A stretch of DNA of 53,969 bases from Oscillospiraceae bacterium (GTDB lineage Bacteria; Bacillota; Clostridia; Oscillospirales; Oscillospiraceae), in contig JAFTXW010000029.1 in the NCBI GenBank assembly GCA_017461445.1, forward strand, positions 1-53,969, in the 5' to 3' direction. The notes beneath the pieces are model-generated. The model was not told the origin of the DNA. It saw only the letters and a list, made by a program, of their open reading frames with translations, and ran no database searches. A program made the position numbers and the translations under genes. Below are positions 1 to 53,969 of the stretch, piece after piece; within the stretch, counting starts at the first letter, position 1, and each line of letters begins with the position of its first letter.

Positions 1-72
1 ACCGCAGACGGCAGTAAGACAGAAGTGAGAGCACGCTTTCGGACAATGATGCAAGCAATATATCCAGAATGA
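1..72 (+). CDS. 3' end of an unidentified gene (partial)
   Basis: Frame 1 is open from the left edge to a TGA at 70-72, giving a 23-residue tail with mixed charged and hydrophobic residues ending in QAIYPE. A strong hairpin terminator follows 30 bases later, which fits the end of a plus-strand transcription unit. Too little protein is visible to name a family. It could also be a chance open frame, since 23 codons is not significant alone. Confidence 0.4.
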   Translation, partial: TADGSKTEVRARFRTMMQAIYPE

Positions 73-101
73 GATTGCTGCATTTTCACACATAAAACTA
101 A

Positions 102-150
102 GCGGCAGGGTGACCGAATGGTCGTCCTGCCGCATTATTGCTTTTTTCCC
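102..150 (+). terminator. intrinsic terminator, probably bidirectional
   Basis: A 14-bp stem (102-115 with 120-133, including two G-U pairs) closes a GAAT loop and is followed by a TTTTTT run at 142-147. It ends the partial gene at the left edge. On the minus strand the same hairpin is followed by a weaker T-rich stretch and lies downstream of the Rieske oxidoreductase gene. Confidence 0.8.
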
Positions 151-221
151 GCAGTGATGATTCCGCTTGCATCCCAAAGTGGTACCTCATATTATCATTC
201 CATGCTGATGCTTAATTATCG

Positions 222-1520
222 TCATGGTAAACCATTGGCCGCTGGATTATCAAGCAAATTCCCCTTCTCATTAAAGCGCGATCCGTGACACGGGCAATCC
301 CAAGAGTGCTCTATGGGATTCCATTTCAATGCGCATCCCATATGCGTACAGCGAGGCTTCGTTGGGGTTAGAAGATTCACCGTTGCCTCAAAAGCATTAT
401 TCAAAAGCTGTCCCCTCAGGATCGATCTTGAAGGCGAAAAAACCTGTGTCCAAGGATTCTCTCTTCCCTGCACCAAATCAACAAGGATCATTGCAGATAC
501 CATTGCGGAGGTCATGCCCCATTTATTGAAGCCGGTTGCCACATAAAGATCCGGTGTTCGTTTACTGTATTGTCCGATATATGGAATCCCATCCAGCGTC
601 ATACAATCCTGCGTCGCACACCGGCAAACCTCACGGGCACCTGGATAATAAATTCTTGTGAACCTTTCGAGTTCCGCCCAGCCGCCGCCCTTCTTTCCAG
701 TTCGATGACCTCCGCCACCAAGAAGGAGTAAATCACCATAGTTACGAAACGAAAGACCGTTTTCAGCAGCATCAAGGAACATACCGTCGACCTGCGCCGC
801 ATTTTCCAACGCCAATACATAAGAGCGCTGCTGGTACATCTTCAAGAAGTAGCTACCATGCTTATTAAGGATTGGGAAATGGGTGGCGATGATAATTTTA
901 GATACTGTGATTTTGCAATAGTCCGTGATTACAGTATGCTCTGAAAATTCACGTGCTGCGGTATGCTCATATATGCGTAAGTCCTTTGCGAGTCCGGCGG
1001 CCAGCTTCAGCGGATTAAACTGTGCCTGTTTGCGGAATCGAATTGCTCCTTCCACTGAGAACCGAAATTGAATGTTCTTTGTAAATTCTACAGGGATTCC
1101 CAGATGTGACAATGCAGCTATCTCAGCATTCAGATCATGATTTGACTCTTTGGAATAGATATAATTATCTTTCCACTCAAAATCACACGGGATTGATTGG
1201 CTTAATTGATAGTATGCCTGAATCGCTTCTTCATTTGCTTCATAGTATTTCCGTGCTTTCGCCGGTCCGAACATCCGTAAAATCTTTGCATAGATACAAC
1301 CATGCTGAGATGTGATTTTGGCAGTTGTATTTCGGGAAACACCACAACAAATTCGGTCCGCTTCAAGTAGTGCATAGTCAACACCTTCTCTGGCCAATCT
1401 GTGGGCACACAGGATGCCAGCCAAACCGCCACCAACGACGAGAACATCCGTTTTCAGATCTTGCTCTAATCGGCCGAAAGTTGGCATCTGCACATCATTT
1501 GTCCATACTGAATTATTCAT
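222..1520 (-). CDS. FAD-dependent oxidoreductase with C-terminal Rieske [2Fe-2S] domain
   Basis: Two-domain cytoplasmic redox protein of 432 residues. The N-terminal half is a DAO-type FAD-binding domain: a beta strand leads into GGGLAG at about residues 30-35, followed by an acidic residue ending the second strand (LLEAD). The C-terminus is a Rieske domain with the full C-x-H...C-x2-H ligand set (Cys391, His393, Cys409, His412) plus the two extra cysteines that form the usual disulfide. The chain stops soon after the domain, slightly short of many homologues. ATG at 1520 is preferred over the in-frame GTG at 1529 because GGTGA sits seven bases before it. The family is common in Firmicutes but its substrate is unknown; related proteins resemble glycine/D-amino acid oxidases. 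It is a single gene with hairpin terminators around it. Confidence 0.9.
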   Translation of the reverse strand: MNNSVWTNDVQMPTFGRLEQDLKTDVLVVGGGLAGILCAHRLAREGVDYALLEADRICCGVSRNTTAKITSQHGCIYAKILRMFGPAKARKYYEANEEAIQAYYQLSQSIPCDFEWKDNYIYSKESNHDLNAEIAALSHLGIPVEFTKNIQFRFSVEGAIRFRKQAQFNPLKLAAGLAKDLRIYEHTAAREFSEHTVITDYCKITVSKIIIATHFPILNKHGSYFLKMYQQRSYVLALENAAQVDGMFLDAAENGLSFRNYGDLLLLGGGGHRTGKKGGGWAELERFTRIYYPGAREVCRCATQDCMTLDGIPYIGQYSKRTPDLYVATGFNKWGMTSAMVSAMILVDLVQGRENPWTQVFSPSRSILRGQLLNNAFEATVNLLTPTKPRCTHMGCALKWNPIEHSWDCPCHGSRFNEKGNLLDNPAANGLP

Positions 1521-1604
1521 TTTTATCACCGAGTATAGTATCTGTTTATTATTTCAATCTATCACTTTAGTCACGATTCTTTCATAAAAACAAAATCTTT
1601 TGGC

Positions 1605-1632
1605 TTGCATTTTTATCAAAATCTGCTATAAT
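1605..1632 (+). promoter_or_regulatory. sigma-A type promoter of the gene-free repeat locus
   Basis: TTGCAT at 1605-1610 and TATAAT at 1627-1632 are separated by 16 bases. It is one of the best promoter matches in the window, yet no open reading frame of useful length lies downstream on the plus strand. The expected start point is near 1639, at the first base of a small AAGGA/TCCTT hairpin. Confidence 0.75.
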
Positions 1633-1811
1633 ACAGATAAGGAAACCACTCCTTGTAGTAAGATTTGCTGGTAGCTGGTTGATACGATTTTGATACTATA
1701 AATCGTGAGACTCCGTAGACTGTAGAGATTTATCCCCTGTTTTTCACGAAAAATCTGGCAGTTTATCACGCAAAATAACCATTGCAAATTTGTACTTAAG
1801 CGAGTGGGAAT

Positions 1812-2032
1812 AATTTAATTGTTGCGGCAAAATCCGTTTTCACTGAAGACGTATAGCTAACATTTTCTAGATAAGCCTTGAAGGATTCATCCTTTGAGGC
1901 TTATTTTTTGCGCATAGAGGCCGAAAACCTTGTAAAATACGTGAAATCTATCAATAATATTTTTGTTTTATCGTCATGGGCATTTTCCTGTCCAGCCAAA
2001 GAACTGAGCGAAAAATGGTTTGCCCCATGACA
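1812..2032 (+). repeat. tandem structured repeat, copy 1
   Basis: First copy of a ~219-bp unit. Shared blocks with copy 2, in order: GCAAAATC (1827), TAGCTAA, TCTAGATA, a hairpin, TTTTTTGCGCATA, CCGAAAACCTTGTAAAAT, AATCTATC, TTTTATC-TCATGG, GCCAA-GAAC, GCGAAA and ATGACA (2027-2032). The hairpin is a 15-bp stem (1871-1885 with 1890-1904) with two internal G-U pairs. TCATGGGCA at the start of the last third can pair with TGCCCCATGA at its end. Confidence 0.8.
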
Positions 2033-2250
2033 TTGAATTGTGCTTGCAAAATCTGTTTTCGCTGAAACTGATTAGCTAAATTTTTCTAGATAGACCTTGA
2101 AGGGTTCGCCCTTTGAGGTCTATTTTTTGCGCATACAGACCGAAAACCTTGTAAAATCAAGCAAATCTATCTATAAATTATGAGTTTTATCATCATGGTC
2201 AAATTGTGAGCTGCCAATGAACACTGCGAAACGCGGTTCATCCTATGACA
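2031..2250 (+). repeat. tandem structured repeat, copy 2
   Basis: Second copy, offset by 218-219 bases from copy 1. Its hairpin (2090-2104 with 2109-2123) has a UUCG loop. Relative to copy 1 it differs at three stem positions, each matched by a compensating change on the other arm (AAGCC/GGCTT becomes AGACC/GGTCT; GGA/TCC becomes GGG/CCC). The stem, the T-run and the GCGCATA that follows are otherwise kept. Confidence 0.8.
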
Positions 2251-2252
2251 AC

Positions 2253-2280
2253 AAAAAAGCGTTGCACTGCAACGCTTTTT
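2253..2280. terminator. bidirectional intrinsic terminator
   Basis: AAAAAAGCGTTGC and GCAACGCTTTTT form a stem with an ACT loop, flanked by A- and T-runs on both sides. It lies between the plus-strand repeat locus and the minus-strand PepSY gene and can end both. Confidence 0.85.
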
Positions 2281-2344
2281 CTTTACAAATATGCTTTTGA
2301 GTAAATTTCTGTCCATCAAGATTATAGAGGTATCCGAATCGTAA

Positions 2345-2740
2345 TCAATCGTCTTTACTGTAGGACAAGATTTCTCCTGTATCTGCATGGATCTCGTAAT
2401 CATACTCCCACTTCCCATGGTGGAATTCCACATCGTACTGGGGGATTCCGTGCTCGATCTCATATTCCGTGTGCAGCAGCGTTACCTGATCAGCAGTAAA
2501 CCCTGCATGCTTCAGAGCTATATTTTGTGCTTCTTCCAAAGTCAACACAGGATTTGTATGGTTTCCGGGAACTGTCGCTGTGGTTGTCTCGACCGCCTCC
2601 TTTATCGAATTGCCAGCGGCCTCTACTCCTTGCGCCACTCCCCTACCTGCAGATTCCACTGTTCTTGCCATCTGACATCCGGTCATTGCAGGAGCTGCCA
2701 GAATTGTAACCAATAAGAGACTAAATAAACGTGTTTTCAT
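2345..2740 (-). CDS. PepSY-domain lipoprotein
   Basis: A 131-residue predicted lipoprotein. The first ~20 residues are a signal peptide ending in AMTGC (lipobox cysteine at residue 21). A low-complexity linker rich in Ala, Glu and Thr follows. The C-terminal ~65 residues have the PepSY pattern: LTLEEAQNIALKHAGF, then alternating strands (YDVEFHHGKWEYDYEI) and a closing DTGEILSY turn. PepSY domains often act in protease inhibition or as cell-surface ligand-binding modules; the function here is unknown. The start at 2740 is supported by AAAGGAGA spaced seven to eight bases; a longer frame upstream lacks such a site. It appears monocistronic. Confidence 0.85.
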   Translation of the reverse strand: MKTRLFSLLLVTILAAPAMTGCQMARTVESAGRGVAQGVEAAGNSIKEAVETTTATVPGNHTNPVLTLEEAQNIALKHAGFTADQVTLLHTEYEIEHGIPQYDVEFHHGKWEYDYEIHADTGEILSYSKDD

Positions 2741-2885
2741 AGAAAATCTCCTTTCATCCAGGAATAGCTTATGACATATTATCAGAAAAATACGCACTAT
2801 TTGAAGGAAGCCACATGGTCACCCGGATGGTAAAATACAATCCGTTGGGCATACTAACCCTATCTTATAAAAGGGAGCCATTTCT

Positions 2886-3320
2886 ATGATTGAACAGGAT
2901 ACCATTAAACTGCTTCGAGAATGCGATGCCGGTATCAAGATGGGTATTGCCTCCATTGACGATGTTCTGGATCATGTAACAAGTGAGAACTTCTGCAAAA
3001 AACTCACTGATTGCAAGGAAGAACATGAACAGTTACAAGGTGAGATTCAAAAGCTGCTTGACAAGTACCAGGACGACGGCAAAAATCCCAACCCAATTGC
3101 CAAGGGCATGTCCTGGATGAAGACCAATATGAAACTGGGCATGGAAGAATCTGACGCTACCATCGCTGATCTGATGACCGACGGCTGCAACATGGGTGTT
3201 AAATCTCTGAACAAATATTTGAATCAGTATAAAGCAGCCGATGAGACTTCCAAAGACATTACCAAAAGGCTGATTAAACTGGAAGAGCAACTGGCCATTG
3301 ATATTCGCCAATTTTTATAA
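2886..3320 (+). CDS. uncharacterised cytoplasmic helical protein
   Basis: A 144-residue, highly charged, helix-rich protein with no signal peptide or membrane segment. It carries several heptad-like stretches (residues ~30-65 and 105-140), so a helical bundle is likely. It resembles the ferritin-like helical proteins annotated as DUF2383/PA2169-type in other bacteria, but conserved metal ligands are not evident and I treat that as a guess. The start is preceded by AAAGGGAGCC. It is divergent from the PepSY gene and is followed after 122 bases by a DUF421 gene on the same strand. Confidence 0.7.
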   Translation: MIEQDTIKLLRECDAGIKMGIASIDDVLDHVTSENFCKKLTDCKEEHEQLQGEIQKLLDKYQDDGKNPNPIAKGMSWMKTNMKLGMEESDATIADLMTDGCNMGVKSLNKYLNQYKAADETSKDITKRLIKLEEQLAIDIRQFL

Positions 3321-3380
3321 TCTGTCATACGGATTATATGCCATAGCAATCTGATTTAGGAAATTGAGAAAGCCCGGCTC

Positions 3381-3395
3381 TTGTTCCAGGAACAA
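3381..3395. promoter_or_regulatory. short palindrome upstream of the DUF421 gene
   Basis: TTGTTCC and GGAACAA form a perfect 7-bp inverted repeat around a single A, about 50 bases before the DUF421 start codon. It may be an operator for a dimeric regulator; there is no further evidence. Confidence 0.35.
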
Positions 3396-3442
3396 CACAC
3401 ACATGGTTTGAGAGAAAAGCTTCCCAGGAAAGGAAATAGACT

Positions 3443-4123
3443 ATGGACTTTCTGTCTTTGTGCATCACAGCACTTGGCTCCTTTGGAGCACTGTTTATCA
3501 TCGCAAAGTTTATTGGACACAAGCAGATTGCACAGCTGGATTTTTTCGACTATATTACAGGAATTACCATCGGGTCCATCGCCGCCGAGATGGCCACAGA
3601 ACTTGAAGAACCCTGGAAGCCGCTGACTGCTATGGTCATCTACGGCGGTATTTCGTGGCTCTTAAGTGTCTTGTCCAACAAATTTCCCAGAATGCGAAAA
3701 TATCTCAATGGCACACCTACCATTCTGATGGATCACGGCAAGCTGTACCGGGAGAATTTCAAAAAGGCGAAGCTTGATTTGAGTGAATTTATGGTCATGT
3801 GCAGACAGCAGGGATATTTCGACCTGACCAGCATTCAGACAGCTGTGTATGAGTATACCGGCAAGCTGACGATCCTTCCGGTTACAGATCAGCGTCCCGT
3901 TACGCCAAAGGATATGAATCTGGCACCTGAGCAGGAGCTTCTGTTCACAGAGCTGATCATGGATGGCCGCATTTTGGAGGGTAATCTCAAACGCATGGGC
4001 CTGGATAGACAGTGGCTTGACAAGCAGATGAAGCAAAATCAAGTCCACTCCCCGGAGGAGGTTTTCCTGGCTGTGTGTGACCGGAATCTGAAATTTGTGG
4101 TGTATAAAAACAGCGATGAATAG
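3443..4123 (+). CDS. DUF421 (YetF/YrbG-like) membrane protein
   Basis: A 226-residue membrane protein of the DUF421 family. Three hydrophobic segments occupy about residues 3-22, 35-52 and 60-80, with the family hallmark around residues 32-50 (QLDFFDYITGITIGSIAAE). A soluble C-terminal domain contains the NGTPTILMDHGKL strand block, then the LDLSEFMVMCRQQGYFDL and VYEYTGKLTILP blocks. Family members are linked to envelope and spore physiology in bacilli, with unknown biochemical activity. The start has AGGAAAGG upstream. A strong terminator follows directly after the stop codon. Confidence 0.9.
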   Translation: MDFLSLCITALGSFGALFIIAKFIGHKQIAQLDFFDYITGITIGSIAAEMATELEEPWKPLTAMVIYGGISWLLSVLSNKFPRMRKYLNGTPTILMDHGKLYRENFKKAKLDLSEFMVMCRQQGYFDLTSIQTAVYEYTGKLTILPVTDQRPVTPKDMNLAPEQELLFTELIMDGRILEGNLKRMGLDRQWLDKQMKQNQVHSPEEVFLAVCDRNLKFVVYKNSDE

Positions 4124-4128
4124 TTATC

Positions 4129-4155
4129 GGACACCGTTCCTCCAGAACGGTGTCC
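4129..4155 (+). terminator. intrinsic terminator after DUF421 gene
   Basis: GGACACCGTTC and GAACGGTGTCC form an 11-bp stem with a five-base loop, followed by a short T-rich tail. It lies between convergent units. Confidence 0.7.
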
Positions 4156-4237
4156 TGTTCTTTGCCAGCGTTTTTTTCAACGCACTCTTTTTTACCGGCT
4201 CGTGTTCTCCCCTAATTTTTTCTGATTGGTCACGGCG

Positions 4238-4735
4238 TCAGTTGCTGGATACCGTCACACTGACACCGGAATTGGATTCCGTCACGCAGTCGATGGTAAG
4301 GACCACAGCCAGAGCAACGATCTCATCCGCCGGGTTTGCGATATTCAGCTCGTAGCTGTCGCCCCAGGTCATCCATTCCTTGCGGATGGTCACGATGGGA
4401 CGGCCTGCTTTTGTAATCTCATAATCATGGGCCATAAAGCTGCCATTGATCTCCCAGCCAAGACCGCTGATGCTGTATTTGGGGAAGAAGAAAGTAAATT
4501 CCTTCTTGATCTCCGCCACCTGCCGGTCACCGCAGAAGACATAGTATCTGGGCATCCAGCTCCAGACCTCCTGCTTGATGAAGGCAACTTCCCTTCCCGT
4601 CATATCGTAGACATGAAGCTTTTTGCCCCAGCTGAAGACCTCACCCTCCACCACATACTTATCTCTGCCGGACGCGTCTTTAACAGTGAACTTGTCGCCC
4701 CAGGAAAACACCTTTTCTTTTATGTACAGCTTCAT
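4238..4735 (-). CDS. LURP-one-related / scramblase-fold protein
   Basis: A 165-residue protein of the LURP-one-related family, which has a tubby-like beta-barrel with a central helix. The sequence is made of repeated amphipathic strands of the type KVFSWGDKFTVKD...GEVFSWGKKLHVYD...EVWSWMPRYYVF, typical of this fold. The function in bacteria is not established; the fold is shared with phospholipid scramblases and with AIM24, whose homologue lies just upstream. The last gene of a five-gene minus-strand cluster, with an excellent AAGGAGGGG ribosome site eight bases from the start. The tail (VTVSSN) is short and polar. Confidence 0.85.
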   Translation of the reverse strand: MKLYIKEKVFSWGDKFTVKDASGRDKYVVEGEVFSWGKKLHVYDMTGREVAFIKQEVWSWMPRYYVFCGDRQVAEIKKEFTFFFPKYSISGLGWEINGSFMAHDYEITKAGRPIVTIRKEWMTWGDSYELNIANPADEIVALAVVLTIDCVTESNSGVSVTVSSN

Positions 4736-4747
4736 AAACTCCCCTCC

Positions 4748-4912
4748 TTATTGGATTCCAAAACCCGAGAACCCCTTTTCGATTGCAAACGCGAACATTT
4801 CTTCATGGGTAGGGTACTGCAATTCTTCAAAGCCATCCGCTTTCCGGAAGGAGATCACCCGGTTCTCCCAGTCCACCCAGATGGAATTGACTTTCTCTTC
4901 TTGTGCTTCCAT
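4748..4912 (-). CDS. small acidic protein of unknown function
   Basis: A 54-residue protein lying between the AIM24-like and LURP-one-like genes. It begins five bases after the upstream TGA (4917-4919), so translation is probably coupled; no independent ribosome site is visible. The sequence contains IWVDWENRVISFRK, compatible with a short beta hairpin, and an acidic helix, with no transmembrane segment. A longer in-frame reading up to 4996 overlaps the AIM24 gene and is unlikely. I do not recognise a family. Confidence 0.6.
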   Translation of the reverse strand: MEAQEEKVNSIWVDWENRVISFRKADGFEELQYPTHEEMFAFAIEKGFSGFGIQ

Positions 4913-4916
4913 GGCA

Positions 4917-5615
4917 TCAATTACTGTTGCCGGTAGGAATGTAGGGACGGATGGCGTTTGCCACATTGTAAATCGGCATGGTCTGCAGCCAGACACGGCC
5001 GGGGCCGGTCAAAACGGTATTGAAGATCCCTTCCCCGCCGAAGAGCACATTCTTCATACCGGGCACCTGCTGGATATCCATCTGGACACCGGGCGTAAAG
5101 CCCGCCACATTGCCGGTATCCACCACGATTTTTTGCCCGGGCTTCAGCTCATACTCAATAAGCTCGCCGTCGATCTCCACGAAGGCTGTACCGCTGCCGG
5201 AAAGCCGCTGCATGATGAAGCCCTCACCGCCGAAGAAACCGGCTCCCAGCTTTCTGTTGAAATGAACGGACAGCTCCACCCCGGCCTCCGCCGCCAGGAA
5301 CGCGCTTTTCTGCAGGATCATCTCCTGACCGGGGCCAATGGTGATGGGCTTGATCTGCCCCGGGAAGCTGGAGCCGAAGGCAATCATACCGGCACCGCCT
5401 CTGGCGGTATAGTGGTTCTGGAACATACTTTCCCCGGAGAACGCCTTGGAAAACATCCGTCCCAAACCGCCGCCATGGGTCTCCATCTGCATATTTGGGC
5501 TCATCCAAACCATAGAGCCCTTTTCGGTGATCATCCTTTCACCGTTTTCCAGATTGCAAATGACAACGGGAAAGCTCCCGCCCTTGATTTCATACTTCAT
5601 AAATCTTTCCTCCAA
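4917..5615 (-). CDS. AIM24 / TIGR00266 family protein
   Basis: A 232-residue protein of the TIGR00266/AIM24 family, full length for the group. The recognisable landmarks are a start resembling MKYEIKGGSFPVVICNLENGE, then MVWMSPNMQMET, FSGESMFQNHYTA, ITIGPGQEMILQKSAFLA, the GFFGGEGFIMQRLSGSG segment and a closing GPGRVWLQTMP. The fold is a double-stranded beta helix. The yeast member affects mitochondrial membrane organisation; the bacterial role is unknown. The start (MEERFMKYE at 5615) is preceded by TTGGAGGAAAGATTT, which could also serve the second ATG at residue 6. Middle gene of the cluster with the small membrane protein upstream. Confidence 0.9.
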   Translation of the reverse strand: MEERFMKYEIKGGSFPVVICNLENGERMITEKGSMVWMSPNMQMETHGGGLGRMFSKAFSGESMFQNHYTARGGAGMIAFGSSFPGQIKPITIGPGQEMILQKSAFLAAEAGVELSVHFNRKLGAGFFGGEGFIMQRLSGSGTAFVEIDGELIEYELKPGQKIVVDTGNVAGFTPGVQMDIQQVPGMKNVLFGGEGIFNTVLTGPGRVWLQTMPIYNVANAIRPYIPTGNSN

Positions 5616-5628
5616 ACTTCATTTTTTC

Positions 5629-5853
5629 TTATACGCAGGCCTTCAGAATGCCCACTGCGATGGTAATTACCGCAACAGGAACGATCAAGGCAATACCGCC
5701 AACAAAGACAAGGCATACGATCAGCACCGGCAGTGCAATCGCCATCAGGATGCTGGCCACGACCTTTGCCGCGCCCCAGGTCAGCTTGAAAGCAAGCCCA
5801 ACGGCCTTTACCAGCAGCCAGACAAATATAATTACGGTTAATAGTTCAAACAT
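5629..5853 (-). CDS. small two-helix membrane protein
   Basis: A 74-residue, very hydrophobic protein with two long membrane segments (about residues 4-28 and 33-68, the second perhaps splitting in two). It has one conserved-looking amphipathic stretch (KLTWGAAKVVASIL) and no charged motifs. A good ribosome site (AAAGGAAAAAG) is present. It sits between the DUF2500-like and AIM24-like genes with 13- to 15-base gaps, so it belongs to the same operon. Unknown function. Confidence 0.7.
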   Translation of the reverse strand: MFELLTVIIFVWLLVKAVGLAFKLTWGAAKVVASILMAIALPVLIVCLVFVGGIALIVPVAVITIAVGILKACV

Positions 5854-5868
5854 TTCTTTTTCCTTTCT

Positions 5869-6273
5869 TTATGTACGTTCAAAACCCAGGTATCTTGTAC
5901 CCTGGAAACTGAGATTCCCGTGGTCCCCTTCCACCAGCAAACCGAATTCCTGTCCGGATACATGCAGCTCCATCCTGTCGCCGCTTTCTACCTGAAATGT
6001 TACATAGTAGGTGGTGGAAGTGTGGTGGTGATGGTGTCCGTTTGCGCCACCGTGACGATGTCGGGACACGTTGGTCCGTTTCGCTACAATGGCAGCAGGG
6101 ACTGTCAGCTTTGGGGAATGGTTATTTTTATTCCATTCACTGAGCCCCTTCACTAGGATCACAATAAAGGTGCCGGTCACCAGCAGGAACAAAATGGTAA
6201 ACATGATCCCAAACAAGTCAAATCCACCGAAGACTCCCATGCCGCCAAAGCCGGAATCCATATAGTAATTCAT
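5869..6273 (-). CDS. DUF2500-like membrane-anchored protein
   Basis: A 134-residue protein with one transmembrane helix (about residues 18-42), followed by the pattern SPKLTVPAAIVAKRTNVSRHR and a beta-rich C-terminal domain (TYYVTFQVESGDRMELHVSGQEFGLLVEGDHGNLSFQGTR is split over several strands). This is the DUF2500 signature, known from E. coli YhhM. A His-rich linker (GANGHHHHH) could bind metal but may be a simple spacer. First gene of the five-gene cluster; AAGGGAGATAGG precedes the start. Confidence 0.85.
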   Translation of the reverse strand: MNYYMDSGFGGMGVFGGFDLFGIMFTILFLLVTGTFIVILVKGLSEWNKNNHSPKLTVPAAIVAKRTNVSRHRHGGANGHHHHHTSTTYYVTFQVESGDRMELHVSGQEFGLLVEGDHGNLSFQGTRYLGFERT

Positions 6274-6302
6274 ATCCTATCTCCCTTCTTATGAAGCAGA
6301 AA

Positions 6303-6326
6303 GGACCTCACATCACTGTGAGGTCC
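6303..6326. terminator. hairpin between minus-strand genes
   Basis: GGACCTCACA and TGTGAGGTCC form a perfect 10-bp stem with a four-base loop. The T-run after it is weak on either strand, so it may be a terminator or processing site separating the upstream 251-aa gene from the DUF2500 cluster. Confidence 0.55.
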
Positions 6327-6366
6327 CATGATAATAACTGATCACATTATCGTGAACCAGACAGTG

Positions 6367-7122
6367 TTATTTCAAACCAATAACGTATATGACCAAAGCC
6401 ATGATAGGCAGAATGGTCCATCCAATGTATCGTCCCGCCAGCTCCCAGTCTGAAGGCTCAGCGCGGTCAACATCACGAATCTGGAAGGCCAAATTCCAGC
6501 GAAACAGCTCATCAGCAAATAAGATGGATACAGCAGTTGCAGCCGAAAGAAATAAGCCAAGGAACCATGCTGTCCATTCTCCCTTACTGGTCAGCTGGGG
6601 ACCAGCCATTAAATGTAAGATTGTGGATGCGGAGGGGGCCATGTGGTCTACAACATTGCCTTCACTGTCCACTACTGTTCCGTCACTCATGACAGCAGTA
6701 ATGGACAAGCTCTCGAAGCCGCCGTCCTCATCAAAAAGTATCAGATCTTCGCCAGACCTGAATACACCTCCGCGGAAGAATATATCTTTTCCCTCGCGGA
6801 TCTCCACACCGACCATAAATTCTTTGTCATCTGGGACAGCAGTGGGGTCTTCTTCGGCAGTGAACGGACCATAAAATTTATCTCCGTAAGTGAATGTTAC
6901 GGTCTTATCCGCAGTAACCGTAAAGGCGGCTTGTTCTCCCTGGATGACTCCAGAATAAACGGTGTTTCCGTTATCATTGCTGGGACACAGAATACTTCCC
7001 ATGTATTCAAATCCCACCCGCGAGGAGGTGATGAAATAGATTACAGTAAAAATCACCAGCATGGCAATCAGCAGAAGCAAAATGCCCTTTTGATAACGAT
7101 CCAAGTTTTTTATTCGTTCCAT
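6367..7122 (-). CDS. uncharacterised protein with N- and C-terminal membrane segments
   Basis: A 251-residue protein. One membrane helix lies near residues 13-33, a soluble extracytoplasmic domain of ~130 residues follows (beta-rich, repeated acidic turns), then two more membrane helices near 188-207 and 229-248. This leaves a loop domain likely outside the cell. ATG at 7122 is chosen because AAGGTGAG lies five to eight bases upstream; a TTG at 7143 gives seven more residues but has no site. The stop of the 49-codon gene upstream (7137) is 14 bases away, so the two genes are cotranscribed. No family recognised. Confidence 0.7.
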   Translation of the reverse strand: MERIKNLDRYQKGILLLLIAMLVIFTVIYFITSSRVGFEYMGSILCPSNDNGNTVYSGVIQGEQAAFTVTADKTVTFTYGDKFYGPFTAEEDPTAVPDDKEFMVGVEIREGKDIFFRGGVFRSGEDLILFDEDGGFESLSITAVMSDGTVVDSEGNVVDHMAPSASTILHLMAGPQLTSKGEWTAWFLGLFLSAATAVSILFADELFRWNLAFQIRDVDRAEPSDWELAGRYIGWTILPIMALVIYVIGLK

Positions 7123-7136
7123 AATCTCACCTTCTG

Positions 7137-7286
7137 TTAGCAACCATCGTCTTCATCATCAAGACAGTATGGGTCAGGATTTGCGGGGCCATTTACCACA
7201 ACAATACCGAGTGCTTCTGCATAGACAGGATTCGCTTTTGCCTTCTCCATCAGCCGAATGGTAAGGATTCTTTCTCTCACACGCAA
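7137..7286 (-). CDS. 49-residue protein with TTG start
   Basis: A short gene missed by length cut-offs. It reads from TTG at 7286 to TAA at 7137 and is preceded by AAAGGAAGG at seven bases. The protein starts MRVRERILTIRLMEK, followed by a helix (AKANPVYAEALGIVVV) and an acidic tail (PYCLDDEDDGC). Similar short proteins with an N-terminal RERILTIRLMEK-like helix occur widely in gut clostridia without known function (recalled, not searched). It is directly upstream of the 251-aa membrane protein gene. Confidence 0.7.
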   Translation of the reverse strand: MRVRERILTIRLMEKAKANPVYAEALGIVVVNGPANPDPYCLDDEDDGC

Positions 7287-7422
7287 CCATATTCCTTCCT
7301 TTCATTGGTATTCAGTAGCTTGCTGCTCCTGCTGTACCAATATTTTATTACAGGAAGGGGCAATAATACAGGATGGGTTCCGCAAATTACAGGCCTTAAT
7401 TCTCTGAAATCAGCAAAATATC

Positions 7423-7932
7423 TCAGCTTTTTTTATATGCCTGGTACTGCTCAAGATCGATCACGCCGGTATCCAGCATCCGTTCGCACCAGAGCTGAAG
7501 GGTTTCCACCGCGATGGAGATCTTCTCCAGTTCCTCCTGAATATAGACAAAGTCTGCCAACTCATCACCGGAAATGTGTCCGTCAACAGTGATTTCAATG
7601 AGCCGGTCCTTCTTTTTCTGCATGGCATTCAGGGAAGCAATCGTTTCCAGCACAATCTGGGACAGATCCTTGATCTTCACCTCCGGCACGTACTGCTGAC
7701 CGATGGGACACTGATTGGCGCAGTAGTAGTTGCAGAGAGTGGGCTGCTTGTATTTGTCGGACATAAGCAGCACCTCGTCCGGGTGAGGACTCGTGCGCTC
7801 GTTCTCGATCTTCTCAATCCGCTCGGGAGCCATTGTCACCAGCAGGTCGGAGGCTTCTTCTCTTGTAAGGTCCAGATTTTCTCTGGTTCTCTGATAGACA
7901 TTCTTATTCTCTTTCGTGGATTTCCTTGCCAT
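7423..7932 (-). CDS. XRE-like helix-turn-helix protein with CxxxCxxxC motif
   Basis: A 169-residue probable DNA-binding protein. An HTH_3-like region covers about residues 8-62, where TREEASDLLVTMAPERIEKIE is the second/third helix block and ENERTSPHPDEVLLMSDKY the closing block. Directly after it come three cysteines (Cys67, Cys71, Cys75) in CNYYCANQCPIG, which could bind a metal or an Fe-S cluster. The C-terminal ~80 residues are helical and may dimerise. The start at 7932 has GAGAGGAAC upstream; the longer frame overlaps the patatin gene. It follows that gene by 22 bases on the same strand, so they are likely cotranscribed. Confidence 0.85.
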   Translation of the reverse strand: MARKSTKENKNVYQRTRENLDLTREEASDLLVTMAPERIEKIENERTSPHPDEVLLMSDKYKQPTLCNYYCANQCPIGQQYVPEVKIKDLSQIVLETIASLNAMQKKKDRLIEITVDGHISGDELADFVYIQEELEKISIAVETLQLWCERMLDTGVIDLEQYQAYKKS

Positions 7933-7954
7933 GATATGTTCCTCTCTCCTTCTG

Positions 7955-8803
7955 TCAGGAACCAAGGTAATTCCTGATTTCCTCCAGCCGTGCAAGTGCG
8001 GTCCGCCGGCCGGCTTCATAAGCCTCCCGCAGCTTTTCCGGGTCCTTTTCCACTCTGCTGACGCTCAGTGCGCTTTCCGGGCGGATCACCAGCAGCTTTC
8101 CTGCCCTCTCCTTCTGAGAAATGTAGTTCAGGGTCTCATTGTAGACCCGATGGCGGTTTTCAATGGCTGCCACCAGCTTTGGATACTTTTTGTACTTCGC
8201 CCGAAGCAACGGCATCATCCGGTTGCTCTTCATAGTGTAGCTTCTGGGACGGGTCAGAATGACCACATTTCTATCATAGCCCTCCCCCTCAAAAAACCGA
8301 ATGGGAATGGAATCCGCCAGCGCGCCGTCCAGGTATTTGCGGCCGTCAATCTCAACGATCTGAGAAACCACCGGCATGGACGCGGAAGCCCGGATCCAGT
8401 CAAAGCCGGAATCCTCCTGCCCCTCGTACCTGTGATATACAGCCTTGCCGGTTTCCACATCCGTGCAGACCACATAGAACGCCATGGGGTTAGCCCGGTA
8501 GGCTTCAAAATCAAACACATCGTGCTTCAGCGGTACTTCGTTATAGCAGAATTCCGTATTGTAGATATTACCGCTGGTGAGCAGGCTCCGTACACCGCAA
8601 TAACGCTTATCGGCGCAGAATTTCATGTTATACCGGATCGCCCGTCCTATCTGCTTTGACTTATAGTTGACACCAAAGGCCGCACCTGCGGAGACACCGA
8701 CGGCACCGTCAAATTCAATGCCGTTTTCCATCATCACATCCATGACGCCGCAGGTAAACATGCCGCGCATGGCACCGCCTTCCAAAATCAGTCCAGTTTT
8801 CAT
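7955..8803 (-). CDS. patatin-like phospholipase
   Basis: A 282-residue lipid acyl hydrolase of the patatin/YjjU group, probably cytoplasmic. It has the oxyanion-hole block GGAMRG (residues 9-14), the nucleophile elbow GVSAG (Ser38) and the catalytic aspartate in YLDGALAD (Asp159), which completes the Ser-Asp dyad. The C-terminal half contains the family's basic region (RSYTMKSNRMMPLLRAKYKKYPKL). ATG at 8803 is chosen because the protein then starts directly with the first strand (MKTGLILEGG); the ribosome site is weak (AGAAAG). Physiological substrate unknown. Head of a two-gene unit with the HTH gene. Confidence 0.92.
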   Translation of the reverse strand: MKTGLILEGGAMRGMFTCGVMDVMMENGIEFDGAVGVSAGAAFGVNYKSKQIGRAIRYNMKFCADKRYCGVRSLLTSGNIYNTEFCYNEVPLKHDVFDFEAYRANPMAFYVVCTDVETGKAVYHRYEGQEDSGFDWIRASASMPVVSQIVEIDGRKYLDGALADSIPIRFFEGEGYDRNVVILTRPRSYTMKSNRMMPLLRAKYKKYPKLVAAIENRHRVYNETLNYISQKERAGKLLVIRPESALSVSRVEKDPEKLREAYEAGRRTALARLEEIRNYLGS

Positions 8804-8906
8804 TATGACGCTTCTTTCTATGCAAATTGGGAACAGATATCCGCAATCGAAAAAATCCATACTCACACCGATTCCGCATTCCGTACCCCCATACTGTTTC
8901 AGTTTG

Positions 8907-8935
8907 ATTTTATCATGCCCGAAAACAACATACAA
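8907..8935 (-). promoter_or_regulatory. promoter of the patatin-HTH unit
   Basis: On the minus strand TTGTAT (8935-8930) and TAAAAT (8912-8907) are separated by 17 bases. The resulting 5' leader is ~100 bases. Confidence 0.55.
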
Positions 8936-8939
8936 TCAA

Positions 8940-9180
8940 TTCAGGGAATTGTTTACAGAAATTCCATATCTTTAAAGCAACGTCCCCACTTCCCCTCCAA
9001 CACAAAATACCCTCAGCATTTTTCTGAAGGGGCCCAATACTGCGGCGTTTTACCCCTTTGGATAACCTCCATTGATTATGTTTTGCAGGGGTTGGCGAGT
9101 CTGCTGCCCCCATCAGGATAAAGAGAGCTTGAACACACCATGCTTTTTCATTTCTTAAGCTTTTCTGAAGTTTCCACGCC
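8940..9180. other. intergenic region without a recognisable gene
   Basis: Apart from the patatin promoter at its left edge nothing convincing was found. A minus-strand open frame of 92 codons (8913-9191) covers it, but it has no ribosome site, an odd composition and overlaps the promoter, so I do not call it. Confidence 0.5.
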
Positions 9181-9185
9181 ATCTC

Positions 9186-9213
9186 TTTCAAATTTCCCAG
9201 AAAATGCTATAAT
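9186..9213 (+). promoter_or_regulatory. promoter of the VanX-like gene
   Basis: TTTCAA (9186-9191), 16-base spacer, TATAAT (9208-9213). The start codon follows 29 bases later. Confidence 0.6.
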
Positions 9214-9241
9214 GAAGAAAACCATCCCCGGGAGGTGTCCC

Positions 9242-10180
9242 ATGAAACGATTTGCGGCTCTTTTTCTAAGCTTTCTCCTGCTTCTGACAGGCTGCGGCAG
9301 TCCTGTGAAAGAAACGACCCCAGCCTCCACCACCGCCGAACCAACAATATCAGCCACCGTGCCGACCACCGTCTCCACAGAGCCTACGCCCACAGAACCT
9401 GCCCCCACGGAGACCACCCCGGCCGTCCTGTCCCCGGAACCCTCCGACAGTGATTTTGTCCGCATCGCCGACTATCTCCCGGACATCCGTTTTTCCCTCC
9501 CCTATGCCACCTCCGAAAACTTTACCGGACAGGTCATCTATGATTTTACAGACCCCTGGCTCCGCTACGGCACCGTCAAAAAGCTCATGGCCGTCTATGA
9601 GGAGCTCTCTAAGCAGGGTCTGTCCCTTCTCATTTGGGACGGTTTCCGTCCGGTATCCGCCCAGTTTACCCTCTGGGAGGTCTGCCCGGACCCCACCTAT
9701 GTGGCAAACCCCGAAACAGGCTACAGTTCCCACAGCCGGGGCAATACCCTCGACCTGACCCTCACCGACCAAAGCGGCACACCTTTGGAAATGCCCACAG
9801 GCTTCGACGACTTCTCAAAGCTTGCAGACCGGGACTATTCCGACTGTACGGAAACGGCAGCAGCTAACGCGCGGCTCTTGCAGAATGTGATGGAAACGCA
9901 CGGCTTTTCCGGGTATTTCGGCGAATGGTGGCATTTTTCCGATACGGAAAGCTACCCCGTGGAGGAGACCTTCACCCCCGTCTCCCCTGTCTGGCTCTAT
10001 GCGGACTGTAATGAATTCATCACCCTCCGCACCCAGCCCGATACCTCCGCCGACGCCATCACCCGCATCCCCAAAAACGGAGAATTCCAAATGCTTGCCC
10101 GATCCGGCGACTTCGCCTATGTGGACTACGAAGGCCTGCAAGGCTACGTCCTCCTCTCCTACACCCAACCCGTGGAATAA
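9242..10180 (+). CDS. VanX-like D-Ala-D-Ala dipeptidase lipoprotein with SH3 domain
   Basis: A 312-residue lipoprotein of peptidase family M15D, with cysteine 18 in a LTGC lipobox. Residues ~20-70 form a Thr/Pro/Glu spacer. The catalytic domain (70-240) has all VanX landmarks: DGFRP (Arg136), S-x-H-x6-D with His164 and Asp171 as zinc ligands, and E-x2-H with Glu228 as base and His231 as third ligand. The last ~70 residues form a bacterial SH3-like domain that often binds cell wall. The likely role is trimming of peptidoglycan D-Ala-D-Ala peptides at the cell surface rather than vancomycin resistance, since no vanH/vanA genes are near. GGGAGGTG precedes the start. Confidence 0.93.
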   Translation: MKRFAALFLSFLLLLTGCGSPVKETTPASTTAEPTISATVPTTVSTEPTPTEPAPTETTPAVLSPEPSDSDFVRIADYLPDIRFSLPYATSENFTGQVIYDFTDPWLRYGTVKKLMAVYEELSKQGLSLLIWDGFRPVSAQFTLWEVCPDPTYVANPETGYSSHSRGNTLDLTLTDQSGTPLEMPTGFDDFSKLADRDYSDCTETAAANARLLQNVMETHGFSGYFGEWWHFSDTESYPVEETFTPVSPVWLYADCNEFITLRTQPDTSADAITRIPKNGEFQMLARSGDFAYVDYEGLQGYVLLSYTQPVE

Positions 10181-10281
10181 AATTCCATTATTTTCCAGCG
10201 CAACGAAAATATCCTTTTCCGCCGTCGAAGCGTACCAGAAATAAATCCAACCAGCGGTTGGAAAGGTTCCCTCCAATACGC

Positions 10282-10315
10282 AAAATGTCCCTGCCAAACC
10301 CGGCAGGGACATTTT
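10282..10315. terminator. bidirectional terminator between dipeptidase and rnf operon
   Basis: AAAATGTCCCTGCC and GGCAGGGACATTTT form a 14-bp stem with a six-base loop. A- and T-runs on both sides let it serve both converging units. Confidence 0.9.
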
Positions 10316-10320
10316 CATCT

Positions 10321-10755
10321 TCAAAACATACACATCAAGCACTGAACCGCCAAATAAACCCCAAAAGCACTCACAACAGGTGCCGCCTTGGCGGCGGGGC
10401 CGGAGGAAAGCCGGTCAGCCATGGAGGTGTAGACCCAGGTGGTGGCTGTAAAGACCACGCCGCCCAGCACTGCCAGCTTCAGTGCCTCCACAGGGGCCGC
10501 GAAGCCCGCGCACCAGGGCAGCAGGCCCGTGGCGATTGCGGAAAACACCGGGATGCAGATATAGCACCGCTTGGCCCCGGGGGCAAGATAGTGATCCAGA
10601 ACCAGCGCGATCAGGGAAACCAGCACAAGGTTCGTCACCCCAAAGTCCGGCAGGATCACGGCGGGGGCAAAGGCCCGGACAATGACCATCACCAGCAGGA
10701 TGACCCCCACCAGGGCGGCATGGATGGAATTGAGGACGTAAGTTTTCTTATCCAT
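10321..10755 (-). CDS. four-helix membrane protein at the end of the rnf operon
   Basis: A 144-residue integral membrane protein with four or five hydrophobic helices (about 12-30, 43-58, 66-85, 90-108, 124-142). It carries five to six cysteines in or near helices, in RCYIC, LLPWC and VQCLMCMF. It is too short for RnfA or RnfE (about 190 residues, six helices) and lacks their sequence landmarks, so I do not assign it to those. GGGGAGGTTAAC precedes ATG 10755, and the gene begins two bases after the rnfG stop. Last gene of the operon. It may take the place of a membrane subunit or be an assembly factor. Confidence 0.75.
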   Translation of the reverse strand: MDKKTYVLNSIHAALVGVILLVMVIVRAFAPAVILPDFGVTNLVLVSLIALVLDHYLAPGAKRCYICIPVFSAIATGLLPWCAGFAAPVEALKLAVLGGVVFTATTWVYTSMADRLSSGPAAKAAPVVSAFGVYLAVQCLMCMF

Positions 10756-10757
10756 AG

Positions 10758-11351
10758 TTAACCTCCCCATGTGGTCGCACCGGAGGACACATCCGCTCCG
10801 GTAACATAGGCCACGGCGGAATTGACGCAGCGGACGATGGCCTTGGACGTAACGGTGGCCCCGGTGATAGCATCCACGTTCACATCGGCTTCTCCATCAG
10901 AAGTACTGGTTGCGCCGCTGAAAGCGTCGGCCCCGGAGGTGGCTACCGCAAAGCTGCCGGAGGAATTCAGGAACTGGGACAGGAACACATGATCCGTCAG
11001 AGCGTTTGCACCCAGGCCGAAGGTCTCGGACATATCCCGAACCACCAGGCCGGTAACCTTCCCCTCGTTGCTGACGCCGATGAGCATGGTGATGTCCCCT
11101 GCATAGCCGTAGGTGACAGTCTCGATGACAAAGCCGTTCTCGGCCTTGTGGACGGAAACGATGTTGGCATCCTCCCCGGAATAAGGCTCCACCGTGAAGC
11201 TCTCACTGCCGGGCAGAAGGGTCTGCATCATGGAAAGATGCTCCGCCTGGGCATTCTTCGCGGCAATGCCGTTGAGGCCAAAGGCGGCAGCCAGCAGGAT
11301 CACAGCCGCCAGCGCGATGGTAAGAACAGGTATCCAAACAGGCTTTTTCAC
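10758..11351 (-). CDS. rnfG: RnfG-like FMN-binding subunit
   Basis: A 197-residue protein with an N-terminal membrane anchor (residues ~5-25) and an extracytoplasmic FMN_bind domain. The flavinylation motif D-x-x-T-G-A-T is present in VDAITGATVTSKA (around residue 165), so FMN is probably attached to the last Thr of TGAT by the ApbE encoded upstream. Family role: covalently flavinylated subunit of the Rnf ferredoxin:NAD oxidoreductase. The start is GTG at 11351, overlapping the rnfD stop by four bases (GTGA), which implies translational coupling. Confidence 0.92.
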   Translation of the reverse strand: MKKPVWIPVLTIALAAVILLAAAFGLNGIAAKNAQAEHLSMMQTLLPGSESFTVEPYSGEDANIVSVHKAENGFVIETVTYGYAGDITMLIGVSNEGKVTGLVVRDMSETFGLGANALTDHVFLSQFLNSSGSFAVATSGADAFSGATSTSDGEADVNVDAITGATVTSKAIVRCVNSAVAYVTGADVSSGATTWGG

Positions 11352-12289
11352 TTCGCCGCGCCTCCTTTCTGGGTGCCGAAGCGGCGGATGGGGGTAATGC
11401 GGTCAATGAACCAGACCAGGGCGTTCATCAGCAGGATCGCATAGGTAACGCCCTCGGGGAACAGGCCGAAGTAACGGAAAACAACAGTCAGCACACCGCA
11501 GCCGATTCCGTAGACCACCTGGCCCACGGGGGTTGCGGGAGAGGTGGCGTAGTCGGTAGCCATGAAGATGGCACCCAGCATCACGCCGCCGGACAGCAGG
11601 GAGTAGAGCATCCACTGGATAGGCTCCCCGGTCTTGGAGAACACCAGCGTCAGCACAGCCACGGTGCCAAGATACGCAGCGGGAATGCGGACGGAAATGA
11701 CCTTTCGGTACACCAGGTACCCGCCGCCCAGCAGCAGTGCCAGGGCGCAGGTCTCACCGATGGAGCCGGGGCAATTGCCCAGCAGCATATCCTGGAGGCT
11801 TTCTTCCGGCAGGGCGGGCATGACCATGTGGTGCAGCGGGGTGGCAGCAGTCACACCGTCTACACCCACATACCGGGTCAGGCCCACAGGCCAGATCAGC
11901 ATCAGGAAAGCACGTGCCGCCAGAGCGGGATTGAAGATATTCTGTCCCAGGCCGCCGCAGAGGCACTTTACCACTACAATGGCGAATATGCTGCCCAGGG
12001 CCGCCTGCCAGAAGGGTACAGTATGGGGCAGGGTCATAGCCAGCAGCAGGCCGGTAACCAGCGCGGAGCCATCCACAACAGTATTACGGGTCTTAGTGAC
12101 TTTGCAGTATACCCACTCAGAGGTAACGGCAGCAGCAACGCACACCAGCGTCACTACCAAGGCACGGAAGCCCATGTGCCACACGCCCACCAGGAGGGCA
12201 GGCAGCAGGGACAGCACCACATCCAGCATGATGCGGTTGGTTCGGAAATTTCCCCGGATGTGGGGAGAAGAAGCAACAGTCAGCTTCAT
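11348..12289 (-). CDS. rnfD: RnfD-like membrane subunit
   Basis: A 313-residue member of the NqrB/RnfD family. It opens with the family block LTVASSPHIRGNFRTNRIMLDVV, followed by about nine hydrophobic helices. The covalent flavin site is recognisable as GVTAATPL (around residue 158), where the Thr before Pro is the normal FMN attachment residue; Ala replaces the usual Gly. The family's FATDYATSP-like block and a NALVWFIDRIT terminal helix are present. It overlaps rnfC by four bases (ATGA) and rnfG by four bases, so the three are translated as one coupled unit. Confidence 0.94.
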   Translation of the reverse strand: MKLTVASSPHIRGNFRTNRIMLDVVLSLLPALLVGVWHMGFRALVVTLVCVAAAVTSEWVYCKVTKTRNTVVDGSALVTGLLLAMTLPHTVPFWQAALGSIFAIVVVKCLCGGLGQNIFNPALAARAFLMLIWPVGLTRYVGVDGVTAATPLHHMVMPALPEESLQDMLLGNCPGSIGETCALALLLGGGYLVYRKVISVRIPAAYLGTVAVLTLVFSKTGEPIQWMLYSLLSGGVMLGAIFMATDYATSPATPVGQVVYGIGCGVLTVVFRYFGLFPEGVTYAILLMNALVWFIDRITPIRRFGTQKGGAAK

Positions 12290-13596
12290 TTCGCGTTCGC
12301 CTCCCTTACCATTTGCTTGCCCTTGCGGAACCGCTCCACCAGGGGAAGCTTACCGGGGCAGGTGAATGCGCAGCTGCCGCATTCAATGCAGTCCAGGATA
12401 TTCAGCCGCTGCAGCTCGTCCACCCGCTGCGCATTGGTGAAACGGTACATATACAGGGGCTGCAACCGCATGGGACAGACGCTGACGCATTTGCCGCAGC
12501 GCAGGCACACGGGGTTCTCCGCCGCACCGTTCTCGTCCTTCAGCAGACACAAAATGGAGTTGGTGGCCTTGATAACAGGCACACTCAGGTCACTCTGGGC
12601 AAAGCCCATCATGGGGCCGCCGGAAATGACACGCTCGGTCTTGTCATGCAGACCGCCTGCCACCTCGATCAGATCGTGGAAGGGGGTGCCGATGCGGACG
12701 ATGAAGTTCTGGGGCTCGGCAATGGCCTCGCCGGAGATGGTGACGATACGCTGGGTCAGGGGCAGTCCCAGCCGGACGGCCCGGTAGATGGCCGCATAGG
12801 TGGACACATTGAACACGGCGCAGTTGACGGAAACCGGCAGCTGGCCGGGGGCCACTTCCCTGCCGGTCAGGGCCTGGATCAGCTGCTTTTCCGCACCCTG
12901 GGGATAGCGAGTAGGCAGAACTGCCAGCTCGATGCCGGGATAATTGGGGAGTATTCCCCGAAGCTTTTCAATGGCTATGGCCTTGTTATCCTCCACCGCC
13001 AGCACCAGGCGGCTGGGCTTCAGTACCTGCCGCAGGATCTGCATACCCTCCAGGACATGCTCCGGCTCGGTACGCAGTAGGGAATCGTCGGCAGTGATAT
13101 AGGGCTCACATTCGCAGGCATTGGCGATCAGGGTATCCACATTGCCCATGGCAGAGAGAGCCTTGACGTTACCTGGGAAAGCCGCGCCGCCCATGCCCAC
13201 GATGCCCGCCTCCCGGATGGAATGGAGGATCTGGTCAGAATCCAGCTGCTCCAAGGGCAGGTCATTGGTCACCGCGGGGATGGCATTGTCCTGATGGTCG
13301 TTGTCAATGACGATGGCTTCTACCCGCCGGCCGCTGGTATGGGGCCGGGGTTCGATGGCTACCACCGTACCGGAAACGGAAGCATGAACGGGCACACACA
13401 GGCCCTCGCCATCGCCGATCTTCTGTCCCCGCAGCACCTTGTCGCCCACGTTCACCAGGGGCTTACAGGGCGCGCCGATGTGTTGCTGGAGGGGGATCAC
13501 CACCTGCTTGGGGTCGATGGTGTGGAAAGTTGTCACTTTTGTGGACATTTCCTTATTGTATTTGGGGTGGATGCCTCCAAAAAACAGGCGTTTCAT
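12286..13596 (-). CDS. rnfC: RnfC-like Fe-S/NADH-binding subunit
   Basis: A 436-residue peripheral subunit of Rnf-type complexes, full length. The opening GGIHPKYNK block and a barrel-sandwich region precede the Complex1_51K nucleotide/FMN-binding part (GMGGAAFPGNVK; NACECEPYITAD). The C-terminus has two CxxCxxCxxxCP motifs, CLRCGKCVSVCP and CIECGSCAFTCP, that bind two [4Fe-4S] clusters. In known complexes RnfC oxidises or reduces NAD(H). GAGGTG is seven bases from the start. Only 11 bases separate it from apbE upstream. No rnfB, rnfA or rnfE is found anywhere in the window. Confidence 0.95.
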   Translation of the reverse strand: MKRLFFGGIHPKYNKEMSTKVTTFHTIDPKQVVIPLQQHIGAPCKPLVNVGDKVLRGQKIGDGEGLCVPVHASVSGTVVAIEPRPHTSGRRVEAIVIDNDHQDNAIPAVTNDLPLEQLDSDQILHSIREAGIVGMGGAAFPGNVKALSAMGNVDTLIANACECEPYITADDSLLRTEPEHVLEGMQILRQVLKPSRLVLAVEDNKAIAIEKLRGILPNYPGIELAVLPTRYPQGAEKQLIQALTGREVAPGQLPVSVNCAVFNVSTYAAIYRAVRLGLPLTQRIVTISGEAIAEPQNFIVRIGTPFHDLIEVAGGLHDKTERVISGGPMMGFAQSDLSVPVIKATNSILCLLKDENGAAENPVCLRCGKCVSVCPMRLQPLYMYRFTNAQRVDELQRLNILDCIECGSCAFTCPGKLPLVERFRKGKQMVREANAK

Positions 13597-13607
13597 GATT
13601 ATTCACC

Positions 13608-14639
13608 TCAAGTTCGTATGTTTTCTTCAAAGCCGGGGCTGTAGGTGATGCTTCCGTCGGAAGCCACCCACATGGCCTCGGCACCGCATTTGTCCAGCAA
13701 AGCCTGTCCTTCCTCCTGGGGAAGCAGGAACAGGGCTGTGGACAGTGCATCCGCAAGGCCGGAATCGGCGCAGAGGATGGTAACACTGCGCCAGTAGGCA
13801 GAGGGATACAGTGTCTCCGGGTCAATGATGTGATGGTACAGCTTCCCATCCACCATATAGGCCCGCTGGTAATCGCCGCTGGTGACCACACTGCCGGACG
13901 TGACATAGAGGGTGTGCAGGTATTGGTCTCCCCCATCCGGGTTCTGGATGCCCACCACCCAGGGGGTGCCGCTGTCGTCCTTGGGGCCTGTGGCGCAGAC
14001 ATTGCCGCCTACGCTGATCAGGAGCCCCGCCGGGGCGGTTTCGCAGACCCGCTGGACTGCCCAGCCCTTGGCGATGGCACCCACATCCAGCTGCACCTCC
14101 GGATCGGAGATGTAAACGGTGGATGCTGCCTCATCGATCACCACCGAGTCAAAATCCATGTGCTCCGCGGCGGCTTTCAGAGCTTCCCCATCGGGAAGAT
14201 AAGCGTTTGCCGGATCGTCGATGCCGTCATTCCGGGCTTCATGCCACAGGGAAAGCACACTGCCCATGGCGGGATTCACCATGCCGCCGGTGAGCTCGTA
14301 ATAATCCTTGCAGTCCAGCAGCAGGCGGATAATCCGTTCGTCAACCGTCACCGGGGCAAGCCCTGCATTGTCGTTGACGGTTTTCAGGTTATTGACACCC
14401 TCGTAATCGTTGTAAATGTCAAACAGCCGATGGTATTCCAGCAGTGCGTCATGGATGCTCTGGGCCGTTTCCGTAAAGGCCTCCTCACTCTCCGCCCGGC
14501 CCACGATGGTGGTAACGGTGTCAAAGAGTGTCAGGAAGGTGGCATTGTACTGCTTTTGCGCACCCGTGACCTCCCGGGAACAGCCTGCCAGCAAAACGGC
14601 TGCCAGAAGCAAAATAACGGCTCGCTTTGCTTTGCGCAT
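13608..14639 (-). CDS. apbE: FAD:protein FMN transferase (ApbE), lipoprotein
   Basis: A 343-residue enzyme that transfers FMN from FAD to threonine in target motifs. It has a lipobox (LLAGC, Cys ~20), the TLFDTVTT start block, the Mg/FAD-binding region LDVGAIAKGWAVQ, SVGGNV, the HHIIDPETLYPS block and a final DALSTALFLLP. Its substrates are very likely RnfG and RnfD encoded just downstream. ATG at 14639 (MRKAKRAV) gives a clean signal peptide. An upstream ATG at 14672 adds 11 residues derived entirely from a 7-bp repeat array. Neither start has a clear ribosome site, so coupling to the preceding stop (14676) is plausible. Confidence 0.93.
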   Translation of the reverse strand: MRKAKRAVILLLAAVLLAGCSREVTGAQKQYNATFLTLFDTVTTIVGRAESEEAFTETAQSIHDALLEYHRLFDIYNDYEGVNNLKTVNDNAGLAPVTVDERIIRLLLDCKDYYELTGGMVNPAMGSVLSLWHEARNDGIDDPANAYLPDGEALKAAAEHMDFDSVVIDEAASTVYISDPEVQLDVGAIAKGWAVQRVCETAPAGLLISVGGNVCATGPKDDSGTPWVVGIQNPDGGDQYLHTLYVTSGSVVTSGDYQRAYMVDGKLYHHIIDPETLYPSAYWRSVTILCADSGLADALSTALFLLPQEEGQALLDKCGAEAMWVASDGSITYSPGFEENIRT

Positions 14640-14643
14640 TAAA

Positions 14644-14671
14644 TTCTGCATTCTGCACTCTGCATTTTGCA
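14644..14671. repeat. four-unit 7-bp tandem repeat at the apbE start
   Basis: TTCTGCA, TTCTGCA, CTCTGCA and TTTTGCA follow one another without gaps. The array lies between the lipoprotein stop and the preferred apbE start and supplies the N-terminal residues of the longer apbE frame. It resembles period-7 repeats at 45233-45260. Confidence 0.75.
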
Positions 14672-14675
14672 TTCT

Positions 14676-15773
14676 TTACTGCGCTGCCTTCTGAATCAGA
14701 GCCTGGAAACCGCCGATGGCGATGGTGACGGAGGCAGCCAGATCGGCATCCGTAGGCTTGGTGCTCTCGTTGACAGCAATGCCCATGACCTCGTCCACGG
14801 TCTTGCCGGTGACATAGGAAGCGAAGGAAGCTGCCTGCTCATTCCACTCAGCAACAGCACCTCCCCAGGCCTTCATGCCGTAGCCCTCCCCCAGCTCGTT
14901 CTTGGTGGCAACGGGAGCGGAAACATCAGAGGTGATGGTGCCCGCAGTGTCGAAGGAGACCTTGGCCTGGACAGCGTCGATGACGCAGGAGGTGATGGTA
15001 TCGCCGTTCATGGTCAGGGCGGTAACGGTGGCATCCAGCTGAGCGGTGCCATCCCCCTCGTCGGAAGCGGAAGCACTGCTGTCAATGCCGGTAACGGTTG
15101 CCAGCTTCAGGGCATCGCCAGCCTGCGCACCCAGGTGCTGGGCGTTGGCAGCGGCGGCCTCAATGGCGGAAACATAGCCGCCCAGGTAAATGGTAGCGGA
15201 GGATGCCAGGTCAGTGCCCTCGGGAGCATAGCCAGTCTCGTCCACGGCAACACCCCGCAGCTCGTTGGCATTCTTGCCGATGACGAAGGAAGCCAGTGCG
15301 GCAGCCTGGGCATCCCACTCGGCGACAGCTCCGGCCAGGGCAACCATGCCGTAGTTCTCGCCCAGCTCGTTCTTGGTCTGGGGCGCGGCAGTCAGGTCGG
15401 AAACGATGGCACCGGATGCGTCAAACTGGACGGAAGCGGAAATGCCGTCGATAATGCAGTCCTGGATCACGCCGTTATCGTCCACCAGGACGGCCACCAT
15501 GGTCACATCATACTTTGCCTCGCCGTTCTCCTCTTCGGCGGCGGATTTGCTGTCGGAAATGCCGGTGGAGATGTACAGGCCAGTCTTCAGGGCACCTTCC
15601 GCGGGTGCGGGTGCCTCGGTAGGAACAGGTACGGTGGTGGGCTCCTGCACCGTCACATCGTGGCTGCCGGTGGGGCAGGTGCAGTCGCTGTAATACACAA
15701 CGGGGGTACCGGCGCAGCCTGCCAGCAGGCCGGCGACCAGCAGCAGGGACAGGAAAATCGCGTACTTTTTCAT
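14676..15773 (-). CDS. lipoprotein with two tandem copies of a ~130-residue domain
   Basis: A 365-residue lipoprotein (LLAGC lipobox, Cys20). Two internal copies start around residues 65 and 220. Each contains a strand pair (VTMVAVLVDDNG / VTALTMNGD), an xxSVQFDASGAI-like segment, TKNELGxxYGM, a W-x2-QA helix, FVIGK/YVTGK, and a closing DLAxSxTIxxGG(Y/F) block. The arrangement recalls FMN_bind lipoproteins of flavin electron-transfer systems. The usual SGAT threonine is replaced by SSAT in copy 1 and SVT in copy 2, so flavinylation is only a hypothesis. First gene of the apbE-rnfCDG operon, with GGAGG seven to eight bases from the start. Confidence 0.8.
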   Translation of the reverse strand: MKKYAIFLSLLLVAGLLAGCAGTPVVYYSDCTCPTGSHDVTVQEPTTVPVPTEAPAPAEGALKTGLYISTGISDSKSAAEEENGEAKYDVTMVAVLVDDNGVIQDCIIDGISASVQFDASGAIVSDLTAAPQTKNELGENYGMVALAGAVAEWDAQAAALASFVIGKNANELRGVAVDETGYAPEGTDLASSATIYLGGYVSAIEAAAANAQHLGAQAGDALKLATVTGIDSSASASDEGDGTAQLDATVTALTMNGDTITSCVIDAVQAKVSFDTAGTITSDVSAPVATKNELGEGYGMKAWGGAVAEWNEQAASFASYVTGKTVDEVMGIAVNESTKPTDADLAASVTIAIGGFQALIQKAAQ

Positions 15774-15828
15774 GGGTCAAACCTCCATAATAATTTCTTG
15801 TTTCGTGTGAGGAATTTGCGCAAGTATT

Positions 15829-15857
15829 ATACTATCAGTAATTTATGCCGATGTAAA
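15829..15857 (-). promoter_or_regulatory. promoter of the lipoprotein-apbE-rnf operon
   Basis: On the minus strand TTTACA (15857-15852) is followed after 17 bases by TAGTAT (15834-15829); TATAAT overlaps at 15831-15826. The 5' leader is about 45 bases. Confidence 0.6.
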
Positions 15858-15904
15858 GGGTATTTTTTGGTTGGAATAATTTTCTATCGAAACAGAGCGA
15901 AAAA

Positions 15905-15929
15905 TAGGCACGGCGAGGCCGCCGTGCCT
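15905..15929 (-). terminator. terminator of the ZIP transporter gene
   Basis: GGCACGGCG and CGCCGTGCC form a 9-bp GC-rich stem; on the minus strand it is followed by TATTTTT. Confidence 0.85.
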
Positions 15930-15959
15930 TGGTGCAACATATGATTCGGGCAGGCGTTC

Positions 15960-16742
15960 TCAGCTCAGCACCACGTCCAGCACCATCATCAGGGAGAAGC
16001 CAGCTGCGAAGAAGATCGTGCCGATGTTGGAATGCTCTCCTTCGGACATTTCTGGAATCAGCTCTTCCACCACCACATAGAGCATGGCTCCTGCCGCGAA
16101 GCTGAGAAGGTACGGCAATACCGGTACGATCCAGGCCGCCAGCAATATGGTCACAATGGCACCGATGGGTTCAATGACACCGGAGAGGACACCGTAACCA
16201 AAGGCCCTCCCCCGCTTCATACCACCGGATTTGAGAGGCATGGAGATGATGGCTCCCTCAGGAAGATTCTGCAGCGCAATGCCTAAGGACAGGGCCAGAG
16301 CCCCGGCGGCGGAGATGCTTTCGTTGCCCATCATCCAGCCCGCGGCCACAACGCCCACCGCCATCCCCTCAGGCAGGTTGTGCAAAGCCACCGCCAGCAC
16401 CAGCATGGTTGACTTCCCCAGATTGCAGGGCGCGCCCTCGGGGCACTGGCTGTTCATATGCAGATGCGGGATCAGCTTATCCAGCAGCAGGAGAAACAAA
16501 AATCCACCCCATACACCCACAAAAGCAGGCAGACAGGCAAGCTTTCCCATATGCTCCGACTGCTCCATGGCGGGGATGATCAGACTCCAGATAGAGGCTG
16601 CCACCATCACGCCTGCGGCAAAGCCAGTCAGGCTCCGCTGAAGACGGCGGTTCATCTCTCCCTTGAGAAAAAATACGAGAGCGGAACCGATCACCGTTCC
16701 CAGGAACGGCAGAAGGATCGCGCTGATGATCTGTACGCTCAT
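15960..16742 (-). CDS. ZIP-family metal transporter
   Basis: A 260-residue membrane protein of the ZIP family (ZupT/GufA-like), which imports divalent metals such as Zn2+, Mn2+ or Fe2+. About eight helices are visible. The binuclear metal site is recognisable as HNLPEG in helix 4 and QNLPEG in helix 5; the second has Gln for the His seen in many members, which may alter metal preference. A short His/Cys loop (HLHMNSQCPEGAPC) lies between helices 3 and 4. GGGGGC is nine to ten bases from the start. Monocistronic, with its own terminator. Confidence 0.92.
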   Translation of the reverse strand: MSVQIISAILLPFLGTVIGSALVFFLKGEMNRRLQRSLTGFAAGVMVAASIWSLIIPAMEQSEHMGKLACLPAFVGVWGGFLFLLLLDKLIPHLHMNSQCPEGAPCNLGKSTMLVLAVALHNLPEGMAVGVVAAGWMMGNESISAAGALALSLGIALQNLPEGAIISMPLKSGGMKRGRAFGYGVLSGVIEPIGAIVTILLAAWIVPVLPYLLSFAAGAMLYVVVEELIPEMSEGEHSNIGTIFFAAGFSLMMVLDVVLS

Positions 16743-16789
16743 AGAAAAGCCCCCTTTTTGATTTATTCATATTATACGAAAACCGCCAA

Positions 16790-16836
16790 AAGTGTTCCGT
16801 GATTAAGTCACACTTCCGCCGTTTCGATATATATCG
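16790..16836. promoter_or_regulatory. inverted repeats upstream of the ZIP gene
   Basis: AAGTGT (16790-16795) and ACACTT (16810-16815) flank GTGATTAAGTCAC, and a perfect CGATATATATCG palindrome lies at 16825-16836. They sit upstream of a TATAAT-like -10 on the minus strand (16776-16771). A metal-responsive operator is plausible but unproven. Confidence 0.35.
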
Positions 16837-16893
16837 CGCTGGTATCGGGGAATAATGGCAAAATAGTTGCGAATATCCTGTGCAAAATTGCCA

Positions 16894-16923
16894 TTGACAG
16901 ATACGGTCCACATCTACTAAAAT
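16894..16923 (+). promoter_or_regulatory. promoter of glgB
   Basis: TTGACA (16894-16899), 18-base spacer, TAAAAT (16918-16923). A second TATAAT at 16925-16930 may be used with a different -35. Confidence 0.6.
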
Positions 16924-16984
16924 ATATAATATGAAGAAATGTTCTTCGTTTACGAAACAAATCTAAACTTCAGAAGGTGACGTT

Positions 16985-19198
16985 ATGTATCGAATCTTAG
17001 AACTGAACCCCCAGCTGCAGTGCTTCGCGGGCGATATTGACCTGCGGATGTTCCTGTACCGGGCAACCAAGAGCCGCATTCTGGGCGAGGGCCAGACCCT
17101 GAACGACTTTGCCAATGCCCATAACTACTATGGCTTCCACCGCACCGAGACCGGCTGGGTCTACCGTGAGTGGGCCCCCTCTGCCTACCAGCTGTATCTG
17201 GAAGGCGATTTCAACGGCTGGAACCAGACCTCCCATCCCCTGACCCGGACCGGCGACGGCAACTGGGAGCTGTACCTGGAGGGCGAGGACGCCCTGTGGG
17301 ACGGCTGCAAGGTCAAGACCGTTGTGGACGCAAATCTGACCCGCACCGAGCACATACCCCTCTACGCCCGCCGGGTAGTCCAGGACCCCCACACCATCAG
17401 CTTCACCTGCGAGGTGGTGGACGAGCGCAACACCTTCGGCTGGACCGATAAGGACTTCCTGGGCGAGGATTCCCTGTACATCTATGAGGCCCACGTGGGC
17501 ATGGCCCAGGAGGAGGGAAAGGTCGGTTCTTACCGTGAATTTGCCGACTACACCCTGCCCCATGTCAAGGCAGCAGGCTACAATACCATCCAGCTGATGG
17601 CCATTATGGAGCATCCCTACTACGGCTCCTTCGGCTACCAGGTTTCCAATTTCTTTGCCGCCTCCAGCTGGTTTGGCAAGCCCGAAGATCTGAAGTACCT
17701 GGTGAACAAGGCACATGAGATGGGCATCCGGGTGCTGCTGGACGTGGTCCACTCTCACGCTGTCAAGAACACCGCCGAGGGCATCAACATGTTCGACGGC
17801 ACCACCTGGCAGTTCTTCCACGACGGCGACAAGGGCGAGCATCCCGCCTGGGGCACCAAGTGCTTCGACTACGGCAAGACCGGCGTTCTCCACTTCCTGC
17901 TTTCTAACCTGAAGTTCTGGATGACAGAATACCACTTCGACGGCTTCCGCTTCGACGGTGTCACCTCCATGCTGTACCATGACCACGGCCTGGGAACCGA
18001 CTTCAACTCCAACGATAAGTATTTCTCCTACAACACCCACACCGAGGCCATTACCTACCTGCAGCTGGCCAACGAGCTTATCCGCCAGGTGAACCCCAAC
18101 GCCATCACCATCGCCGAGGATATGTCCGGTATGCCCGGCATGTGCCTGCCCATTGAGGACGGCGGCATCGGCTTCGACTACCGGCTGGGCATGGGCCTGC
18201 CCGACATGTGGGTCAAGGCCGTCAAGGGCCAGGACGAGTTCTGGGACATCAACAAGATGTGGGGCGATATGTGCCTGCGCCGCCCCGGCGAGAACACCGT
18301 GGCCTATGTGGAGTCCCACGACCAGGCTCTGGTGGGCGACCAGACCATGATCTTCCGTCTGGCCGGTGCCAACATGTACACCGACATGAACAAGGACTGC
18401 CACAACCCCGTCATTGACCGGGCCATCGCCCTGCACAAGATGATCCGCCTGTTCACCCTGGCGGGCGGCGGTGAGGGCTACCTGAACTTCATGGGCAACG
18501 AATTCGGTCACCCCGAATGGATTGACTTCCCCCGGGAGGGCAACGGCTGGAGCTTCCACTACTGCCGCCGCCAGTGGAGCCTGAAGAACAACCCCGCCCT
18601 GAAGTATGAGTGGCTCAACGACTTCGACCGGGATATGGTTCACCTGACCAAGGAAAACAACATGTTCAAGCAGCGGATGGCTGACCTGATGCTGATGAAG
18701 GCCCCCGAGCAGACCCTGGCCTTCTACCGCAGCGGCCTGATGTTCGTGTTCAACTTCCACTTCCACTACTCCCTGAACAACGTGCTGATCCCTGTCCACC
18801 AGCCCGGCGAGTACACCGTGGTGCTTTCTTCCGACGATCCCAAGTACGGCGGCTTCGGCAATGTGCAGATGATGACCTACCCCACCAAGGAGTTCGACGG
18901 ACGGCACTACATTGAGCTGTACATCCCTGCCCGTACCTGCTTCGTGCTGAAAGAGAAGGTGATTCTCCCCCCTCCTCCCGCGCCTGTGGAAGTGAAGTCT
19001 GAGGAAAAGCCCAAGCGTACCAGAAAGGCCCCCGCCAAGAAGGCAGAGACCACCGCTGAGGACAAGCCCAAGACCACCCGCAGACGCACCACCAAGAAGG
19101 CTGAGGCCGATGCCCCCGCAGAAACCGCTGCCCCCGCCGAGGAGAAGCCCAAGACCACCCGCAAGCGTACCACCAAGAAGGCTGCCGCAGCCGAATAA
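16985..19198 (+). CDS. glgB: 1,4-alpha-glucan branching enzyme with basic C-terminal tail
   Basis: A 737-residue GH13_8-type branching enzyme that forms alpha-1,6 branches in glycogen. The N-terminal CBM48 domain (about 50-150) contains VYREWAPSAYQLYLEGDFNGW. The catalytic barrel has DVVHSH, DGFRFDGV (nucleophile Asp324), AEDMSG (acid/base Glu378) and VESHDQ. The closest style is the eukaryote-like/clostridial group rather than E. coli GlgB. Residues ~672-737 are a Lys/Arg/Ala/Pro/Thr tail with two copies of KPKTTR-x-RTTKKA, resembling histone H1-like tails; this is not part of the family. AGAAGGTGA precedes the start. Monocistronic: no other glycogen gene is next to it. Confidence 0.95.
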   Translation: MYRILELNPQLQCFAGDIDLRMFLYRATKSRILGEGQTLNDFANAHNYYGFHRTETGWVYREWAPSAYQLYLEGDFNGWNQTSHPLTRTGDGNWELYLEGEDALWDGCKVKTVVDANLTRTEHIPLYARRVVQDPHTISFTCEVVDERNTFGWTDKDFLGEDSLYIYEAHVGMAQEEGKVGSYREFADYTLPHVKAAGYNTIQLMAIMEHPYYGSFGYQVSNFFAASSWFGKPEDLKYLVNKAHEMGIRVLLDVVHSHAVKNTAEGINMFDGTTWQFFHDGDKGEHPAWGTKCFDYGKTGVLHFLLSNLKFWMTEYHFDGFRFDGVTSMLYHDHGLGTDFNSNDKYFSYNTHTEAITYLQLANELIRQVNPNAITIAEDMSGMPGMCLPIEDGGIGFDYRLGMGLPDMWVKAVKGQDEFWDINKMWGDMCLRRPGENTVAYVESHDQALVGDQTMIFRLAGANMYTDMNKDCHNPVIDRAIALHKMIRLFTLAGGGEGYLNFMGNEFGHPEWIDFPREGNGWSFHYCRRQWSLKNNPALKYEWLNDFDRDMVHLTKENNMFKQRMADLMLMKAPEQTLAFYRSGLMFVFNFHFHYSLNNVLIPVHQPGEYTVVLSSDDPKYGGFGNVQMMTYPTKEFDGRHYIELYIPARTCFVLKEKVILPPPPAPVEVKSEEKPKRTRKAPAKKAETTAEDKPKTTRRRTTKKAEADAPAETAAPAEEKPKTTRKRTTKKAAAAE

Positions 19199-19210
19199 TC
19201 ACACATCAAA

Positions 19211-19237
19211 ACGGCGTGACCAATTTGGTCACGCCGT
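19211..19237. terminator. terminator after glgB
   Basis: ACGGCGTGACC and GGTCACGCCGT form an 11-bp stem with a five-base loop. The flanks are A-rich before and weakly T-rich after. Confidence 0.65.
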
Positions 19238-19306
19238 TCAAACTGTTAAAAATACGATGTTGACGCACCGGGAGGCCGCAAGAGTTGAATCGTGTGCGCA
19301 TATAGC

Positions 19307-19340
19307 AATGCCGCCTGGGAGAATTTCCGCAGGCGGCATT
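19307..19340 (-). terminator. hairpin at the end of the antiporter gene
   Basis: AATGCCGCCTG and CAGGCGGCATT form an 11-bp stem with a 12-base loop just past the antiporter stop. The T-run is weak on the minus strand, so efficiency is uncertain. Confidence 0.5.
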
Positions 19341-19343
19341 GTG

Positions 19344-20615
19344 TTATTTCGTAGGATTGAGAGTACGTGCACTCTTTCTGCCCTCGGGCTTGATCTCGCC
19401 CACGGCCAGCAGGGAACGCTTGGTCAGTGCGGGGCCAACCAGTTCATAGACCAACACAGCGAACAGCACCACATTCCGGGCCAGCGCGCCATCGGGCAGC
19501 GTTGCGGCAGTCAGGGCCATGCCCAGTGCCACGCCTGCCTGGGGCAGCAGCGTGATGCCCAGGTTATCGGTAATGGGCTTGGGCTGGTTCGTCATACGGC
19601 AGCTGAGGTTAGCACCGAAATACTTACCGGCAGACCGGGCAATAATATAGATCACACCCACCAGAATGGTAACGGGATGGGACAGGATCTCCAGATCCAG
19701 CTCCGCGCCGGACAGGACGAAGAACAGGACATTCACAGGGGTCGTCCAGCTCTCGATACGGTTCATCAGCTCTTCGGAGGTGTCGCAGATGTTACAGAAG
19801 ATGGTTCCGGTCATCATGCACACCAACAGCAGCGAGAAACCACAGTGGATGGGGCCCACCTGGAATTCCAGCATGGAAAGGCCCACGGTCAGCAGCACAA
19901 AGGCCACGGAAATGGTCATACGCTTGCTGCGGGAGTGGAAGAACTGCTCCACCCAGTTCAGGAGCCAGCCCATAGCTGCTCCCAATCCCAGGGACAGAAC
20001 GATCTCTACGATGGGCTCCACCACAACGGCCAGGACACTGACCTGGCCATGGGCCAGGGCGGTGGCGATACCGAAGGACACGGAGAACAGCAGCAGACCT
20101 ACAGCGTCATCGATGGCAACCACCAGCATCAGAAGCCGGGTCAGGGGGCCGTCAGCCTTATACTGGCGGACGACCATCAATGTGGCAGCGGGAGCAGTAG
20201 CGGAAGCAATTGCGCCCAGGGTGATGGCGCAGGGGATGGAGATGATATCCGGTAAGCACAGGCTCAGGACGATCAGCACGATATCCACCACAACGGTGGT
20301 GATCACCGCTTGCAAAATGCCGATGGTGATGGCCTTTGCGCCGGTGGCCTTCAGCTGGCTCAGCCGGAACTCATTGCCGATGGTGAACGCAATAAATCCC
20401 AGAGCCGTCTGGGTGATAATGCTCATGCCCTCCACCTGCTCCAGGCTATTGAAGCCCAGGCCGGGTACATTCAGCGCACCAAGGAAAAAGGGACCCAGCA
20501 GCAAACCTGCAACCAGATAACCGGTGACCGCAGGCAGATGAATCAGCTTGGTAAGACGCGTAAGCATCAGGCCGCCGACCAGTGCCGCGGCAAGACAAAT
20601 CAGATAAGTTTCCAT
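19344..20615 (-). CDS. CPA2-type cation:proton antiporter
   Basis: A 423-residue membrane protein with about 12-13 helices of the KefB/NapA (CPA2) type. Landmarks are LPAVTGYLVAGLLLGP near the N-terminus, TATAPAAT-like SATAPAATLMV at about residue 140 and the ion-binding AIDDAVG at about 165. It exchanges Na+ or K+ for H+. It lacks the TrkA-N or USP domains often fused to KefB and ends in a basic tail. AAGGCGAA is before the start. Single gene flanked by hairpins. Confidence 0.9.
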   Translation of the reverse strand: METYLICLAAALVGGLMLTRLTKLIHLPAVTGYLVAGLLLGPFFLGALNVPGLGFNSLEQVEGMSIITQTALGFIAFTIGNEFRLSQLKATGAKAITIGILQAVITTVVVDIVLIVLSLCLPDIISIPCAITLGAIASATAPAATLMVVRQYKADGPLTRLLMLVVAIDDAVGLLLFSVSFGIATALAHGQVSVLAVVVEPIVEIVLSLGLGAAMGWLLNWVEQFFHSRSKRMTISVAFVLLTVGLSMLEFQVGPIHCGFSLLLVCMMTGTIFCNICDTSEELMNRIESWTTPVNVLFFVLSGAELDLEILSHPVTILVGVIYIIARSAGKYFGANLSCRMTNQPKPITDNLGITLLPQAGVALGMALTAATLPDGALARNVVLFAVLVYELVGPALTKRSLLAVGEIKPEGRKSARTLNPTK

Positions 20616-20773
20616 AAGGAAATTCGCCTTCTTCTTTCAATTTTATTTGGTCTGCCGTATTCTAGCACCGCCGCATTCTCATTTCAAGCGCAATTCCCCA
20701 CAAAGTTTTTCCTTTTTATGGAATCAATTTCTCCATTTTGCCTGAGCACTGCATCTTCCAGGCCTAAAAAGAG

Positions 20774-20805
20774 GCTCCCCACCTCATGCGCGTAAGGTGG
20801 GGAGC
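20774..20805 (-). terminator. terminator of the GH3 gene
   Basis: GCTCCCCACCT and AGGTGGGGAGC form an 11-bp stem with a ten-base loop, followed on the minus strand by CTCTTTTT. Confidence 0.85.
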
Positions 20806-20844
20806 GAAAAAGAAAGGAGAAAAAGTCAGGTTATACCGCAGGAT

Positions 20845-23814
20845 TTACGCGGCCTTAGCAGCCTTCTTCTTGCGGATGGCCAGCACCAGCTTGACGCCGC
20901 TGAGCAGAGTGCCCACAGCACAGATGCCGATCAGGGTGTACAGGGCGGTCTGCCACCAGGGAGTGACGGAGACGATGGTGGTGTTGGAGGACAGGCCGTT
21001 CATGGCGTTGGAGTTGGCAACGGTGTACAGGATCCGGTGGCAGGCCTGGCGCATTGCCTGGCAGATGTCAGGATCGTTCTTGTACAGGTTGTTCAGGTCG
21101 TCGGTCCACTGGGTAGCGGAAGCGTCCCAGCTGTCGGTACCTGCCAGCAGGCCGTGAGCCACGTCGTAGGACTTCATCATGATGCCGTACTGTGCGAACA
21201 CAGCGTTGCCGGAGAAGTCGGTCAGACCAAAGCCGTCGAAGCCCCACTCGTTACGCAGGACCTCAGTCATCAGGCCATAGTGGGCACCGGACCAGACAAC
21301 ACCAAAGCGAGCGAAGGCGTTCATGACAGCGTGTGCATCGCCGACCACAACAGCCATCTGGAAGGGCTTCAGGTACAGCTCACGGATGGACTGCTCGTTG
21401 GCCCAGGTGGAGATACAGCGGCAGCCGGTCTCGGAGTCGTTGATGGCGAAGTGCTTGATGTAGACGTAAACGCCCTTGGACTGGATGCCCTTGACCTCAG
21501 CGGCAGCGATGGCACCGGACAGGAAGGGATCCTCAGAGTAGTATTCGAAGTTACGGCCGGCGTAGGCGTTGCGGTGGATATTCATAGCGGGGCCGTAGAG
21601 ACCGGAAGCACCAAGCTCCATGCAGTCCTCGCCAAGAACCTCACCCATTTCCTCCATCAGCTCGGTGTTAAAGGTGGCAGCCATGATGTTCTCATCGGTG
21701 TAAGCGGTGATCTTTTCGGCAACACCGGTCAAATTCTGGGTGAAGCCCTGGGGACCATTGTCATCGGTGGTAGCGGGCTTGCCGACGGAGGCAGCGGCTG
21801 CGGTGTTGTGGTAGCCCTGGCCGATCATGACAGCCATTTCCTCGAAGGTCAGCTGATCCAGCAGATCTTCCCAGGCGGGATCGTCATAATCAACGCCAAT
21901 ATACATAGCCAGAGTCATGCCATTCTTTGCACCCATGGTGGGCATTTCGGTGGTGGAGCCTTCGATTCCGCTGTAGGTCTGATACATGTACAGGCCGTCA
22001 GCAAACATCTTGTCGGTGGCTTCCAGAGTCATAGCTTCGGGCCAGGTGCCCTGCCAGTCGGAGCGGGACAGATAGGTGATATCATAGCCGTACTGGCTCA
22101 GCTCGGCAGAATCGAACTGGTTGGTGATCTCGTAGCCGGTAACGGAGGAGACGGAGTAAGTCTCGGTGTCCAGTTCTTCTACATTGTAGGTATAGACCAG
22201 CTCAGCGTTGCCGTCGGCGGTCATACCGTCAGCAGTGGTGTAGCCCTTGGCAGCCAGAACGTTGTTCACAGCGGCGTGGGCGTTATTGGCGGCGGTCAGG
22301 TAGTAGTCACCTGCATCCAGGATGTAGGTCTTGGCACCGTTCTCGTCGTAAGCGGCCAGCTCCTCACGGGGAACTTCCACGGTGACGGTCTCGGATGCAC
22401 CGGGAGCCAGCAGGCTGGTCTTGCCGAAGCCGCACAGCTCGACAGCAGCCTTCTCGATGCCGTTCTTCTTATCGTAATCGGTGTAGGGGCTCTGGAAGTA
22501 AACCTGGACCACTTCCTTGCCGGCCACATCGCCGGTGTTGGTGACATCGACGGTAATGGTGAAGGAATCGGTGCTCCTGTTATACTTGCAATTGTAATCG
22601 CTCCACTCGAAAGTGGTGTAACTCAGGCCGTAGCCGAAGGGGAAGGCCACGGTGGAAGCATAGTCGTAGTCGCCGGCGTTGCCGGTGCCCATGACCACAT
22701 CCTCATAGCGGGTCTCGTAGTAACGGTAGCCTACATAAATGCCTTCCTGATAGAGGATGTAGGTATGGTTGCCGTCCAGCTGTGCGCCGTATACATCGTA
22801 CCACTTGGAGGCATCGTTGGGATCATAGTTGGTGTAGCTGCCGCCGTAGATGCCGACGACTGCGGGAGCGGAGTCATTGTCGAAAGTATAGGTATCCACC
22901 AGGTGGCCGGAGGGGTTCACGTTACCCACCAGGATGTCTGCAACCGCGTTCAGGCCCCAGTCGCCGGTATAGCCGATCCACAGGGCTGCATCGATCTCAT
23001 ACTCGTACAGGAAGCTGCAGTCAATGGCATTGGTGGAGTTGATCAGGACGATGACAGTTTCAAAGTTGGTCTGGGCCATCTGCAGCATGTCCTTCTCATT
23101 CTGGGTCAGATCCAGAATGTTGGTGCCGTCACGGAAGCCGTCGTTGGCAAGGTCAGCACCCTCACCAGAGATACGGGAGATGGTGACGATGGCGGCATCG
23201 TTATAGGATGCGAAGCTGGCGGTAATGTCAGCGGTATAAGCGTACTGGGGAACTTCGTTGATGATGTACTGGTCGCGGCTTGCGCCATCGGTCTGGTTGG
23301 ACAGCTTGCCGGGCTCACGGATGTAGGTAGAGCCTGCGCCGGAAGCGTAGAAATCCCACAGGGTGGGGTTGACCACAAGGCCCACATCTTCCAGGGCTTC
23401 CTTCAGAGTGGGAGCCTCAGAGGTATCGATATCGGCAGCACCGTTGCCGCAGGTGACGATGTCCACACTGGAGTGGCTGATGGTGCTGACCTTGGCACCG
23501 GAAGCCAGAGGCAGCGCGCCGTTGTTCATCAGCAGAACTGCGCCTTCGGCCTCCACCTGCTCGGCCACAGCCTGGCCTGCGGATTTCAGTTCATCGCGGG
23601 AAGCGTAGTCACTCTTGAAATACTCGGTGTCGGTTACTTCGCCTTCTCCCTCGACCACCTTATAGGTCTCGGTCTTCAGGAAAATGTTGATCGCCTGGGA
23701 CGCGCCCATGGCGACGTTGGTGCCGATGATGCTTGCGACCAGCAGAATGACCAGAAGAACGGTCATTACGGACCACAGCTTAACGCCGGTACCCTTTTTC
23801 TTGGGGTTGCTCAT
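20845..23814 (-). CDS. membrane-anchored, circularly permuted GH3 glycosidase
   Basis: A 989-residue glycoside hydrolase family 3 protein with reversed domain order. An N-terminal membrane anchor (about 12-38) is followed by the GH3 C-terminal alpha/beta sandwich (about 60-340, including EGAVLLMNNGALPL and GLNAVADILVGNVNPSGHLVDT), then an Fn3-like domain (about 410-520, VDVTNTGDVAGKEVVQVY). The TIM-barrel catalytic domain comes last (about 590-930, QGFTQNLTG, KHFAINDSE, and the probable nucleophile Asp866 in GFGLTDFSG). A second membrane segment (953-975) and a Lys/Ala tail end the protein. It likely cleaves beta-glucosides or related sugars at the cell surface; the exact substrate is unknown. 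GAGGAGG precedes the start. Divergent from a TetR-type gene. Confidence 0.9.
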   Translation of the reverse strand: MSNPKKKGTGVKLWSVMTVLLVILLVASIIGTNVAMGASQAINIFLKTETYKVVEGEGEVTDTEYFKSDYASRDELKSAGQAVAEQVEAEGAVLLMNNGALPLASGAKVSTISHSSVDIVTCGNGAADIDTSEAPTLKEALEDVGLVVNPTLWDFYASGAGSTYIREPGKLSNQTDGASRDQYIINEVPQYAYTADITASFASYNDAAIVTISRISGEGADLANDGFRDGTNILDLTQNEKDMLQMAQTNFETVIVLINSTNAIDCSFLYEYEIDAALWIGYTGDWGLNAVADILVGNVNPSGHLVDTYTFDNDSAPAVVGIYGGSYTNYDPNDASKWYDVYGAQLDGNHTYILYQEGIYVGYRYYETRYEDVVMGTGNAGDYDYASTVAFPFGYGLSYTTFEWSDYNCKYNRSTDSFTITVDVTNTGDVAGKEVVQVYFQSPYTDYDKKNGIEKAAVELCGFGKTSLLAPGASETVTVEVPREELAAYDENGAKTYILDAGDYYLTAANNAHAAVNNVLAAKGYTTADGMTADGNAELVYTYNVEELDTETYSVSSVTGYEITNQFDSAELSQYGYDITYLSRSDWQGTWPEAMTLEATDKMFADGLYMYQTYSGIEGSTTEMPTMGAKNGMTLAMYIGVDYDDPAWEDLLDQLTFEEMAVMIGQGYHNTAAAASVGKPATTDDNGPQGFTQNLTGVAEKITAYTDENIMAATFNTELMEEMGEVLGEDCMELGASGLYGPAMNIHRNAYAGRNFEYYSEDPFLSGAIAAAEVKGIQSKGVYVYIKHFAINDSETGCRCISTWANEQSIRELYLKPFQMAVVVGDAHAVMNAFARFGVVWSGAHYGLMTEVLRNEWGFDGFGLTDFSGNAVFAQYGIMMKSYDVAHGLLAGTDSWDASATQWTDDLNNLYKNDPDICQAMRQACHRILYTVANSNAMNGLSSNTTIVSVTPWWQTALYTLIGICAVGTLLSGVKLVLAIRKKKAAKAA

Positions 23815-23970
23815 GTTTTGTCTTCCTCCTCTTAATTTTTACTGCACAGAAATGTGCATTTTCCAACATTTTATACCGAATCGTCGGACTTTTATATAAA
23901 TTCGGCATTTTTACGCTGAAATATATTCTATCTTACACCATATAAAAGAATCAGGAAACAGACAAAATTC

Positions 23971-24004
23971 ACACTTGATTTATTTATTAAACAAAGTGTA
24001 TAAT
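23971..24004 (+). promoter_or_regulatory. promoter with overlapping inverted repeat upstream of the TetR-type gene
   Basis: TTGATT (23975-23980), 18-base spacer and TATAAT (23999-24004) form the promoter. ACACTT (23971-23976) and AAGTGT (23994-23999) form an inverted repeat that overlaps both elements, as an autorepressor site would. Confidence 0.6.
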
Positions 24005-24099
24005 AAAAATACAGCTTAAAGCAAACTGTGCGCAAGCTTCTCTTGCAGTATCATTTTGTCTTTCAGCATTCTGCACAAAAATCAATTGAGGTATCTATC

Positions 24100-24693
24100 A
24101 TGTCTGACAATCCCCAGTTCAAACGCACCGACAAAGCCATCATGCAGGCATTGATCTCCCTGCTGAACAAAAAGCCCTTCGAGAAAATCACCATCCAGGA
24201 CATTCTGGACGAGACCCCCGTCACACGGGCCACCTTTTACGCCCACTACCGGGACAAGTACGAGATTGCGGAGAAAATGCTGGATCACTTTCTCTCCACA
24301 AGAGACGTTGTCCGCAGGGATTTAGCCTCTCCCTCCGCTCCCTCCCGGGAGGTCTTGTACAAGGCTTACCTCATCGAGCATGAATTTACAAAAGCCCTGA
24401 TGAAGATCCACACTGAGAAGGTGGACTTCCGGAAGGCTGTGGCCGGGGAATTGGAGAAGGAATATCTGGAAACCTCCGCCAGCACTACCCGGGACCTGGA
24501 GGCCAAAATATACGCCCAGGCCTATGTAGAGCTGTACATTTCCCTTCTCAACAGCGATTCCATGCCCCTGCCGACGGAGCAGGTCTATGCGATCTTCATT
24601 CCTGTGGCAGCAAAGCTGCTGGGACTGGAAAATGACCGGGAGACCCTGGATTTTCTTCAGGGAAAAATCGCAAAGAAATTCTCCGGCAAATGA
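24100..24693 (+). CDS. TetR/AcrR-family transcriptional regulator
   Basis: A 197-residue regulator. The N-terminal HTH (about 8-55) fits the TetR pattern: RTDKAIMQALISLLNKKPFEKITIQDILDETPVTRATFYAHYRDK, read as helices 1-4. The C-terminal ligand domain resembles the TetR_C_7/DhaS-like group (AYVELYISLLNSD near residue 150). Probably autoregulated through the inverted repeat at its promoter and perhaps controlling the divergent GH3 gene. The start at 24100 has TTGAGG ten bases away; a longer frame from 24028 has no ribosome site. A perfect palindromic terminator follows. Confidence 0.9.
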   Translation: MSDNPQFKRTDKAIMQALISLLNKKPFEKITIQDILDETPVTRATFYAHYRDKYEIAEKMLDHFLSTRDVVRRDLASPSAPSREVLYKAYLIEHEFTKALMKIHTEKVDFRKAVAGELEKEYLETSASTTRDLEAKIYAQAYVELYISLLNSDSMPLPTEQVYAIFIPVAAKLLGLENDRETLDFLQGKIAKKFSGK

Positions 24694-24704
24694 TGCCGGG
24701 ACAA

Positions 24705-24740
24705 AAAAATGGACTTCACAGGCCTGTGAAGTCCATTTTT
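24705..24740. terminator. perfect-palindrome bidirectional terminator
   Basis: AAAAATGGACTTCACAGG is followed directly by its exact reverse complement. It separates the converging TetR-type and glutamine synthetase genes and has T-runs on both strands. Confidence 0.9.
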
Positions 24741-24752
24741 CATTCCCGTATA

Positions 24753-26837
24753 TCAATAGAACAGCAGATCGGAATAGGTGGGATAGGGCCAGAAGGATTT
24801 GTCGGTCAGCTCCTCCAAACGGTCGGCCTCCCGGCGGATATCATTCATGCCGCGCACGATCACATCGTGATAATACCAGGCTGCGGCTTTGGCATCTCTG
24901 GGGACCTTCCCCAGCTCTTCCTTCATGGTTTCCACCGCATCGTACAGGCCGTCAGTGTGTTCCGAAAGCTCCTGCAGCAGCCGGGATTCCGCCCGGCAAG
25001 GAGCCCCCAGGCTCTTCTTAGCGGCGACACTGTCGCAGAGGCTGCGGGTATAGTGGACTGCCGCGGGCAGGATCTGATGGATCGCCATATCCACCATAGT
25101 CCGTGCCTCAATGTTCACGATCTTATTATAGGCTTCCAGCTGGATGGCATACCGGGCCCGGAACTCTGCTTCCGTAAAGATGCCGTGGCGTACAACCAAA
25201 TCGATGTTTTTGGGCTGGATGTAGGCAGGGATGGCTTCTGCTGTGGAGGACAGGTTGCTCAGTCCCCGGCGGGCGGCCTCCTGCTTCCATTCCTCAGAAT
25301 AGCCGTTGCCGTCGAACAGGATCCGCTGGTGGTTTGTAAAGGTCTCGCAGACCAGGTCATGGAGGGCCTTATCGAAATCCTCCGCCTTTTCCAGTACATC
25401 CGCGAAGCGGCTCAGCTCCTCTGCCATGATGGTATTCAGGGCAATATTGGGCTCGGCAATCGACTGGGAAGAACCCAACATACGGAACTCGAACTTGTTG
25501 CCGGTGAAGGCCAGGGGACTGGTACGGTTTCGGTCTGTGGTGTCCTTGGGAATGGCAGGCAGAACGTCCACACCAATGCGCAGCATACTCTTCTCCGGCT
25601 CCTGATAATTGGTGCCGTCGATAATGGAGCGGATGATGGCATTCAGCTCATCCCCCAGGAACACAGAAATGATTGCGGGAGGAGCTTCGTTGGCTCCCAG
25701 GCGGTGGTCATTGCCCGCATAGGCAACGGTACACCGGAGGAAATCCTGGTAATCGTCCACGCCCGCGATAAAGGCCGCCAGAAATACCAGGAACCGGGCG
25801 TTCTGGCTGGGGGTCTTGCCGGGGCTGAACAGATTCTTGCCGGAATCGGTAGAGAGGGACCAGTTGTTATGCTTGCCGGAGCCGCTGATACCTGCAAAGG
25901 GTTTCTCATGGAGCAGACAAACCAGATTATGCTTGGCGGCGCACTTTTTCATAATGGCCATGATCAGCTGGTTGTCATCGCAGGCGGTATTGGCGTCGGT
26001 ATAGATGGGGGCCAGCTCATGCTGGCAGGGTGCGCCCTCATTGTGCTTGGTCTTACTGAGGATGCCCAGCCGCCAAAGCTGTTCGTCCAGATCCCGCATG
26101 AAGCTGGAGACACGGGTGCGGATGGTGCCGAAATAATGGTCATCCAGCTCCTGGCCCTTGGGGGGCTGGGCACCGAACAGGGTACGGCCCGTCAGCCGCA
26201 GATCCTCCCGCTGGGCGTACAGGTCCTTGGGCAGCAGGAAATATTCCTGCTCCGCACCTACAGAGCAGATGACCCGCTTGGTGTCGCTGTCACCGAAGAG
26301 ACGCAGGATGCGCACAGCCTCCCGGGAGACATCATCTATGGAGCGCAGCAGCGGGGTCTTTTTATCCAGGCATTCGCCGGTATAGGAGAAGAAGCAGGTG
26401 GGGATGTAGAGGCTCCCGTCCTTCACAAAGGCGCAGGAGGTGGGATCCCAGGCGGTGTATCCCCGGGCCTCGAAGGTAGCCCGCAGGCCGCCGGAGGGGA
26501 AGGAGCTTGCGTCAGGCTCGCCCCGAACCAGCTCCTTACCGGAAAACTCCATGATGACCCGGCCGTCACCGGTGGGAGAAATGAAGGAATCATGCTTTTC
26601 GGCGGTGATGCCGGTCATGGGCTGGAACCAGTGGGTATAGTGGGTAGCCCCCCGCTCGGTGGCCCATTGCTTCATACCCTCGGCAATCTCGTTGGCAACG
26701 TCCAGAGGCAGCTGGGAGCCGGTGGCGATGCAGCTCTTCCAGGCGTCATAAACAGCCCCGGGCAGCCGCTGCTTCATAGTGGCCTCGTTGAACACATCGG
26801 TGCCGAATATTTCGGGAACATTCAGAATCTCACTCAT
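24753..26837 (-). CDS. glnN: glutamine synthetase type III
   Basis: A 694-residue GSIII, which makes glutamine from glutamate, ammonia and ATP as a large dodecamer. Type III landmarks are ERGATHYTHWFQPMTG near residue 60, the substrate/metal block GAEQEYFLLP, KHNEGAPCQHELAPIY, the GSGKHNNWSL segment and NRTSPLAFTGNKFEFR, with the usual long C-terminal helical part. AAAGGA precedes ATG 26837; a longer reading to 26972 crosses the promoter and is wrong. The gene is monocistronic; no glnR- or PII-type gene is adjacent. It starts divergently from an aminotransferase gene. Confidence 0.96.
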   Translation of the reverse strand: MSEILNVPEIFGTDVFNEATMKQRLPGAVYDAWKSCIATGSQLPLDVANEIAEGMKQWATERGATHYTHWFQPMTGITAEKHDSFISPTGDGRVIMEFSGKELVRGEPDASSFPSGGLRATFEARGYTAWDPTSCAFVKDGSLYIPTCFFSYTGECLDKKTPLLRSIDDVSREAVRILRLFGDSDTKRVICSVGAEQEYFLLPKDLYAQREDLRLTGRTLFGAQPPKGQELDDHYFGTIRTRVSSFMRDLDEQLWRLGILSKTKHNEGAPCQHELAPIYTDANTACDDNQLIMAIMKKCAAKHNLVCLLHEKPFAGISGSGKHNNWSLSTDSGKNLFSPGKTPSQNARFLVFLAAFIAGVDDYQDFLRCTVAYAGNDHRLGANEAPPAIISVFLGDELNAIIRSIIDGTNYQEPEKSMLRIGVDVLPAIPKDTTDRNRTSPLAFTGNKFEFRMLGSSQSIAEPNIALNTIMAEELSRFADVLEKAEDFDKALHDLVCETFTNHQRILFDGNGYSEEWKQEAARRGLSNLSSTAEAIPAYIQPKNIDLVVRHGIFTEAEFRARYAIQLEAYNKIVNIEARTMVDMAIHQILPAAVHYTRSLCDSVAAKKSLGAPCRAESRLLQELSEHTDGLYDAVETMKEELGKVPRDAKAAAWYYHDVIVRGMNDIRREADRLEELTDKSFWPYPTYSDLLFY

Positions 26838-26876
26838 GGGATATGTCCTTTCCGCAAAAAACTCCATAGAAAATGC

Positions 26877-26905
26877 ATTATACGATAGCATCATTGTATT
26901 CAAGA
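26877..26905 (-). promoter_or_regulatory. probable promoter of glutamine synthetase
   Basis: On the minus strand TATAAT (26882-26877) has TCTTGA 17 bases upstream, or TTGAAT at 15 bases. The leader is ~33 bases. Confidence 0.5.
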
Positions 26906-27026
26906 ATACCCGAAAATGCAAGGAGAGAATGTGCCCCAAAAACATTTGTCTTTTCCTGAAAGATTTGTGCATTCCTCCAATTTGTTAAAATACTTTTCAA
27001 AAAATGAAATTTTCGCCAATTAAAAC

Positions 27027-27055
27027 TTGCATTTTTTTCCGTCAGCGCATATAAT
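27027..27055 (+). promoter_or_regulatory. promoter of the aminotransferase gene
   Basis: TTGCAT (27027-27032), 17-base spacer, TATAAT (27050-27055). Close to consensus with ideal spacing. Confidence 0.75.
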
Positions 27056-27097
27056 AAGCCCATTATATTTGAATAAAACCCGAAAGGATTGATGGAT

Positions 27098-28378
27098 ATG
27101 ACCCCCTATTCCTGCATGACGAGAGATGAACTGGAAGCCGCCTACACCCAGGTGCTGTCCCAGTATGACGCCTGTAAGGCCCAGGGCCTGAAGCTGAACA
27201 TGGCCCGCGGCAAGCCCGCAAAAAAACAGCTGGATCTGGTCAGCGACCTGCTGAATGTGCTGCAGACCCCCGAGGACTGCTTCGACGGTGACATCGACTC
27301 CCGGAACTACGGCGAACTGGCAGGCCTGCCCTCCGCCCGGGCCTACTGGGCCGATGTGCTGGGCTGCAAGGCTTCCGAGATTTTCGTGGGCGGTGCCGCT
27401 TCCCTGAACATGATGTGCGACATCGTTTCCCGCGCCTATACCCACGGTCTGCTGAACAGCCCCCGGCCCTGGTGCAAGGAGGAAAAGATCAAATTCCTCT
27501 GCCCCGCCCCCGGCTATGACCGCCATTTCCAGATCGGTGAATTCTACGGTGCGGAGCTGATCTATATTCCCATGACCGCCACCGGCCCTGACATGGACAT
27601 GGTGGAGGAATACGTCAAGGATCCCCTGGTGAAAATGATCTGGGTGGTGCCCAAGTATTCTAATCCCGACGGTATCATCTTCAGTGACGAAACCATTCAG
27701 CGGTTCGCCAACCTGAAGCCCGCCGCTCCCGATTTTGCCATTATCTGGGACAACGCCTACTGCATCCACGAGTTCAAGGGCGACTATGTGCCCTTCCCCG
27801 ACATCATTTCCATGTGCCGTGACGCGGGCCGTCCTGACATGGTATTTGAGTTCGCCTCCACCTCCAAGATCACCTTCGCAGGCGGCGGCACCAGCTGTAT
27901 GGCCGCGTCCGAAGCCAACATCCAGTATTTCACCGGTGTCTTCGGTGTCCAGATGATCTCCTATGACAAGGTCAACCAGCTGCGGCATGTAAAGTTCCTG
28001 AAGGATAAAGCCCACACCCTGGAGATCATGAAGCGGCACGCCTCCGTCATGGCTCCCAAATTTGAATGCGTTTCCCGCTGGCTGAACCAGGAGATCGCCC
28101 CCCTGGGCTTTGCCCACTGGAATGACCCCAAGGGCGGCTACTTCGTCAGCCTGTACACCATGCCCGGCACCGCAAAACGTACCTGGCAGCTGTGTAAGGA
28201 AGCCGGTGTGGTCATGACCAACGCCGGTGCCACCTACCCCTACCGCAAGGATCCCAACGATTCCAACCTCCGTATCGCCCCCAGCCTGCCCCCTGTGGAG
28301 GAGCTGGAAAAGGCCATGGAAGTTCTCTGCCTCAGCCTGAAGCTTTCCGCGCTGGAAAAGCTGCTGGAAAAGCTGTAA
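27098..28378 (+). CDS. PLP-dependent aminotransferase (aspartate aminotransferase Ic type)
   Basis: A 426-residue fold-type I aminotransferase. The N-terminal block LKLNMARGKPAKKQLDL, YGELAGLPSAR, VGGAASLNMMCDIV, the PxYSNPDG segment and the PLP lysine in STSKITFAGGG (about residue 262) match the MocR-like aspartate aminotransferase subgroup that includes mycobacterial AspC. It probably interconverts aspartate and oxaloacetate with glutamate/2-oxoglutarate, fitting the neighbouring glutamine synthetase. ATG 27098 is nine bases from GGA of AAAGGA and is favoured; ATG 27092 and TTG 27089 are too close to the site. Confidence 0.92.
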   Translation: MTPYSCMTRDELEAAYTQVLSQYDACKAQGLKLNMARGKPAKKQLDLVSDLLNVLQTPEDCFDGDIDSRNYGELAGLPSARAYWADVLGCKASEIFVGGAASLNMMCDIVSRAYTHGLLNSPRPWCKEEKIKFLCPAPGYDRHFQIGEFYGAELIYIPMTATGPDMDMVEEYVKDPLVKMIWVVPKYSNPDGIIFSDETIQRFANLKPAAPDFAIIWDNAYCIHEFKGDYVPFPDIISMCRDAGRPDMVFEFASTSKITFAGGGTSCMAASEANIQYFTGVFGVQMISYDKVNQLRHVKFLKDKAHTLEIMKRHASVMAPKFECVSRWLNQEIAPLGFAHWNDPKGGYFVSLYTMPGTAKRTWQLCKEAGVVMTNAGATYPYRKDPNDSNLRIAPSLPPVEELEKAMEVLCLSLKLSALEKLLEKL

Positions 28379-28384
28379 TTTTTC

Positions 28385-28414
28385 GCCCGCCATTTCGCAA
28401 ATGGCGGGCTTTTT
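28385..28414 (+). terminator. terminator of the aminotransferase gene
   Basis: GCCCGCCATTT and AAATGGCGGGC form an 11-bp stem with a CGC loop followed by TTTTT. Confidence 0.92.
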
Positions 28415-28486
28415 CTGCCCTGCGGCAAAATATGGTAGAATAATTCACAATTCTATGCTATCGTAAGGGAAAAGGAGGAGCAAGAT

Positions 28487-29599
28487 ATGGCAAATGTATT
28501 CGAGTATCTGAAATGGAGGGGGGATCTGACCTTCACCCAGGATCCGCCCAACGCGGTGGATGCCCTGATTTTTTCCGCCCTTGTCTATATCCGCTATGGT
28601 GCCCGGGTAGAGGCCAAGCCGGAGACTCCCATTCTGCTGCGGGACGCGGCGGAGGAATACTTCGCCCTGGAGGATCACGAAAGCCGTGTCCGGGTGAAAA
28701 GCGACCTGGACCTTCTGTATCAGGCCTCCCAGACTGTCCGTTTTGGTCAGACCCGGATGGTATGCTACCGGGATCTGTTCATCCCGGAGCAGGAGACACA
28801 GTTCGCCGCCGTGACCTTTCTTCTGGACGACGGCAGTGCCTTCCTGACCTTCCGGGGCACCGACTATTCTCTAGTGGGCTGGAAGGAGGACTTCAACATG
28901 AGCTTCCAGCAGACCGTCCCTGCCCAGCGGCTGGCGGTGCAGTACACCCGCGATGTGGCTGCTGAATACATGCTGCCCCTGCGGCTGTGCGGCCATTCCA
29001 AGGGCGGCAACCTGGCGGTCTTTGCTGCCGCCCGCAGCTCCCCCATGGTCCAGCAGCGGATTTTGGAGGTATACAATAACGACGGCCCCGGTTTCACAAA
29101 ATACATGATGGGTGACCCCGGATATCTGGCCATGGTACCCCGGATCAAGACCTTTATTCCCCAGTCCTCGGTCATCGGTATGCTGCTGGAACACGAGGAG
29201 CCCTATACTGTCATCCGCAGCAAGTCCGTCAGCGTATTGCAGCATGACCCCTATTCCTGGGAGGTTATGGGCCGGGACTTTATTCGGATGGAGGAGATCA
29301 CCGAGGAATCCCGGTTCGTGGACAGCACCATCAAGACCTGGTTTGCGGAAATGTCCAACCAGGATCGGAACCAGCTGGTGGATGTGATGTTTACCCTCCT
29401 GGGCTCCGGCGGTGTGGACAATGCTTTGGATATCATCCACCCCAAGAATATCCGCACCTATCTCAAGACCCTCAGCACCGATGAAAATATGCGCCGGGTG
29501 CTGTCCAATGAGTTTACCAGTCTGATTGAAGCTGCAAGAAAGACCAAGCAAAAGCTGGAGGAGACAAAAGAATTGGAGGAAGCAAAGGATGGAGACTAA
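28487..29599 (+). CDS. DUF2974 (Mbeg1-like) alpha/beta hydrolase
   Basis: A 370-residue cytoplasmic protein of the DUF2974/Mbeg1-like lipase group. The core has FRGTDYSLVGWKEDFNMSF, then the nucleophile elbow GHSKGG (Ser171) and YNNDGPGF, which are diagnostic. The C-terminal ~100 residues are helical and end in a charged coiled-coil-like tail (KTKQKLEETKELEEAK). The substrate is unknown; related proteins are predicted lipases or esterases. AGGAGGAGC precedes the start. The stop overlaps the next gene by 11 bases, so translation is coupled. Confidence 0.9.
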   Translation: MANVFEYLKWRGDLTFTQDPPNAVDALIFSALVYIRYGARVEAKPETPILLRDAAEEYFALEDHESRVRVKSDLDLLYQASQTVRFGQTRMVCYRDLFIPEQETQFAAVTFLLDDGSAFLTFRGTDYSLVGWKEDFNMSFQQTVPAQRLAVQYTRDVAAEYMLPLRLCGHSKGGNLAVFAAARSSPMVQQRILEVYNNDGPGFTKYMMGDPGYLAMVPRIKTFIPQSSVIGMLLEHEEPYTVIRSKSVSVLQHDPYSWEVMGRDFIRMEEITEESRFVDSTIKTWFAEMSNQDRNQLVDVMFTLLGSGGVDNALDIIHPKNIRTYLKTLSTDENMRRVLSNEFTSLIEAARKTKQKLEETKELEEAKDGD

Positions 29600-30554
29600 T
29601 TGGATTGTCACCTACAGCGGCGGCTTCTGGTCGCCCCACGGCAGTGTGGGCACACCCATTGCCATAGAGAAGCATTTCACCTGGGGAGAAAACCGCTTCT
29701 ATGTCCCCGCGGCCTACCTCTGTGACGAAGGACTGGTGCTGGATATCTGCGCGGAAATCGAACGGGAGGACATCCGGGCCTTTCTGGATAAGTGGTATTC
29801 CCATCTGACCCAGCCCCTGGAATTGCCTCATAACCTCCGGGAGCAGATCGAACAGGAAAATCCCATGGCAAAGGACTATTACGCAAATGTGTCAGTCAAC
29901 GGTCAGCCCCTTTCCCGCGACCGGGCCTGCGGCATCGGCTGGGTACCGCCCGAACTGCTGCCTGACGAGAAGATAAACGACCATGCAGAAGTGGTGCTGC
30001 GTAATTACGGTCTGAATCCTGCCCAGGGATGGTCTTTTCGCCGGGTGTCCTTAAAATGGACAGTGGAAAAACCACCCAAAATCGACAGCCTGACCCTAAC
30101 GCTGAGCCAGCGGCCCCGGAGCATTCCCGGAAAGCCCTTCGAGATGCCCGCCATTGGAGAAAGCGTGGAGATCATCCATCCCCTCCGGGAGGAAACATAC
30201 ACCCTGACGGTGCAGGCGGTCAGCCGGGAGCAGGTTTCCGACCGGCTGACGAGACCCGGCCTGCCGGAGCACGCCCTTTTCATGTCCTGCACCCTCTCCC
30301 CTGACCTGCACAGCGAACACTTCCAGCTTCGGGACACTGTGGAGGATGAGCGGAGCAAACAGCAGGAGCAGGCCGCCAGTATTGGCATCATCGGCGGTGC
30401 CGACGGCCCCACTGCCATCGCTTTCCTGACACCCCAACAACCCCATCTCCACTGCGCCGTTTCCTCCATGCGCTATGCGCCCCCGGAAACAGTTGTCTGG
30501 CAGCCTGTTTTCCGGGAAAAGCTGGTGGAGGACATCACGATTGAACTGATATAA
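29589..30554 (+). CDS. unknown soluble protein with an OadB-like IGIIGGADGPT motif
   Basis: A 321-residue protein with no membrane segment or signal. The N-terminal ~200 residues are beta-rich (TNWIVTYSGGFWSPHG; VEIIHPLREETYTLTVQAV) and not from a family I can name. Residues ~264-279 read SIGIIGGADGPTAIAF, almost the same as the conserved membrane-embedded segment of the beta subunit of Na+-translocating decarboxylases (OadB/GcdB), but here in an otherwise soluble chain. Automated annotation may therefore mislabel it as a decarboxylase subunit. Translation probably starts at ATG 29589 within the end of the DUF2974 gene. A methyltransferase gene follows after eight bases. Confidence 0.75.
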   Translation: METNWIVTYSGGFWSPHGSVGTPIAIEKHFTWGENRFYVPAAYLCDEGLVLDICAEIEREDIRAFLDKWYSHLTQPLELPHNLREQIEQENPMAKDYYANVSVNGQPLSRDRACGIGWVPPELLPDEKINDHAEVVLRNYGLNPAQGWSFRRVSLKWTVEKPPKIDSLTLTLSQRPRSIPGKPFEMPAIGESVEIIHPLREETYTLTVQAVSREQVSDRLTRPGLPEHALFMSCTLSPDLHSEHFQLRDTVEDERSKQQEQAASIGIIGGADGPTAIAFLTPQQPHLHCAVSSMRYAPPETVVWQPVFREKLVEDITIELI

Positions 30555-30562
30555 GGAGAAAT

Positions 30563-31318
30563 ATGGAAGATTACACCCTGCAAAATAAGAAGGCATGGGA
30601 ATATAATGCTTATAATTTTTGGATCGCGGAAGCTGGCACTCCCGCGAAGCGGGCCAAGGATATTCTCGCCGCCCCGGAAAAACAGTTGAAGCGGTATGCC
30701 CAGTATTTTGACGGATACAAGGGTCTGAAAATTGCCAACATCTGCGGCTCCTGTGGGAAGAAAGCGGTTCCTCTGGCAGTAATGGGCGCGGAGGTAACGG
30801 TTTTCGACATTTCGGAAGATAACCGAAGGTACGCATTGGAACTGGCGCAAGCCGCCGGGGTGACCATCAGCTATGAGGTTTGTGATGTGCTGGAAATCGA
30901 CCTGGATACCTATGGCGGTTTCTTTGATGTGGTATTTATGGAGGGCGGAATCCTGCATTATTTCCACAATATCGACGCATTTATGGGGATCATGCGTACC
31001 ATTTTGAAACCCGGAGGAAAGCTGATTTGCAGTGATTTCCATCCTTTCGGCAAAATCACCCCGGTGCTGGGCGTAATGCAGCCTGATGGAGACTATTTCT
31101 CCACGGAGGTGTTTGAGGGCGAAATGGCCCACGCGCGGTTCTTTGATGAAGAAATACGCCGAAATATACCTCAATGCAGCTACCGCCGGTATACGCTCAG
31201 TGAAATCATCAATGCGGTATTAAACTGCGGTTTTACCCTCAAACAATTTGACGAGCACCCCGCATGGTCGAATTCTAATTTACCAGGAGAATTCACGTTG
31301 ATAGCTATCAAAAATTAG
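30563..31318 (+). CDS. class I SAM-dependent methyltransferase
   Basis: A 251-residue methyltransferase. The N-terminal YNAYNFWIAEAGTPAKRAKDI block precedes the Rossmann core: ANICGSCGKKAVPLAVMGAEVTVFDIS (motif I with the acidic residue of the second strand at Asp), CDVLEIDL, FDVVFMEGGILHYFHNI (motif IV region) and LKPGGKLICSDFHPF. The substrate is unknown. The protein resembles small-molecule or ubiquinone-type methyltransferases rather than rRNA enzymes. ATAAGGAGAAAT precedes the start. Last gene of the three-gene unit. Confidence 0.9.
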   Translation: MEDYTLQNKKAWEYNAYNFWIAEAGTPAKRAKDILAAPEKQLKRYAQYFDGYKGLKIANICGSCGKKAVPLAVMGAEVTVFDISEDNRRYALELAQAAGVTISYEVCDVLEIDLDTYGGFFDVVFMEGGILHYFHNIDAFMGIMRTILKPGGKLICSDFHPFGKITPVLGVMQPDGDYFSTEVFEGEMAHARFFDEEIRRNIPQCSYRRYTLSEIINAVLNCGFTLKQFDEHPAWSNSNLPGEFTLIAIKN

Positions 31319-31368
31319 TACAAGTCTGCCATTCGTTCGGGATGACAATGTTCTATCAAATATGAAAA

Positions 31369-31396
31369 ACCGCGAGGAAATTGCTTTCCTCGCGGT
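31369..31396. terminator. bidirectional terminator between methyltransferase and uxaC
   Basis: ACCGCGAGGAAA and TTTCCTCGCGGT form a 12-bp stem with a TTGC loop. T-rich tails occur on both strands. Confidence 0.85.
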
Positions 31397-31410
31397 CATT
31401 TTGTATGATC

Positions 31411-32844
31411 TTACAGGCCGAAGTAACGCTTTGCGTTGTTGAAGGAGATGCCTTCCACGATCTTCTTCAGGCTGGATTCGATGTTGGGATACTCGCCGTT
31501 CTCCACCCAGTTGCCGATCAGGTTGCACATAATGCGGCGGAAGTAGTCGTGACGGGCGTAGCTCAGGAAGGAGCGGGAGTCAGTCAGCATACCGACGAAG
31601 TTACCGAGCAATCCCAGGCTTGCCAGGGACTTCATCTGCTCCTCCATGCCCACCTTGTGGTCATTGAACCACCATGCGGAGCCCTGCTGGATCTTGCCGG
31701 GGACCTCGGGGCCCTGGAAGCAGCCGATCAGGGTGCCCAGCTGGGCGTTGTCGGCGGGATTCAGGGAGTACAGGATGGTCTTGGGGCAGGCACCTGCCTC
31801 GTCCAGTGCGGAAAGCAGCTGGGAAATGTTTCCGCCGCAGGTGTTCTGGGCAATAGCATCCACGCCGGTGTCGCCGCCCTGGAGCTTGAAGATGCGCTGG
31901 TTGTTGTTGCGCAGGCAGGAGTAGTGCAGCTGCATAGCGATGTCCAGGCGGTGATAGGCCTTGCCCAGGCACAGCAGAATGACGGTCTGGTAGCCTTCCA
32001 CTTCCTCAACGGTCAGCTTCTCGCCCTTCAGAGCCTTCTGGTAGACAGCATCAGCCTGCTCCACGGTGTAGTCCTGATAGGGGACATAGTCCAGGCCGTG
32101 GTCGGAAGCCTTACAGCCGTGGGCCTTGAAGTGCTCCAGCCGCTCCACCAGAGCGTCCAGAACGTCCTGCATGGTAGTAAGGCTCTCCTTGCCCACAGAC
32201 TTGGCCAGGGCCTTCATGTACTCGTGCCAGCCGGCCTTGTGGATGTTCACAGCCTTGTCGGGGCGGTAGGAGGGGCCGACCACCACTTCGATGGTGGGGT
32301 CGTTTGCGATCTTCTCATGCCACTCCAGGGAGTCGATGGGATCGTCGGTGGTGCCGATGAAGGCAACATTGGCCTTGCGGATCAGGCCCCGGGCGGACAT
32401 ATCGGGGTCGTTCTGCAGCAGATCGTTGCAGTGATCCCAGATACGCTTGGCACTCTCGGTGGTCAGGGGCTCGGTGACGCCGAAGAACTGCCGCAGCTCC
32501 AGGTGGCACCAGTGGTACATGGGGTTGCCGATGGCCATTTCCAGAGCCTCGACGAACTTCAGGAACTTCTCATAGGGGTCCACCATACCGGTGACGTACT
32601 TCTCCTCGACACCGTTGGAACGCATGACGCGCCACTTATAGTGATCACCGGCGAAGGTGCCGTCGGGGTTCTCGCCGCCCAGCCAGACCTCAGCCAAGTT
32701 GTTGAAACGGCGGTCTTCATAAATTTCCTGGGGATTCAGGTGGCAGTGGTAGTCCGCCAGGGGCATCTTGGCAGCATAGTCGTGATACAGATGCTGGGCG
32801 GTGGGAGTATCAAGGATAAAATCCTTGTTCATAAATTCCTTCAT
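31411..32844 (-). CDS. uxaC: uronate isomerase
   Basis: A 477-residue amidohydrolase-fold enzyme (UxaC) that converts D-glucuronate to D-fructuronate and D-galacturonate to D-tagaturonate. The opening FMNKDFILDTPTAQHLYHDYAAKMPLADYHCHLNP, the GDHYKWRVMRSNG block, WHCHLELR-like WCHLELRQFFG and the TTDDPIDSLEWHEKI region are hallmarks. Length is normal. The start has AAGGAG seven bases away. Third gene of the eda-kdgK-uxaC unit, but a hairpin (32871-32895) lies before it and could reduce its expression or mark an RNA processing site. Confidence 0.95.
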   Translation of the reverse strand: MKEFMNKDFILDTPTAQHLYHDYAAKMPLADYHCHLNPQEIYEDRRFNNLAEVWLGGENPDGTFAGDHYKWRVMRSNGVEEKYVTGMVDPYEKFLKFVEALEMAIGNPMYHWCHLELRQFFGVTEPLTTESAKRIWDHCNDLLQNDPDMSARGLIRKANVAFIGTTDDPIDSLEWHEKIANDPTIEVVVGPSYRPDKAVNIHKAGWHEYMKALAKSVGKESLTTMQDVLDALVERLEHFKAHGCKASDHGLDYVPYQDYTVEQADAVYQKALKGEKLTVEEVEGYQTVILLCLGKAYHRLDIAMQLHYSCLRNNNQRIFKLQGGDTGVDAIAQNTCGGNISQLLSALDEAGACPKTILYSLNPADNAQLGTLIGCFQGPEVPGKIQQGSAWWFNDHKVGMEEQMKSLASLGLLGNFVGMLTDSRSFLSYARHDYFRRIMCNLIGNWVENGEYPNIESSLKKIVEGISFNNAKRYFGL

Positions 32845-32870
32845 ATTGGAACTCCTTAAGTTTAAAGTTA

Positions 32871-32895
32871 CCTCTGCCCGGTTTCCGGGCAGAGG
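32871..32895 (-). terminator. hairpin between kdgK and uxaC
   Basis: CCTCTGCCCGG and CCGGGCAGAGG form an 11-bp stem with a three-base loop. The T-run is weak on the minus strand, so partial termination or RNA stabilisation is more likely than a full stop. Confidence 0.6.
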
Positions 32896-32917
32896 TTGGT
32901 TTTTATGGGCAGAGAGA

Positions 32918-33940
32918 TTATCTCTGGATACGGCCGGAGCCGTCGCCGCCTGCCAGCTTCTCGACCTCGGGAACGGTAACCATGTTGTAGTCGCCGCCGA
33001 TGGAGTGCTTCAGAGCGGAAGCGGCAACCGCGAACTCAACCGCAGCCTGGGTATCCTTGCCGGACAGCAGAGCATAGATCAGGCCGCCGCCGAAGGAGTC
33101 GCCGCCGCCAACGCGGTCAATGATGTGCAGGTTGTACTTCTTGGAGAAGCAGTAGTTCTCGCCGTCGTACAGCATTGCGGACCAGCCGTTGTCGAAGGCG
33201 GAGTGGGACTCACGCAGGGTGATGGCGACCTTCTCGAAACCGTACTTGTCAGCCAGCTGCTTGGCAACGGACTTGTAGCCTTCGTGGTTGATGGTGCCGC
33301 CGTAGATGTCGGTAGCCTCGGCCTCGATGCCGAACACATCCTTAGCGTCCTCTTCGTTGGAGATGCAGACGTCGATGTACTTCGCCAGCTCAGTCATAGC
33401 CTCGTTGGCCTGAGCGCGGGTCCACAGCTTGCCACGGTAGTTCAGGTCGCAGGAGATCTTGATGCCCTTGGCCTTGGCAGCCTGGCAAGCCTGCTTGCAG
33501 ATTTCCACAACATTGGGGCCCAGTGCGGGGGTGATGCCGGTGAAGTGGAACCAGTCGGCACCCTCGAAGATCTTGTCCCAATCGAAGTCCTCGGGCTTGG
33601 CCAGCTGAATGGCGGAGTTGGCACGGTCATAGATGCAGACGGAGCCACGCTGGGAAGCACCCTTCTCGTTGTAGTAGATACCGACGCGCTCGCCGCCCCG
33701 GACGATCAGGGAGGTGTCAACGCCATAGCGGCGCAGGGAGTTCACAGCGGCCTGGCCGATGGAGTGAGCGGGCAGCTTGGAGACGAAAGCGGCATCCATG
33801 CCGTAGTTCGCCAGGGAGACAGCAACGTTGGCCTCTCCGCCGCCGAAGGTGAACTCCACGTTGGAAGCCTGAACAAAACGCTCGTAGTTGAAGGGCTGCA
33901 GACGCAGCATCAGTTCGCCGAAGGTAACAATTCTTGCCAT
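32918..33940 (-). CDS. kdgK: 2-keto-3-deoxygluconate kinase
   Basis: A 340-residue PfkB-family sugar kinase. It begins IVTFGELMLRLQP, with FGGGEANVAVSLANYG as the sugar-binding block and RVGGGDSFGGGLIYAL near residue 285 as the anion hole with the catalytic Asp. The neighbours, KDPG aldolase upstream and uronate isomerase downstream, make 2-keto-3-deoxygluconate the most likely substrate, giving KDPG; fructokinase-like activity is the alternative. AAAGGA is eleven bases before the start, a slightly long spacing. Confidence 0.92.
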   Translation of the reverse strand: MARIVTFGELMLRLQPFNYERFVQASNVEFTFGGGEANVAVSLANYGMDAAFVSKLPAHSIGQAAVNSLRRYGVDTSLIVRGGERVGIYYNEKGASQRGSVCIYDRANSAIQLAKPEDFDWDKIFEGADWFHFTGITPALGPNVVEICKQACQAAKAKGIKISCDLNYRGKLWTRAQANEAMTELAKYIDVCISNEEDAKDVFGIEAEATDIYGGTINHEGYKSVAKQLADKYGFEKVAITLRESHSAFDNGWSAMLYDGENYCFSKKYNLHIIDRVGGGDSFGGGLIYALLSGKDTQAAVEFAVAASALKHSIGGDYNMVTVPEVEKLAGGDGSGRIQR

Positions 33941-34069
33941 GATAATCAGAATCCTTTCCTATTACAATTATTTAGTGAATGAAATAACAACGTAACGAAC
34001 CGAGCGATACCCAATGGTGTAACGGCTACCGCCTGGGTTGGTCACGAATGATCGGCAGCGATTCGCCGC

Positions 34070-34699
34070 TTATTCGCCCTTGGCAGCCTTGCGGGCATCC
34101 AGGCACAGCTGGGTGATCTTGTCCCAGTTACCGGCAGCGATATCAGCCTTGGGGCAGACCCAAGAACCGCCGACAGCGTGGATAAAGGGAGCGTCGATGT
34201 ACTCCTTGATGTTGGCAGAGTTGACACCGCCGGTGGGCAGGAACTTCAGGCCCACAAAGGGAGCAGACAGGTTCTTCATGGCATTCAGGCCGCCGTAAAC
34301 GTTGGCGGGGAAGAATTTGACCATCTTCAGGCCGTGCTTCAGGGCAGCCATGATCTCAGTGGGGGTGACGCAGCCGGGAGCGACAGGGATGCCGTTCTCA
34401 ACACACCAGCCGACGACTTCGTCGCTGAAGCCGGGGGAAACGATAAACTTTGCGCCCATCTCAACGGCCAGCTTGCACTGCTCCAGGTTGACGATGGTGC
34501 CGGCACCGACCAGAACGTCGGGGCAGTTTTCAGCAACAGCCTTGATGCACTCGGGAGCGCAGGCGGTACGGAAGGTGATCTCCATGGTATCGACGCCGCC
34601 GGCAGCCATAGCCTTAGCGGTAGGGACCGCGTCCTCAACCTTGTCCAGAACAACAACGGGGACGACGATGGAATTTGCGAGTCTGGTTAAAACATCCAT
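34070..34699 (-). CDS. eda: KDPG aldolase
   Basis: A 209-residue class I aldolase that splits 2-keto-3-deoxy-6-phosphogluconate into pyruvate and glyceraldehyde 3-phosphate. Catalytic Glu40 lies in EITFRT and the Schiff-base Lys128 in VKFFPA, with GAGTI and the phosphate-binding LPTGGV also present. First gene of the uronate unit. TAGGAGGCAAATAAA precedes the start. A promoter and a 5' leader hairpin lie upstream (34728-34790). A 129-base gap separates it from kdgK. Confidence 0.96.
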   Translation of the reverse strand: MDVLTRLANSIVVPVVVLDKVEDAVPTAKAMAAGGVDTMEITFRTACAPECIKAVAENCPDVLVGAGTIVNLEQCKLAVEMGAKFIVSPGFSDEVVGWCVENGIPVAPGCVTPTEIMAALKHGLKMVKFFPANVYGGLNAMKNLSAPFVGLKFLPTGGVNSANIKEYIDAPFIHAVGGSWVCPKADIAAGNWDKITQLCLDARKAAKGE

Positions 34700-34727
34700 T
34701 TTATTTGCCTCCTAAAAACTTACAATC

Positions 34728-34790
34728 TCTGCCTATCTTCAGGCAGACTTATGCCATTAAAATTGTATCGAAAAAAAGCAAAAAAATCAA
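34728..34790 (-). promoter_or_regulatory. promoter and leader hairpin of the uronate unit
   Basis: On the minus strand TTGATT (34790-34785), 17-base spacer and TACAAT (34767-34762) form the promoter. The leader contains a 7-bp hairpin, TCTGCCT with AGGCAGA (34728-34747), about 10 bases upstream of the AGGAGG site. It could be an operator for a GntR-type regulator or act in the RNA. Confidence 0.6.
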
Positions 34791-34967
34791 TTCCTAACCA
34801 TAAAATTCTAAGATTTTTAGCGTTTTGTACAAATTGGAACGAAATTCTTCTACGGCACTGCTACTTGACAAATATGCGGAAAAGTGGTAGTCATGGGTAA
34901 AAATTTGCCCGCAACCGCCCATTTTCGGCATGTTACATTTGGTTGCGGAATTGCCGCGCCGCCGTGG

Positions 34968-34996
34968 TTGCGCGATTTATCCGGCTGTGATATGCT
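34968..34996 (+). promoter_or_regulatory. promoter of the HTH membrane protein gene
   Basis: TTGCGC (34968-34973), 17-base spacer, TATGCT (34991-34996), 27 bases before the start codon. Confidence 0.55.
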
Positions 34997-35022
34997 GAAG
35001 GCACAGAACAGGAGGAAAATAT

Positions 35023-35484
35023 ATGAAATTTGAAGAAAAGCTTATCATACAAAGAAAGCGGCTGGGATTCTCCCAGGAGGAGCTGGCAGCCCGCATCGGT
35101 GTATCCCGGCAGGCGGTATCCCGGTGGGAGCTGGGCAGCACAATGCCCGACGCACCGAATTTGGTGAAGCTGGCAGACCTGTTTGGAGTAACCACAGATT
35201 ACCTGCTGCGGGAAAATCAAACGGATGAGCCCTACTCCCCCACCCCGGCAGAAACAAAGCCGGGAGCACCAGAGGCAGAGCCGCTGCAAGCCCAGCCCAA
35301 GGATGAAAAGAAGTCCGGGCGATTCCTGTTCAGCGGCTGCTGCTATCTCTTTGCCGCGTTCTGCTTCTTTATCGCTGCGTCCATTCAAGGAAATGAGATC
35401 AGCTATATGTCCCTTGCCGCTGGCGTATTGCAGCTTGTGGCCGGGTGCGGGATGCTGGCAAATTACAGAAAATTGAAAAAGTAG
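35023..35484 (+). CDS. XRE-family regulator with C-terminal membrane segments
   Basis: A 153-residue protein. The HTH_3 domain covers residues 5-62, with FSQEELAARIGVSRQAVSRWELG as the recognition region and LFGVTTDYLL as the closing helix. A Pro/Glu/Ala linker leads to two hydrophobic helices (about 103-120 and 127-147). This is a frequent Firmicute layout of membrane-tethered XRE proteins whose targets are unknown. ACAGGAGG precedes the start. Its TAG stop is the first base triplet of the following terminator stem. Convergent with the GH2 gene. Confidence 0.9.
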   Translation: MKFEEKLIIQRKRLGFSQEELAARIGVSRQAVSRWELGSTMPDAPNLVKLADLFGVTTDYLLRENQTDEPYSPTPAETKPGAPEAEPLQAQPKDEKKSGRFLFSGCCYLFAAFCFFIAASIQGNEISYMSLAAGVLQLVAGCGMLANYRKLKK

Positions 35485-35507
35485 GGCGGAGGCATGCCTC
35501 CGCCCTA
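35482..35507. terminator. terminator overlapping the HTH gene stop codon
   Basis: TAGGGCGGAGG and CCTCCGCCCTA form an 11-bp stem around CATG. The first arm begins with the stop codon of the HTH gene. It can also act on the converging GH2 transcript. Confidence 0.75.
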
Positions 35508-35515
35508 CTGTATTC

Positions 35516-37768
35516 TTATTTCTTGGGTGCCTTGATCTTATTGAGCTTTGCGTTGATCTCCAGCAGCTCTTCCTTGGTGAATTTCACATTGACGGTGCCC
35601 ATCATGCCCGTCAAGCGCAGGAGGGTGAAGCTGGAAAGCATCTCCATCATGCCGCCAAGGCTGCTCATGTCAAAGCCTGCGCCGCCCTTGCCGTCACCGC
35701 CCATTTTGGGGGCCAGCTTTCCGAGCAGGGACATGAGGAACAGCTTGCCCTGGGCGGTCGCCATGATGTCGCCGAATTTTGAATTCAGGGACAAATATCC
35801 CTCTGGCTGGGTGATATCGAACCAGTTGAGGATCGCCCCCTTCTCCTTCAGGCGGTAGTCCTCGTTGAAGACCGCCACCTTGCGGATACGGCTTTCATCC
35901 TGGCACTCCCCCGCCACGGCGGTGAGGATGGTCTCCCCGGCGTTGGGAACGTCGAAATAGAAGAAGTGGTCGGGAGCTTCCTTTGCGCCGAGGGATACGC
36001 CGTTGGCAAACAGCTCCACGCTGGGCAGATTGGAGTAGACGGTGACTTTGGTGGTGTCCTCCACCCGGTCAACGTACCGCTTGCCGCAGATATGGACGAA
36101 GGGCTCGTCGGAGAGCCAGGCCTTGTAGGCATAGAAGGCATCCTTTTTATACTTACGGTCAATGGTCACCAGGCCCTTGTGGTTCTGGCCGTTCTCGCCG
36201 CCCTCGTTCCGGGCATCACAGCCGAAGTCGAACATATTCCACACATGGGTGGCCCACAGATATTTCCGGGAGAACAGCTGGCGGATCAGCTCCTCGTGGT
36301 AATGGGCCTGGTATTCTTCGGTATAATCGCCCTGCTGGGGATCGGAGGTGTGCCAGTTCAGAGCCTCGCAGCCATATTCCGAGCAGCCGATGGGAATATT
36401 GGGGTGCTTCTCGTGGAACTTATCAAACCAAGGGCCGTTCATGGCGGTATTGCCGCCGTACCAGCCAAAATAATGGTTGTAGGAAACGGTATCGGGAATC
36501 TGTATGATCTTTGCATCCATGGAGCACATGGACACGCAGGCCATGGTGGTGGGGCGGGTCTTGTCCATTTCATGGCACAGGTCGTTGAGGATGTTGTGGT
36601 TTTCCAGAAGATCCGTGTCCTCCGCGCCCCGCATGGTGATCTCATTGGAAAGGCCCCAGACCACGATGGAGGGATGGTTATAGTTCTGGACGATCAGCTC
36701 TTTCATCTGGGATATGGTATTCTCCCGGCCGGTGGGCATATGGGCAGAGATATAGGGAATTTCCGCCCAGATGACCAGACCCCGTTCGTCGCACAGGTCG
36801 TAGAAATACCGGTCATGCTGGTAATGGGCCAGACGGATAGTTGTGGCCCCCATTTCGCAGATCAGGTCCATGTCCTCCCGGTGATGCTCAGGAAGCAGGG
36901 CGTTGCCGATGTCCCAGCGGTCCTGATGGCGGCTGACACCCCGGAGGGGATATTCCTCACCGTTGAGGACAAAGCCCCGTTGGGGATCGATCACATAGGA
37001 GCGGCAGCCGAAGCGGGTGGATACATCATCCAGCACGTTGCCGTTTTCCACCAGCTCTGCCTTGCAGCAGTAGAGGTAGGGATCCTTCCGGCCGTTCCAC
37101 AGGTGGGCTTTTTTGATACGGAAGTTTACCTTACGGGCAGTGCCCTCATAAGTGGCAATGACCTTTCCCTCGGCGTTCATCAGGCTGTAGCGGAGGGTCT
37201 GGCATGCTTTGCGGTTGGTCAGGAAAACCTCCACTTCCACTTTAGCATCCTTCTCCTCCATGACGGGCGTGACCTTGATGCCGGGGCCGCCATGGTAGTC
37301 CAGGTCAAAATGGCTTTCGGAAACGCAGATCAGATTCACATTCCGGTACAGGCCGCCGTAGAAGGTAAAGTCGGCCACCTGGGGATAGACCTGCTGGTTT
37401 GGGGCATTGTCCACGGTGATCGCCAGCAGATTTTCGTTTCCCAGCGCATCGGTCACATCCACCCGCCAGGTGGAGTAACCGCCGTCGTGGTGGGCAAGGT
37501 GTTTGCCGTTCAGGAAAACGTCGGCGGAAGAATTCGCGCCATTGATCTCCAGATAGTAGCGGTTCGCCTGGGGCAGGTCCAGTTTCTGGAAGTCCTTCAC
37601 ATAGCAGCAGGTTCCCCGGAAGTAGTCACCGCCGCCGTCCTGGCCGTCAATGGCGTTCCAGGTATGAGGCAGGTTCACAAAGCTCCACAGGGTCGGCATC
37701 TGGTTGGGAGCCTCAGAAACGCCCTTGGCAAAGGCCCACTTGCGGTTCAAATTGACAACAGTTCTCAA
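35516..37768 (-). CDS. GH2 glycosidase (beta-galactosidase or beta-glucuronidase)
   Basis: A 750-residue GH2 enzyme, probably cytoplasmic since no signal peptide is visible. The N-terminal sugar-binding domain (WSFVNLPHTWNAIDGQDGG) and immunoglobulin-like domain precede the barrel, with RGVSRHQDRWDIGNAL, the acid/base Glu in VVWGLSNE and the nucleophile in CSEYG. QNHKGLVTIDRKYKKDAF contains the N-x-K-G pattern seen in beta-glucuronidases but also in many beta-galactosidases, so the substrate is open; proximity to uxaC/kdgK/eda favours a glucuronide. The last ~75 residues (from about 675) are an unusual Gly/Met-rich tail. The start is TTG at 37768, eight bases from AAGGAGG. Confidence 0.88.
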   Translation of the reverse strand: MRTVVNLNRKWAFAKGVSEAPNQMPTLWSFVNLPHTWNAIDGQDGGGDYFRGTCCYVKDFQKLDLPQANRYYLEINGANSSADVFLNGKHLAHHDGGYSTWRVDVTDALGNENLLAITVDNAPNQQVYPQVADFTFYGGLYRNVNLICVSESHFDLDYHGGPGIKVTPVMEEKDAKVEVEVFLTNRKACQTLRYSLMNAEGKVIATYEGTARKVNFRIKKAHLWNGRKDPYLYCCKAELVENGNVLDDVSTRFGCRSYVIDPQRGFVLNGEEYPLRGVSRHQDRWDIGNALLPEHHREDMDLICEMGATTIRLAHYQHDRYFYDLCDERGLVIWAEIPYISAHMPTGRENTISQMKELIVQNYNHPSIVVWGLSNEITMRGAEDTDLLENHNILNDLCHEMDKTRPTTMACVSMCSMDAKIIQIPDTVSYNHYFGWYGGNTAMNGPWFDKFHEKHPNIPIGCSEYGCEALNWHTSDPQQGDYTEEYQAHYHEELIRQLFSRKYLWATHVWNMFDFGCDARNEGGENGQNHKGLVTIDRKYKKDAFYAYKAWLSDEPFVHICGKRYVDRVEDTTKVTVYSNLPSVELFANGVSLGAKEAPDHFFYFDVPNAGETILTAVAGECQDESRIRKVAVFNEDYRLKEKGAILNWFDITQPEGYLSLNSKFGDIMATAQGKLFLMSLLGKLAPKMGGDGKGGAGFDMSSLGGMMEMLSSFTLLRLTGMMGTVNVKFTKEELLEINAKLNKIKAPKK

Positions 37769-37845
37769 AATCGGTTCCTCCTTCGTTGTTTTCCAATATT
37801 TTACCACAAAGTGTCGGAAATTGGTAAGCTGTTTGGAAAAATAAA

Positions 37846-37874
37846 TGGACATTTTTTCTAAACCAGGGTATAAT
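37846..37874 (+). promoter_or_regulatory. promoter of the pyrophosphatase gene
   Basis: TGGACA (37846-37851), 17-base spacer, TATAAT (37869-37874), 22 bases before the start. Confidence 0.7.
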
Positions 37875-37896
37875 CACAAAAAAGGAGGCAACAAAA

Positions 37897-38415
37897 ATGG
37901 AATGTAATGTAGTAGACGCTTTGATTGAGATCCCCCTGGGTTCGAAGAACAAGTACGAGCTGGACAAAGCCACCGGGCGCATCCGGCTGGATCGGGTGCT
38001 GTACGCCGCCATGATCTACCCCGCCGAGTACGGCATTATTGAGAACACCCTGGCCCCCGACGGGGACGCGCTGGATATCCTGGTGATCTGCTCTGACCCC
38101 ACCTTCCCCGGCTGCACGGTGCCAGCAAGGGTTCTGGGATATCTGGACATGGTAGACAATGGCAAGCTGGACTATAAACTGATTTCCGTAGTAGACTGCG
38201 ACCCCCGGTACGCCGATGTGCAAGATCTTTCCGACCTTTCCCCCTTCGTTTTGAAGGAAATCGCTAATTTCTTCGCTAATTACAAGGTTTTGCAGGATAT
38301 CCAGGTGCAAGTGGGCGAATACCACCCCCGGGAGGATGCTATGGAAATTATCCGGCAGTGCCGGGAGTCATACAGCCAGACTTCCCTTGTTGACAAATGT
38401 CCTTCCCGGGCGTAA
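37897..38415 (+). CDS. ppa: soluble inorganic pyrophosphatase
   Basis: A 172-residue family I pyrophosphatase that hydrolyses PPi to phosphate. The conserved sequence blocks are ALIEIPLGSKNKYELDKATGRIRLDRVLYAAMIYPAEYG (broken here into strands), the metal signature DGDALDILV at about residue 55, and the LISVVDCDPRY block. Length is typical for a prokaryotic enzyme. AAAGGAGGC precedes the start. The promoter of the next gene is embedded in its last codons. Confidence 0.96.
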   Translation: MECNVVDALIEIPLGSKNKYELDKATGRIRLDRVLYAAMIYPAEYGIIENTLAPDGDALDILVICSDPTFPGCTVPARVLGYLDMVDNGKLDYKLISVVDCDPRYADVQDLSDLSPFVLKEIANFFANYKVLQDIQVQVGEYHPREDAMEIIRQCRESYSQTSLVDKCPSRA

Positions 38416-38418
38416 AAT
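38390..38418 (+). promoter_or_regulatory. promoter of the HD-domain gene, inside the end of ppa
   Basis: TTGACA (38390-38395), 17-base spacer and TAAAAT (38413-38418). The -10 box overlaps the ppa stop codon TAA (38413-38415). Confidence 0.7.
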
Positions 38419-38446
38419 AGGTTCAATCTATTTTAGGAGGAACGTT

Positions 38447-39037
38447 ATGAATCTGACCATTGACCGTCAGCAGGCCCTTGCCCTGCTGCAAAAGTACAAC
38501 AAAGAAGTCTTCCATATCCAGCACGCCCTGACCGTGGAGGGTGTCATGCGCTGGTACGCCCAGGAGCTGGGCTATGGGGAGGATGTGGAATTCTGGGGCC
38601 TGTGCGGCCTGCTGCACGATGTGGACTTTGAAGGCTGGCCCGAGGAGCACTGCAAGAAAGCCCCCGAACTTCTGGCCGAAATCGATACCAGCCCCGAAAT
38701 GGTCCACGCCATCTGCTCCCACGGCTTTGGGCTTTGCTGCGATGTGGAGCCGGAGCACCAGATGGAGAAGGTTCTGTTCGCTGTGGACGAGCTGACTGGC
38801 CTGATCGGTGCCGCCGCCCGGATGCGCCCCAGTAAGAGCGTCATGGACATGGAGCTTTCCAGCCTCAAGAAGAAATTCAAGGACAAGAAATTCGCCGCCG
38901 GCTGCTCCCGGGATGTCATCAAGAACGGTGCCGAGCGTCTGGGCTGGACACTGGACGAAGTGCTGGACAAGACCATCCTCGCCATGCGCAGCTGCGAAGC
39001 TTCCGTCTTGGAGGAAATGACTTCCCTTTGCGGTTAA
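38447..39037 (+). CDS. HD-domain protein (predicted hydrolase)
   Basis: A 196-residue HD-superfamily protein. H-x...HD signature residues are visible as FHIQHALTVEGVMRWYAQELG and LCGLLHDVDFEGWPEEHCKKAPELL, with a following HAICSHGFG block; this fits metal-dependent phosphohydrolases of the YpgQ/hydrolase type. The substrate is unknown. The start at 38447 has TTTTAGGAGG at six to seven bases; the longer frame from 38336 lies inside ppa. A strong terminator follows. Confidence 0.9.
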   Translation: MNLTIDRQQALALLQKYNKEVFHIQHALTVEGVMRWYAQELGYGEDVEFWGLCGLLHDVDFEGWPEEHCKKAPELLAEIDTSPEMVHAICSHGFGLCCDVEPEHQMEKVLFAVDELTGLIGAAARMRPSKSVMDMELSSLKKKFKDKKFAAGCSRDVIKNGAERLGWTLDEVLDKTILAMRSCEASVLEEMTSLCG

Positions 39038-39053
39038 TTTTCAATTTACAACG

Positions 39054-39083
39054 AAAAAGACCTGCCTTCCGGCAGGTCTTTTT
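39054..39083. terminator. bidirectional terminator between HD and Na/Pi genes
   Basis: AAAAAGACCTGCC and GGCAGGTCTTTTT form a 13-bp stem with a TTCC loop. Confidence 0.92.
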
Positions 39084-39086
39084 GCA

Positions 39087-40889
39087 TTACTGAACTTCCT
39101 TCAAAGGCTTGATATACTGCTCACGGCGGCGGTTGCGTTCGCTGCGGTAGGCTTCGTCGTTGCCCGCATGGATCTCGCGCAGATAGGCGTAGTGGTTATG
39201 CAGGATCTCCTCATTATCTCTTGCCAGCATCATAACGGCAATGGAGGAGCAATGGTCGGAAGCACGCTCCAGATGGGTCAGGGCTTCCATGAACACCAGG
39301 CCGCTGGAAACGGAGCAGGCCCCGGTCTTCAGACGCTTGGTGTGACGGTCCCGCAGGATCATAACCATATCGTCGATGGTCTCCTCCAGGGGCTCAATGG
39401 CCTTGGCAGCTTCGTTGTCGTCATTGGCGAAAGCATTGACGGTGACATCCAGGATCTCGTTCACGGCAGAGCAGACGATCTCCAGTTCCTTCTTCGCCAC
39501 ATCGGAGAAGTTTGCGCCCTCGCCCTTCAACCGCTCAGCCAGCTCCACCAGGTTGGTGGCATAGTCACCAACACGCTCGAAGCTGGGCACGGTCTGCAGC
39601 AGCATGTCCACTTGGCGGTCATCATGCTCCGTCTCCACAGCCTTGGAAAGGCCGATCAGGAAACGGTCAGCCCGGTCAGCAAAGTTATCCAGGCACTCCT
39701 CATCGGAGTTGATCTTGTCCAGCTGGGACATATCCTGCCCGGTCAGTACACTGCAGCTTCTGGCGAAATTGCTCTTGGCGATGGTACCCATAGCAGCAAC
39801 AGCCTTGGTGGCTTCGGCCACAGCAACGGCAGGAGAGATATACAGCTTCTCGTCCAGGGTGTGCAGCTCGGGATGGCGGTGCTCGTGCTCCTTCTCGTCC
39901 TTCACAATGACCATGGACAGCTTCACCAGCCAGTCAGCAAAGGGGATCAGAACAATGGCGGTGATCAGGTTGAACACCGTCTGGAAATTGGCAATTCCGC
40001 CGCTGTCTACGGCGGATACCCAGAATTCCGCACCGAAGATGCTAAGCTTCTGCATGATGGTCATAACGATCAGGAACAGGATGGTGCCGATGGTGTTGAA
40101 AGCGATATGCACCACACCGGTACGCTTGGCATCCTTGGAGGAGCCGATGGAGCAGACCATGGCGGTGGTAACGCAGGTGCCCAGGTTGATACCCATGATC
40201 ACGGGATATGCCATGGCAAAGGTGATGCCGGAACCGGGGACGGAGGCTACCGTCTGCAGCATACCCACCGTCGCGGAGGAGCTCTGAACAATAACAGTCA
40301 GGATCAGGCCAAAGAGGATGCCGAACAGAGGATTGCTCAGGAACCCGATGAAGGAAACAAAGGCATCGGTGCCGATCAGGGGCTTCACGCCATCGGTCAT
40401 CAGATTCAGGCCAACGAACAGGACACCAAAGCCGATGCAGATATCACCGATGGTCTTGGAGGACTTGGTCTTTACGAACATCAGCAGAATGATGCCGGCC
40501 ACCAGGGCGATGGGTGCCAGGGTGTCAGTGTCGAACAGCCACAGCAGGAAGCTGCCATCAGATTCAATGGAACCCAGACGGATGATCTGCGCGGTGACGG
40601 TGGTACCGATGTTTGCGCCCATAACGATGGACACGGCCTGCTTCAGATTCAGCACGCCCGCACCGATCAGGGCTACAGTCAGAACAATGGTCGCTGTGGA
40701 ACTCTGGATAACAGCGGTAACCAGCGCACCGGTCAAAACACCCATGACCACATTGCCGGTAACCTTTTCCAGCACACGCTTCAGCGCGGCACCGGAACTG
40801 TTTTTCAGGCCGTCGCCCATGACCTCGATACCATACAGGAACATGGCCAGACCGCCCAAGAGCTGGATAATGGCAGTTAAAACTTCCAT
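39087..40889 (-). CDS. Na/Pi cotransporter family protein with PhoU domain
   Basis: A 600-residue protein of the NptA/YjbB type. The N-terminal ~330 residues are a duplicated Na/Pi cotransporter with eight or nine helices; each half has the QSSTAT / QSSSAT motif (TAVIQSSTATIVL; VIVQSSSATVGML) that binds Na+ and phosphate. The C-terminal part (about 370-600) is helical with PhoU-like repeats, probably regulatory. It moves phosphate with sodium, in or out. The start at 40889 has TAGGAG eight bases upstream. A five-unit Pho-box-like array lies upstream, suggesting control by phosphate. Confidence 0.92.
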   Translation of the reverse strand: MEVLTAIIQLLGGLAMFLYGIEVMGDGLKNSSGAALKRVLEKVTGNVVMGVLTGALVTAVIQSSTATIVLTVALIGAGVLNLKQAVSIVMGANIGTTVTAQIIRLGSIESDGSFLLWLFDTDTLAPIALVAGIILLMFVKTKSSKTIGDICIGFGVLFVGLNLMTDGVKPLIGTDAFVSFIGFLSNPLFGILFGLILTVIVQSSSATVGMLQTVASVPGSGITFAMAYPVIMGINLGTCVTTAMVCSIGSSKDAKRTGVVHIAFNTIGTILFLIVMTIMQKLSIFGAEFWVSAVDSGGIANFQTVFNLITAIVLIPFADWLVKLSMVIVKDEKEHEHRHPELHTLDEKLYISPAVAVAEATKAVAAMGTIAKSNFARSCSVLTGQDMSQLDKINSDEECLDNFADRADRFLIGLSKAVETEHDDRQVDMLLQTVPSFERVGDYATNLVELAERLKGEGANFSDVAKKELEIVCSAVNEILDVTVNAFANDDNEAAKAIEPLEETIDDMVMILRDRHTKRLKTGACSVSSGLVFMEALTHLERASDHCSSIAVMMLARDNEEILHNHYAYLREIHAGNDEAYRSERNRRREQYIKPLKEVQ

Positions 40890-40940
40890 AAAGAAACTCC
40901 TACAATCTCTTTTTTGTCGCCCGTTTTCGGGCATGATACC

Positions 40941-41017
40941 ATTATAAAGAAGTTTTCAGGAAAAGTACAGTGACAATTTCCGACAGAATTTTACAGATTC
41001 TTTACACACTTTTGACA
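40941..41017 (-). promoter_or_regulatory. promoter with Pho-box-like direct repeats
   Basis: Five direct repeats of TGACA/CGACA/TTACA/TTACA/TGACA on the plus strand start at 40971, 40981, 40991, 41002 and 41013, spaced 10-11 bases. In gene orientation they read like CTGTAA-AATT-CTGTCG-GAAA-TTGTCA, close to the PhoB/PhoP box. A TATAAT -10 (40946-40941) lies 24 bases beyond the last repeat, and no good -35 is present, as expected for an activator-dependent promoter. Confidence 0.65.
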
Positions 41018-41027
41018 AATGCGCCAA

Positions 41028-41465
41028 TTATCTGCCCGTAGATCCGAATCCGCCGCCGCTGCGGACGGTGTCGCTCAGCTCCTCCGCGGTCTCGTAGGCA
41101 GGGGTCAGTACGGGGGTGATAAGGAACTGGGCAATGCGCTCGCCGCTCTCAATTGTCTGGGGCCGTGAGCCGTGGTTATAAAGCACCACAGTGATCTCTC
41201 CCCGGTAGTCGCTGTCCACAACGCCGACCTTGTTGGCAGGTGCCAGGCCCCGTTTGCAGGCAAGACCGCTGCGGGCATAGATCAGTCCGGCGCAGCCTTT
41301 GGGAACTTCCAACGCGATGCCGGTGGGGATAAATGCGGATTCGCCGGGTGCCAGGGTCACGGAGTTCTCCAGACAGGCATACAGGTCGGCCCCTGCCGCT
41401 TCGGCGGTGCCGTAGGTGGGCAGTTTTGCACCCTCTCTCAGTATTTTAACACGAATGGCTTCCAT
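41028..41465 (-). CDS. dut: dUTP diphosphatase
   Basis: A 145-residue trimeric dUTPase that converts dUTP to dUMP and PPi. All five motifs are visible: AAGADLYA, the PTGIALEVP region, ARSGLA with the conserved Ser, the NKVGVVDSDYRGEI motif with the catalytic Asp, and the C-terminal GGFGSTGR. ATG 41465 shares its A with the TAA of nrdG, and AAAGGAATG precedes it. The pairing with nrdG puts two nucleotide-pool enzymes in one unit. Confidence 0.96.
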   Translation of the reverse strand: MEAIRVKILREGAKLPTYGTAEAAGADLYACLENSVTLAPGESAFIPTGIALEVPKGCAGLIYARSGLACKRGLAPANKVGVVDSDYRGEITVVLYNHGSRPQTIESGERIAQFLITPVLTPAYETAEELSDTVRSGGGFGSTGR

Positions 41466-42004
41466 TATTTCATTCCTTTCTTTTCTCCCTGCCAGTCCTG
41501 CCACAGGACCACTTCTCCCGCAGCCAGGGAGGCGGGTACATCGATGAGCCGCTGGTTTTCAGACCCCCGGAACCGCAGAGACAAATTCTTTTTTGCTTCC
41601 ACAAAGGGGCCGTCCACCAAGACGTCCAGATAACTCAGATATTCGCCGGTATCTCCCAGGCGTCCTGACAGGATATCCCTGTCAAAAAGATACCCGGAAA
41701 ATGCCCAGATACTCTTTTGGGGCATTTCTTTTTTGATTTGCCGCAGCAGCTCCACGATGGCACCCTGGTTCTGAGGCTCGAAGGGCTCGCCGCCCAGCAG
41801 GGTCAGACCCCGGACATAGGCGGGACGGAGCATATTCAGGATGGTATCGATGGTCTCCTGGGTAAAGGGCTCGCCGTAGTCAAAATCCCAGGCCACCTCG
41901 TTGAAGCAGCCGGGGCACCGATGGGTGCAGCCGGAGACAAACAGGCTCACCCGGACACCGGGGCCGTTGGCGATGTCGCAGTTTTTGATGGTTGCGTAAT
42001 TCAT
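41465..42004 (-). CDS. nrdG: anaerobic ribonucleotide reductase activating protein
   Basis: A 179-residue radical-SAM enzyme that installs the glycyl radical on NrdD. The cluster motif C-x3-C-x2-C is Cys26, Cys30 and Cys33 (GCTHRCPGC), followed by TLLGGEPFEP, which binds SAM. Normal length. The nrdD gene it serves is not in this window. It overlaps the PAP2 phosphatase gene by four bases (ATGA) and dut by one base, so all three are translated in sequence. Confidence 0.95.
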   Translation of the reverse strand: MNYATIKNCDIANGPGVRVSLFVSGCTHRCPGCFNEVAWDFDYGEPFTQETIDTILNMLRPAYVRGLTLLGGEPFEPQNQGAIVELLRQIKKEMPQKSIWAFSGYLFDRDILSGRLGDTGEYLSYLDVLVDGPFVEAKKNLSLRFRGSENQRLIDVPASLAAGEVVLWQDWQGEKKGMK

Positions 42005-42915
42005 GTCTTTCCTCCCAGCTTACCGAACCAGCGGAAGGTCACGGGCCACAGGAAGCCCGCCACGGCCACCACCAGGAAATAGCGCACGGCTCTGGCTGAA
42101 AGGTGCCCGCCAAAGATGGCATCCAGCGGGGAGTGCAGGCCCTCCTTCACCAGCAGCACAACAACCAGGCCGCCCAGAACCTTCAGAATCTGGGCCCACC
42201 AGATAGCTTTGGTATCAAAATTCACATACTTCCGCTCTGCCACATACACAATGGCTACACCCACCAGGCAGCCCAGCATGGTATAGGCATTCTTCACACC
42301 GGATTCCAGATTGTGGGCATCCACATCTGCCGGAAACGGGTACAGCTCCACAAAGAGCAGAAGTCCCACCGCCATGGCAAGCATCGCCGCGATCAGCATC
42401 TTCATGGCTTTATCGCCGCCTTCCAGCACAGGCTTCCGCAGGCCGGCCACCAGCAGCAGTGCCATGCCGGAGCCAACCAGCACATCGGAAGGGGTATGGA
42501 CACCCACATACATCCGGGACAGGGGCACCAGCACCGCGACGGCTATGCAGACACCCTTGACCCATTTGTTTTTAGAAGTATAGGCAATACTGCCGAAGGT
42601 GCCCACAGCGTTCTGGCTGTGGCCGCTGGGGAAGCTGTAGCCCGTGGCCGCTTCCCTCGCCTCTTCCAAAATGGTAAAGTTTTCATCCAGCACCCAGGGC
42701 CGGGGAACGCGGCACAGCAGCTTCAAAAACTGGTTTGCCATAGTACCGATGAAGCCTACAGACATCAGGTAATAACCCCTGCGCTTGTCCACGCACCAGA
42801 AAACGATCAATGCCGCCGCCAGAAAGGCCGTTTCCTCGCCCAGCTTTGTGACCAGCAGCATGAATTCGTTCAGTCCGGGCATCCGGATGGACTCCAGGAA
42901 ATACAGGAATCCCAT
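42001..42915 (-). CDS. PAP2-family membrane phosphatase
   Basis: A 304-residue membrane protein with about eight helices. The three phosphatase motifs are KLLCRVPRP (K-x6-RP), the PSGHS block and SRMYVGVHTPSD (S-R-x5-H-x3-D), on the same face of the membrane, so the catalytic site is complete. It likely dephosphorylates a lipid or isoprenoid phosphate such as undecaprenyl or phosphatidate species. GGAGG is seven bases from the start. First gene of the unit with nrdG and dut, though no functional link is obvious. Confidence 0.93.
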   Translation of the reverse strand: MGFLYFLESIRMPGLNEFMLLVTKLGEETAFLAAALIVFWCVDKRRGYYLMSVGFIGTMANQFLKLLCRVPRPWVLDENFTILEEAREAATGYSFPSGHSQNAVGTFGSIAYTSKNKWVKGVCIAVAVLVPLSRMYVGVHTPSDVLVGSGMALLLVAGLRKPVLEGGDKAMKMLIAAMLAMAVGLLLFVELYPFPADVDAHNLESGVKNAYTMLGCLVGVAIVYVAERKYVNFDTKAIWWAQILKVLGGLVVVLLVKEGLHSPLDAIFGGHLSARAVRYFLVVAVAGFLWPVTFRWFGKLGGKT

Positions 42916-42981
42916 AGTTTTCCTCCTCTATCATTGTTTTATTCCAGTATACCACAGTTTCCCGTGGAATGCTAGACGCAA

Positions 42982-43011
42982 AAAACGCAGACCCATAGGG
43001 GTCTGCGTTTT
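42982..43011. terminator. terminator between AI-2E and PAP2 genes
   Basis: AAAACGCAGACCC and GGGTCTGCGTTTT form a 13-bp stem with a four-base loop. It ends the minus-strand AI-2E gene. Confidence 0.9.
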
Positions 43012-43019
43012 GGGAAAAC

Positions 43020-44222
43020 TCATTTTTTCGGTTCCTCGTCCGGGTAATCCGCCTTGTACTGATCCCAGACCTCTATCTGGCCCTTCTTTACGAGGCCGAG
43101 GCGAACCAGCTTTTTGATGGTATCGTAAATGACCGCGAACAGGGGTACCGCAACGATCATGCCCACAACACCCCATAGGCCGCCGAACAGGATAATGGTA
43201 AACAGCACCCAGAAGCTGGAGATGCCTGTCCGGTCGCCCAGAATGGCGGGGCCAATCACGTTGCCGTCCAGCTGCTGCAACGCCAGAATAAAGATACCGA
43301 ACCAGAGGGCTTTCATAGGATCCTCGATCAGGATCAGGAAGATGGAAGGAATGGCACCGATGAAGGGGCCAAAGAAGGGGATCACATTGGTAACACCCAC
43401 GAAGGCAGAGATCAGCAGCGCGTTGGGGAACTTGAAAATCAGGCAGCCGATATAGCACAGCACACCGATGATCATAGAGTCCACAATTTTGCCGTCGATA
43501 AAGCCGCCGAACATCCGGTCAATGAACTTCACCTCGTCCAGGAACATTTCTGCCCAGCGGGGCTTCAGAACACTGCGGACGATCAGCACACCCTGCCGGG
43601 CGAACCGCTTGCGGCTGGCCAGCAGATAGCAGGCCACGATCAGGCCGATCAGCAGATTGTACAGGAAGTTCAAAAGCTTCAGAACGCTGCTTCCCACACC
43701 GCTGAGAATATTGGAAACATAGGGTGCCAGAGTATTCTGGGCCCAGGTCTCCATTTCCGCAAGGATGGTCCGATAACTGGTATTGAAGTAATTCAGCAGC
43801 TCTTCGTCTTCTCCAAAGGTAGCCTGTGCCCACTTGAGAAACTGGTCGATCTTCCCCGGCAAGCTGTTCCACAGGGACAGGATGCTTTCGTACAGCTGGG
43901 GTGCAATCATAATAATCAGGGCATAGACGATCAGAATACCGCTGACCAGACTCAGTGCTACCGCCAGTCCTGCCGACAGCTTTTTTCGCTTGTTGGAAAA
44001 CAGGGTGGAAAAGAAATCCTCGTAGGCATTACACATAGGCCGCAGCAGATAGGCCACAACGCCGCCGTAAATAAAGGGGGCCAGGATATCGCTGAGGTTT
44101 TTCAGCGCGTCACCGATGCCCTGCAGCTTATAGAGGATAAAAAACAGGATCAGGCTGATTCCGATGGCACCGGTAATGGACAGCGTAATATAAAAATAGC
44201 GTTTCTTTTTTGGATCGACCAT
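43020..44222 (-). CDS. AI-2E family transporter
   Basis: A 400-residue membrane protein of the AI-2E (UPF0118/YtvI) family. It has about seven to eight helices, the conserved YGGVVAYLLRP block near residue 55 and the hallmark GVTNVIPFFGPFIGAIP at about 290, followed by GDRTGISSFWVLFTIILFGGLWG. Members export small molecules or act as Na+/H+ antiporters; the substrate here is not predictable. The ribosome site is weak (TAAGAAATGATG), and the precise start is less certain than for most genes here. Confidence 0.92.
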   Translation of the reverse strand: MVDPKKKRYFYITLSITGAIGISLILFFILYKLQGIGDALKNLSDILAPFIYGGVVAYLLRPMCNAYEDFFSTLFSNKRKKLSAGLAVALSLVSGILIVYALIIMIAPQLYESILSLWNSLPGKIDQFLKWAQATFGEDEELLNYFNTSYRTILAEMETWAQNTLAPYVSNILSGVGSSVLKLLNFLYNLLIGLIVACYLLASRKRFARQGVLIVRSVLKPRWAEMFLDEVKFIDRMFGGFIDGKIVDSMIIGVLCYIGCLIFKFPNALLISAFVGVTNVIPFFGPFIGAIPSIFLILIEDPMKALWFGIFILALQQLDGNVIGPAILGDRTGISSFWVLFTIILFGGLWGVVGMIVAVPLFAVIYDTIKKLVRLGLVKKGQIEVWDQYKADYPDEEPKK

Positions 44223-44383
44223 TGCATCACATCATTTCTTACAGGTTCTGTTTCCGTTTGCTATCAGTATACCAGCCGGGAGACAGAATTATTTGAACAA
44301 CCTGTGAACAATTTCCATCTTTGCCGTATCTTTTCTGTTGCGAAAAGTTTACAAAATCCTACCGCCCTTCCCCTTCCCTGCCC

Positions 44384-44412
44384 TTGCCATTTGGGATGGA
44401 ATTGGCTATAAT
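44384..44412 (+). promoter_or_regulatory. promoter of the TIGR04255 gene
   Basis: TTGCCA (44384-44389), 17-base spacer, TATAAT (44407-44412), 34 bases before the start. Confidence 0.7.
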
Positions 44413-44446
44413 AGAAATACCATATTATATAAAATGAGGAATGACC

Positions 44447-45232
44447 ATGTTTTCCAACGAACCGCGCTGCCGCTATCAGAAAAACCAGCTGGCGGAGGTG
44501 ATCTGTCAGCTGCGCTTTCCGGAAATTCTTTCCATTGGAGCCAATGCCCCTGTGGATTTCCAGGAGGCAATCCGGGCGGATTTTCCCCAGTTCCTGCGCC
44601 GCCAGGAGACCCCCGCACCCCGGATCACCGGTACTCCCGGAAATCTGAACCTGCAGAACCAGCCCGCCACCTTGAACTACCAGTTCGCCACCGCTGACAA
44701 TGTCTGGCGGGTAAATCTCACCAGTAAATTTATTTCCCTTACCTGCACAAACTATACCTGCTGGGAGGATTTTGCCGCCCATTTGGATAAGCCCCTGGCT
44801 GCCTTCATTAAGATCTACAAGCCCGCCTATTTTGAGCGGGTGGGACTGCGGTATTTGAATTTCTTTTCCCGCAAATCGCTGGAGCTGGAAGGCACGCCCT
44901 TTTCCAACCTGATTGCTCCCTGCTATTTAGGCCCCCTGGCTGACCCGGAGGTGCAGGAGCCTTCCGCTTCCCGGTGCAGTGTGGACGCGGAGATGGCCAT
45001 CCGGGGCGGTTGCCGGGTGAAGCTCCACGCAGGCCCCGGTCTCGTGAAGCAGAACGGCAGGGAGGACAAGGAAGTGAAATTCGTCTTCGATCAGGACCTC
45101 TACATGCCCGGCCAACTGCCTGTGAATCTCTCCGCCGGAGCTTTGCAGACCCTCCACAGCCAGGCCGATTCCATCTTCCGGGGAGCCATTAGCAATACCC
45201 TGCATGAGGCCATGGAACCACATGAAATTTAA
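44447..45232 (+). CDS. TIGR04255 family protein
   Basis: A 261-residue soluble protein of the TIGR04255 family. Recognisable parts are the N-terminal YQKNQLAEVICQLRFPEI block, W-x-VNLTSKFISLTCTNYTCWEDF and the RVGLRYLNFF segment. The family is widespread but sporadic in bacteria with no established activity; some members occur near defence or stress genes, which is not the case here. ATG 44447 is six bases from GAGGA and preferred over ATG 44441, which abuts it. A period-7 repeat follows the stop. Confidence 0.85.
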   Translation: MFSNEPRCRYQKNQLAEVICQLRFPEILSIGANAPVDFQEAIRADFPQFLRRQETPAPRITGTPGNLNLQNQPATLNYQFATADNVWRVNLTSKFISLTCTNYTCWEDFAAHLDKPLAAFIKIYKPAYFERVGLRYLNFFSRKSLELEGTPFSNLIAPCYLGPLADPEVQEPSASRCSVDAEMAIRGGCRVKLHAGPGLVKQNGREDKEVKFVFDQDLYMPGQLPVNLSAGALQTLHSQADSIFRGAISNTLHEAMEPHEI

Positions 45233-45260
45233 AATTGAAAGTTGAAAATTGAAAATTTTG
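45233..45260. repeat. period-7 repeat after the TIGR04255 gene
   Basis: AATTGAA, AGTTGAA, AATTGAA and AATTTTG follow without gaps. AATTCTTCAATTTCAATT at 45280-45297 is a rough inverse, so the region could form a hairpin between the two genes. Confidence 0.7.
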
Positions 45261-45317
45261 AGGAAATCCCGAAATCTTCAATTCTTCAATTTCAATTACT
45301 CTGAACGGAGGTTATTT

Positions 45318-46046
45318 ATGCCCTATTCCTATTATTACGGTTTTGACTGGACATACATTGTCCTGGTGCTGCCCTGTGTATTGCTTTCTTTGTGGGCCAG
45401 TGCCAATGTGAACAGTACCTTTAAGAAGTATTCCCAGCAGTTCTCCTCCCGGGGGCTTACCGGGGCGGAAGCTGCCCAGCGGGTGCTCAGTGCCAACGGT
45501 GTCCGGGGCGTCCGCATTGACCGGGTCAGCGGCAATCTGACAGACCACTATGACCCGAAGACCAACGTTATCCGCCTGTCGGACAGCGTGTATAACGCCA
45601 CCTCCACCGCCGCCATCGGCGTCGCCTGCCACGAGGCGGGCCATGCGGTGCAGTACGCCGAAAGCTACGCCCCCATCAAGCTTCGGGCAGCCATCATCCC
45701 CATCACCAATTTCGGCTCCAAGCTGGCTATGCCCCTGATCCTGCTGGGCATCCTGTGCACCTTCCTGGGGGAATTTTCCACGGTGCTGGTGTATCTGGGC
45801 ATCGCGGCCTTCGGCCTGAGCCTGGTGTTCCAGCTGGTGACGCTGCCTGTGGAGTTCAACGCCAGCCGCCGGGCCATGCAGGCCATCGAAAGCAGCAATC
45901 TTCTGACCCCCGAGGAGCAGAAGGGTGCCCGCAAGACCCTGTCCGCCGCCGCCCTGACCTACGTTGCCGCCACTGCCGTGGCCCTGGCCCAGCTGCTGCG
46001 GCTCATCGTCCTCTTCGGCGGACGGGGAAGACGGAGGAATGACTGA
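45318..46046 (+). CDS. neutral zinc membrane metallopeptidase (YugP-like)
   Basis: A 242-residue membrane peptidase of the Peptidase_mem_zn family. It has an N-terminal helix, the zinc motif HEAGH (His105, Glu106, His109) and an upstream DHYDPKTNVIRLSDSVYNATSTAAIGVACHEAGHA stretch (zinc block in context), then two hydrophobic hairpins and a helix near the C-terminus. The basic tail is RGRRRND. The substrate is unknown. ACGGAGG is seven to eight bases from the start. Its TGA overlaps the ATG of the Nudix gene by one base, so the two are coupled. Confidence 0.92.
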   Translation: MPYSYYYGFDWTYIVLVLPCVLLSLWASANVNSTFKKYSQQFSSRGLTGAEAAQRVLSANGVRGVRIDRVSGNLTDHYDPKTNVIRLSDSVYNATSTAAIGVACHEAGHAVQYAESYAPIKLRAAIIPITNFGSKLAMPLILLGILCTFLGEFSTVLVYLGIAAFGLSLVFQLVTLPVEFNASRRAMQAIESSNLLTPEEQKGARKTLSAAALTYVAATAVALAQLLRLIVLFGGRGRRRND

Positions 46047-46582
46047 TGGAACTGTTTGACCTATACGATGCCGCCCGTCGTCCCACCGGGGAGACCATAG
46101 TTCGGGGAACTCCCGTGCCCGAGGGCCGCTACCGGCTGGTGATCCACGTTTGCATCTTCAATTCCAAAGGCGAAATGCTGATCCAGCAGCGGCAGTCCTT
46201 CAAATCCGGCTGGCCCAATCTATGGGATCTGACCCTGGGTGGCTGCGTCACCATGGGTGAAAGCAGCCAGCAAGCCGCCCGGCGGGAGCTTTCTGAGGAG
46301 CTGGGCCTGGATGCGGACTTCTCCCACACCACACCCGCCTTCAGCGTTACCTTCCATGGCGGCTTTGATGACTACTATCTCCTGCAGCGGGATGTGGAGG
46401 TTTCCTCCCTGCGCCTGCAATATGAGGAAGTCCAGGGAGCCAAATGGGCCACCCAGGAGGAGGTCTTCGCCATGCTGGACAGTGGGGAATTCATTCCCTA
46501 TAAAAGGGCGTTTCTGGAATTCCTGTTCCGGGGAATCGTCCCAATGAAATGGGAACAAGGTTCGATTTATCAGGAAAAATAA
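46046..46582 (+). CDS. Nudix hydrolase (isopentenyl-diphosphate isomerase-like)
   Basis: A 178-residue Nudix protein. The Nudix box is GGCVTMGESSQQAARRELSEELGL, with the RE and EE residues that bind the metal. The preceding LIQQRQSFKSGWPNLWDLT block is typical of the YfcD/IDI-like subgroup. The likely substrate is a nucleotide or isoprenoid diphosphate; this cannot be settled from sequence. It is coupled to the zinc peptidase gene. Its stop codon TAA (46580-46582) is partly within the terminator stem. Confidence 0.93.
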   Translation: MELFDLYDAARRPTGETIVRGTPVPEGRYRLVIHVCIFNSKGEMLIQQRQSFKSGWPNLWDLTLGGCVTMGESSQQAARRELSEELGLDADFSHTTPAFSVTFHGGFDDYYLLQRDVEVSSLRLQYEEVQGAKWATQEEVFAMLDSGEFIPYKRAFLEFLFRGIVPMKWEQGSIYQEK

Positions 46583-46622
46583 CACCTAACGGGAGGGCCG
46601 TTTGGCCCTCCCGTTAGGTGTT
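46581..46622. terminator. long bidirectional terminator
   Basis: A 19-bp perfect stem (46581-46599 with 46604-46622) closes a GTTT loop. It overlaps the end of the Nudix gene and the last codons of the converging M23 peptidase gene. Confidence 0.85.
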
Positions 46623-47546
46623 CAGTTCCTCTGCGTCCAGATCCCGGTAGGGATACACCCGCTGGTCACTTTGGATGGTGCTGCGGTGGGAATTTAAGAG
46701 CCGCACGATGTTGTACACATCCACCCAGATCTCGGAATTACATTCCTTCTGGCTTTCGTCGAAAATCAGCTGCATTCCGAAATGGAGATGGACGGTTTCA
46801 ATATTGTTGACATTTTCCCTGTCACAGTATCCGGTTCGGCCCATGAAGCCAATCAGGTCCCCCGCCTGGACGATGTCGCCTTCCTGCAATCCCGGAGCAA
46901 AGGGCTTGTCCTTTTGCAGATGGGCATAATAGTAGTACCGCTTATTGTCAAAGGAGCGGATGCCGATGCGCCAGCCGCCGTAGCGGTTCCAGCCCATAGC
47001 CTCCACGATGCCGCCCTCCACCGCTACGATGGGTGTTCCCAGGCTGCCCATCAGGTCGTGGCCCAAATGCTTGCGCTTGAAGCCATAGGACCGGGCCACA
47101 CCGAAATCGTCGCAGTGGCTGAAGCCATAGCCCGCCGCCACAGGAGAATAGGCCTTCAATCCGTAAGATGCCACCCACTCCCCGTCCTTTTCGATGGCAC
47201 AGCTGCCCACCAGCCCGCCCAGGACGGCGGAGTATGCTTCGTGGTAATAATCATAATATTGGTACAGCTCCCCCAGCAGCTCTTCCGGGGATTTATCTCC
47301 TTTCAGATCAGCTGCTGCCTTTTTCACGGATGCCAGGCCGCATTTACCCCCGGTGCGGCAGGCCGCCAGAGCCAGCGAATCGATCCAGGGGATGTGTTTC
47401 TCCTGCTCGAAGGTGGCAATATCCTGCTCCAGGGCATATTTCAGGGATTCATAGGGCACATCAAAATCCACCCACTTGATGGTATCCGCCCGTGCAGGCA
47501 CCGCCAGAATGGGCAGTAAGATCAGCAAAAGCAAAAACCGCTTCAT
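46614..47546 (-). CDS. M23-family peptidase, secreted
   Basis: A 310-residue exported protein with a signal peptide (residues 1-20, ending VPARA). The M23/LytM zinc fold is visible: KRKHLGHDLMGSLGTPIVAVEGG contains the H-x3-D start, with YAHLQKDK and VHLHFGMQLI giving the HxH pair. It may cleave peptidoglycan cross-links. The N-terminal half is all-helical and unknown. GAGGTGAGG is before ATG 47546. It lies 54 bases after dusB on the same strand, so the two may share a transcript. Confidence 0.88.
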   Translation of the reverse strand: MKRFLLLLILLPILAVPARADTIKWVDFDVPYESLKYALEQDIATFEQEKHIPWIDSLALAACRTGGKCGLASVKKAAADLKGDKSPEELLGELYQYYDYYHEAYSAVLGGLVGSCAIEKDGEWVASYGLKAYSPVAAGYGFSHCDDFGVARSYGFKRKHLGHDLMGSLGTPIVAVEGGIVEAMGWNRYGGWRIGIRSFDNKRYYYYAHLQKDKPFAPGLQEGDIVQAGDLIGFMGRTGYCDRENVNNIETVHLHFGMQLIFDESQKECNSEIWVDVYNIVRLLNSHRSTIQSDQRVYPYRDLDAEELNT

Positions 47547-47600
47547 TCCCTCACCTCTTGGATTAGGGTATGAAGCGGTCATTATTTTATCCGTTGAAAA

Positions 47601-48566
47601 TCATTCCAGATCCCGCACTACTTCCTTTGCCACCCGGTAGATATCCTCCATGGTGGTCAGCGACGAAATTTCGCGCTTGTAGAAGCTGGCGTTCCGCACA
47701 CCCCGGAGATACCAAGCAAAATGCTTCCGGGCTTCGAGACAGGCGATGTGCTCCCCGTGGTCCTGCTCGGACAGCTGGAATTGCTTTACGGCGACGGCGA
47801 TGCGGTCTTTCAGAATGGGCCGACCGGGATATTCCTCCCCCCGCAGAGCATAGGTCACCTCTTCAAAGATCCAGGGATCGCCGAAGACGCTGCGGCCGAT
47901 CATAATGCCGTCAGCCCCGGTGCGCTTCAGACAGCGGACAGCCGACGGGCCATCGCAGATGTCGCCGTTGGCAATTACGGGGATGGAAAGCTGCTCTTTG
48001 ACCTTGTGGATGGTATCCCAGTCGGCAACACCGGTGTACAGCATAGCCCGGGTACGGCCGTGAACGGCCACCATAGCCGCGCCGCTCTGCTCCATTCGTT
48101 TTGTGAAATCCAAAACGTTGATGCTGCCCTTGTCCCAGCCAAGGCGGCATTTGACGGTAACAGGCACGTCCACCGCCTTCGTCACCGCCGCCACGATCTC
48201 TCCCGCCAACTCCGGGGTGCGCATCAGGCCGCAGCCGTCGCCGGAATTGGCGATTTTCGGCATAGGACAGCCCATGTTGATGTCAATAAAATCACAGCCG
48301 GAAATATCCAGTGCAAGCCTTGCGCCCTCCGCCATAATGGCGGGGTCATTGCCGAAGATCTGGGCACCGCAGATGCTGCCTTCGTTTTTGCGCAGCAGCT
48401 TGGCACTCTTTTTATCCTTGTACACCAGTGCCCGGGAGGACACCATCTCCGTCACCGTGACTCCCGCGCCCAGTTCGGCGCAAATGGTGCGGTAGGCCCA
48501 GTCCGTCACCCCCGCCATGGGGGCCAGAAAGACGGGATTTGTTACTTCTATATTTCCGATCCGCAA
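47601..48566 (-). CDS. dusB: tRNA-dihydrouridine synthase (DusB)
   Basis: A 321-residue FMN enzyme that reduces uridine to dihydrouridine in tRNA. Landmarks are NPVFLAPMAGVTD near the start, the catalytic INMGCPMPKIANSGDGCGLM with its Cys, TVKCRLGWD, AVHGRTRAMLYTG and ANGDI. The start is taken as TTG 48566, six bases after GAGGTG, giving the usual MRIGNIEVTNPVF start; GTG 48575 would place three extra residues before it and puts the site inside the gene. Upstream of the M23 gene. Confidence 0.95.
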   Translation of the reverse strand: MRIGNIEVTNPVFLAPMAGVTDWAYRTICAELGAGVTVTEMVSSRALVYKDKKSAKLLRKNEGSICGAQIFGNDPAIMAEGARLALDISGCDFIDINMGCPMPKIANSGDGCGLMRTPELAGEIVAAVTKAVDVPVTVKCRLGWDKGSINVLDFTKRMEQSGAAMVAVHGRTRAMLYTGVADWDTIHKVKEQLSIPVIANGDICDGPSAVRCLKRTGADGIMIGRSVFGDPWIFEEVTYALRGEEYPGRPILKDRIAVAVKQFQLSEQDHGEHIACLEARKHFAWYLRGVRNASFYKREISSLTTMEDIYRVAKEVVRDLE

Positions 48567-48625
48567 GAGGAACACCTCACAACCAATTTGGAGGGATTAT
48601 ATCACAGATCGTCAGATTTCGCAAG

Positions 48626-48886
48626 TCAAAGCAGTACTGTCACCAGCCAAACAAGCCCCGTAACCAGTGCTCCCCCTGCGGCCCAGAAGGCACCGTAGAG
48701 GTAGAAATGCCGCTTCTTCCCCTGCCGTTCACTGCCGTGGATGGCCTGCTGGGCTTCCTTTAAGAGGGCTTCGTCGGTGATTCCCTCCCCCACCGCGTCG
48801 TCCTTCAGAATAAAAATGGCCTGCTCGAACAGCTTCGGCTCCGGGGCATGGACTACGATGACCTGCCGGGAAATGCCTTTTACCAT
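48626..48886 (-). CDS. small single-helix membrane protein
   Basis: An 86-residue protein. The N-terminal half is soluble (VIVVHAPEPKLFEQAIFILKDD) and resembles a conserved clostridial small protein; one membrane helix lies near residues 66-85. No function known; short proteins of this shape are sometimes mislabelled as translation initiation factor 2. AAGGAGGCGG precedes the start, and it is between dusB and an unrelated gene on the same strand. Confidence 0.75.
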   Translation of the reverse strand: MVKGISRQVIVVHAPEPKLFEQAIFILKDDAVGEGITDEALLKEAQQAIHGSERQGKKRHFYLYGAFWAAGGALVTGLVWLVTVLL

Positions 48887-48941
48887 AAATTACCGCCTCC
48901 TTCTGGAGGAAGTATGCCCCTGCGGAGCCAGTTTGATACAG

Positions 48942-48964
48942 AAAAGGGGCGGAAATTCAGCCCC
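48942..48964 (-). terminator. terminator of the 313-aa gene
   Basis: GGGGC and GCCCC form a 5-bp stem, short but GC-rich, followed on the minus strand by TTTT (48945-48942). Confidence 0.55.
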
Positions 48965-48971
48965 TCGTTCG

Positions 48972-49913
48972 TTACAGCCTTGTATATTTGGTGTCGGCCA
49001 CCGCCTTGCCGGTGTTGCGCAACAGGGCGAATACGCCCAAGGCAGCAAACAGCAGGCCCATGCCCACGTTTTGGAGGGTGACGCTCCGGTACTCCGGCTC
49101 CTCCAGCAGCATGAAGAAGATAAACGCGGGAATGTCCGTCAGTTCAAAGCCCCGCAGCTCGCCGCTGCTCATCATTTCCGCCAGGGTAATGGCATCGGCG
49201 GCAAAGGTGCCCAGCAAAACGCCAAACACAATGGCAAGAATCAGGATCAGCACCTTGGCCTTGCCCTGCTTGCCTTTCAGCAGATCGTAGCCCTTTTCCG
49301 CCAGGAACCCGATGACCAGGCCCACGATGGAAGCAACATAGCCCGAATACAGCACCAAGCCCCAAACCACCGCGCCCAAGGTGGCACCCAGCAGCGCGCC
49401 TATGGTACCTGTCAGATAAGAGCCGCCTGCCTCTGCCCGCTGGGTATTCTCGGCATCTACCTCCCGCTCCGCCTTCTGGGCGCAGCTATCGTGAAGATGG
49501 TAGGCAATGCCGTTGATCAGCACCCACTGGCCCGCAGTGATCTCGCAGCCGCATTCGGTACAGATATTGACACCCGTAGCCGAATGCTCCTGCAGCAGCG
49601 GAATAAACCAGTCCAGGAATGCCATGATCTTCTTCATGGTACCGGGATTGTCGTGGAATACCACCTGCACCGCGTTGGGGGCAAGGTTCAGATTCAACAC
49701 CCGGTACTGCTTTTTCAGGTCTGTGGAGTTTATCAGATCCAGCAGCCTGCCCTTTCCGGCGGGGTCTGTAAATTTCGTGGTAAAAACGATCTGCTTGTAG
49801 CCAGAGCCCTCCGAAAGGGTCACCGCAAATCCACGCAGACTGCCGTAAGCCACGCCTTTGGCCACCGTCATGCCATTTTCAGCGGCCAGTTTCTTGAAAG
49901 CACTTCCTACCAT
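48972..49913 (-). CDS. membrane protein with CxxC...HxHxxC zinc-like motif
   Basis: A 313-residue protein of unknown family. The N-terminal ~110 residues are soluble with a beta-rich domain. Residues 118-144 contain C-x2-C-x-C...H-x-H-x2-C, a likely zinc-binding knot of the LIM/zinc-ribbon kind. Four hydrophobic segments then follow (about 165-185, 190-212, 222-250, 286-303). Such layout suggests a membrane protein with a cytoplasmic zinc domain. GAGGTG is seven bases from ATG 49913. It is divergent from a short HTH gene. Confidence 0.75.
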   Translation of the reverse strand: MVGSAFKKLAAENGMTVAKGVAYGSLRGFAVTLSEGSGYKQIVFTTKFTDPAGKGRLLDLINSTDLKKQYRVLNLNLAPNAVQVVFHDNPGTMKKIMAFLDWFIPLLQEHSATGVNICTECGCEITAGQWVLINGIAYHLHDSCAQKAEREVDAENTQRAEAGGSYLTGTIGALLGATLGAVVWGLVLYSGYVASIVGLVIGFLAEKGYDLLKGKQGKAKVLILILAIVFGVLLGTFAADAITLAEMMSSGELRGFELTDIPAFIFFMLLEEPEYRSVTLQNVGMGLLFAALGVFALLRNTGKAVADTKYTRL

Positions 49914-50065
49914 AATTAACACCTCTTTTTTGGTTTATTTTCAGGCAAGGACATCATATCACATAATGTGTAAAAATGCAACATTTAGTTCGGGTACAGG
50001 GACTATTTATTTTTCATTTGTACATATAATACAAAGGAACATAAATGGAAGGATGGTGAGGGTCG

Positions 50066-50305
50066 TTGCATTTGAATCAGGCTGTCAGTATGCGGATAAA
50101 TGAGCTGCTGAAAGAGCGGGAAATGACCCAATATCAGCTGTTTTCCAAAAGCGGCGTTCCAAAATCCACCCTCAGCAATTTGATGCACTGTTCCTACGAT
50201 TCCGTAAAGCTACGGATCATTCACGAGATCTGCCAGGGCTTTGAGATCAGCATTTCTGAGTTTTTCCAATCCCCGCTCTTTGACGAGGTAAATCTGGATC
50301 CATAA
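50066..50305 (+). CDS. short XRE-family regulator
   Basis: A 79-residue DNA-binding protein made almost only of an HTH_3/XRE domain: RINELLKEREMTQYQLFSKSGVPKSTLSNLM as helices 1-3, then IIHEICQGFEISISEFF. The start is TTG at 50066, preceded by GGTGAGGG; a second TTG at 50072 is close. A TATAAT sequence at 50024-50029 is the likely -10 with a poor -35. Target genes are unknown; it is divergent from the zinc-motif membrane protein gene. Confidence 0.88.
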   Translation: MHLNQAVSMRINELLKEREMTQYQLFSKSGVPKSTLSNLMHCSYDSVKLRIIHEICQGFEISISEFFQSPLFDEVNLDP

Positions 50306-50309
50306 ATTT

Positions 50310-50337
50310 AAGGAGGAGCCACTGGCTCCTCCTTTTT
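50310..50337 (+). terminator. terminator of the short XRE gene
   Basis: AAGGAGGAGCC and GGCTCCTCCTT form an 11-bp stem with an ACT loop, then TTT. Confidence 0.85.
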
Positions 50338-50339
50338 GA

Positions 50340-51572
50340 TTACAGAACGTATTCCGCCGCGTTGATGATCTTGGTGGTCAGCAAGTCCTTACCAATCCCC
50401 AGAGCATCCTTGATCATGGTGCCGATACCCATGCCATCCTCACCAGTGTCTTTGCCAATGGTCATTACATCCTCACTGACCGCAGCAACTGCCGCTTCCT
50501 GCTCCGGTGTACACTTGATTTTCATACAGTCACTGAAGCTGAGCTTATTCAAGATCAGGTCGTTGGGGATATCCTCATCCAAAGTAACCTGCATGCAGTC
50601 GGAAACACTGATGCCGTCAGGCTCCTGCTCCACCAGCCATTTGGACAGCCGCAGAGAAATTTTATCCTCAAGGTGGCGGCCCTTGGGGCGTTTCAGAGCC
50701 TTTACATCACCGGAGATTTCCGAAATAGCAGCCATCAGCTGCTGTTTCAGTTCCTCGGTTACAAAGGCATCGCCCCGGATATGCAAATATTCGATCTGGG
50801 GCAGGATATCTGCCGCGTCTTCCTTTGCCTTCAAATCGCCGATAATATACAACTTGGTGCCATACTTCTTGAGAGTCATTTCATTCAGCTCAACATCGTC
50901 CATCACTACAGCCGTACCGTCAGGAACGATAACGATCTCGGCCTTTTCATCGATCAGTTCGATCATACTTTCCACTTTGGATTCCGCAATGATCACCTGC
51001 TTAGTGGAAAAGGTCGCCCCCTTCTTTGCCAACACCGCAGCATCCAGCTGGGGATCCACCATGATCATCCGCTTTGCAGACCAATACAGGCTGTTCTTGG
51101 CCCGCAGCGCAAAGAGCCTGTCGATAACAGCACTGCGCTTAAGAATGATTGCATTGTCAGGATAGGTATTGATAGAACCGTTTACCTTAATCTTGCCAAG
51201 ATACGCGCTAATGCTTTCGGGACAGGTAACAGAACCATTGACAAAAATACCAACGTACTGTTCCAGAATCTTTTCCGTTCCAGGACCAATCTGCAGAGAA
51301 CCATTAACCGTCAGATGGCATCTTCCGGTAACGACATCGCTGCTATTGATCTGGGTTGAACCGTTGGAGGTACTGACCTCCACGTCTGCGTCCAATTCCA
51401 GCACAGATGCGCAGTTCATCAACACACCATGCTGGTTCAGCATTTCCTTGGTTTCAGGACTGACCAGAACATTGGCTGCATTGATCATAATGCTTTCGTA
51501 AGCTGCAAGCGTTTCTTTGCTCACCTTCCGGGCATCGCATGTAGCACAGTTGATGACCATTTTCTTTGCCAT
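50340..51572 (-). CDS. repeat-rich (beta-solenoid-like) protein paired with an ECF sigma factor
   Basis: A 410-residue protein without signal or membrane segment. Residues ~25-150 contain strand-turn repeats of the form LTVNGSLQIGPGTE, IFVNGSVTCPES and IKVNGSINTYPDN, about 30-35 residues apart, compatible with a beta-solenoid. Further on, VEYLHIRGDAF-like strands and a duplicated SxSDCM pattern (SVSDCMQV; SFSDCMKIKC) occur. The start has NCATCDARK, a possible Cys pair. No family recognised; the bactofilin-like repeat look is only a comparison. GGAGG is seven to eight bases from ATG 51572. It follows the sigma gene by 16 bases. Confidence 0.8.
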   Translation of the reverse strand: MAKKMVINCATCDARKVSKETLAAYESIMINAANVLVSPETKEMLNQHGVLMNCASVLELDADVEVSTSNGSTQINSSDVVTGRCHLTVNGSLQIGPGTEKILEQYVGIFVNGSVTCPESISAYLGKIKVNGSINTYPDNAIILKRSAVIDRLFALRAKNSLYWSAKRMIMVDPQLDAAVLAKKGATFSTKQVIIAESKVESMIELIDEKAEIVIVPDGTAVVMDDVELNEMTLKKYGTKLYIIGDLKAKEDAADILPQIEYLHIRGDAFVTEELKQQLMAAISEISGDVKALKRPKGRHLEDKISLRLSKWLVEQEPDGISVSDCMQVTLDEDIPNDLILNKLSFSDCMKIKCTPEQEAAVAAVSEDVMTIGKDTGEDGMGIGTMIKDALGIGKDLLTTKIINAAEYVL

Positions 51573-51588
51573 ATTGATTACCTCCAAA

Positions 51589-52053
51589 TTATTCTTCCAT
51601 AAGTTGTTTCAGGTGTTTCCGCATCCGGGAGAGTCTTGCCCGGATGGTTCCGGCGGGGATGTGGAGCATTTCCGAAAGCTCTGAGGCGTTATAGCCTTCC
51701 TCATAGCGCAGGTGGAATAAAGCCCTGTCCTCCGGGCTGAGCCTTGCCAGCAGAAGGCGGTTTTCGATCTCCTGCATTCTGGAATCCGGGGCTGCCGCGT
51801 CAGGCTCCAGGGTTTCCAGGTAGGCGTTTTCCAGCTGCGCCCGGCGAAAGCGGTCGCACATCAGGTTTTTCAGTGTCCGGAACAGCCATGCCCGCCGCTG
51901 GCTGGGGCCCAGGTCTTCAAAGGTATCCGCGTTTTGCAGAGCCTTCAAAAATACCTCCTGGGCGATATCCTGCGCCTCCGCTTCACTGCGGATTGCTGCG
52001 GAAGCATAGCGCAGCAGCTCCGGGTAGTGCTTTTCATAGATTTCCTCCCACAT
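51589..52053 (-). CDS. ECF-type sigma-70 factor
   Basis: A 154-residue sigma factor made of region 2 (YPELLRYASAAIRSEAEAQDIAQEVFLKALQNA) and region 4 (LSPEDRALFHLRYEEGYNASELSEMLHIPAGTIRARLSRMRKHL), with regions 1 and 3 missing, as in ECF sigmas. No anti-sigma gene is next to it; instead the downstream gene encodes a 410-aa repeat protein. Two near-identical upstream sites resemble ECF promoters, so it probably activates its own transcription. GAAAGGGGGGAGAG precedes the start. Confidence 0.94.
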   Translation of the reverse strand: MWEEIYEKHYPELLRYASAAIRSEAEAQDIAQEVFLKALQNADTFEDLGPSQRRAWLFRTLKNLMCDRFRRAQLENAYLETLEPDAAAPDSRMQEIENRLLLARLSPEDRALFHLRYEEGYNASELSEMLHIPAGTIRARLSRMRKHLKQLMEE

Positions 52054-52075
52054 GCTCTCCCCCCTTTCTGACTGG

Positions 52076-52104
52076 ATAACGAATGAGCATAGCCAAGTGT
52101 TGCA
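52076..52104 (-). promoter_or_regulatory. ECF-type promoter B, directly before the sigma gene
   Basis: On the minus strand TGCAAC (52104-52099), 17-base spacer and CGTTAT (52081-52076). Conserved flanks: ACTT after the -35 and CCAGTCAGAAAGGGGG after the -10, which includes the ribosome site of the sigma gene. Confidence 0.75.
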
Positions 52105-52122
52105 TCGTTACCAAATATTTTT

Positions 52123-52206
52123 CTAAATTTTTTCCAGCTGCCGAATATCCCACAGATCATGATACCAGCGGGCCCGGACTTGTCTTTTCTCGAATTTCTT
52201 TTTCAT
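52123..52206 (-). CDS. 27-residue peptide ORF upstream of the ECF sigma gene
   Basis: ATG 52206 to TAG 52123, with AAAGGGGG nine bases upstream. The product is MKKKFEKRQVRARWYHDLWD followed by IRQLEKI: basic and aromatic-rich, probably an amphipathic helix, with no membrane segment. It lies between the two ECF-type promoters, so it is likely transcribed from promoter A. Too short for confident calling, but the ribosome site and placement are good. Confidence 0.55.
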   Translation of the reverse strand: MKKKFEKRQVRARWYHDLWDIRQLEKI

Positions 52207-52231
52207 AAGGCATTGCCCCCTTTCTGTCTGG

Positions 52232-52260
52232 ATAACGAAGAAAGGGGGCAAAGTGTTGCA
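52232..52260 (-). promoter_or_regulatory. ECF-type promoter A, before the 27-residue ORF
   Basis: On the minus strand TGCAAC (52260-52255), 17-base spacer and CGTTAT (52237-52232). Same spacing and same flanks (ACTT; CCAGACAGAAAGGGGG) as promoter B 156 bases away. Confidence 0.75.
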
Positions 52261-52272
52261 GATATTTCAAAA

Positions 52273-53013
52273 TCAGGGCTGATCCTTCGGCCGCTTATAC
52301 CGGCCCTTCGGCTCCCATTCGGGCAGCGGATACCGCTGCATGGCACCGAAGATACGCTCCTTCAGGTCGGGATATGTCTTACTCAGTTCAAAGATCAGCT
52401 CCTTGACTTCCTCCCGCTTGGTATACTTATCCACAGGACAGCGGTTGGCAAGGACAGGCAGCTTCATCCGCGTCGCAAAGTTATCCACGGTCTTTTCGTG
52501 GATATAGAGCATGGGGCGTATTTGAATCACGCCGGTCCGGTCCAGATTCGTCACCGGCTGGAAGCAGCTGATGCGGCCCTCGAACAAAAGCGACATCAGG
52601 AAGGTCTCCACCGCGTCGTCATAGTGGTGGCCCAAGGCCAGCTTGTTGAAGCCCTTGTCAAGGATCGCCTGATTCAGGGCACCCCGGCGCATCTTGGAAC
52701 ACATGGAGCAGGGATTCTTCTCCTTCCGGTGGTCAAAGATGATGGGAGCGATCTCCGTTTTGACAATGGTATAGGGCACATCCCATTCTTTGCACAGTGC
52801 CTCCACACAGCTGTAGTCCATCCCCAGGCCCATGTCGATGGTGATGGCTTCCAATTCAAAAGACTTGTTGAAATACTTTTTCAGCCCTGCCAGCAGCACC
52901 AGCAGCACCAGGGAATCCTTGCCGCCAGACACGCCAACCGCGATTTTATCTCCTTCTTCGATCATTTTATAGTCGTCCACGCACCGGCGGACAAGTCCCA
53001 TAAGCTTTTGCAT
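52273..53013 (-). CDS. ttcA: TtcA-family tRNA thiolation enzyme
   Basis: A 246-residue PP-loop ATPase of the TtcA/CTU1 group, which modifies cytidine 32 to 2-thiocytidine in tRNA. The PP-loop SGGKDS is at 29-34. A cysteine pair in CSMC (around 102-105) and the later NRCP (about 193) match the three-cysteine [4Fe-4S] site of TtcA. Also visible: ALGHHYDDAVETFL. Length is shorter than E. coli TtcA (about 311), as in many Firmicutes. CGGAGGAAA precedes the start. Confidence 0.93.
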   Translation of the reverse strand: MQKLMGLVRRCVDDYKMIEEGDKIAVGVSGGKDSLVLLVLLAGLKKYFNKSFELEAITIDMGLGMDYSCVEALCKEWDVPYTIVKTEIAPIIFDHRKEKNPCSMCSKMRRGALNQAILDKGFNKLALGHHYDDAVETFLMSLLFEGRISCFQPVTNLDRTGVIQIRPMLYIHEKTVDNFATRMKLPVLANRCPVDKYTKREEVKELIFELSKTYPDLKERIFGAMQRYPLPEWEPKGRYKRPKDQP

Positions 53014-53132
53014 AGTTGGATTTCCTCCGAATTATTTATTAAAATAAGTTGTGAGAAAACGAGAGCATCCGGGAGCATTTTTGAGCTTTCGGGAGTTTAT
53101 CCCGGATTTCATAAATTTTCTCAAATTAGGTG

Positions 53133-53161
53133 TTGACATTTCAAAATTGTTGTGGTATAAG
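53133..53161 (+). promoter_or_regulatory. promoter of the rplM-rpsI operon
   Basis: TTGACA (53133-53138), 17-base spacer, TATAAG (53156-53161). The leader of about 70 bases contains hairpin TTGTACC/GGTACAA (53182-53198), which may be an autoregulatory L13 leader. Confidence 0.75.
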
Positions 53162-53181
53162 AATCTAGCGATTTGAAGACA

Positions 53182-53198
53182 TTGTACCGCAGGTACAA
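53182..53198 (+). promoter_or_regulatory. leader hairpin of rplM
   Basis: TTGTACC and GGTACAA form a 7-bp stem with a GCA loop about 40 bases before the start codon. L13 leaders in Firmicutes use short hairpins for feedback, so this is a candidate. Confidence 0.45.
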
Positions 53199-53238
53199 GA
53201 AAAAGTCAAAATATTTTACCTAATTGGAGGAACGCATA

Positions 53239-53670
53239 ATGTCCACTACTCTGCTGAAGAAGGAGACCCTGGAGCGCAAGTGGTATGTTATCGACGCTGC
53301 CGGCAAGCCCCTGGGCCGTACCGCCGTCATCGCTGCCAACATCCTGCGCGGCAAGCACAAGGTCGATTTCACCCCTAACGTTGACTGCGGCGATAACGTG
53401 ATCATCATCAACACCGACAAGGCTGTTCTGACCGGCAAGAAGCTGGAGCAGAAGAAGTACTACCGCGTGTCCGGTTGGATCGGCGGCCTGAAGGAGACCA
53501 AGGCCCGCGATATGATGAACAACCGTTCTGACTACGCTATGGAAGTCGCTGTCAAGGGTATGCTGCCCAAGAACACCCTGGGCAAGAGCTGCATGACCCG
53601 CCTGCACCTGTACAAGGGTGCTGAGCATCCCCATGCCGCCCAGAAGCCCGAAGCCTGGACCCTGGACTAA
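53239..53670 (+). CDS. rplM: ribosomal protein L13
   Basis: A 143-residue large-subunit protein. It begins MSTTLLKKETLERKWYVIDA; PLGRTAV, ANILRGKHK, the NVDCGDNVIIIN block, VKGMLPKN and a C-terminal LYKGAEHPHAAQKPEAW are typical. It binds 23S rRNA early in assembly. TTGGAGG is seven to eight bases from the start. rpsI follows after 17 bases, the conserved gene order. Confidence 0.98.
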   Translation: MSTTLLKKETLERKWYVIDAAGKPLGRTAVIAANILRGKHKVDFTPNVDCGDNVIIINTDKAVLTGKKLEQKKYYRVSGWIGGLKETKARDMMNNRSDYAMEVAVKGMLPKNTLGKSCMTRLHLYKGAEHPHAAQKPEAWTLD

Positions 53671-53687
53671 TTTGGAGGTAACTTAGA

Positions 53688-53969
53688 ATGTACGAGAGCA
53701 AGAAGAAGTATTTTTACGGCACCGGCCGTCGTAAGTCCTCCGTGGCCCGCGTCCGCGTTTACGAGAACGGCACCGGCTCCATCATCATCAACGGCCGCGA
53801 CATCGACGACTACTTCGGTCTGGAGACCCTGAAGCTGATCGTCCGTCAGCCCCTGGTCACCACCGACATGCTGGGCAAGGTTGACATCGTTGTCACCGTT
53901 GCCGGCGGCGGCGTTTCCGGTCAGGCCGGCGCTATCCGTCACGGCATCTCCCGCGCTCTGGTCACCCTG
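53688..53969 (+). CDS. rpsI: ribosomal protein S9 (partial, runs off right edge)
   Basis: The first 94 codons of S9. The protein begins [22 protein letters not shown], with the GTGRRKSS motif, then [10 protein letters not shown] and [23 protein letters not shown], diagnostic for S9. The C-terminal tail that reaches the P site is outside the window. TTGGAGG at eight to nine bases. It is in the rplM operon. Confidence 0.98.

Follow-up and report, generated by a model that had tools for sequence, protein, structure and literature searches.

Two tandem terminator-bearing repeats beside a guaA attachment core in an Oscillospiraceae genome: probable solo terminal modules of a Tn7-like family

Organization of the locus

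The window, which is the whole 53,969-nt stretch of DNA analysed (contig JAFTXW010000029.1 of genome G000), starts at the first position of its contig and contains a promoter-like site, a paired repeat, an attachment core, two direct repeat units with a hairpin in each, and a perfect inverted repeat, arranged in this order (Table 1).

Table 1. Features around the attachment core and the two repeat units
Feature	Position	Strand	Basis
Promoter-like site, TTGCAT, 16 nt, TATAAT preceded by TG	1605..1632	+	sequence
Paired repeat TGATAC-GATTT-TGATAC, 122 nt before core	1680..1696	+	putative integrase-arm site
Attachment core GAGTGGGAATAAT, stop codon TAA at 1811-1813	1802..1814	+	as at guaA 3' ends
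Unit 1, 213-bp putative mini-element, TGT...ACA	1820..2032	+	conserved ends
Terminator-like hairpin with T-run in unit 1	1871..1909	+	fold -19.3 kcal/mol
6-nt spacer TTGAAT between units (cf. TTTAAT left of unit 1)	2033..2038	+	sequence
Unit 2, 212-bp putative mini-element, TGT...ACA, right half divergent	2039..2250	+	conserved ends
Terminator-like hairpin with T-run in unit 2	2090..2128	+	fold -21.5 kcal/mol
Perfect inverted repeat of 13 bp, arms 1 nt apart, with A-run and T-run	2254..2280	.	sequence

The core of the window is identical to the published att core of a guaA island. As described in the available part of the report, both attL and attR of the guaA genomic island of Vibrio fluvialis (GIflu-1) consist of this sequence (PMC13418153), and guaA 3' ends also serve as sites for ICEs in streptococci, according to the accessible part of PMC4701971. 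The locus resembles guaA islands and ICEs in its core; among the relatives, integrase-type ORFs lie a few kb from the unit loci in G043 and, truncated, in G115. It differs from them in the repeat units, which are unmentioned for GIflu-1 and the streptococcal ICEs in the available portions of these two papers. The stop codon of guaA (...GAGTGGGAATAA) directly precedes the unit region in both G094 and G043.

These letters of the guaA end recur at 1802-1813, which is their only match in the window at one mismatch or fewer. Neither a guaA gene upstream of the core nor an integrase gene is found by eye in the ORF list of the window, and G000 has its two guaA matches at E 1e-3 or better, each sharing 47% identity with the query, on other contigs. 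Contigs C42 (46,209 bp) and C52 (46,336 bp) of this genome each hold a 514-aa guaA with an equal score to the query and may represent one segment duplicated in the assembly.

A presumed element end left of the core

From the arrangement of its sequence motifs, we interpret the sequence as far as 1814 as the right end of an element that had integrated here. Paired repeats of the kind TGATACGATTTTGATAC, putative arm sites of an integrase, are situated before the core at a distance of 122 nt in the window and G074, 121 nt in G043 (C50), 119 nt in G115 and G629, and 144 nt in G654; five of the six right ends compared thus fall within 119–122 nt. An exact TATAAT lies 18–54 nt upstream of the paired repeats in five of the six, with none within 130 nt in G654, and the right ends of the window and G074, both counted among the five, are near-copies. 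Under a letter-shuffle null, five such TATAAT sites are reached in 1 of 2000 cases.

The sequence of G074 matches window positions 241–1814 at 92% and diverges directly after the core, beyond which it contains another paired repeat 70 nt on. Paired repeats are present 69–81 nt after the guaA core in 18 of 63 flank rows, on the basis of a repeat list drawn up after the flanks had been seen. Among 68 guaA-flank places in 67 genomes, 63 were examined, those near contig ends (G029, G044, G108, G200, and G060) being left out; G057 and G117 each appear in two of these rows, and L115 and L127, in which the core pattern is unmatched, are absent.

In the preliminary description, a near-consensus promoter was placed in front of the repeats. 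Its extended -10 element is perfect (TGCTATAAT), but the -35 element is poor (TTGCAT, 3/6) and the site is missing from a promoter-consensus scan. Furthermore, the promoter is better understood as part of the presumed element end than as belonging to the repeats, and in an excised circle it would read across the junction.

The stretch 1639–1815 forms a rod-like fold (z -4.3, and -3.8 for the G074 counterpart), which may represent a transcript or only the DNA symmetry at an attachment site. 6S RNA, a candidate for this stretch, is rejected: the Rfam 6S candidate is located on another contig, and the G043 counterpart folds differently. The best 6S candidate of G000 scores 42.7 bits (cut-off 46.4) at C55:159643-159844.

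Two repeat units and their hairpins

The repeats are direct copies (n = 2) with a period of 219, sharing an identity of 79% ungapped over 170 nt and of 75% over 219 nt. The tandem units of about 219 bp reported earlier are thus retained, but with boundaries moved from 1812-2032 and 2031-2250 to the conserved ends given in Table 1. Relatives keep the terminal ACA, mostly preceded by CCATG (by eye). The second inverted repeat proposed for the unit end (TCATGG...CATGA) is clear in copy 1 but weak in copy 2. Among ORFs of at least 50 aa, nothing gene-like is found in the repeat region, as originally stated: only a 50-aa ORF with a TTG start on the plus strand (1878-2030) and, on the minus strand, one ORF of 53 aa (1626-1787) and another of 98 aa (2167-2463) are listed, the last overlapping the PepSY gene.

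In each copy, about 16 base pairs form a hairpin, behind which T's are found. Three stem positions differ between the copies, and the reported compensation on the opposite arm is confirmed for all three pairs (columns 65-92, 66-91, and 76-81). With a GC-bearing stem followed by a T-run, the modelled unit hairpin has the appearance of an intrinsic terminator directed away from guaA. The hairpin with T-run attributed to each copy is reproduced by folding, but neither window hairpin is listed by a stricter terminator scan; the same scan lists the homologous hairpin of the phage contig L183, where the T-run is longer.

Plain tandem terminators, produced by local duplication without a mobile history, would likewise display two hairpins with T-runs in one direction; we nevertheless hold this origin to be very improbable. 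Unit 1 is 84% identical to the G094 unit in its left half and 93% in its right half, against 78% and 73% to unit 2. The corresponding values for unit 2 are 92% to G094 against 78% to unit 1 in the left half, and 71% against 73% in the right half. A simple duplication of recent date within the locus is therefore unlikely. The conserved ends outside the hairpins, the occurrence of the unit at unrelated loci, and the empty site corresponding to G043 (see below) also speak against plain terminators.

The whole stretch 1639-2282 folds better than its shuffles (z -6.2, with 0 of 20 shuffles as good). This fold, the promoter-like site, and the compensated hairpin agree with the initial proposal of a tandem non-coding RNA gene whose transcript would start near 1639, but Rfam speaks against such a gene. 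At the gathering score, 0 matches are obtained for the whole window; at E up to 10, the stretch 1500–2400 yields 14 sub-threshold matches, none near the cut-off of its family, which are read as chance.

Distribution and conservation of the unit

In a DNA search of 199 related genomes, matches are obtained in 10, strong ones in G000, G094, G028, and G043. A covariance model built from six copies, which are themselves among its own 11 best matches, detects 11 copies in 7 of 136 genus genomes at E 1e-9 or better (G000, G094, G043, G049, G028, G041, and G115). At E 0.01, 15 of the 136 genomes are matched; the remaining eight contain weak matches only (E 2e-4 to 9e-3), which by eye look like other terminators. 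In the family sample, 2 of 400 genomes are matched at E 1e-4, namely G000 and one with a weak match near an apparent tRNA gene, and no similar DNA is found in phage and plasmid records. The exact right-end pattern occurs in two records of a wider contig scan, G094 and G043, with the window's own genome possibly outside the scan. Its sole viral match, L064, is rejected as chance, comprising 25 nt only with no unit around it.

Selection on the hairpin, as proposed for an RNA structure in the preliminary description, is supported by the relatives. The stem pairs in 13 of 13 folded hairpins, 11 of which (all but the two of the window) were chosen by the outer-stem pattern, so that the outer stem is selected for by this choice; G016 and G017 are outside the set. 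Further compensating changes are present in the inner stems of G115, G041, G629, and G654, where the letters change yet still pair.

Outside the hairpin, little besides the unit ends is kept among relatives. This poor conservation, together with the small number of genomes and the G043 unit, an insertion with target duplication, argues against an RNA gene, which we regard as improbable.

Apparent insertion of the units behind guaA

In G043, the 212-bp unit is bordered at both sides by an exact 5-bp duplication, ACAGA. When the unit and one ACAGA are subtracted, the sequence gives 32/40 ungapped matches to the unit-free post-guaA sequence of G120. The core-to-paired-repeat distance is 286 in G043 and 69 in G120, and the difference of 217 equals 212 + 5. 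If the two units are removed from the window together with their 6-nt spacer, the core comes to lie beside the inverted repeat at 2254-2280, and the joined sequence aligns, with small gaps, to the post-guaA sequence of G117 with a score of 31.0, which is reached by 0 of 2000 random right flanks. The inverted repeat is probably the native guaA terminator, displaced together with the core. The exact 5-bp duplication is confined to one of eight units (G043), being absent from the window copies and the other five.

At loci with a core, the left end of the unit is directed towards the core, and the first TGT of the unit follows the stop codon of the core after 7 nt in 8 of 11 loci, 6 nt in two, including the window, and 14 nt in a single locus; in this count, G016, G017, G654, and G091 are assigned by eye, G629 supplies two rows that depend on each other, and at least five copies lacking a core or a right end (G049:C8 twice, G043:C50:59954, L183, and G041) are outside it.

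Eight units can be delimited by their TGT and ACA, the other copies possessing no clear right end. Compared with interior stretches, the inverted similarity of the ends is clear in three of these eight. End-repeat scores exceed those of shuffles in G094 (p 0.0018), G043 (p 0.011), and window unit 1 (p 0.017), and are not significant in window unit 2 (p 0.41) and G115 (p 0.15). G043 is not one of the three that stand clear, as its end-repeat score is equalled by 27 of 132 interior stretches. The 242-bp unit of G629 has an inverted end similarity of 70% over 46 nt.

The right-end pattern (up to three mismatches) is found in the 136 genomes in units only, in 4 genomes, with no parent element. The left-end pattern (up to two mismatches) occurs at 31 places, consisting of five units and 26 places with two mismatches, and at 13 places for the reversed control. 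No right end, hairpin, or core is found in the 3-kb loci of 25 of these 26, and one had no locus. By these end patterns, no complete parent element with matching ends is delimited in the genus.

In addition, TAGAG is located directly after the terminal ACA in G094, G115, G049:C8, G629, and L183; the mini-element model gives no account of it. Around the unit/TAGAG junction, 36–66 nt are similar in G094, G115, and G049. In G049 and L183, a common GTTTATTCTA is located directly before TGT.

Association with TnsABC-TniQ genes

In G094, the unit is followed, after 276 nt, by a short ORF that is tnsA-like by position (no Pfam match), and the proteins downstream contain Mu-transposase C-terminal, TniB, and TniQ domains. 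The distance from the unit to the tnsA-like ORF is 525 nt in G629, which belongs to another family, and 201 nt in the phage contig L183. All three share the order of unit, TAGAG, repeats with CCCAAAAA or TTTTTGGG, and tnsA-like ORF. G091 has a longer TGT...ACA stretch of 699 bp, separated from its tnsA-like ORF by 243 nt.

Relatives of TnsB are present in 16 of 397 genomes searched and in two viral contigs, with identities of 53% in G629, 60% in G091, and 71% over residues 3-342 in L183; none is found in G000, the genome of the window. A search for the far end of the G629 element within about 118 kb gives many one-mismatch pattern matches, none of which is judged an end. In G011 (C15, about 243343; L186 and L204), a TnsB relative (54%) is located downstream of an apparent IMP dehydrogenase gene (by eye), not guaA.

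Compared with Tn7-like transposons, which combine TnsA-TnsB-TnsC with TniQ/TnsD selectors, the G094 unit is similar in having TniQ, TniB-type AAA, and Mu-transposase C-terminal proteins beside it, and the TnsB relative of G629 occurs in the gene order of G094. The insertion just past the 3' end of a conserved gene and the 5-bp duplication in G043 also correspond to Tn7-like transposons as presented in the available text of PMC10293859. Unlike these, the unit itself is gene-free, and in G629 and L183 the tns genes have phage lysis genes in their vicinity. The word guaA is not found in the available main text of two Tn7 surveys (PMC10293859 and PMC8649781), and a search of mostly non-subscription literature, which provides weak evidence of novelty, found no report of Tn7-like transposons with TniQ at guaA or GMP synthase.

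Prokaryotic MITEs, the subject of the review PMC10969869, provide a second comparison. The units are likewise short, gene-free, and end-repeated, with a target duplication in one copy; they differ in their few copies, near-fixed target site, built-in terminator, and the weak end repeats of several copies.

Proposed origin and role of the modules

The repeats of the window are best explained, with moderate confidence, as two solo terminal modules (mini-elements) of a TnsABC-TniQ Tn7-like family, each equipped with an intrinsic terminator. Such a family would insert 6–7 nt downstream of the guaA stop codon, with TniQ presumably choosing the guaA site and TnsB acting on the unit ends. The module would be delimited by TGT...ACA with imperfect end repeats and contain an intrinsic terminator oriented away from guaA. 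At the core of the same guaA 3' end, recombination of an integrated element would have left the right end of that element, with its outward promoter, on one side of the modules (left), and the guaA terminator would have been displaced to the other (right).

The main rival to the mini-element reading derives the left half of the unit from the guaA terminator region, carried at one end by integrative elements so that guaA stays terminated. The right half would then be an element end, and the tandem would result from repeated integration at the core instead of transposition of a 213-bp module. This alternative, which we consider rather unlikely, would account for a 139-bp block (core, left half, and terminator) found at both ends of a 28.5-kb stretch in G629 with 94% identity, the second copy lacking the right half. 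It would further suit the left halves with no recognisable right end in G041, G049:C8:274-413, and G043:C50:85980-86171 (by eye) and the many different sequences that follow guaA 3' ends across the genus. Evidence against it comes from G043, with its exact 5-bp duplication and the corresponding empty site, from the inverted resemblance between the left and right unit ends of G629, G094, and window unit 1, and from the abutting units of the window, between which a second core is absent. The second left half of G629 (L209, reverse strand, about 14206) is followed by a LysR-type regulator-like ORF (by eye).

If the repeats are solo terminal modules, the module terminator would act in vivo, stopping transcription from guaA or the outward promoter before the sequence behind it, and in full elements it would shield the transposase operon located behind the terminator. 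The likely job of the unit is thus to keep guaA and outward-promoter transcription out of the element. In L183, a promoter-like site (TTGACA-17-TATACT, 11/12) about 21 nt upstream of the unit reads into it before the tnsA-like ORF, a strong site that would also favour an RNA gene; at a lower threshold, the number of sites found in L183 is no more than in shuffles.

On this explanation, an apparent new RNA becomes a record of competition at one chromosomal address, where a DDE-transposase family and tyrosine-integrase islands use one guaA 3' end and a transposon-derived module imports its own terminator. If true, the modules would mark past insertions and show how site-specific transposons keep read-through out of the gene they target and out of the genes for their transposase.

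A more extended picture, speculative and in its entirety unlikely, comprises a guaA-homing TnsABC-TniQ family, some members being transposable phages whose tns genes have lysis genes nearby, in which a terminator/attenuator module of 210-240 bp at the tnsA end is placed between incoming promoters and the transposase operon. Such a module would possess two working ends and move or persist alone, giving rise to solo and tandem copies at the core of tyrosine-integrase islands.

Phage lysis genes occur near genes of the TnsABC-TniQ type in L183, G629, and L201, possibly transposable phages with a Tn7-like module, with endolysin matches in L183 (IMGVR_UViG_3300022660_001020) and G629 (L205) and a weak holin match near the tns genes in G629. 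Meanwhile, two reverse-transcriptase matches are present in L183, and a 598-aa ORF near tns-type genes in L201 (IMGVR_UViG_2854395284_000001) is cell-wall hydrolase-like by eye.
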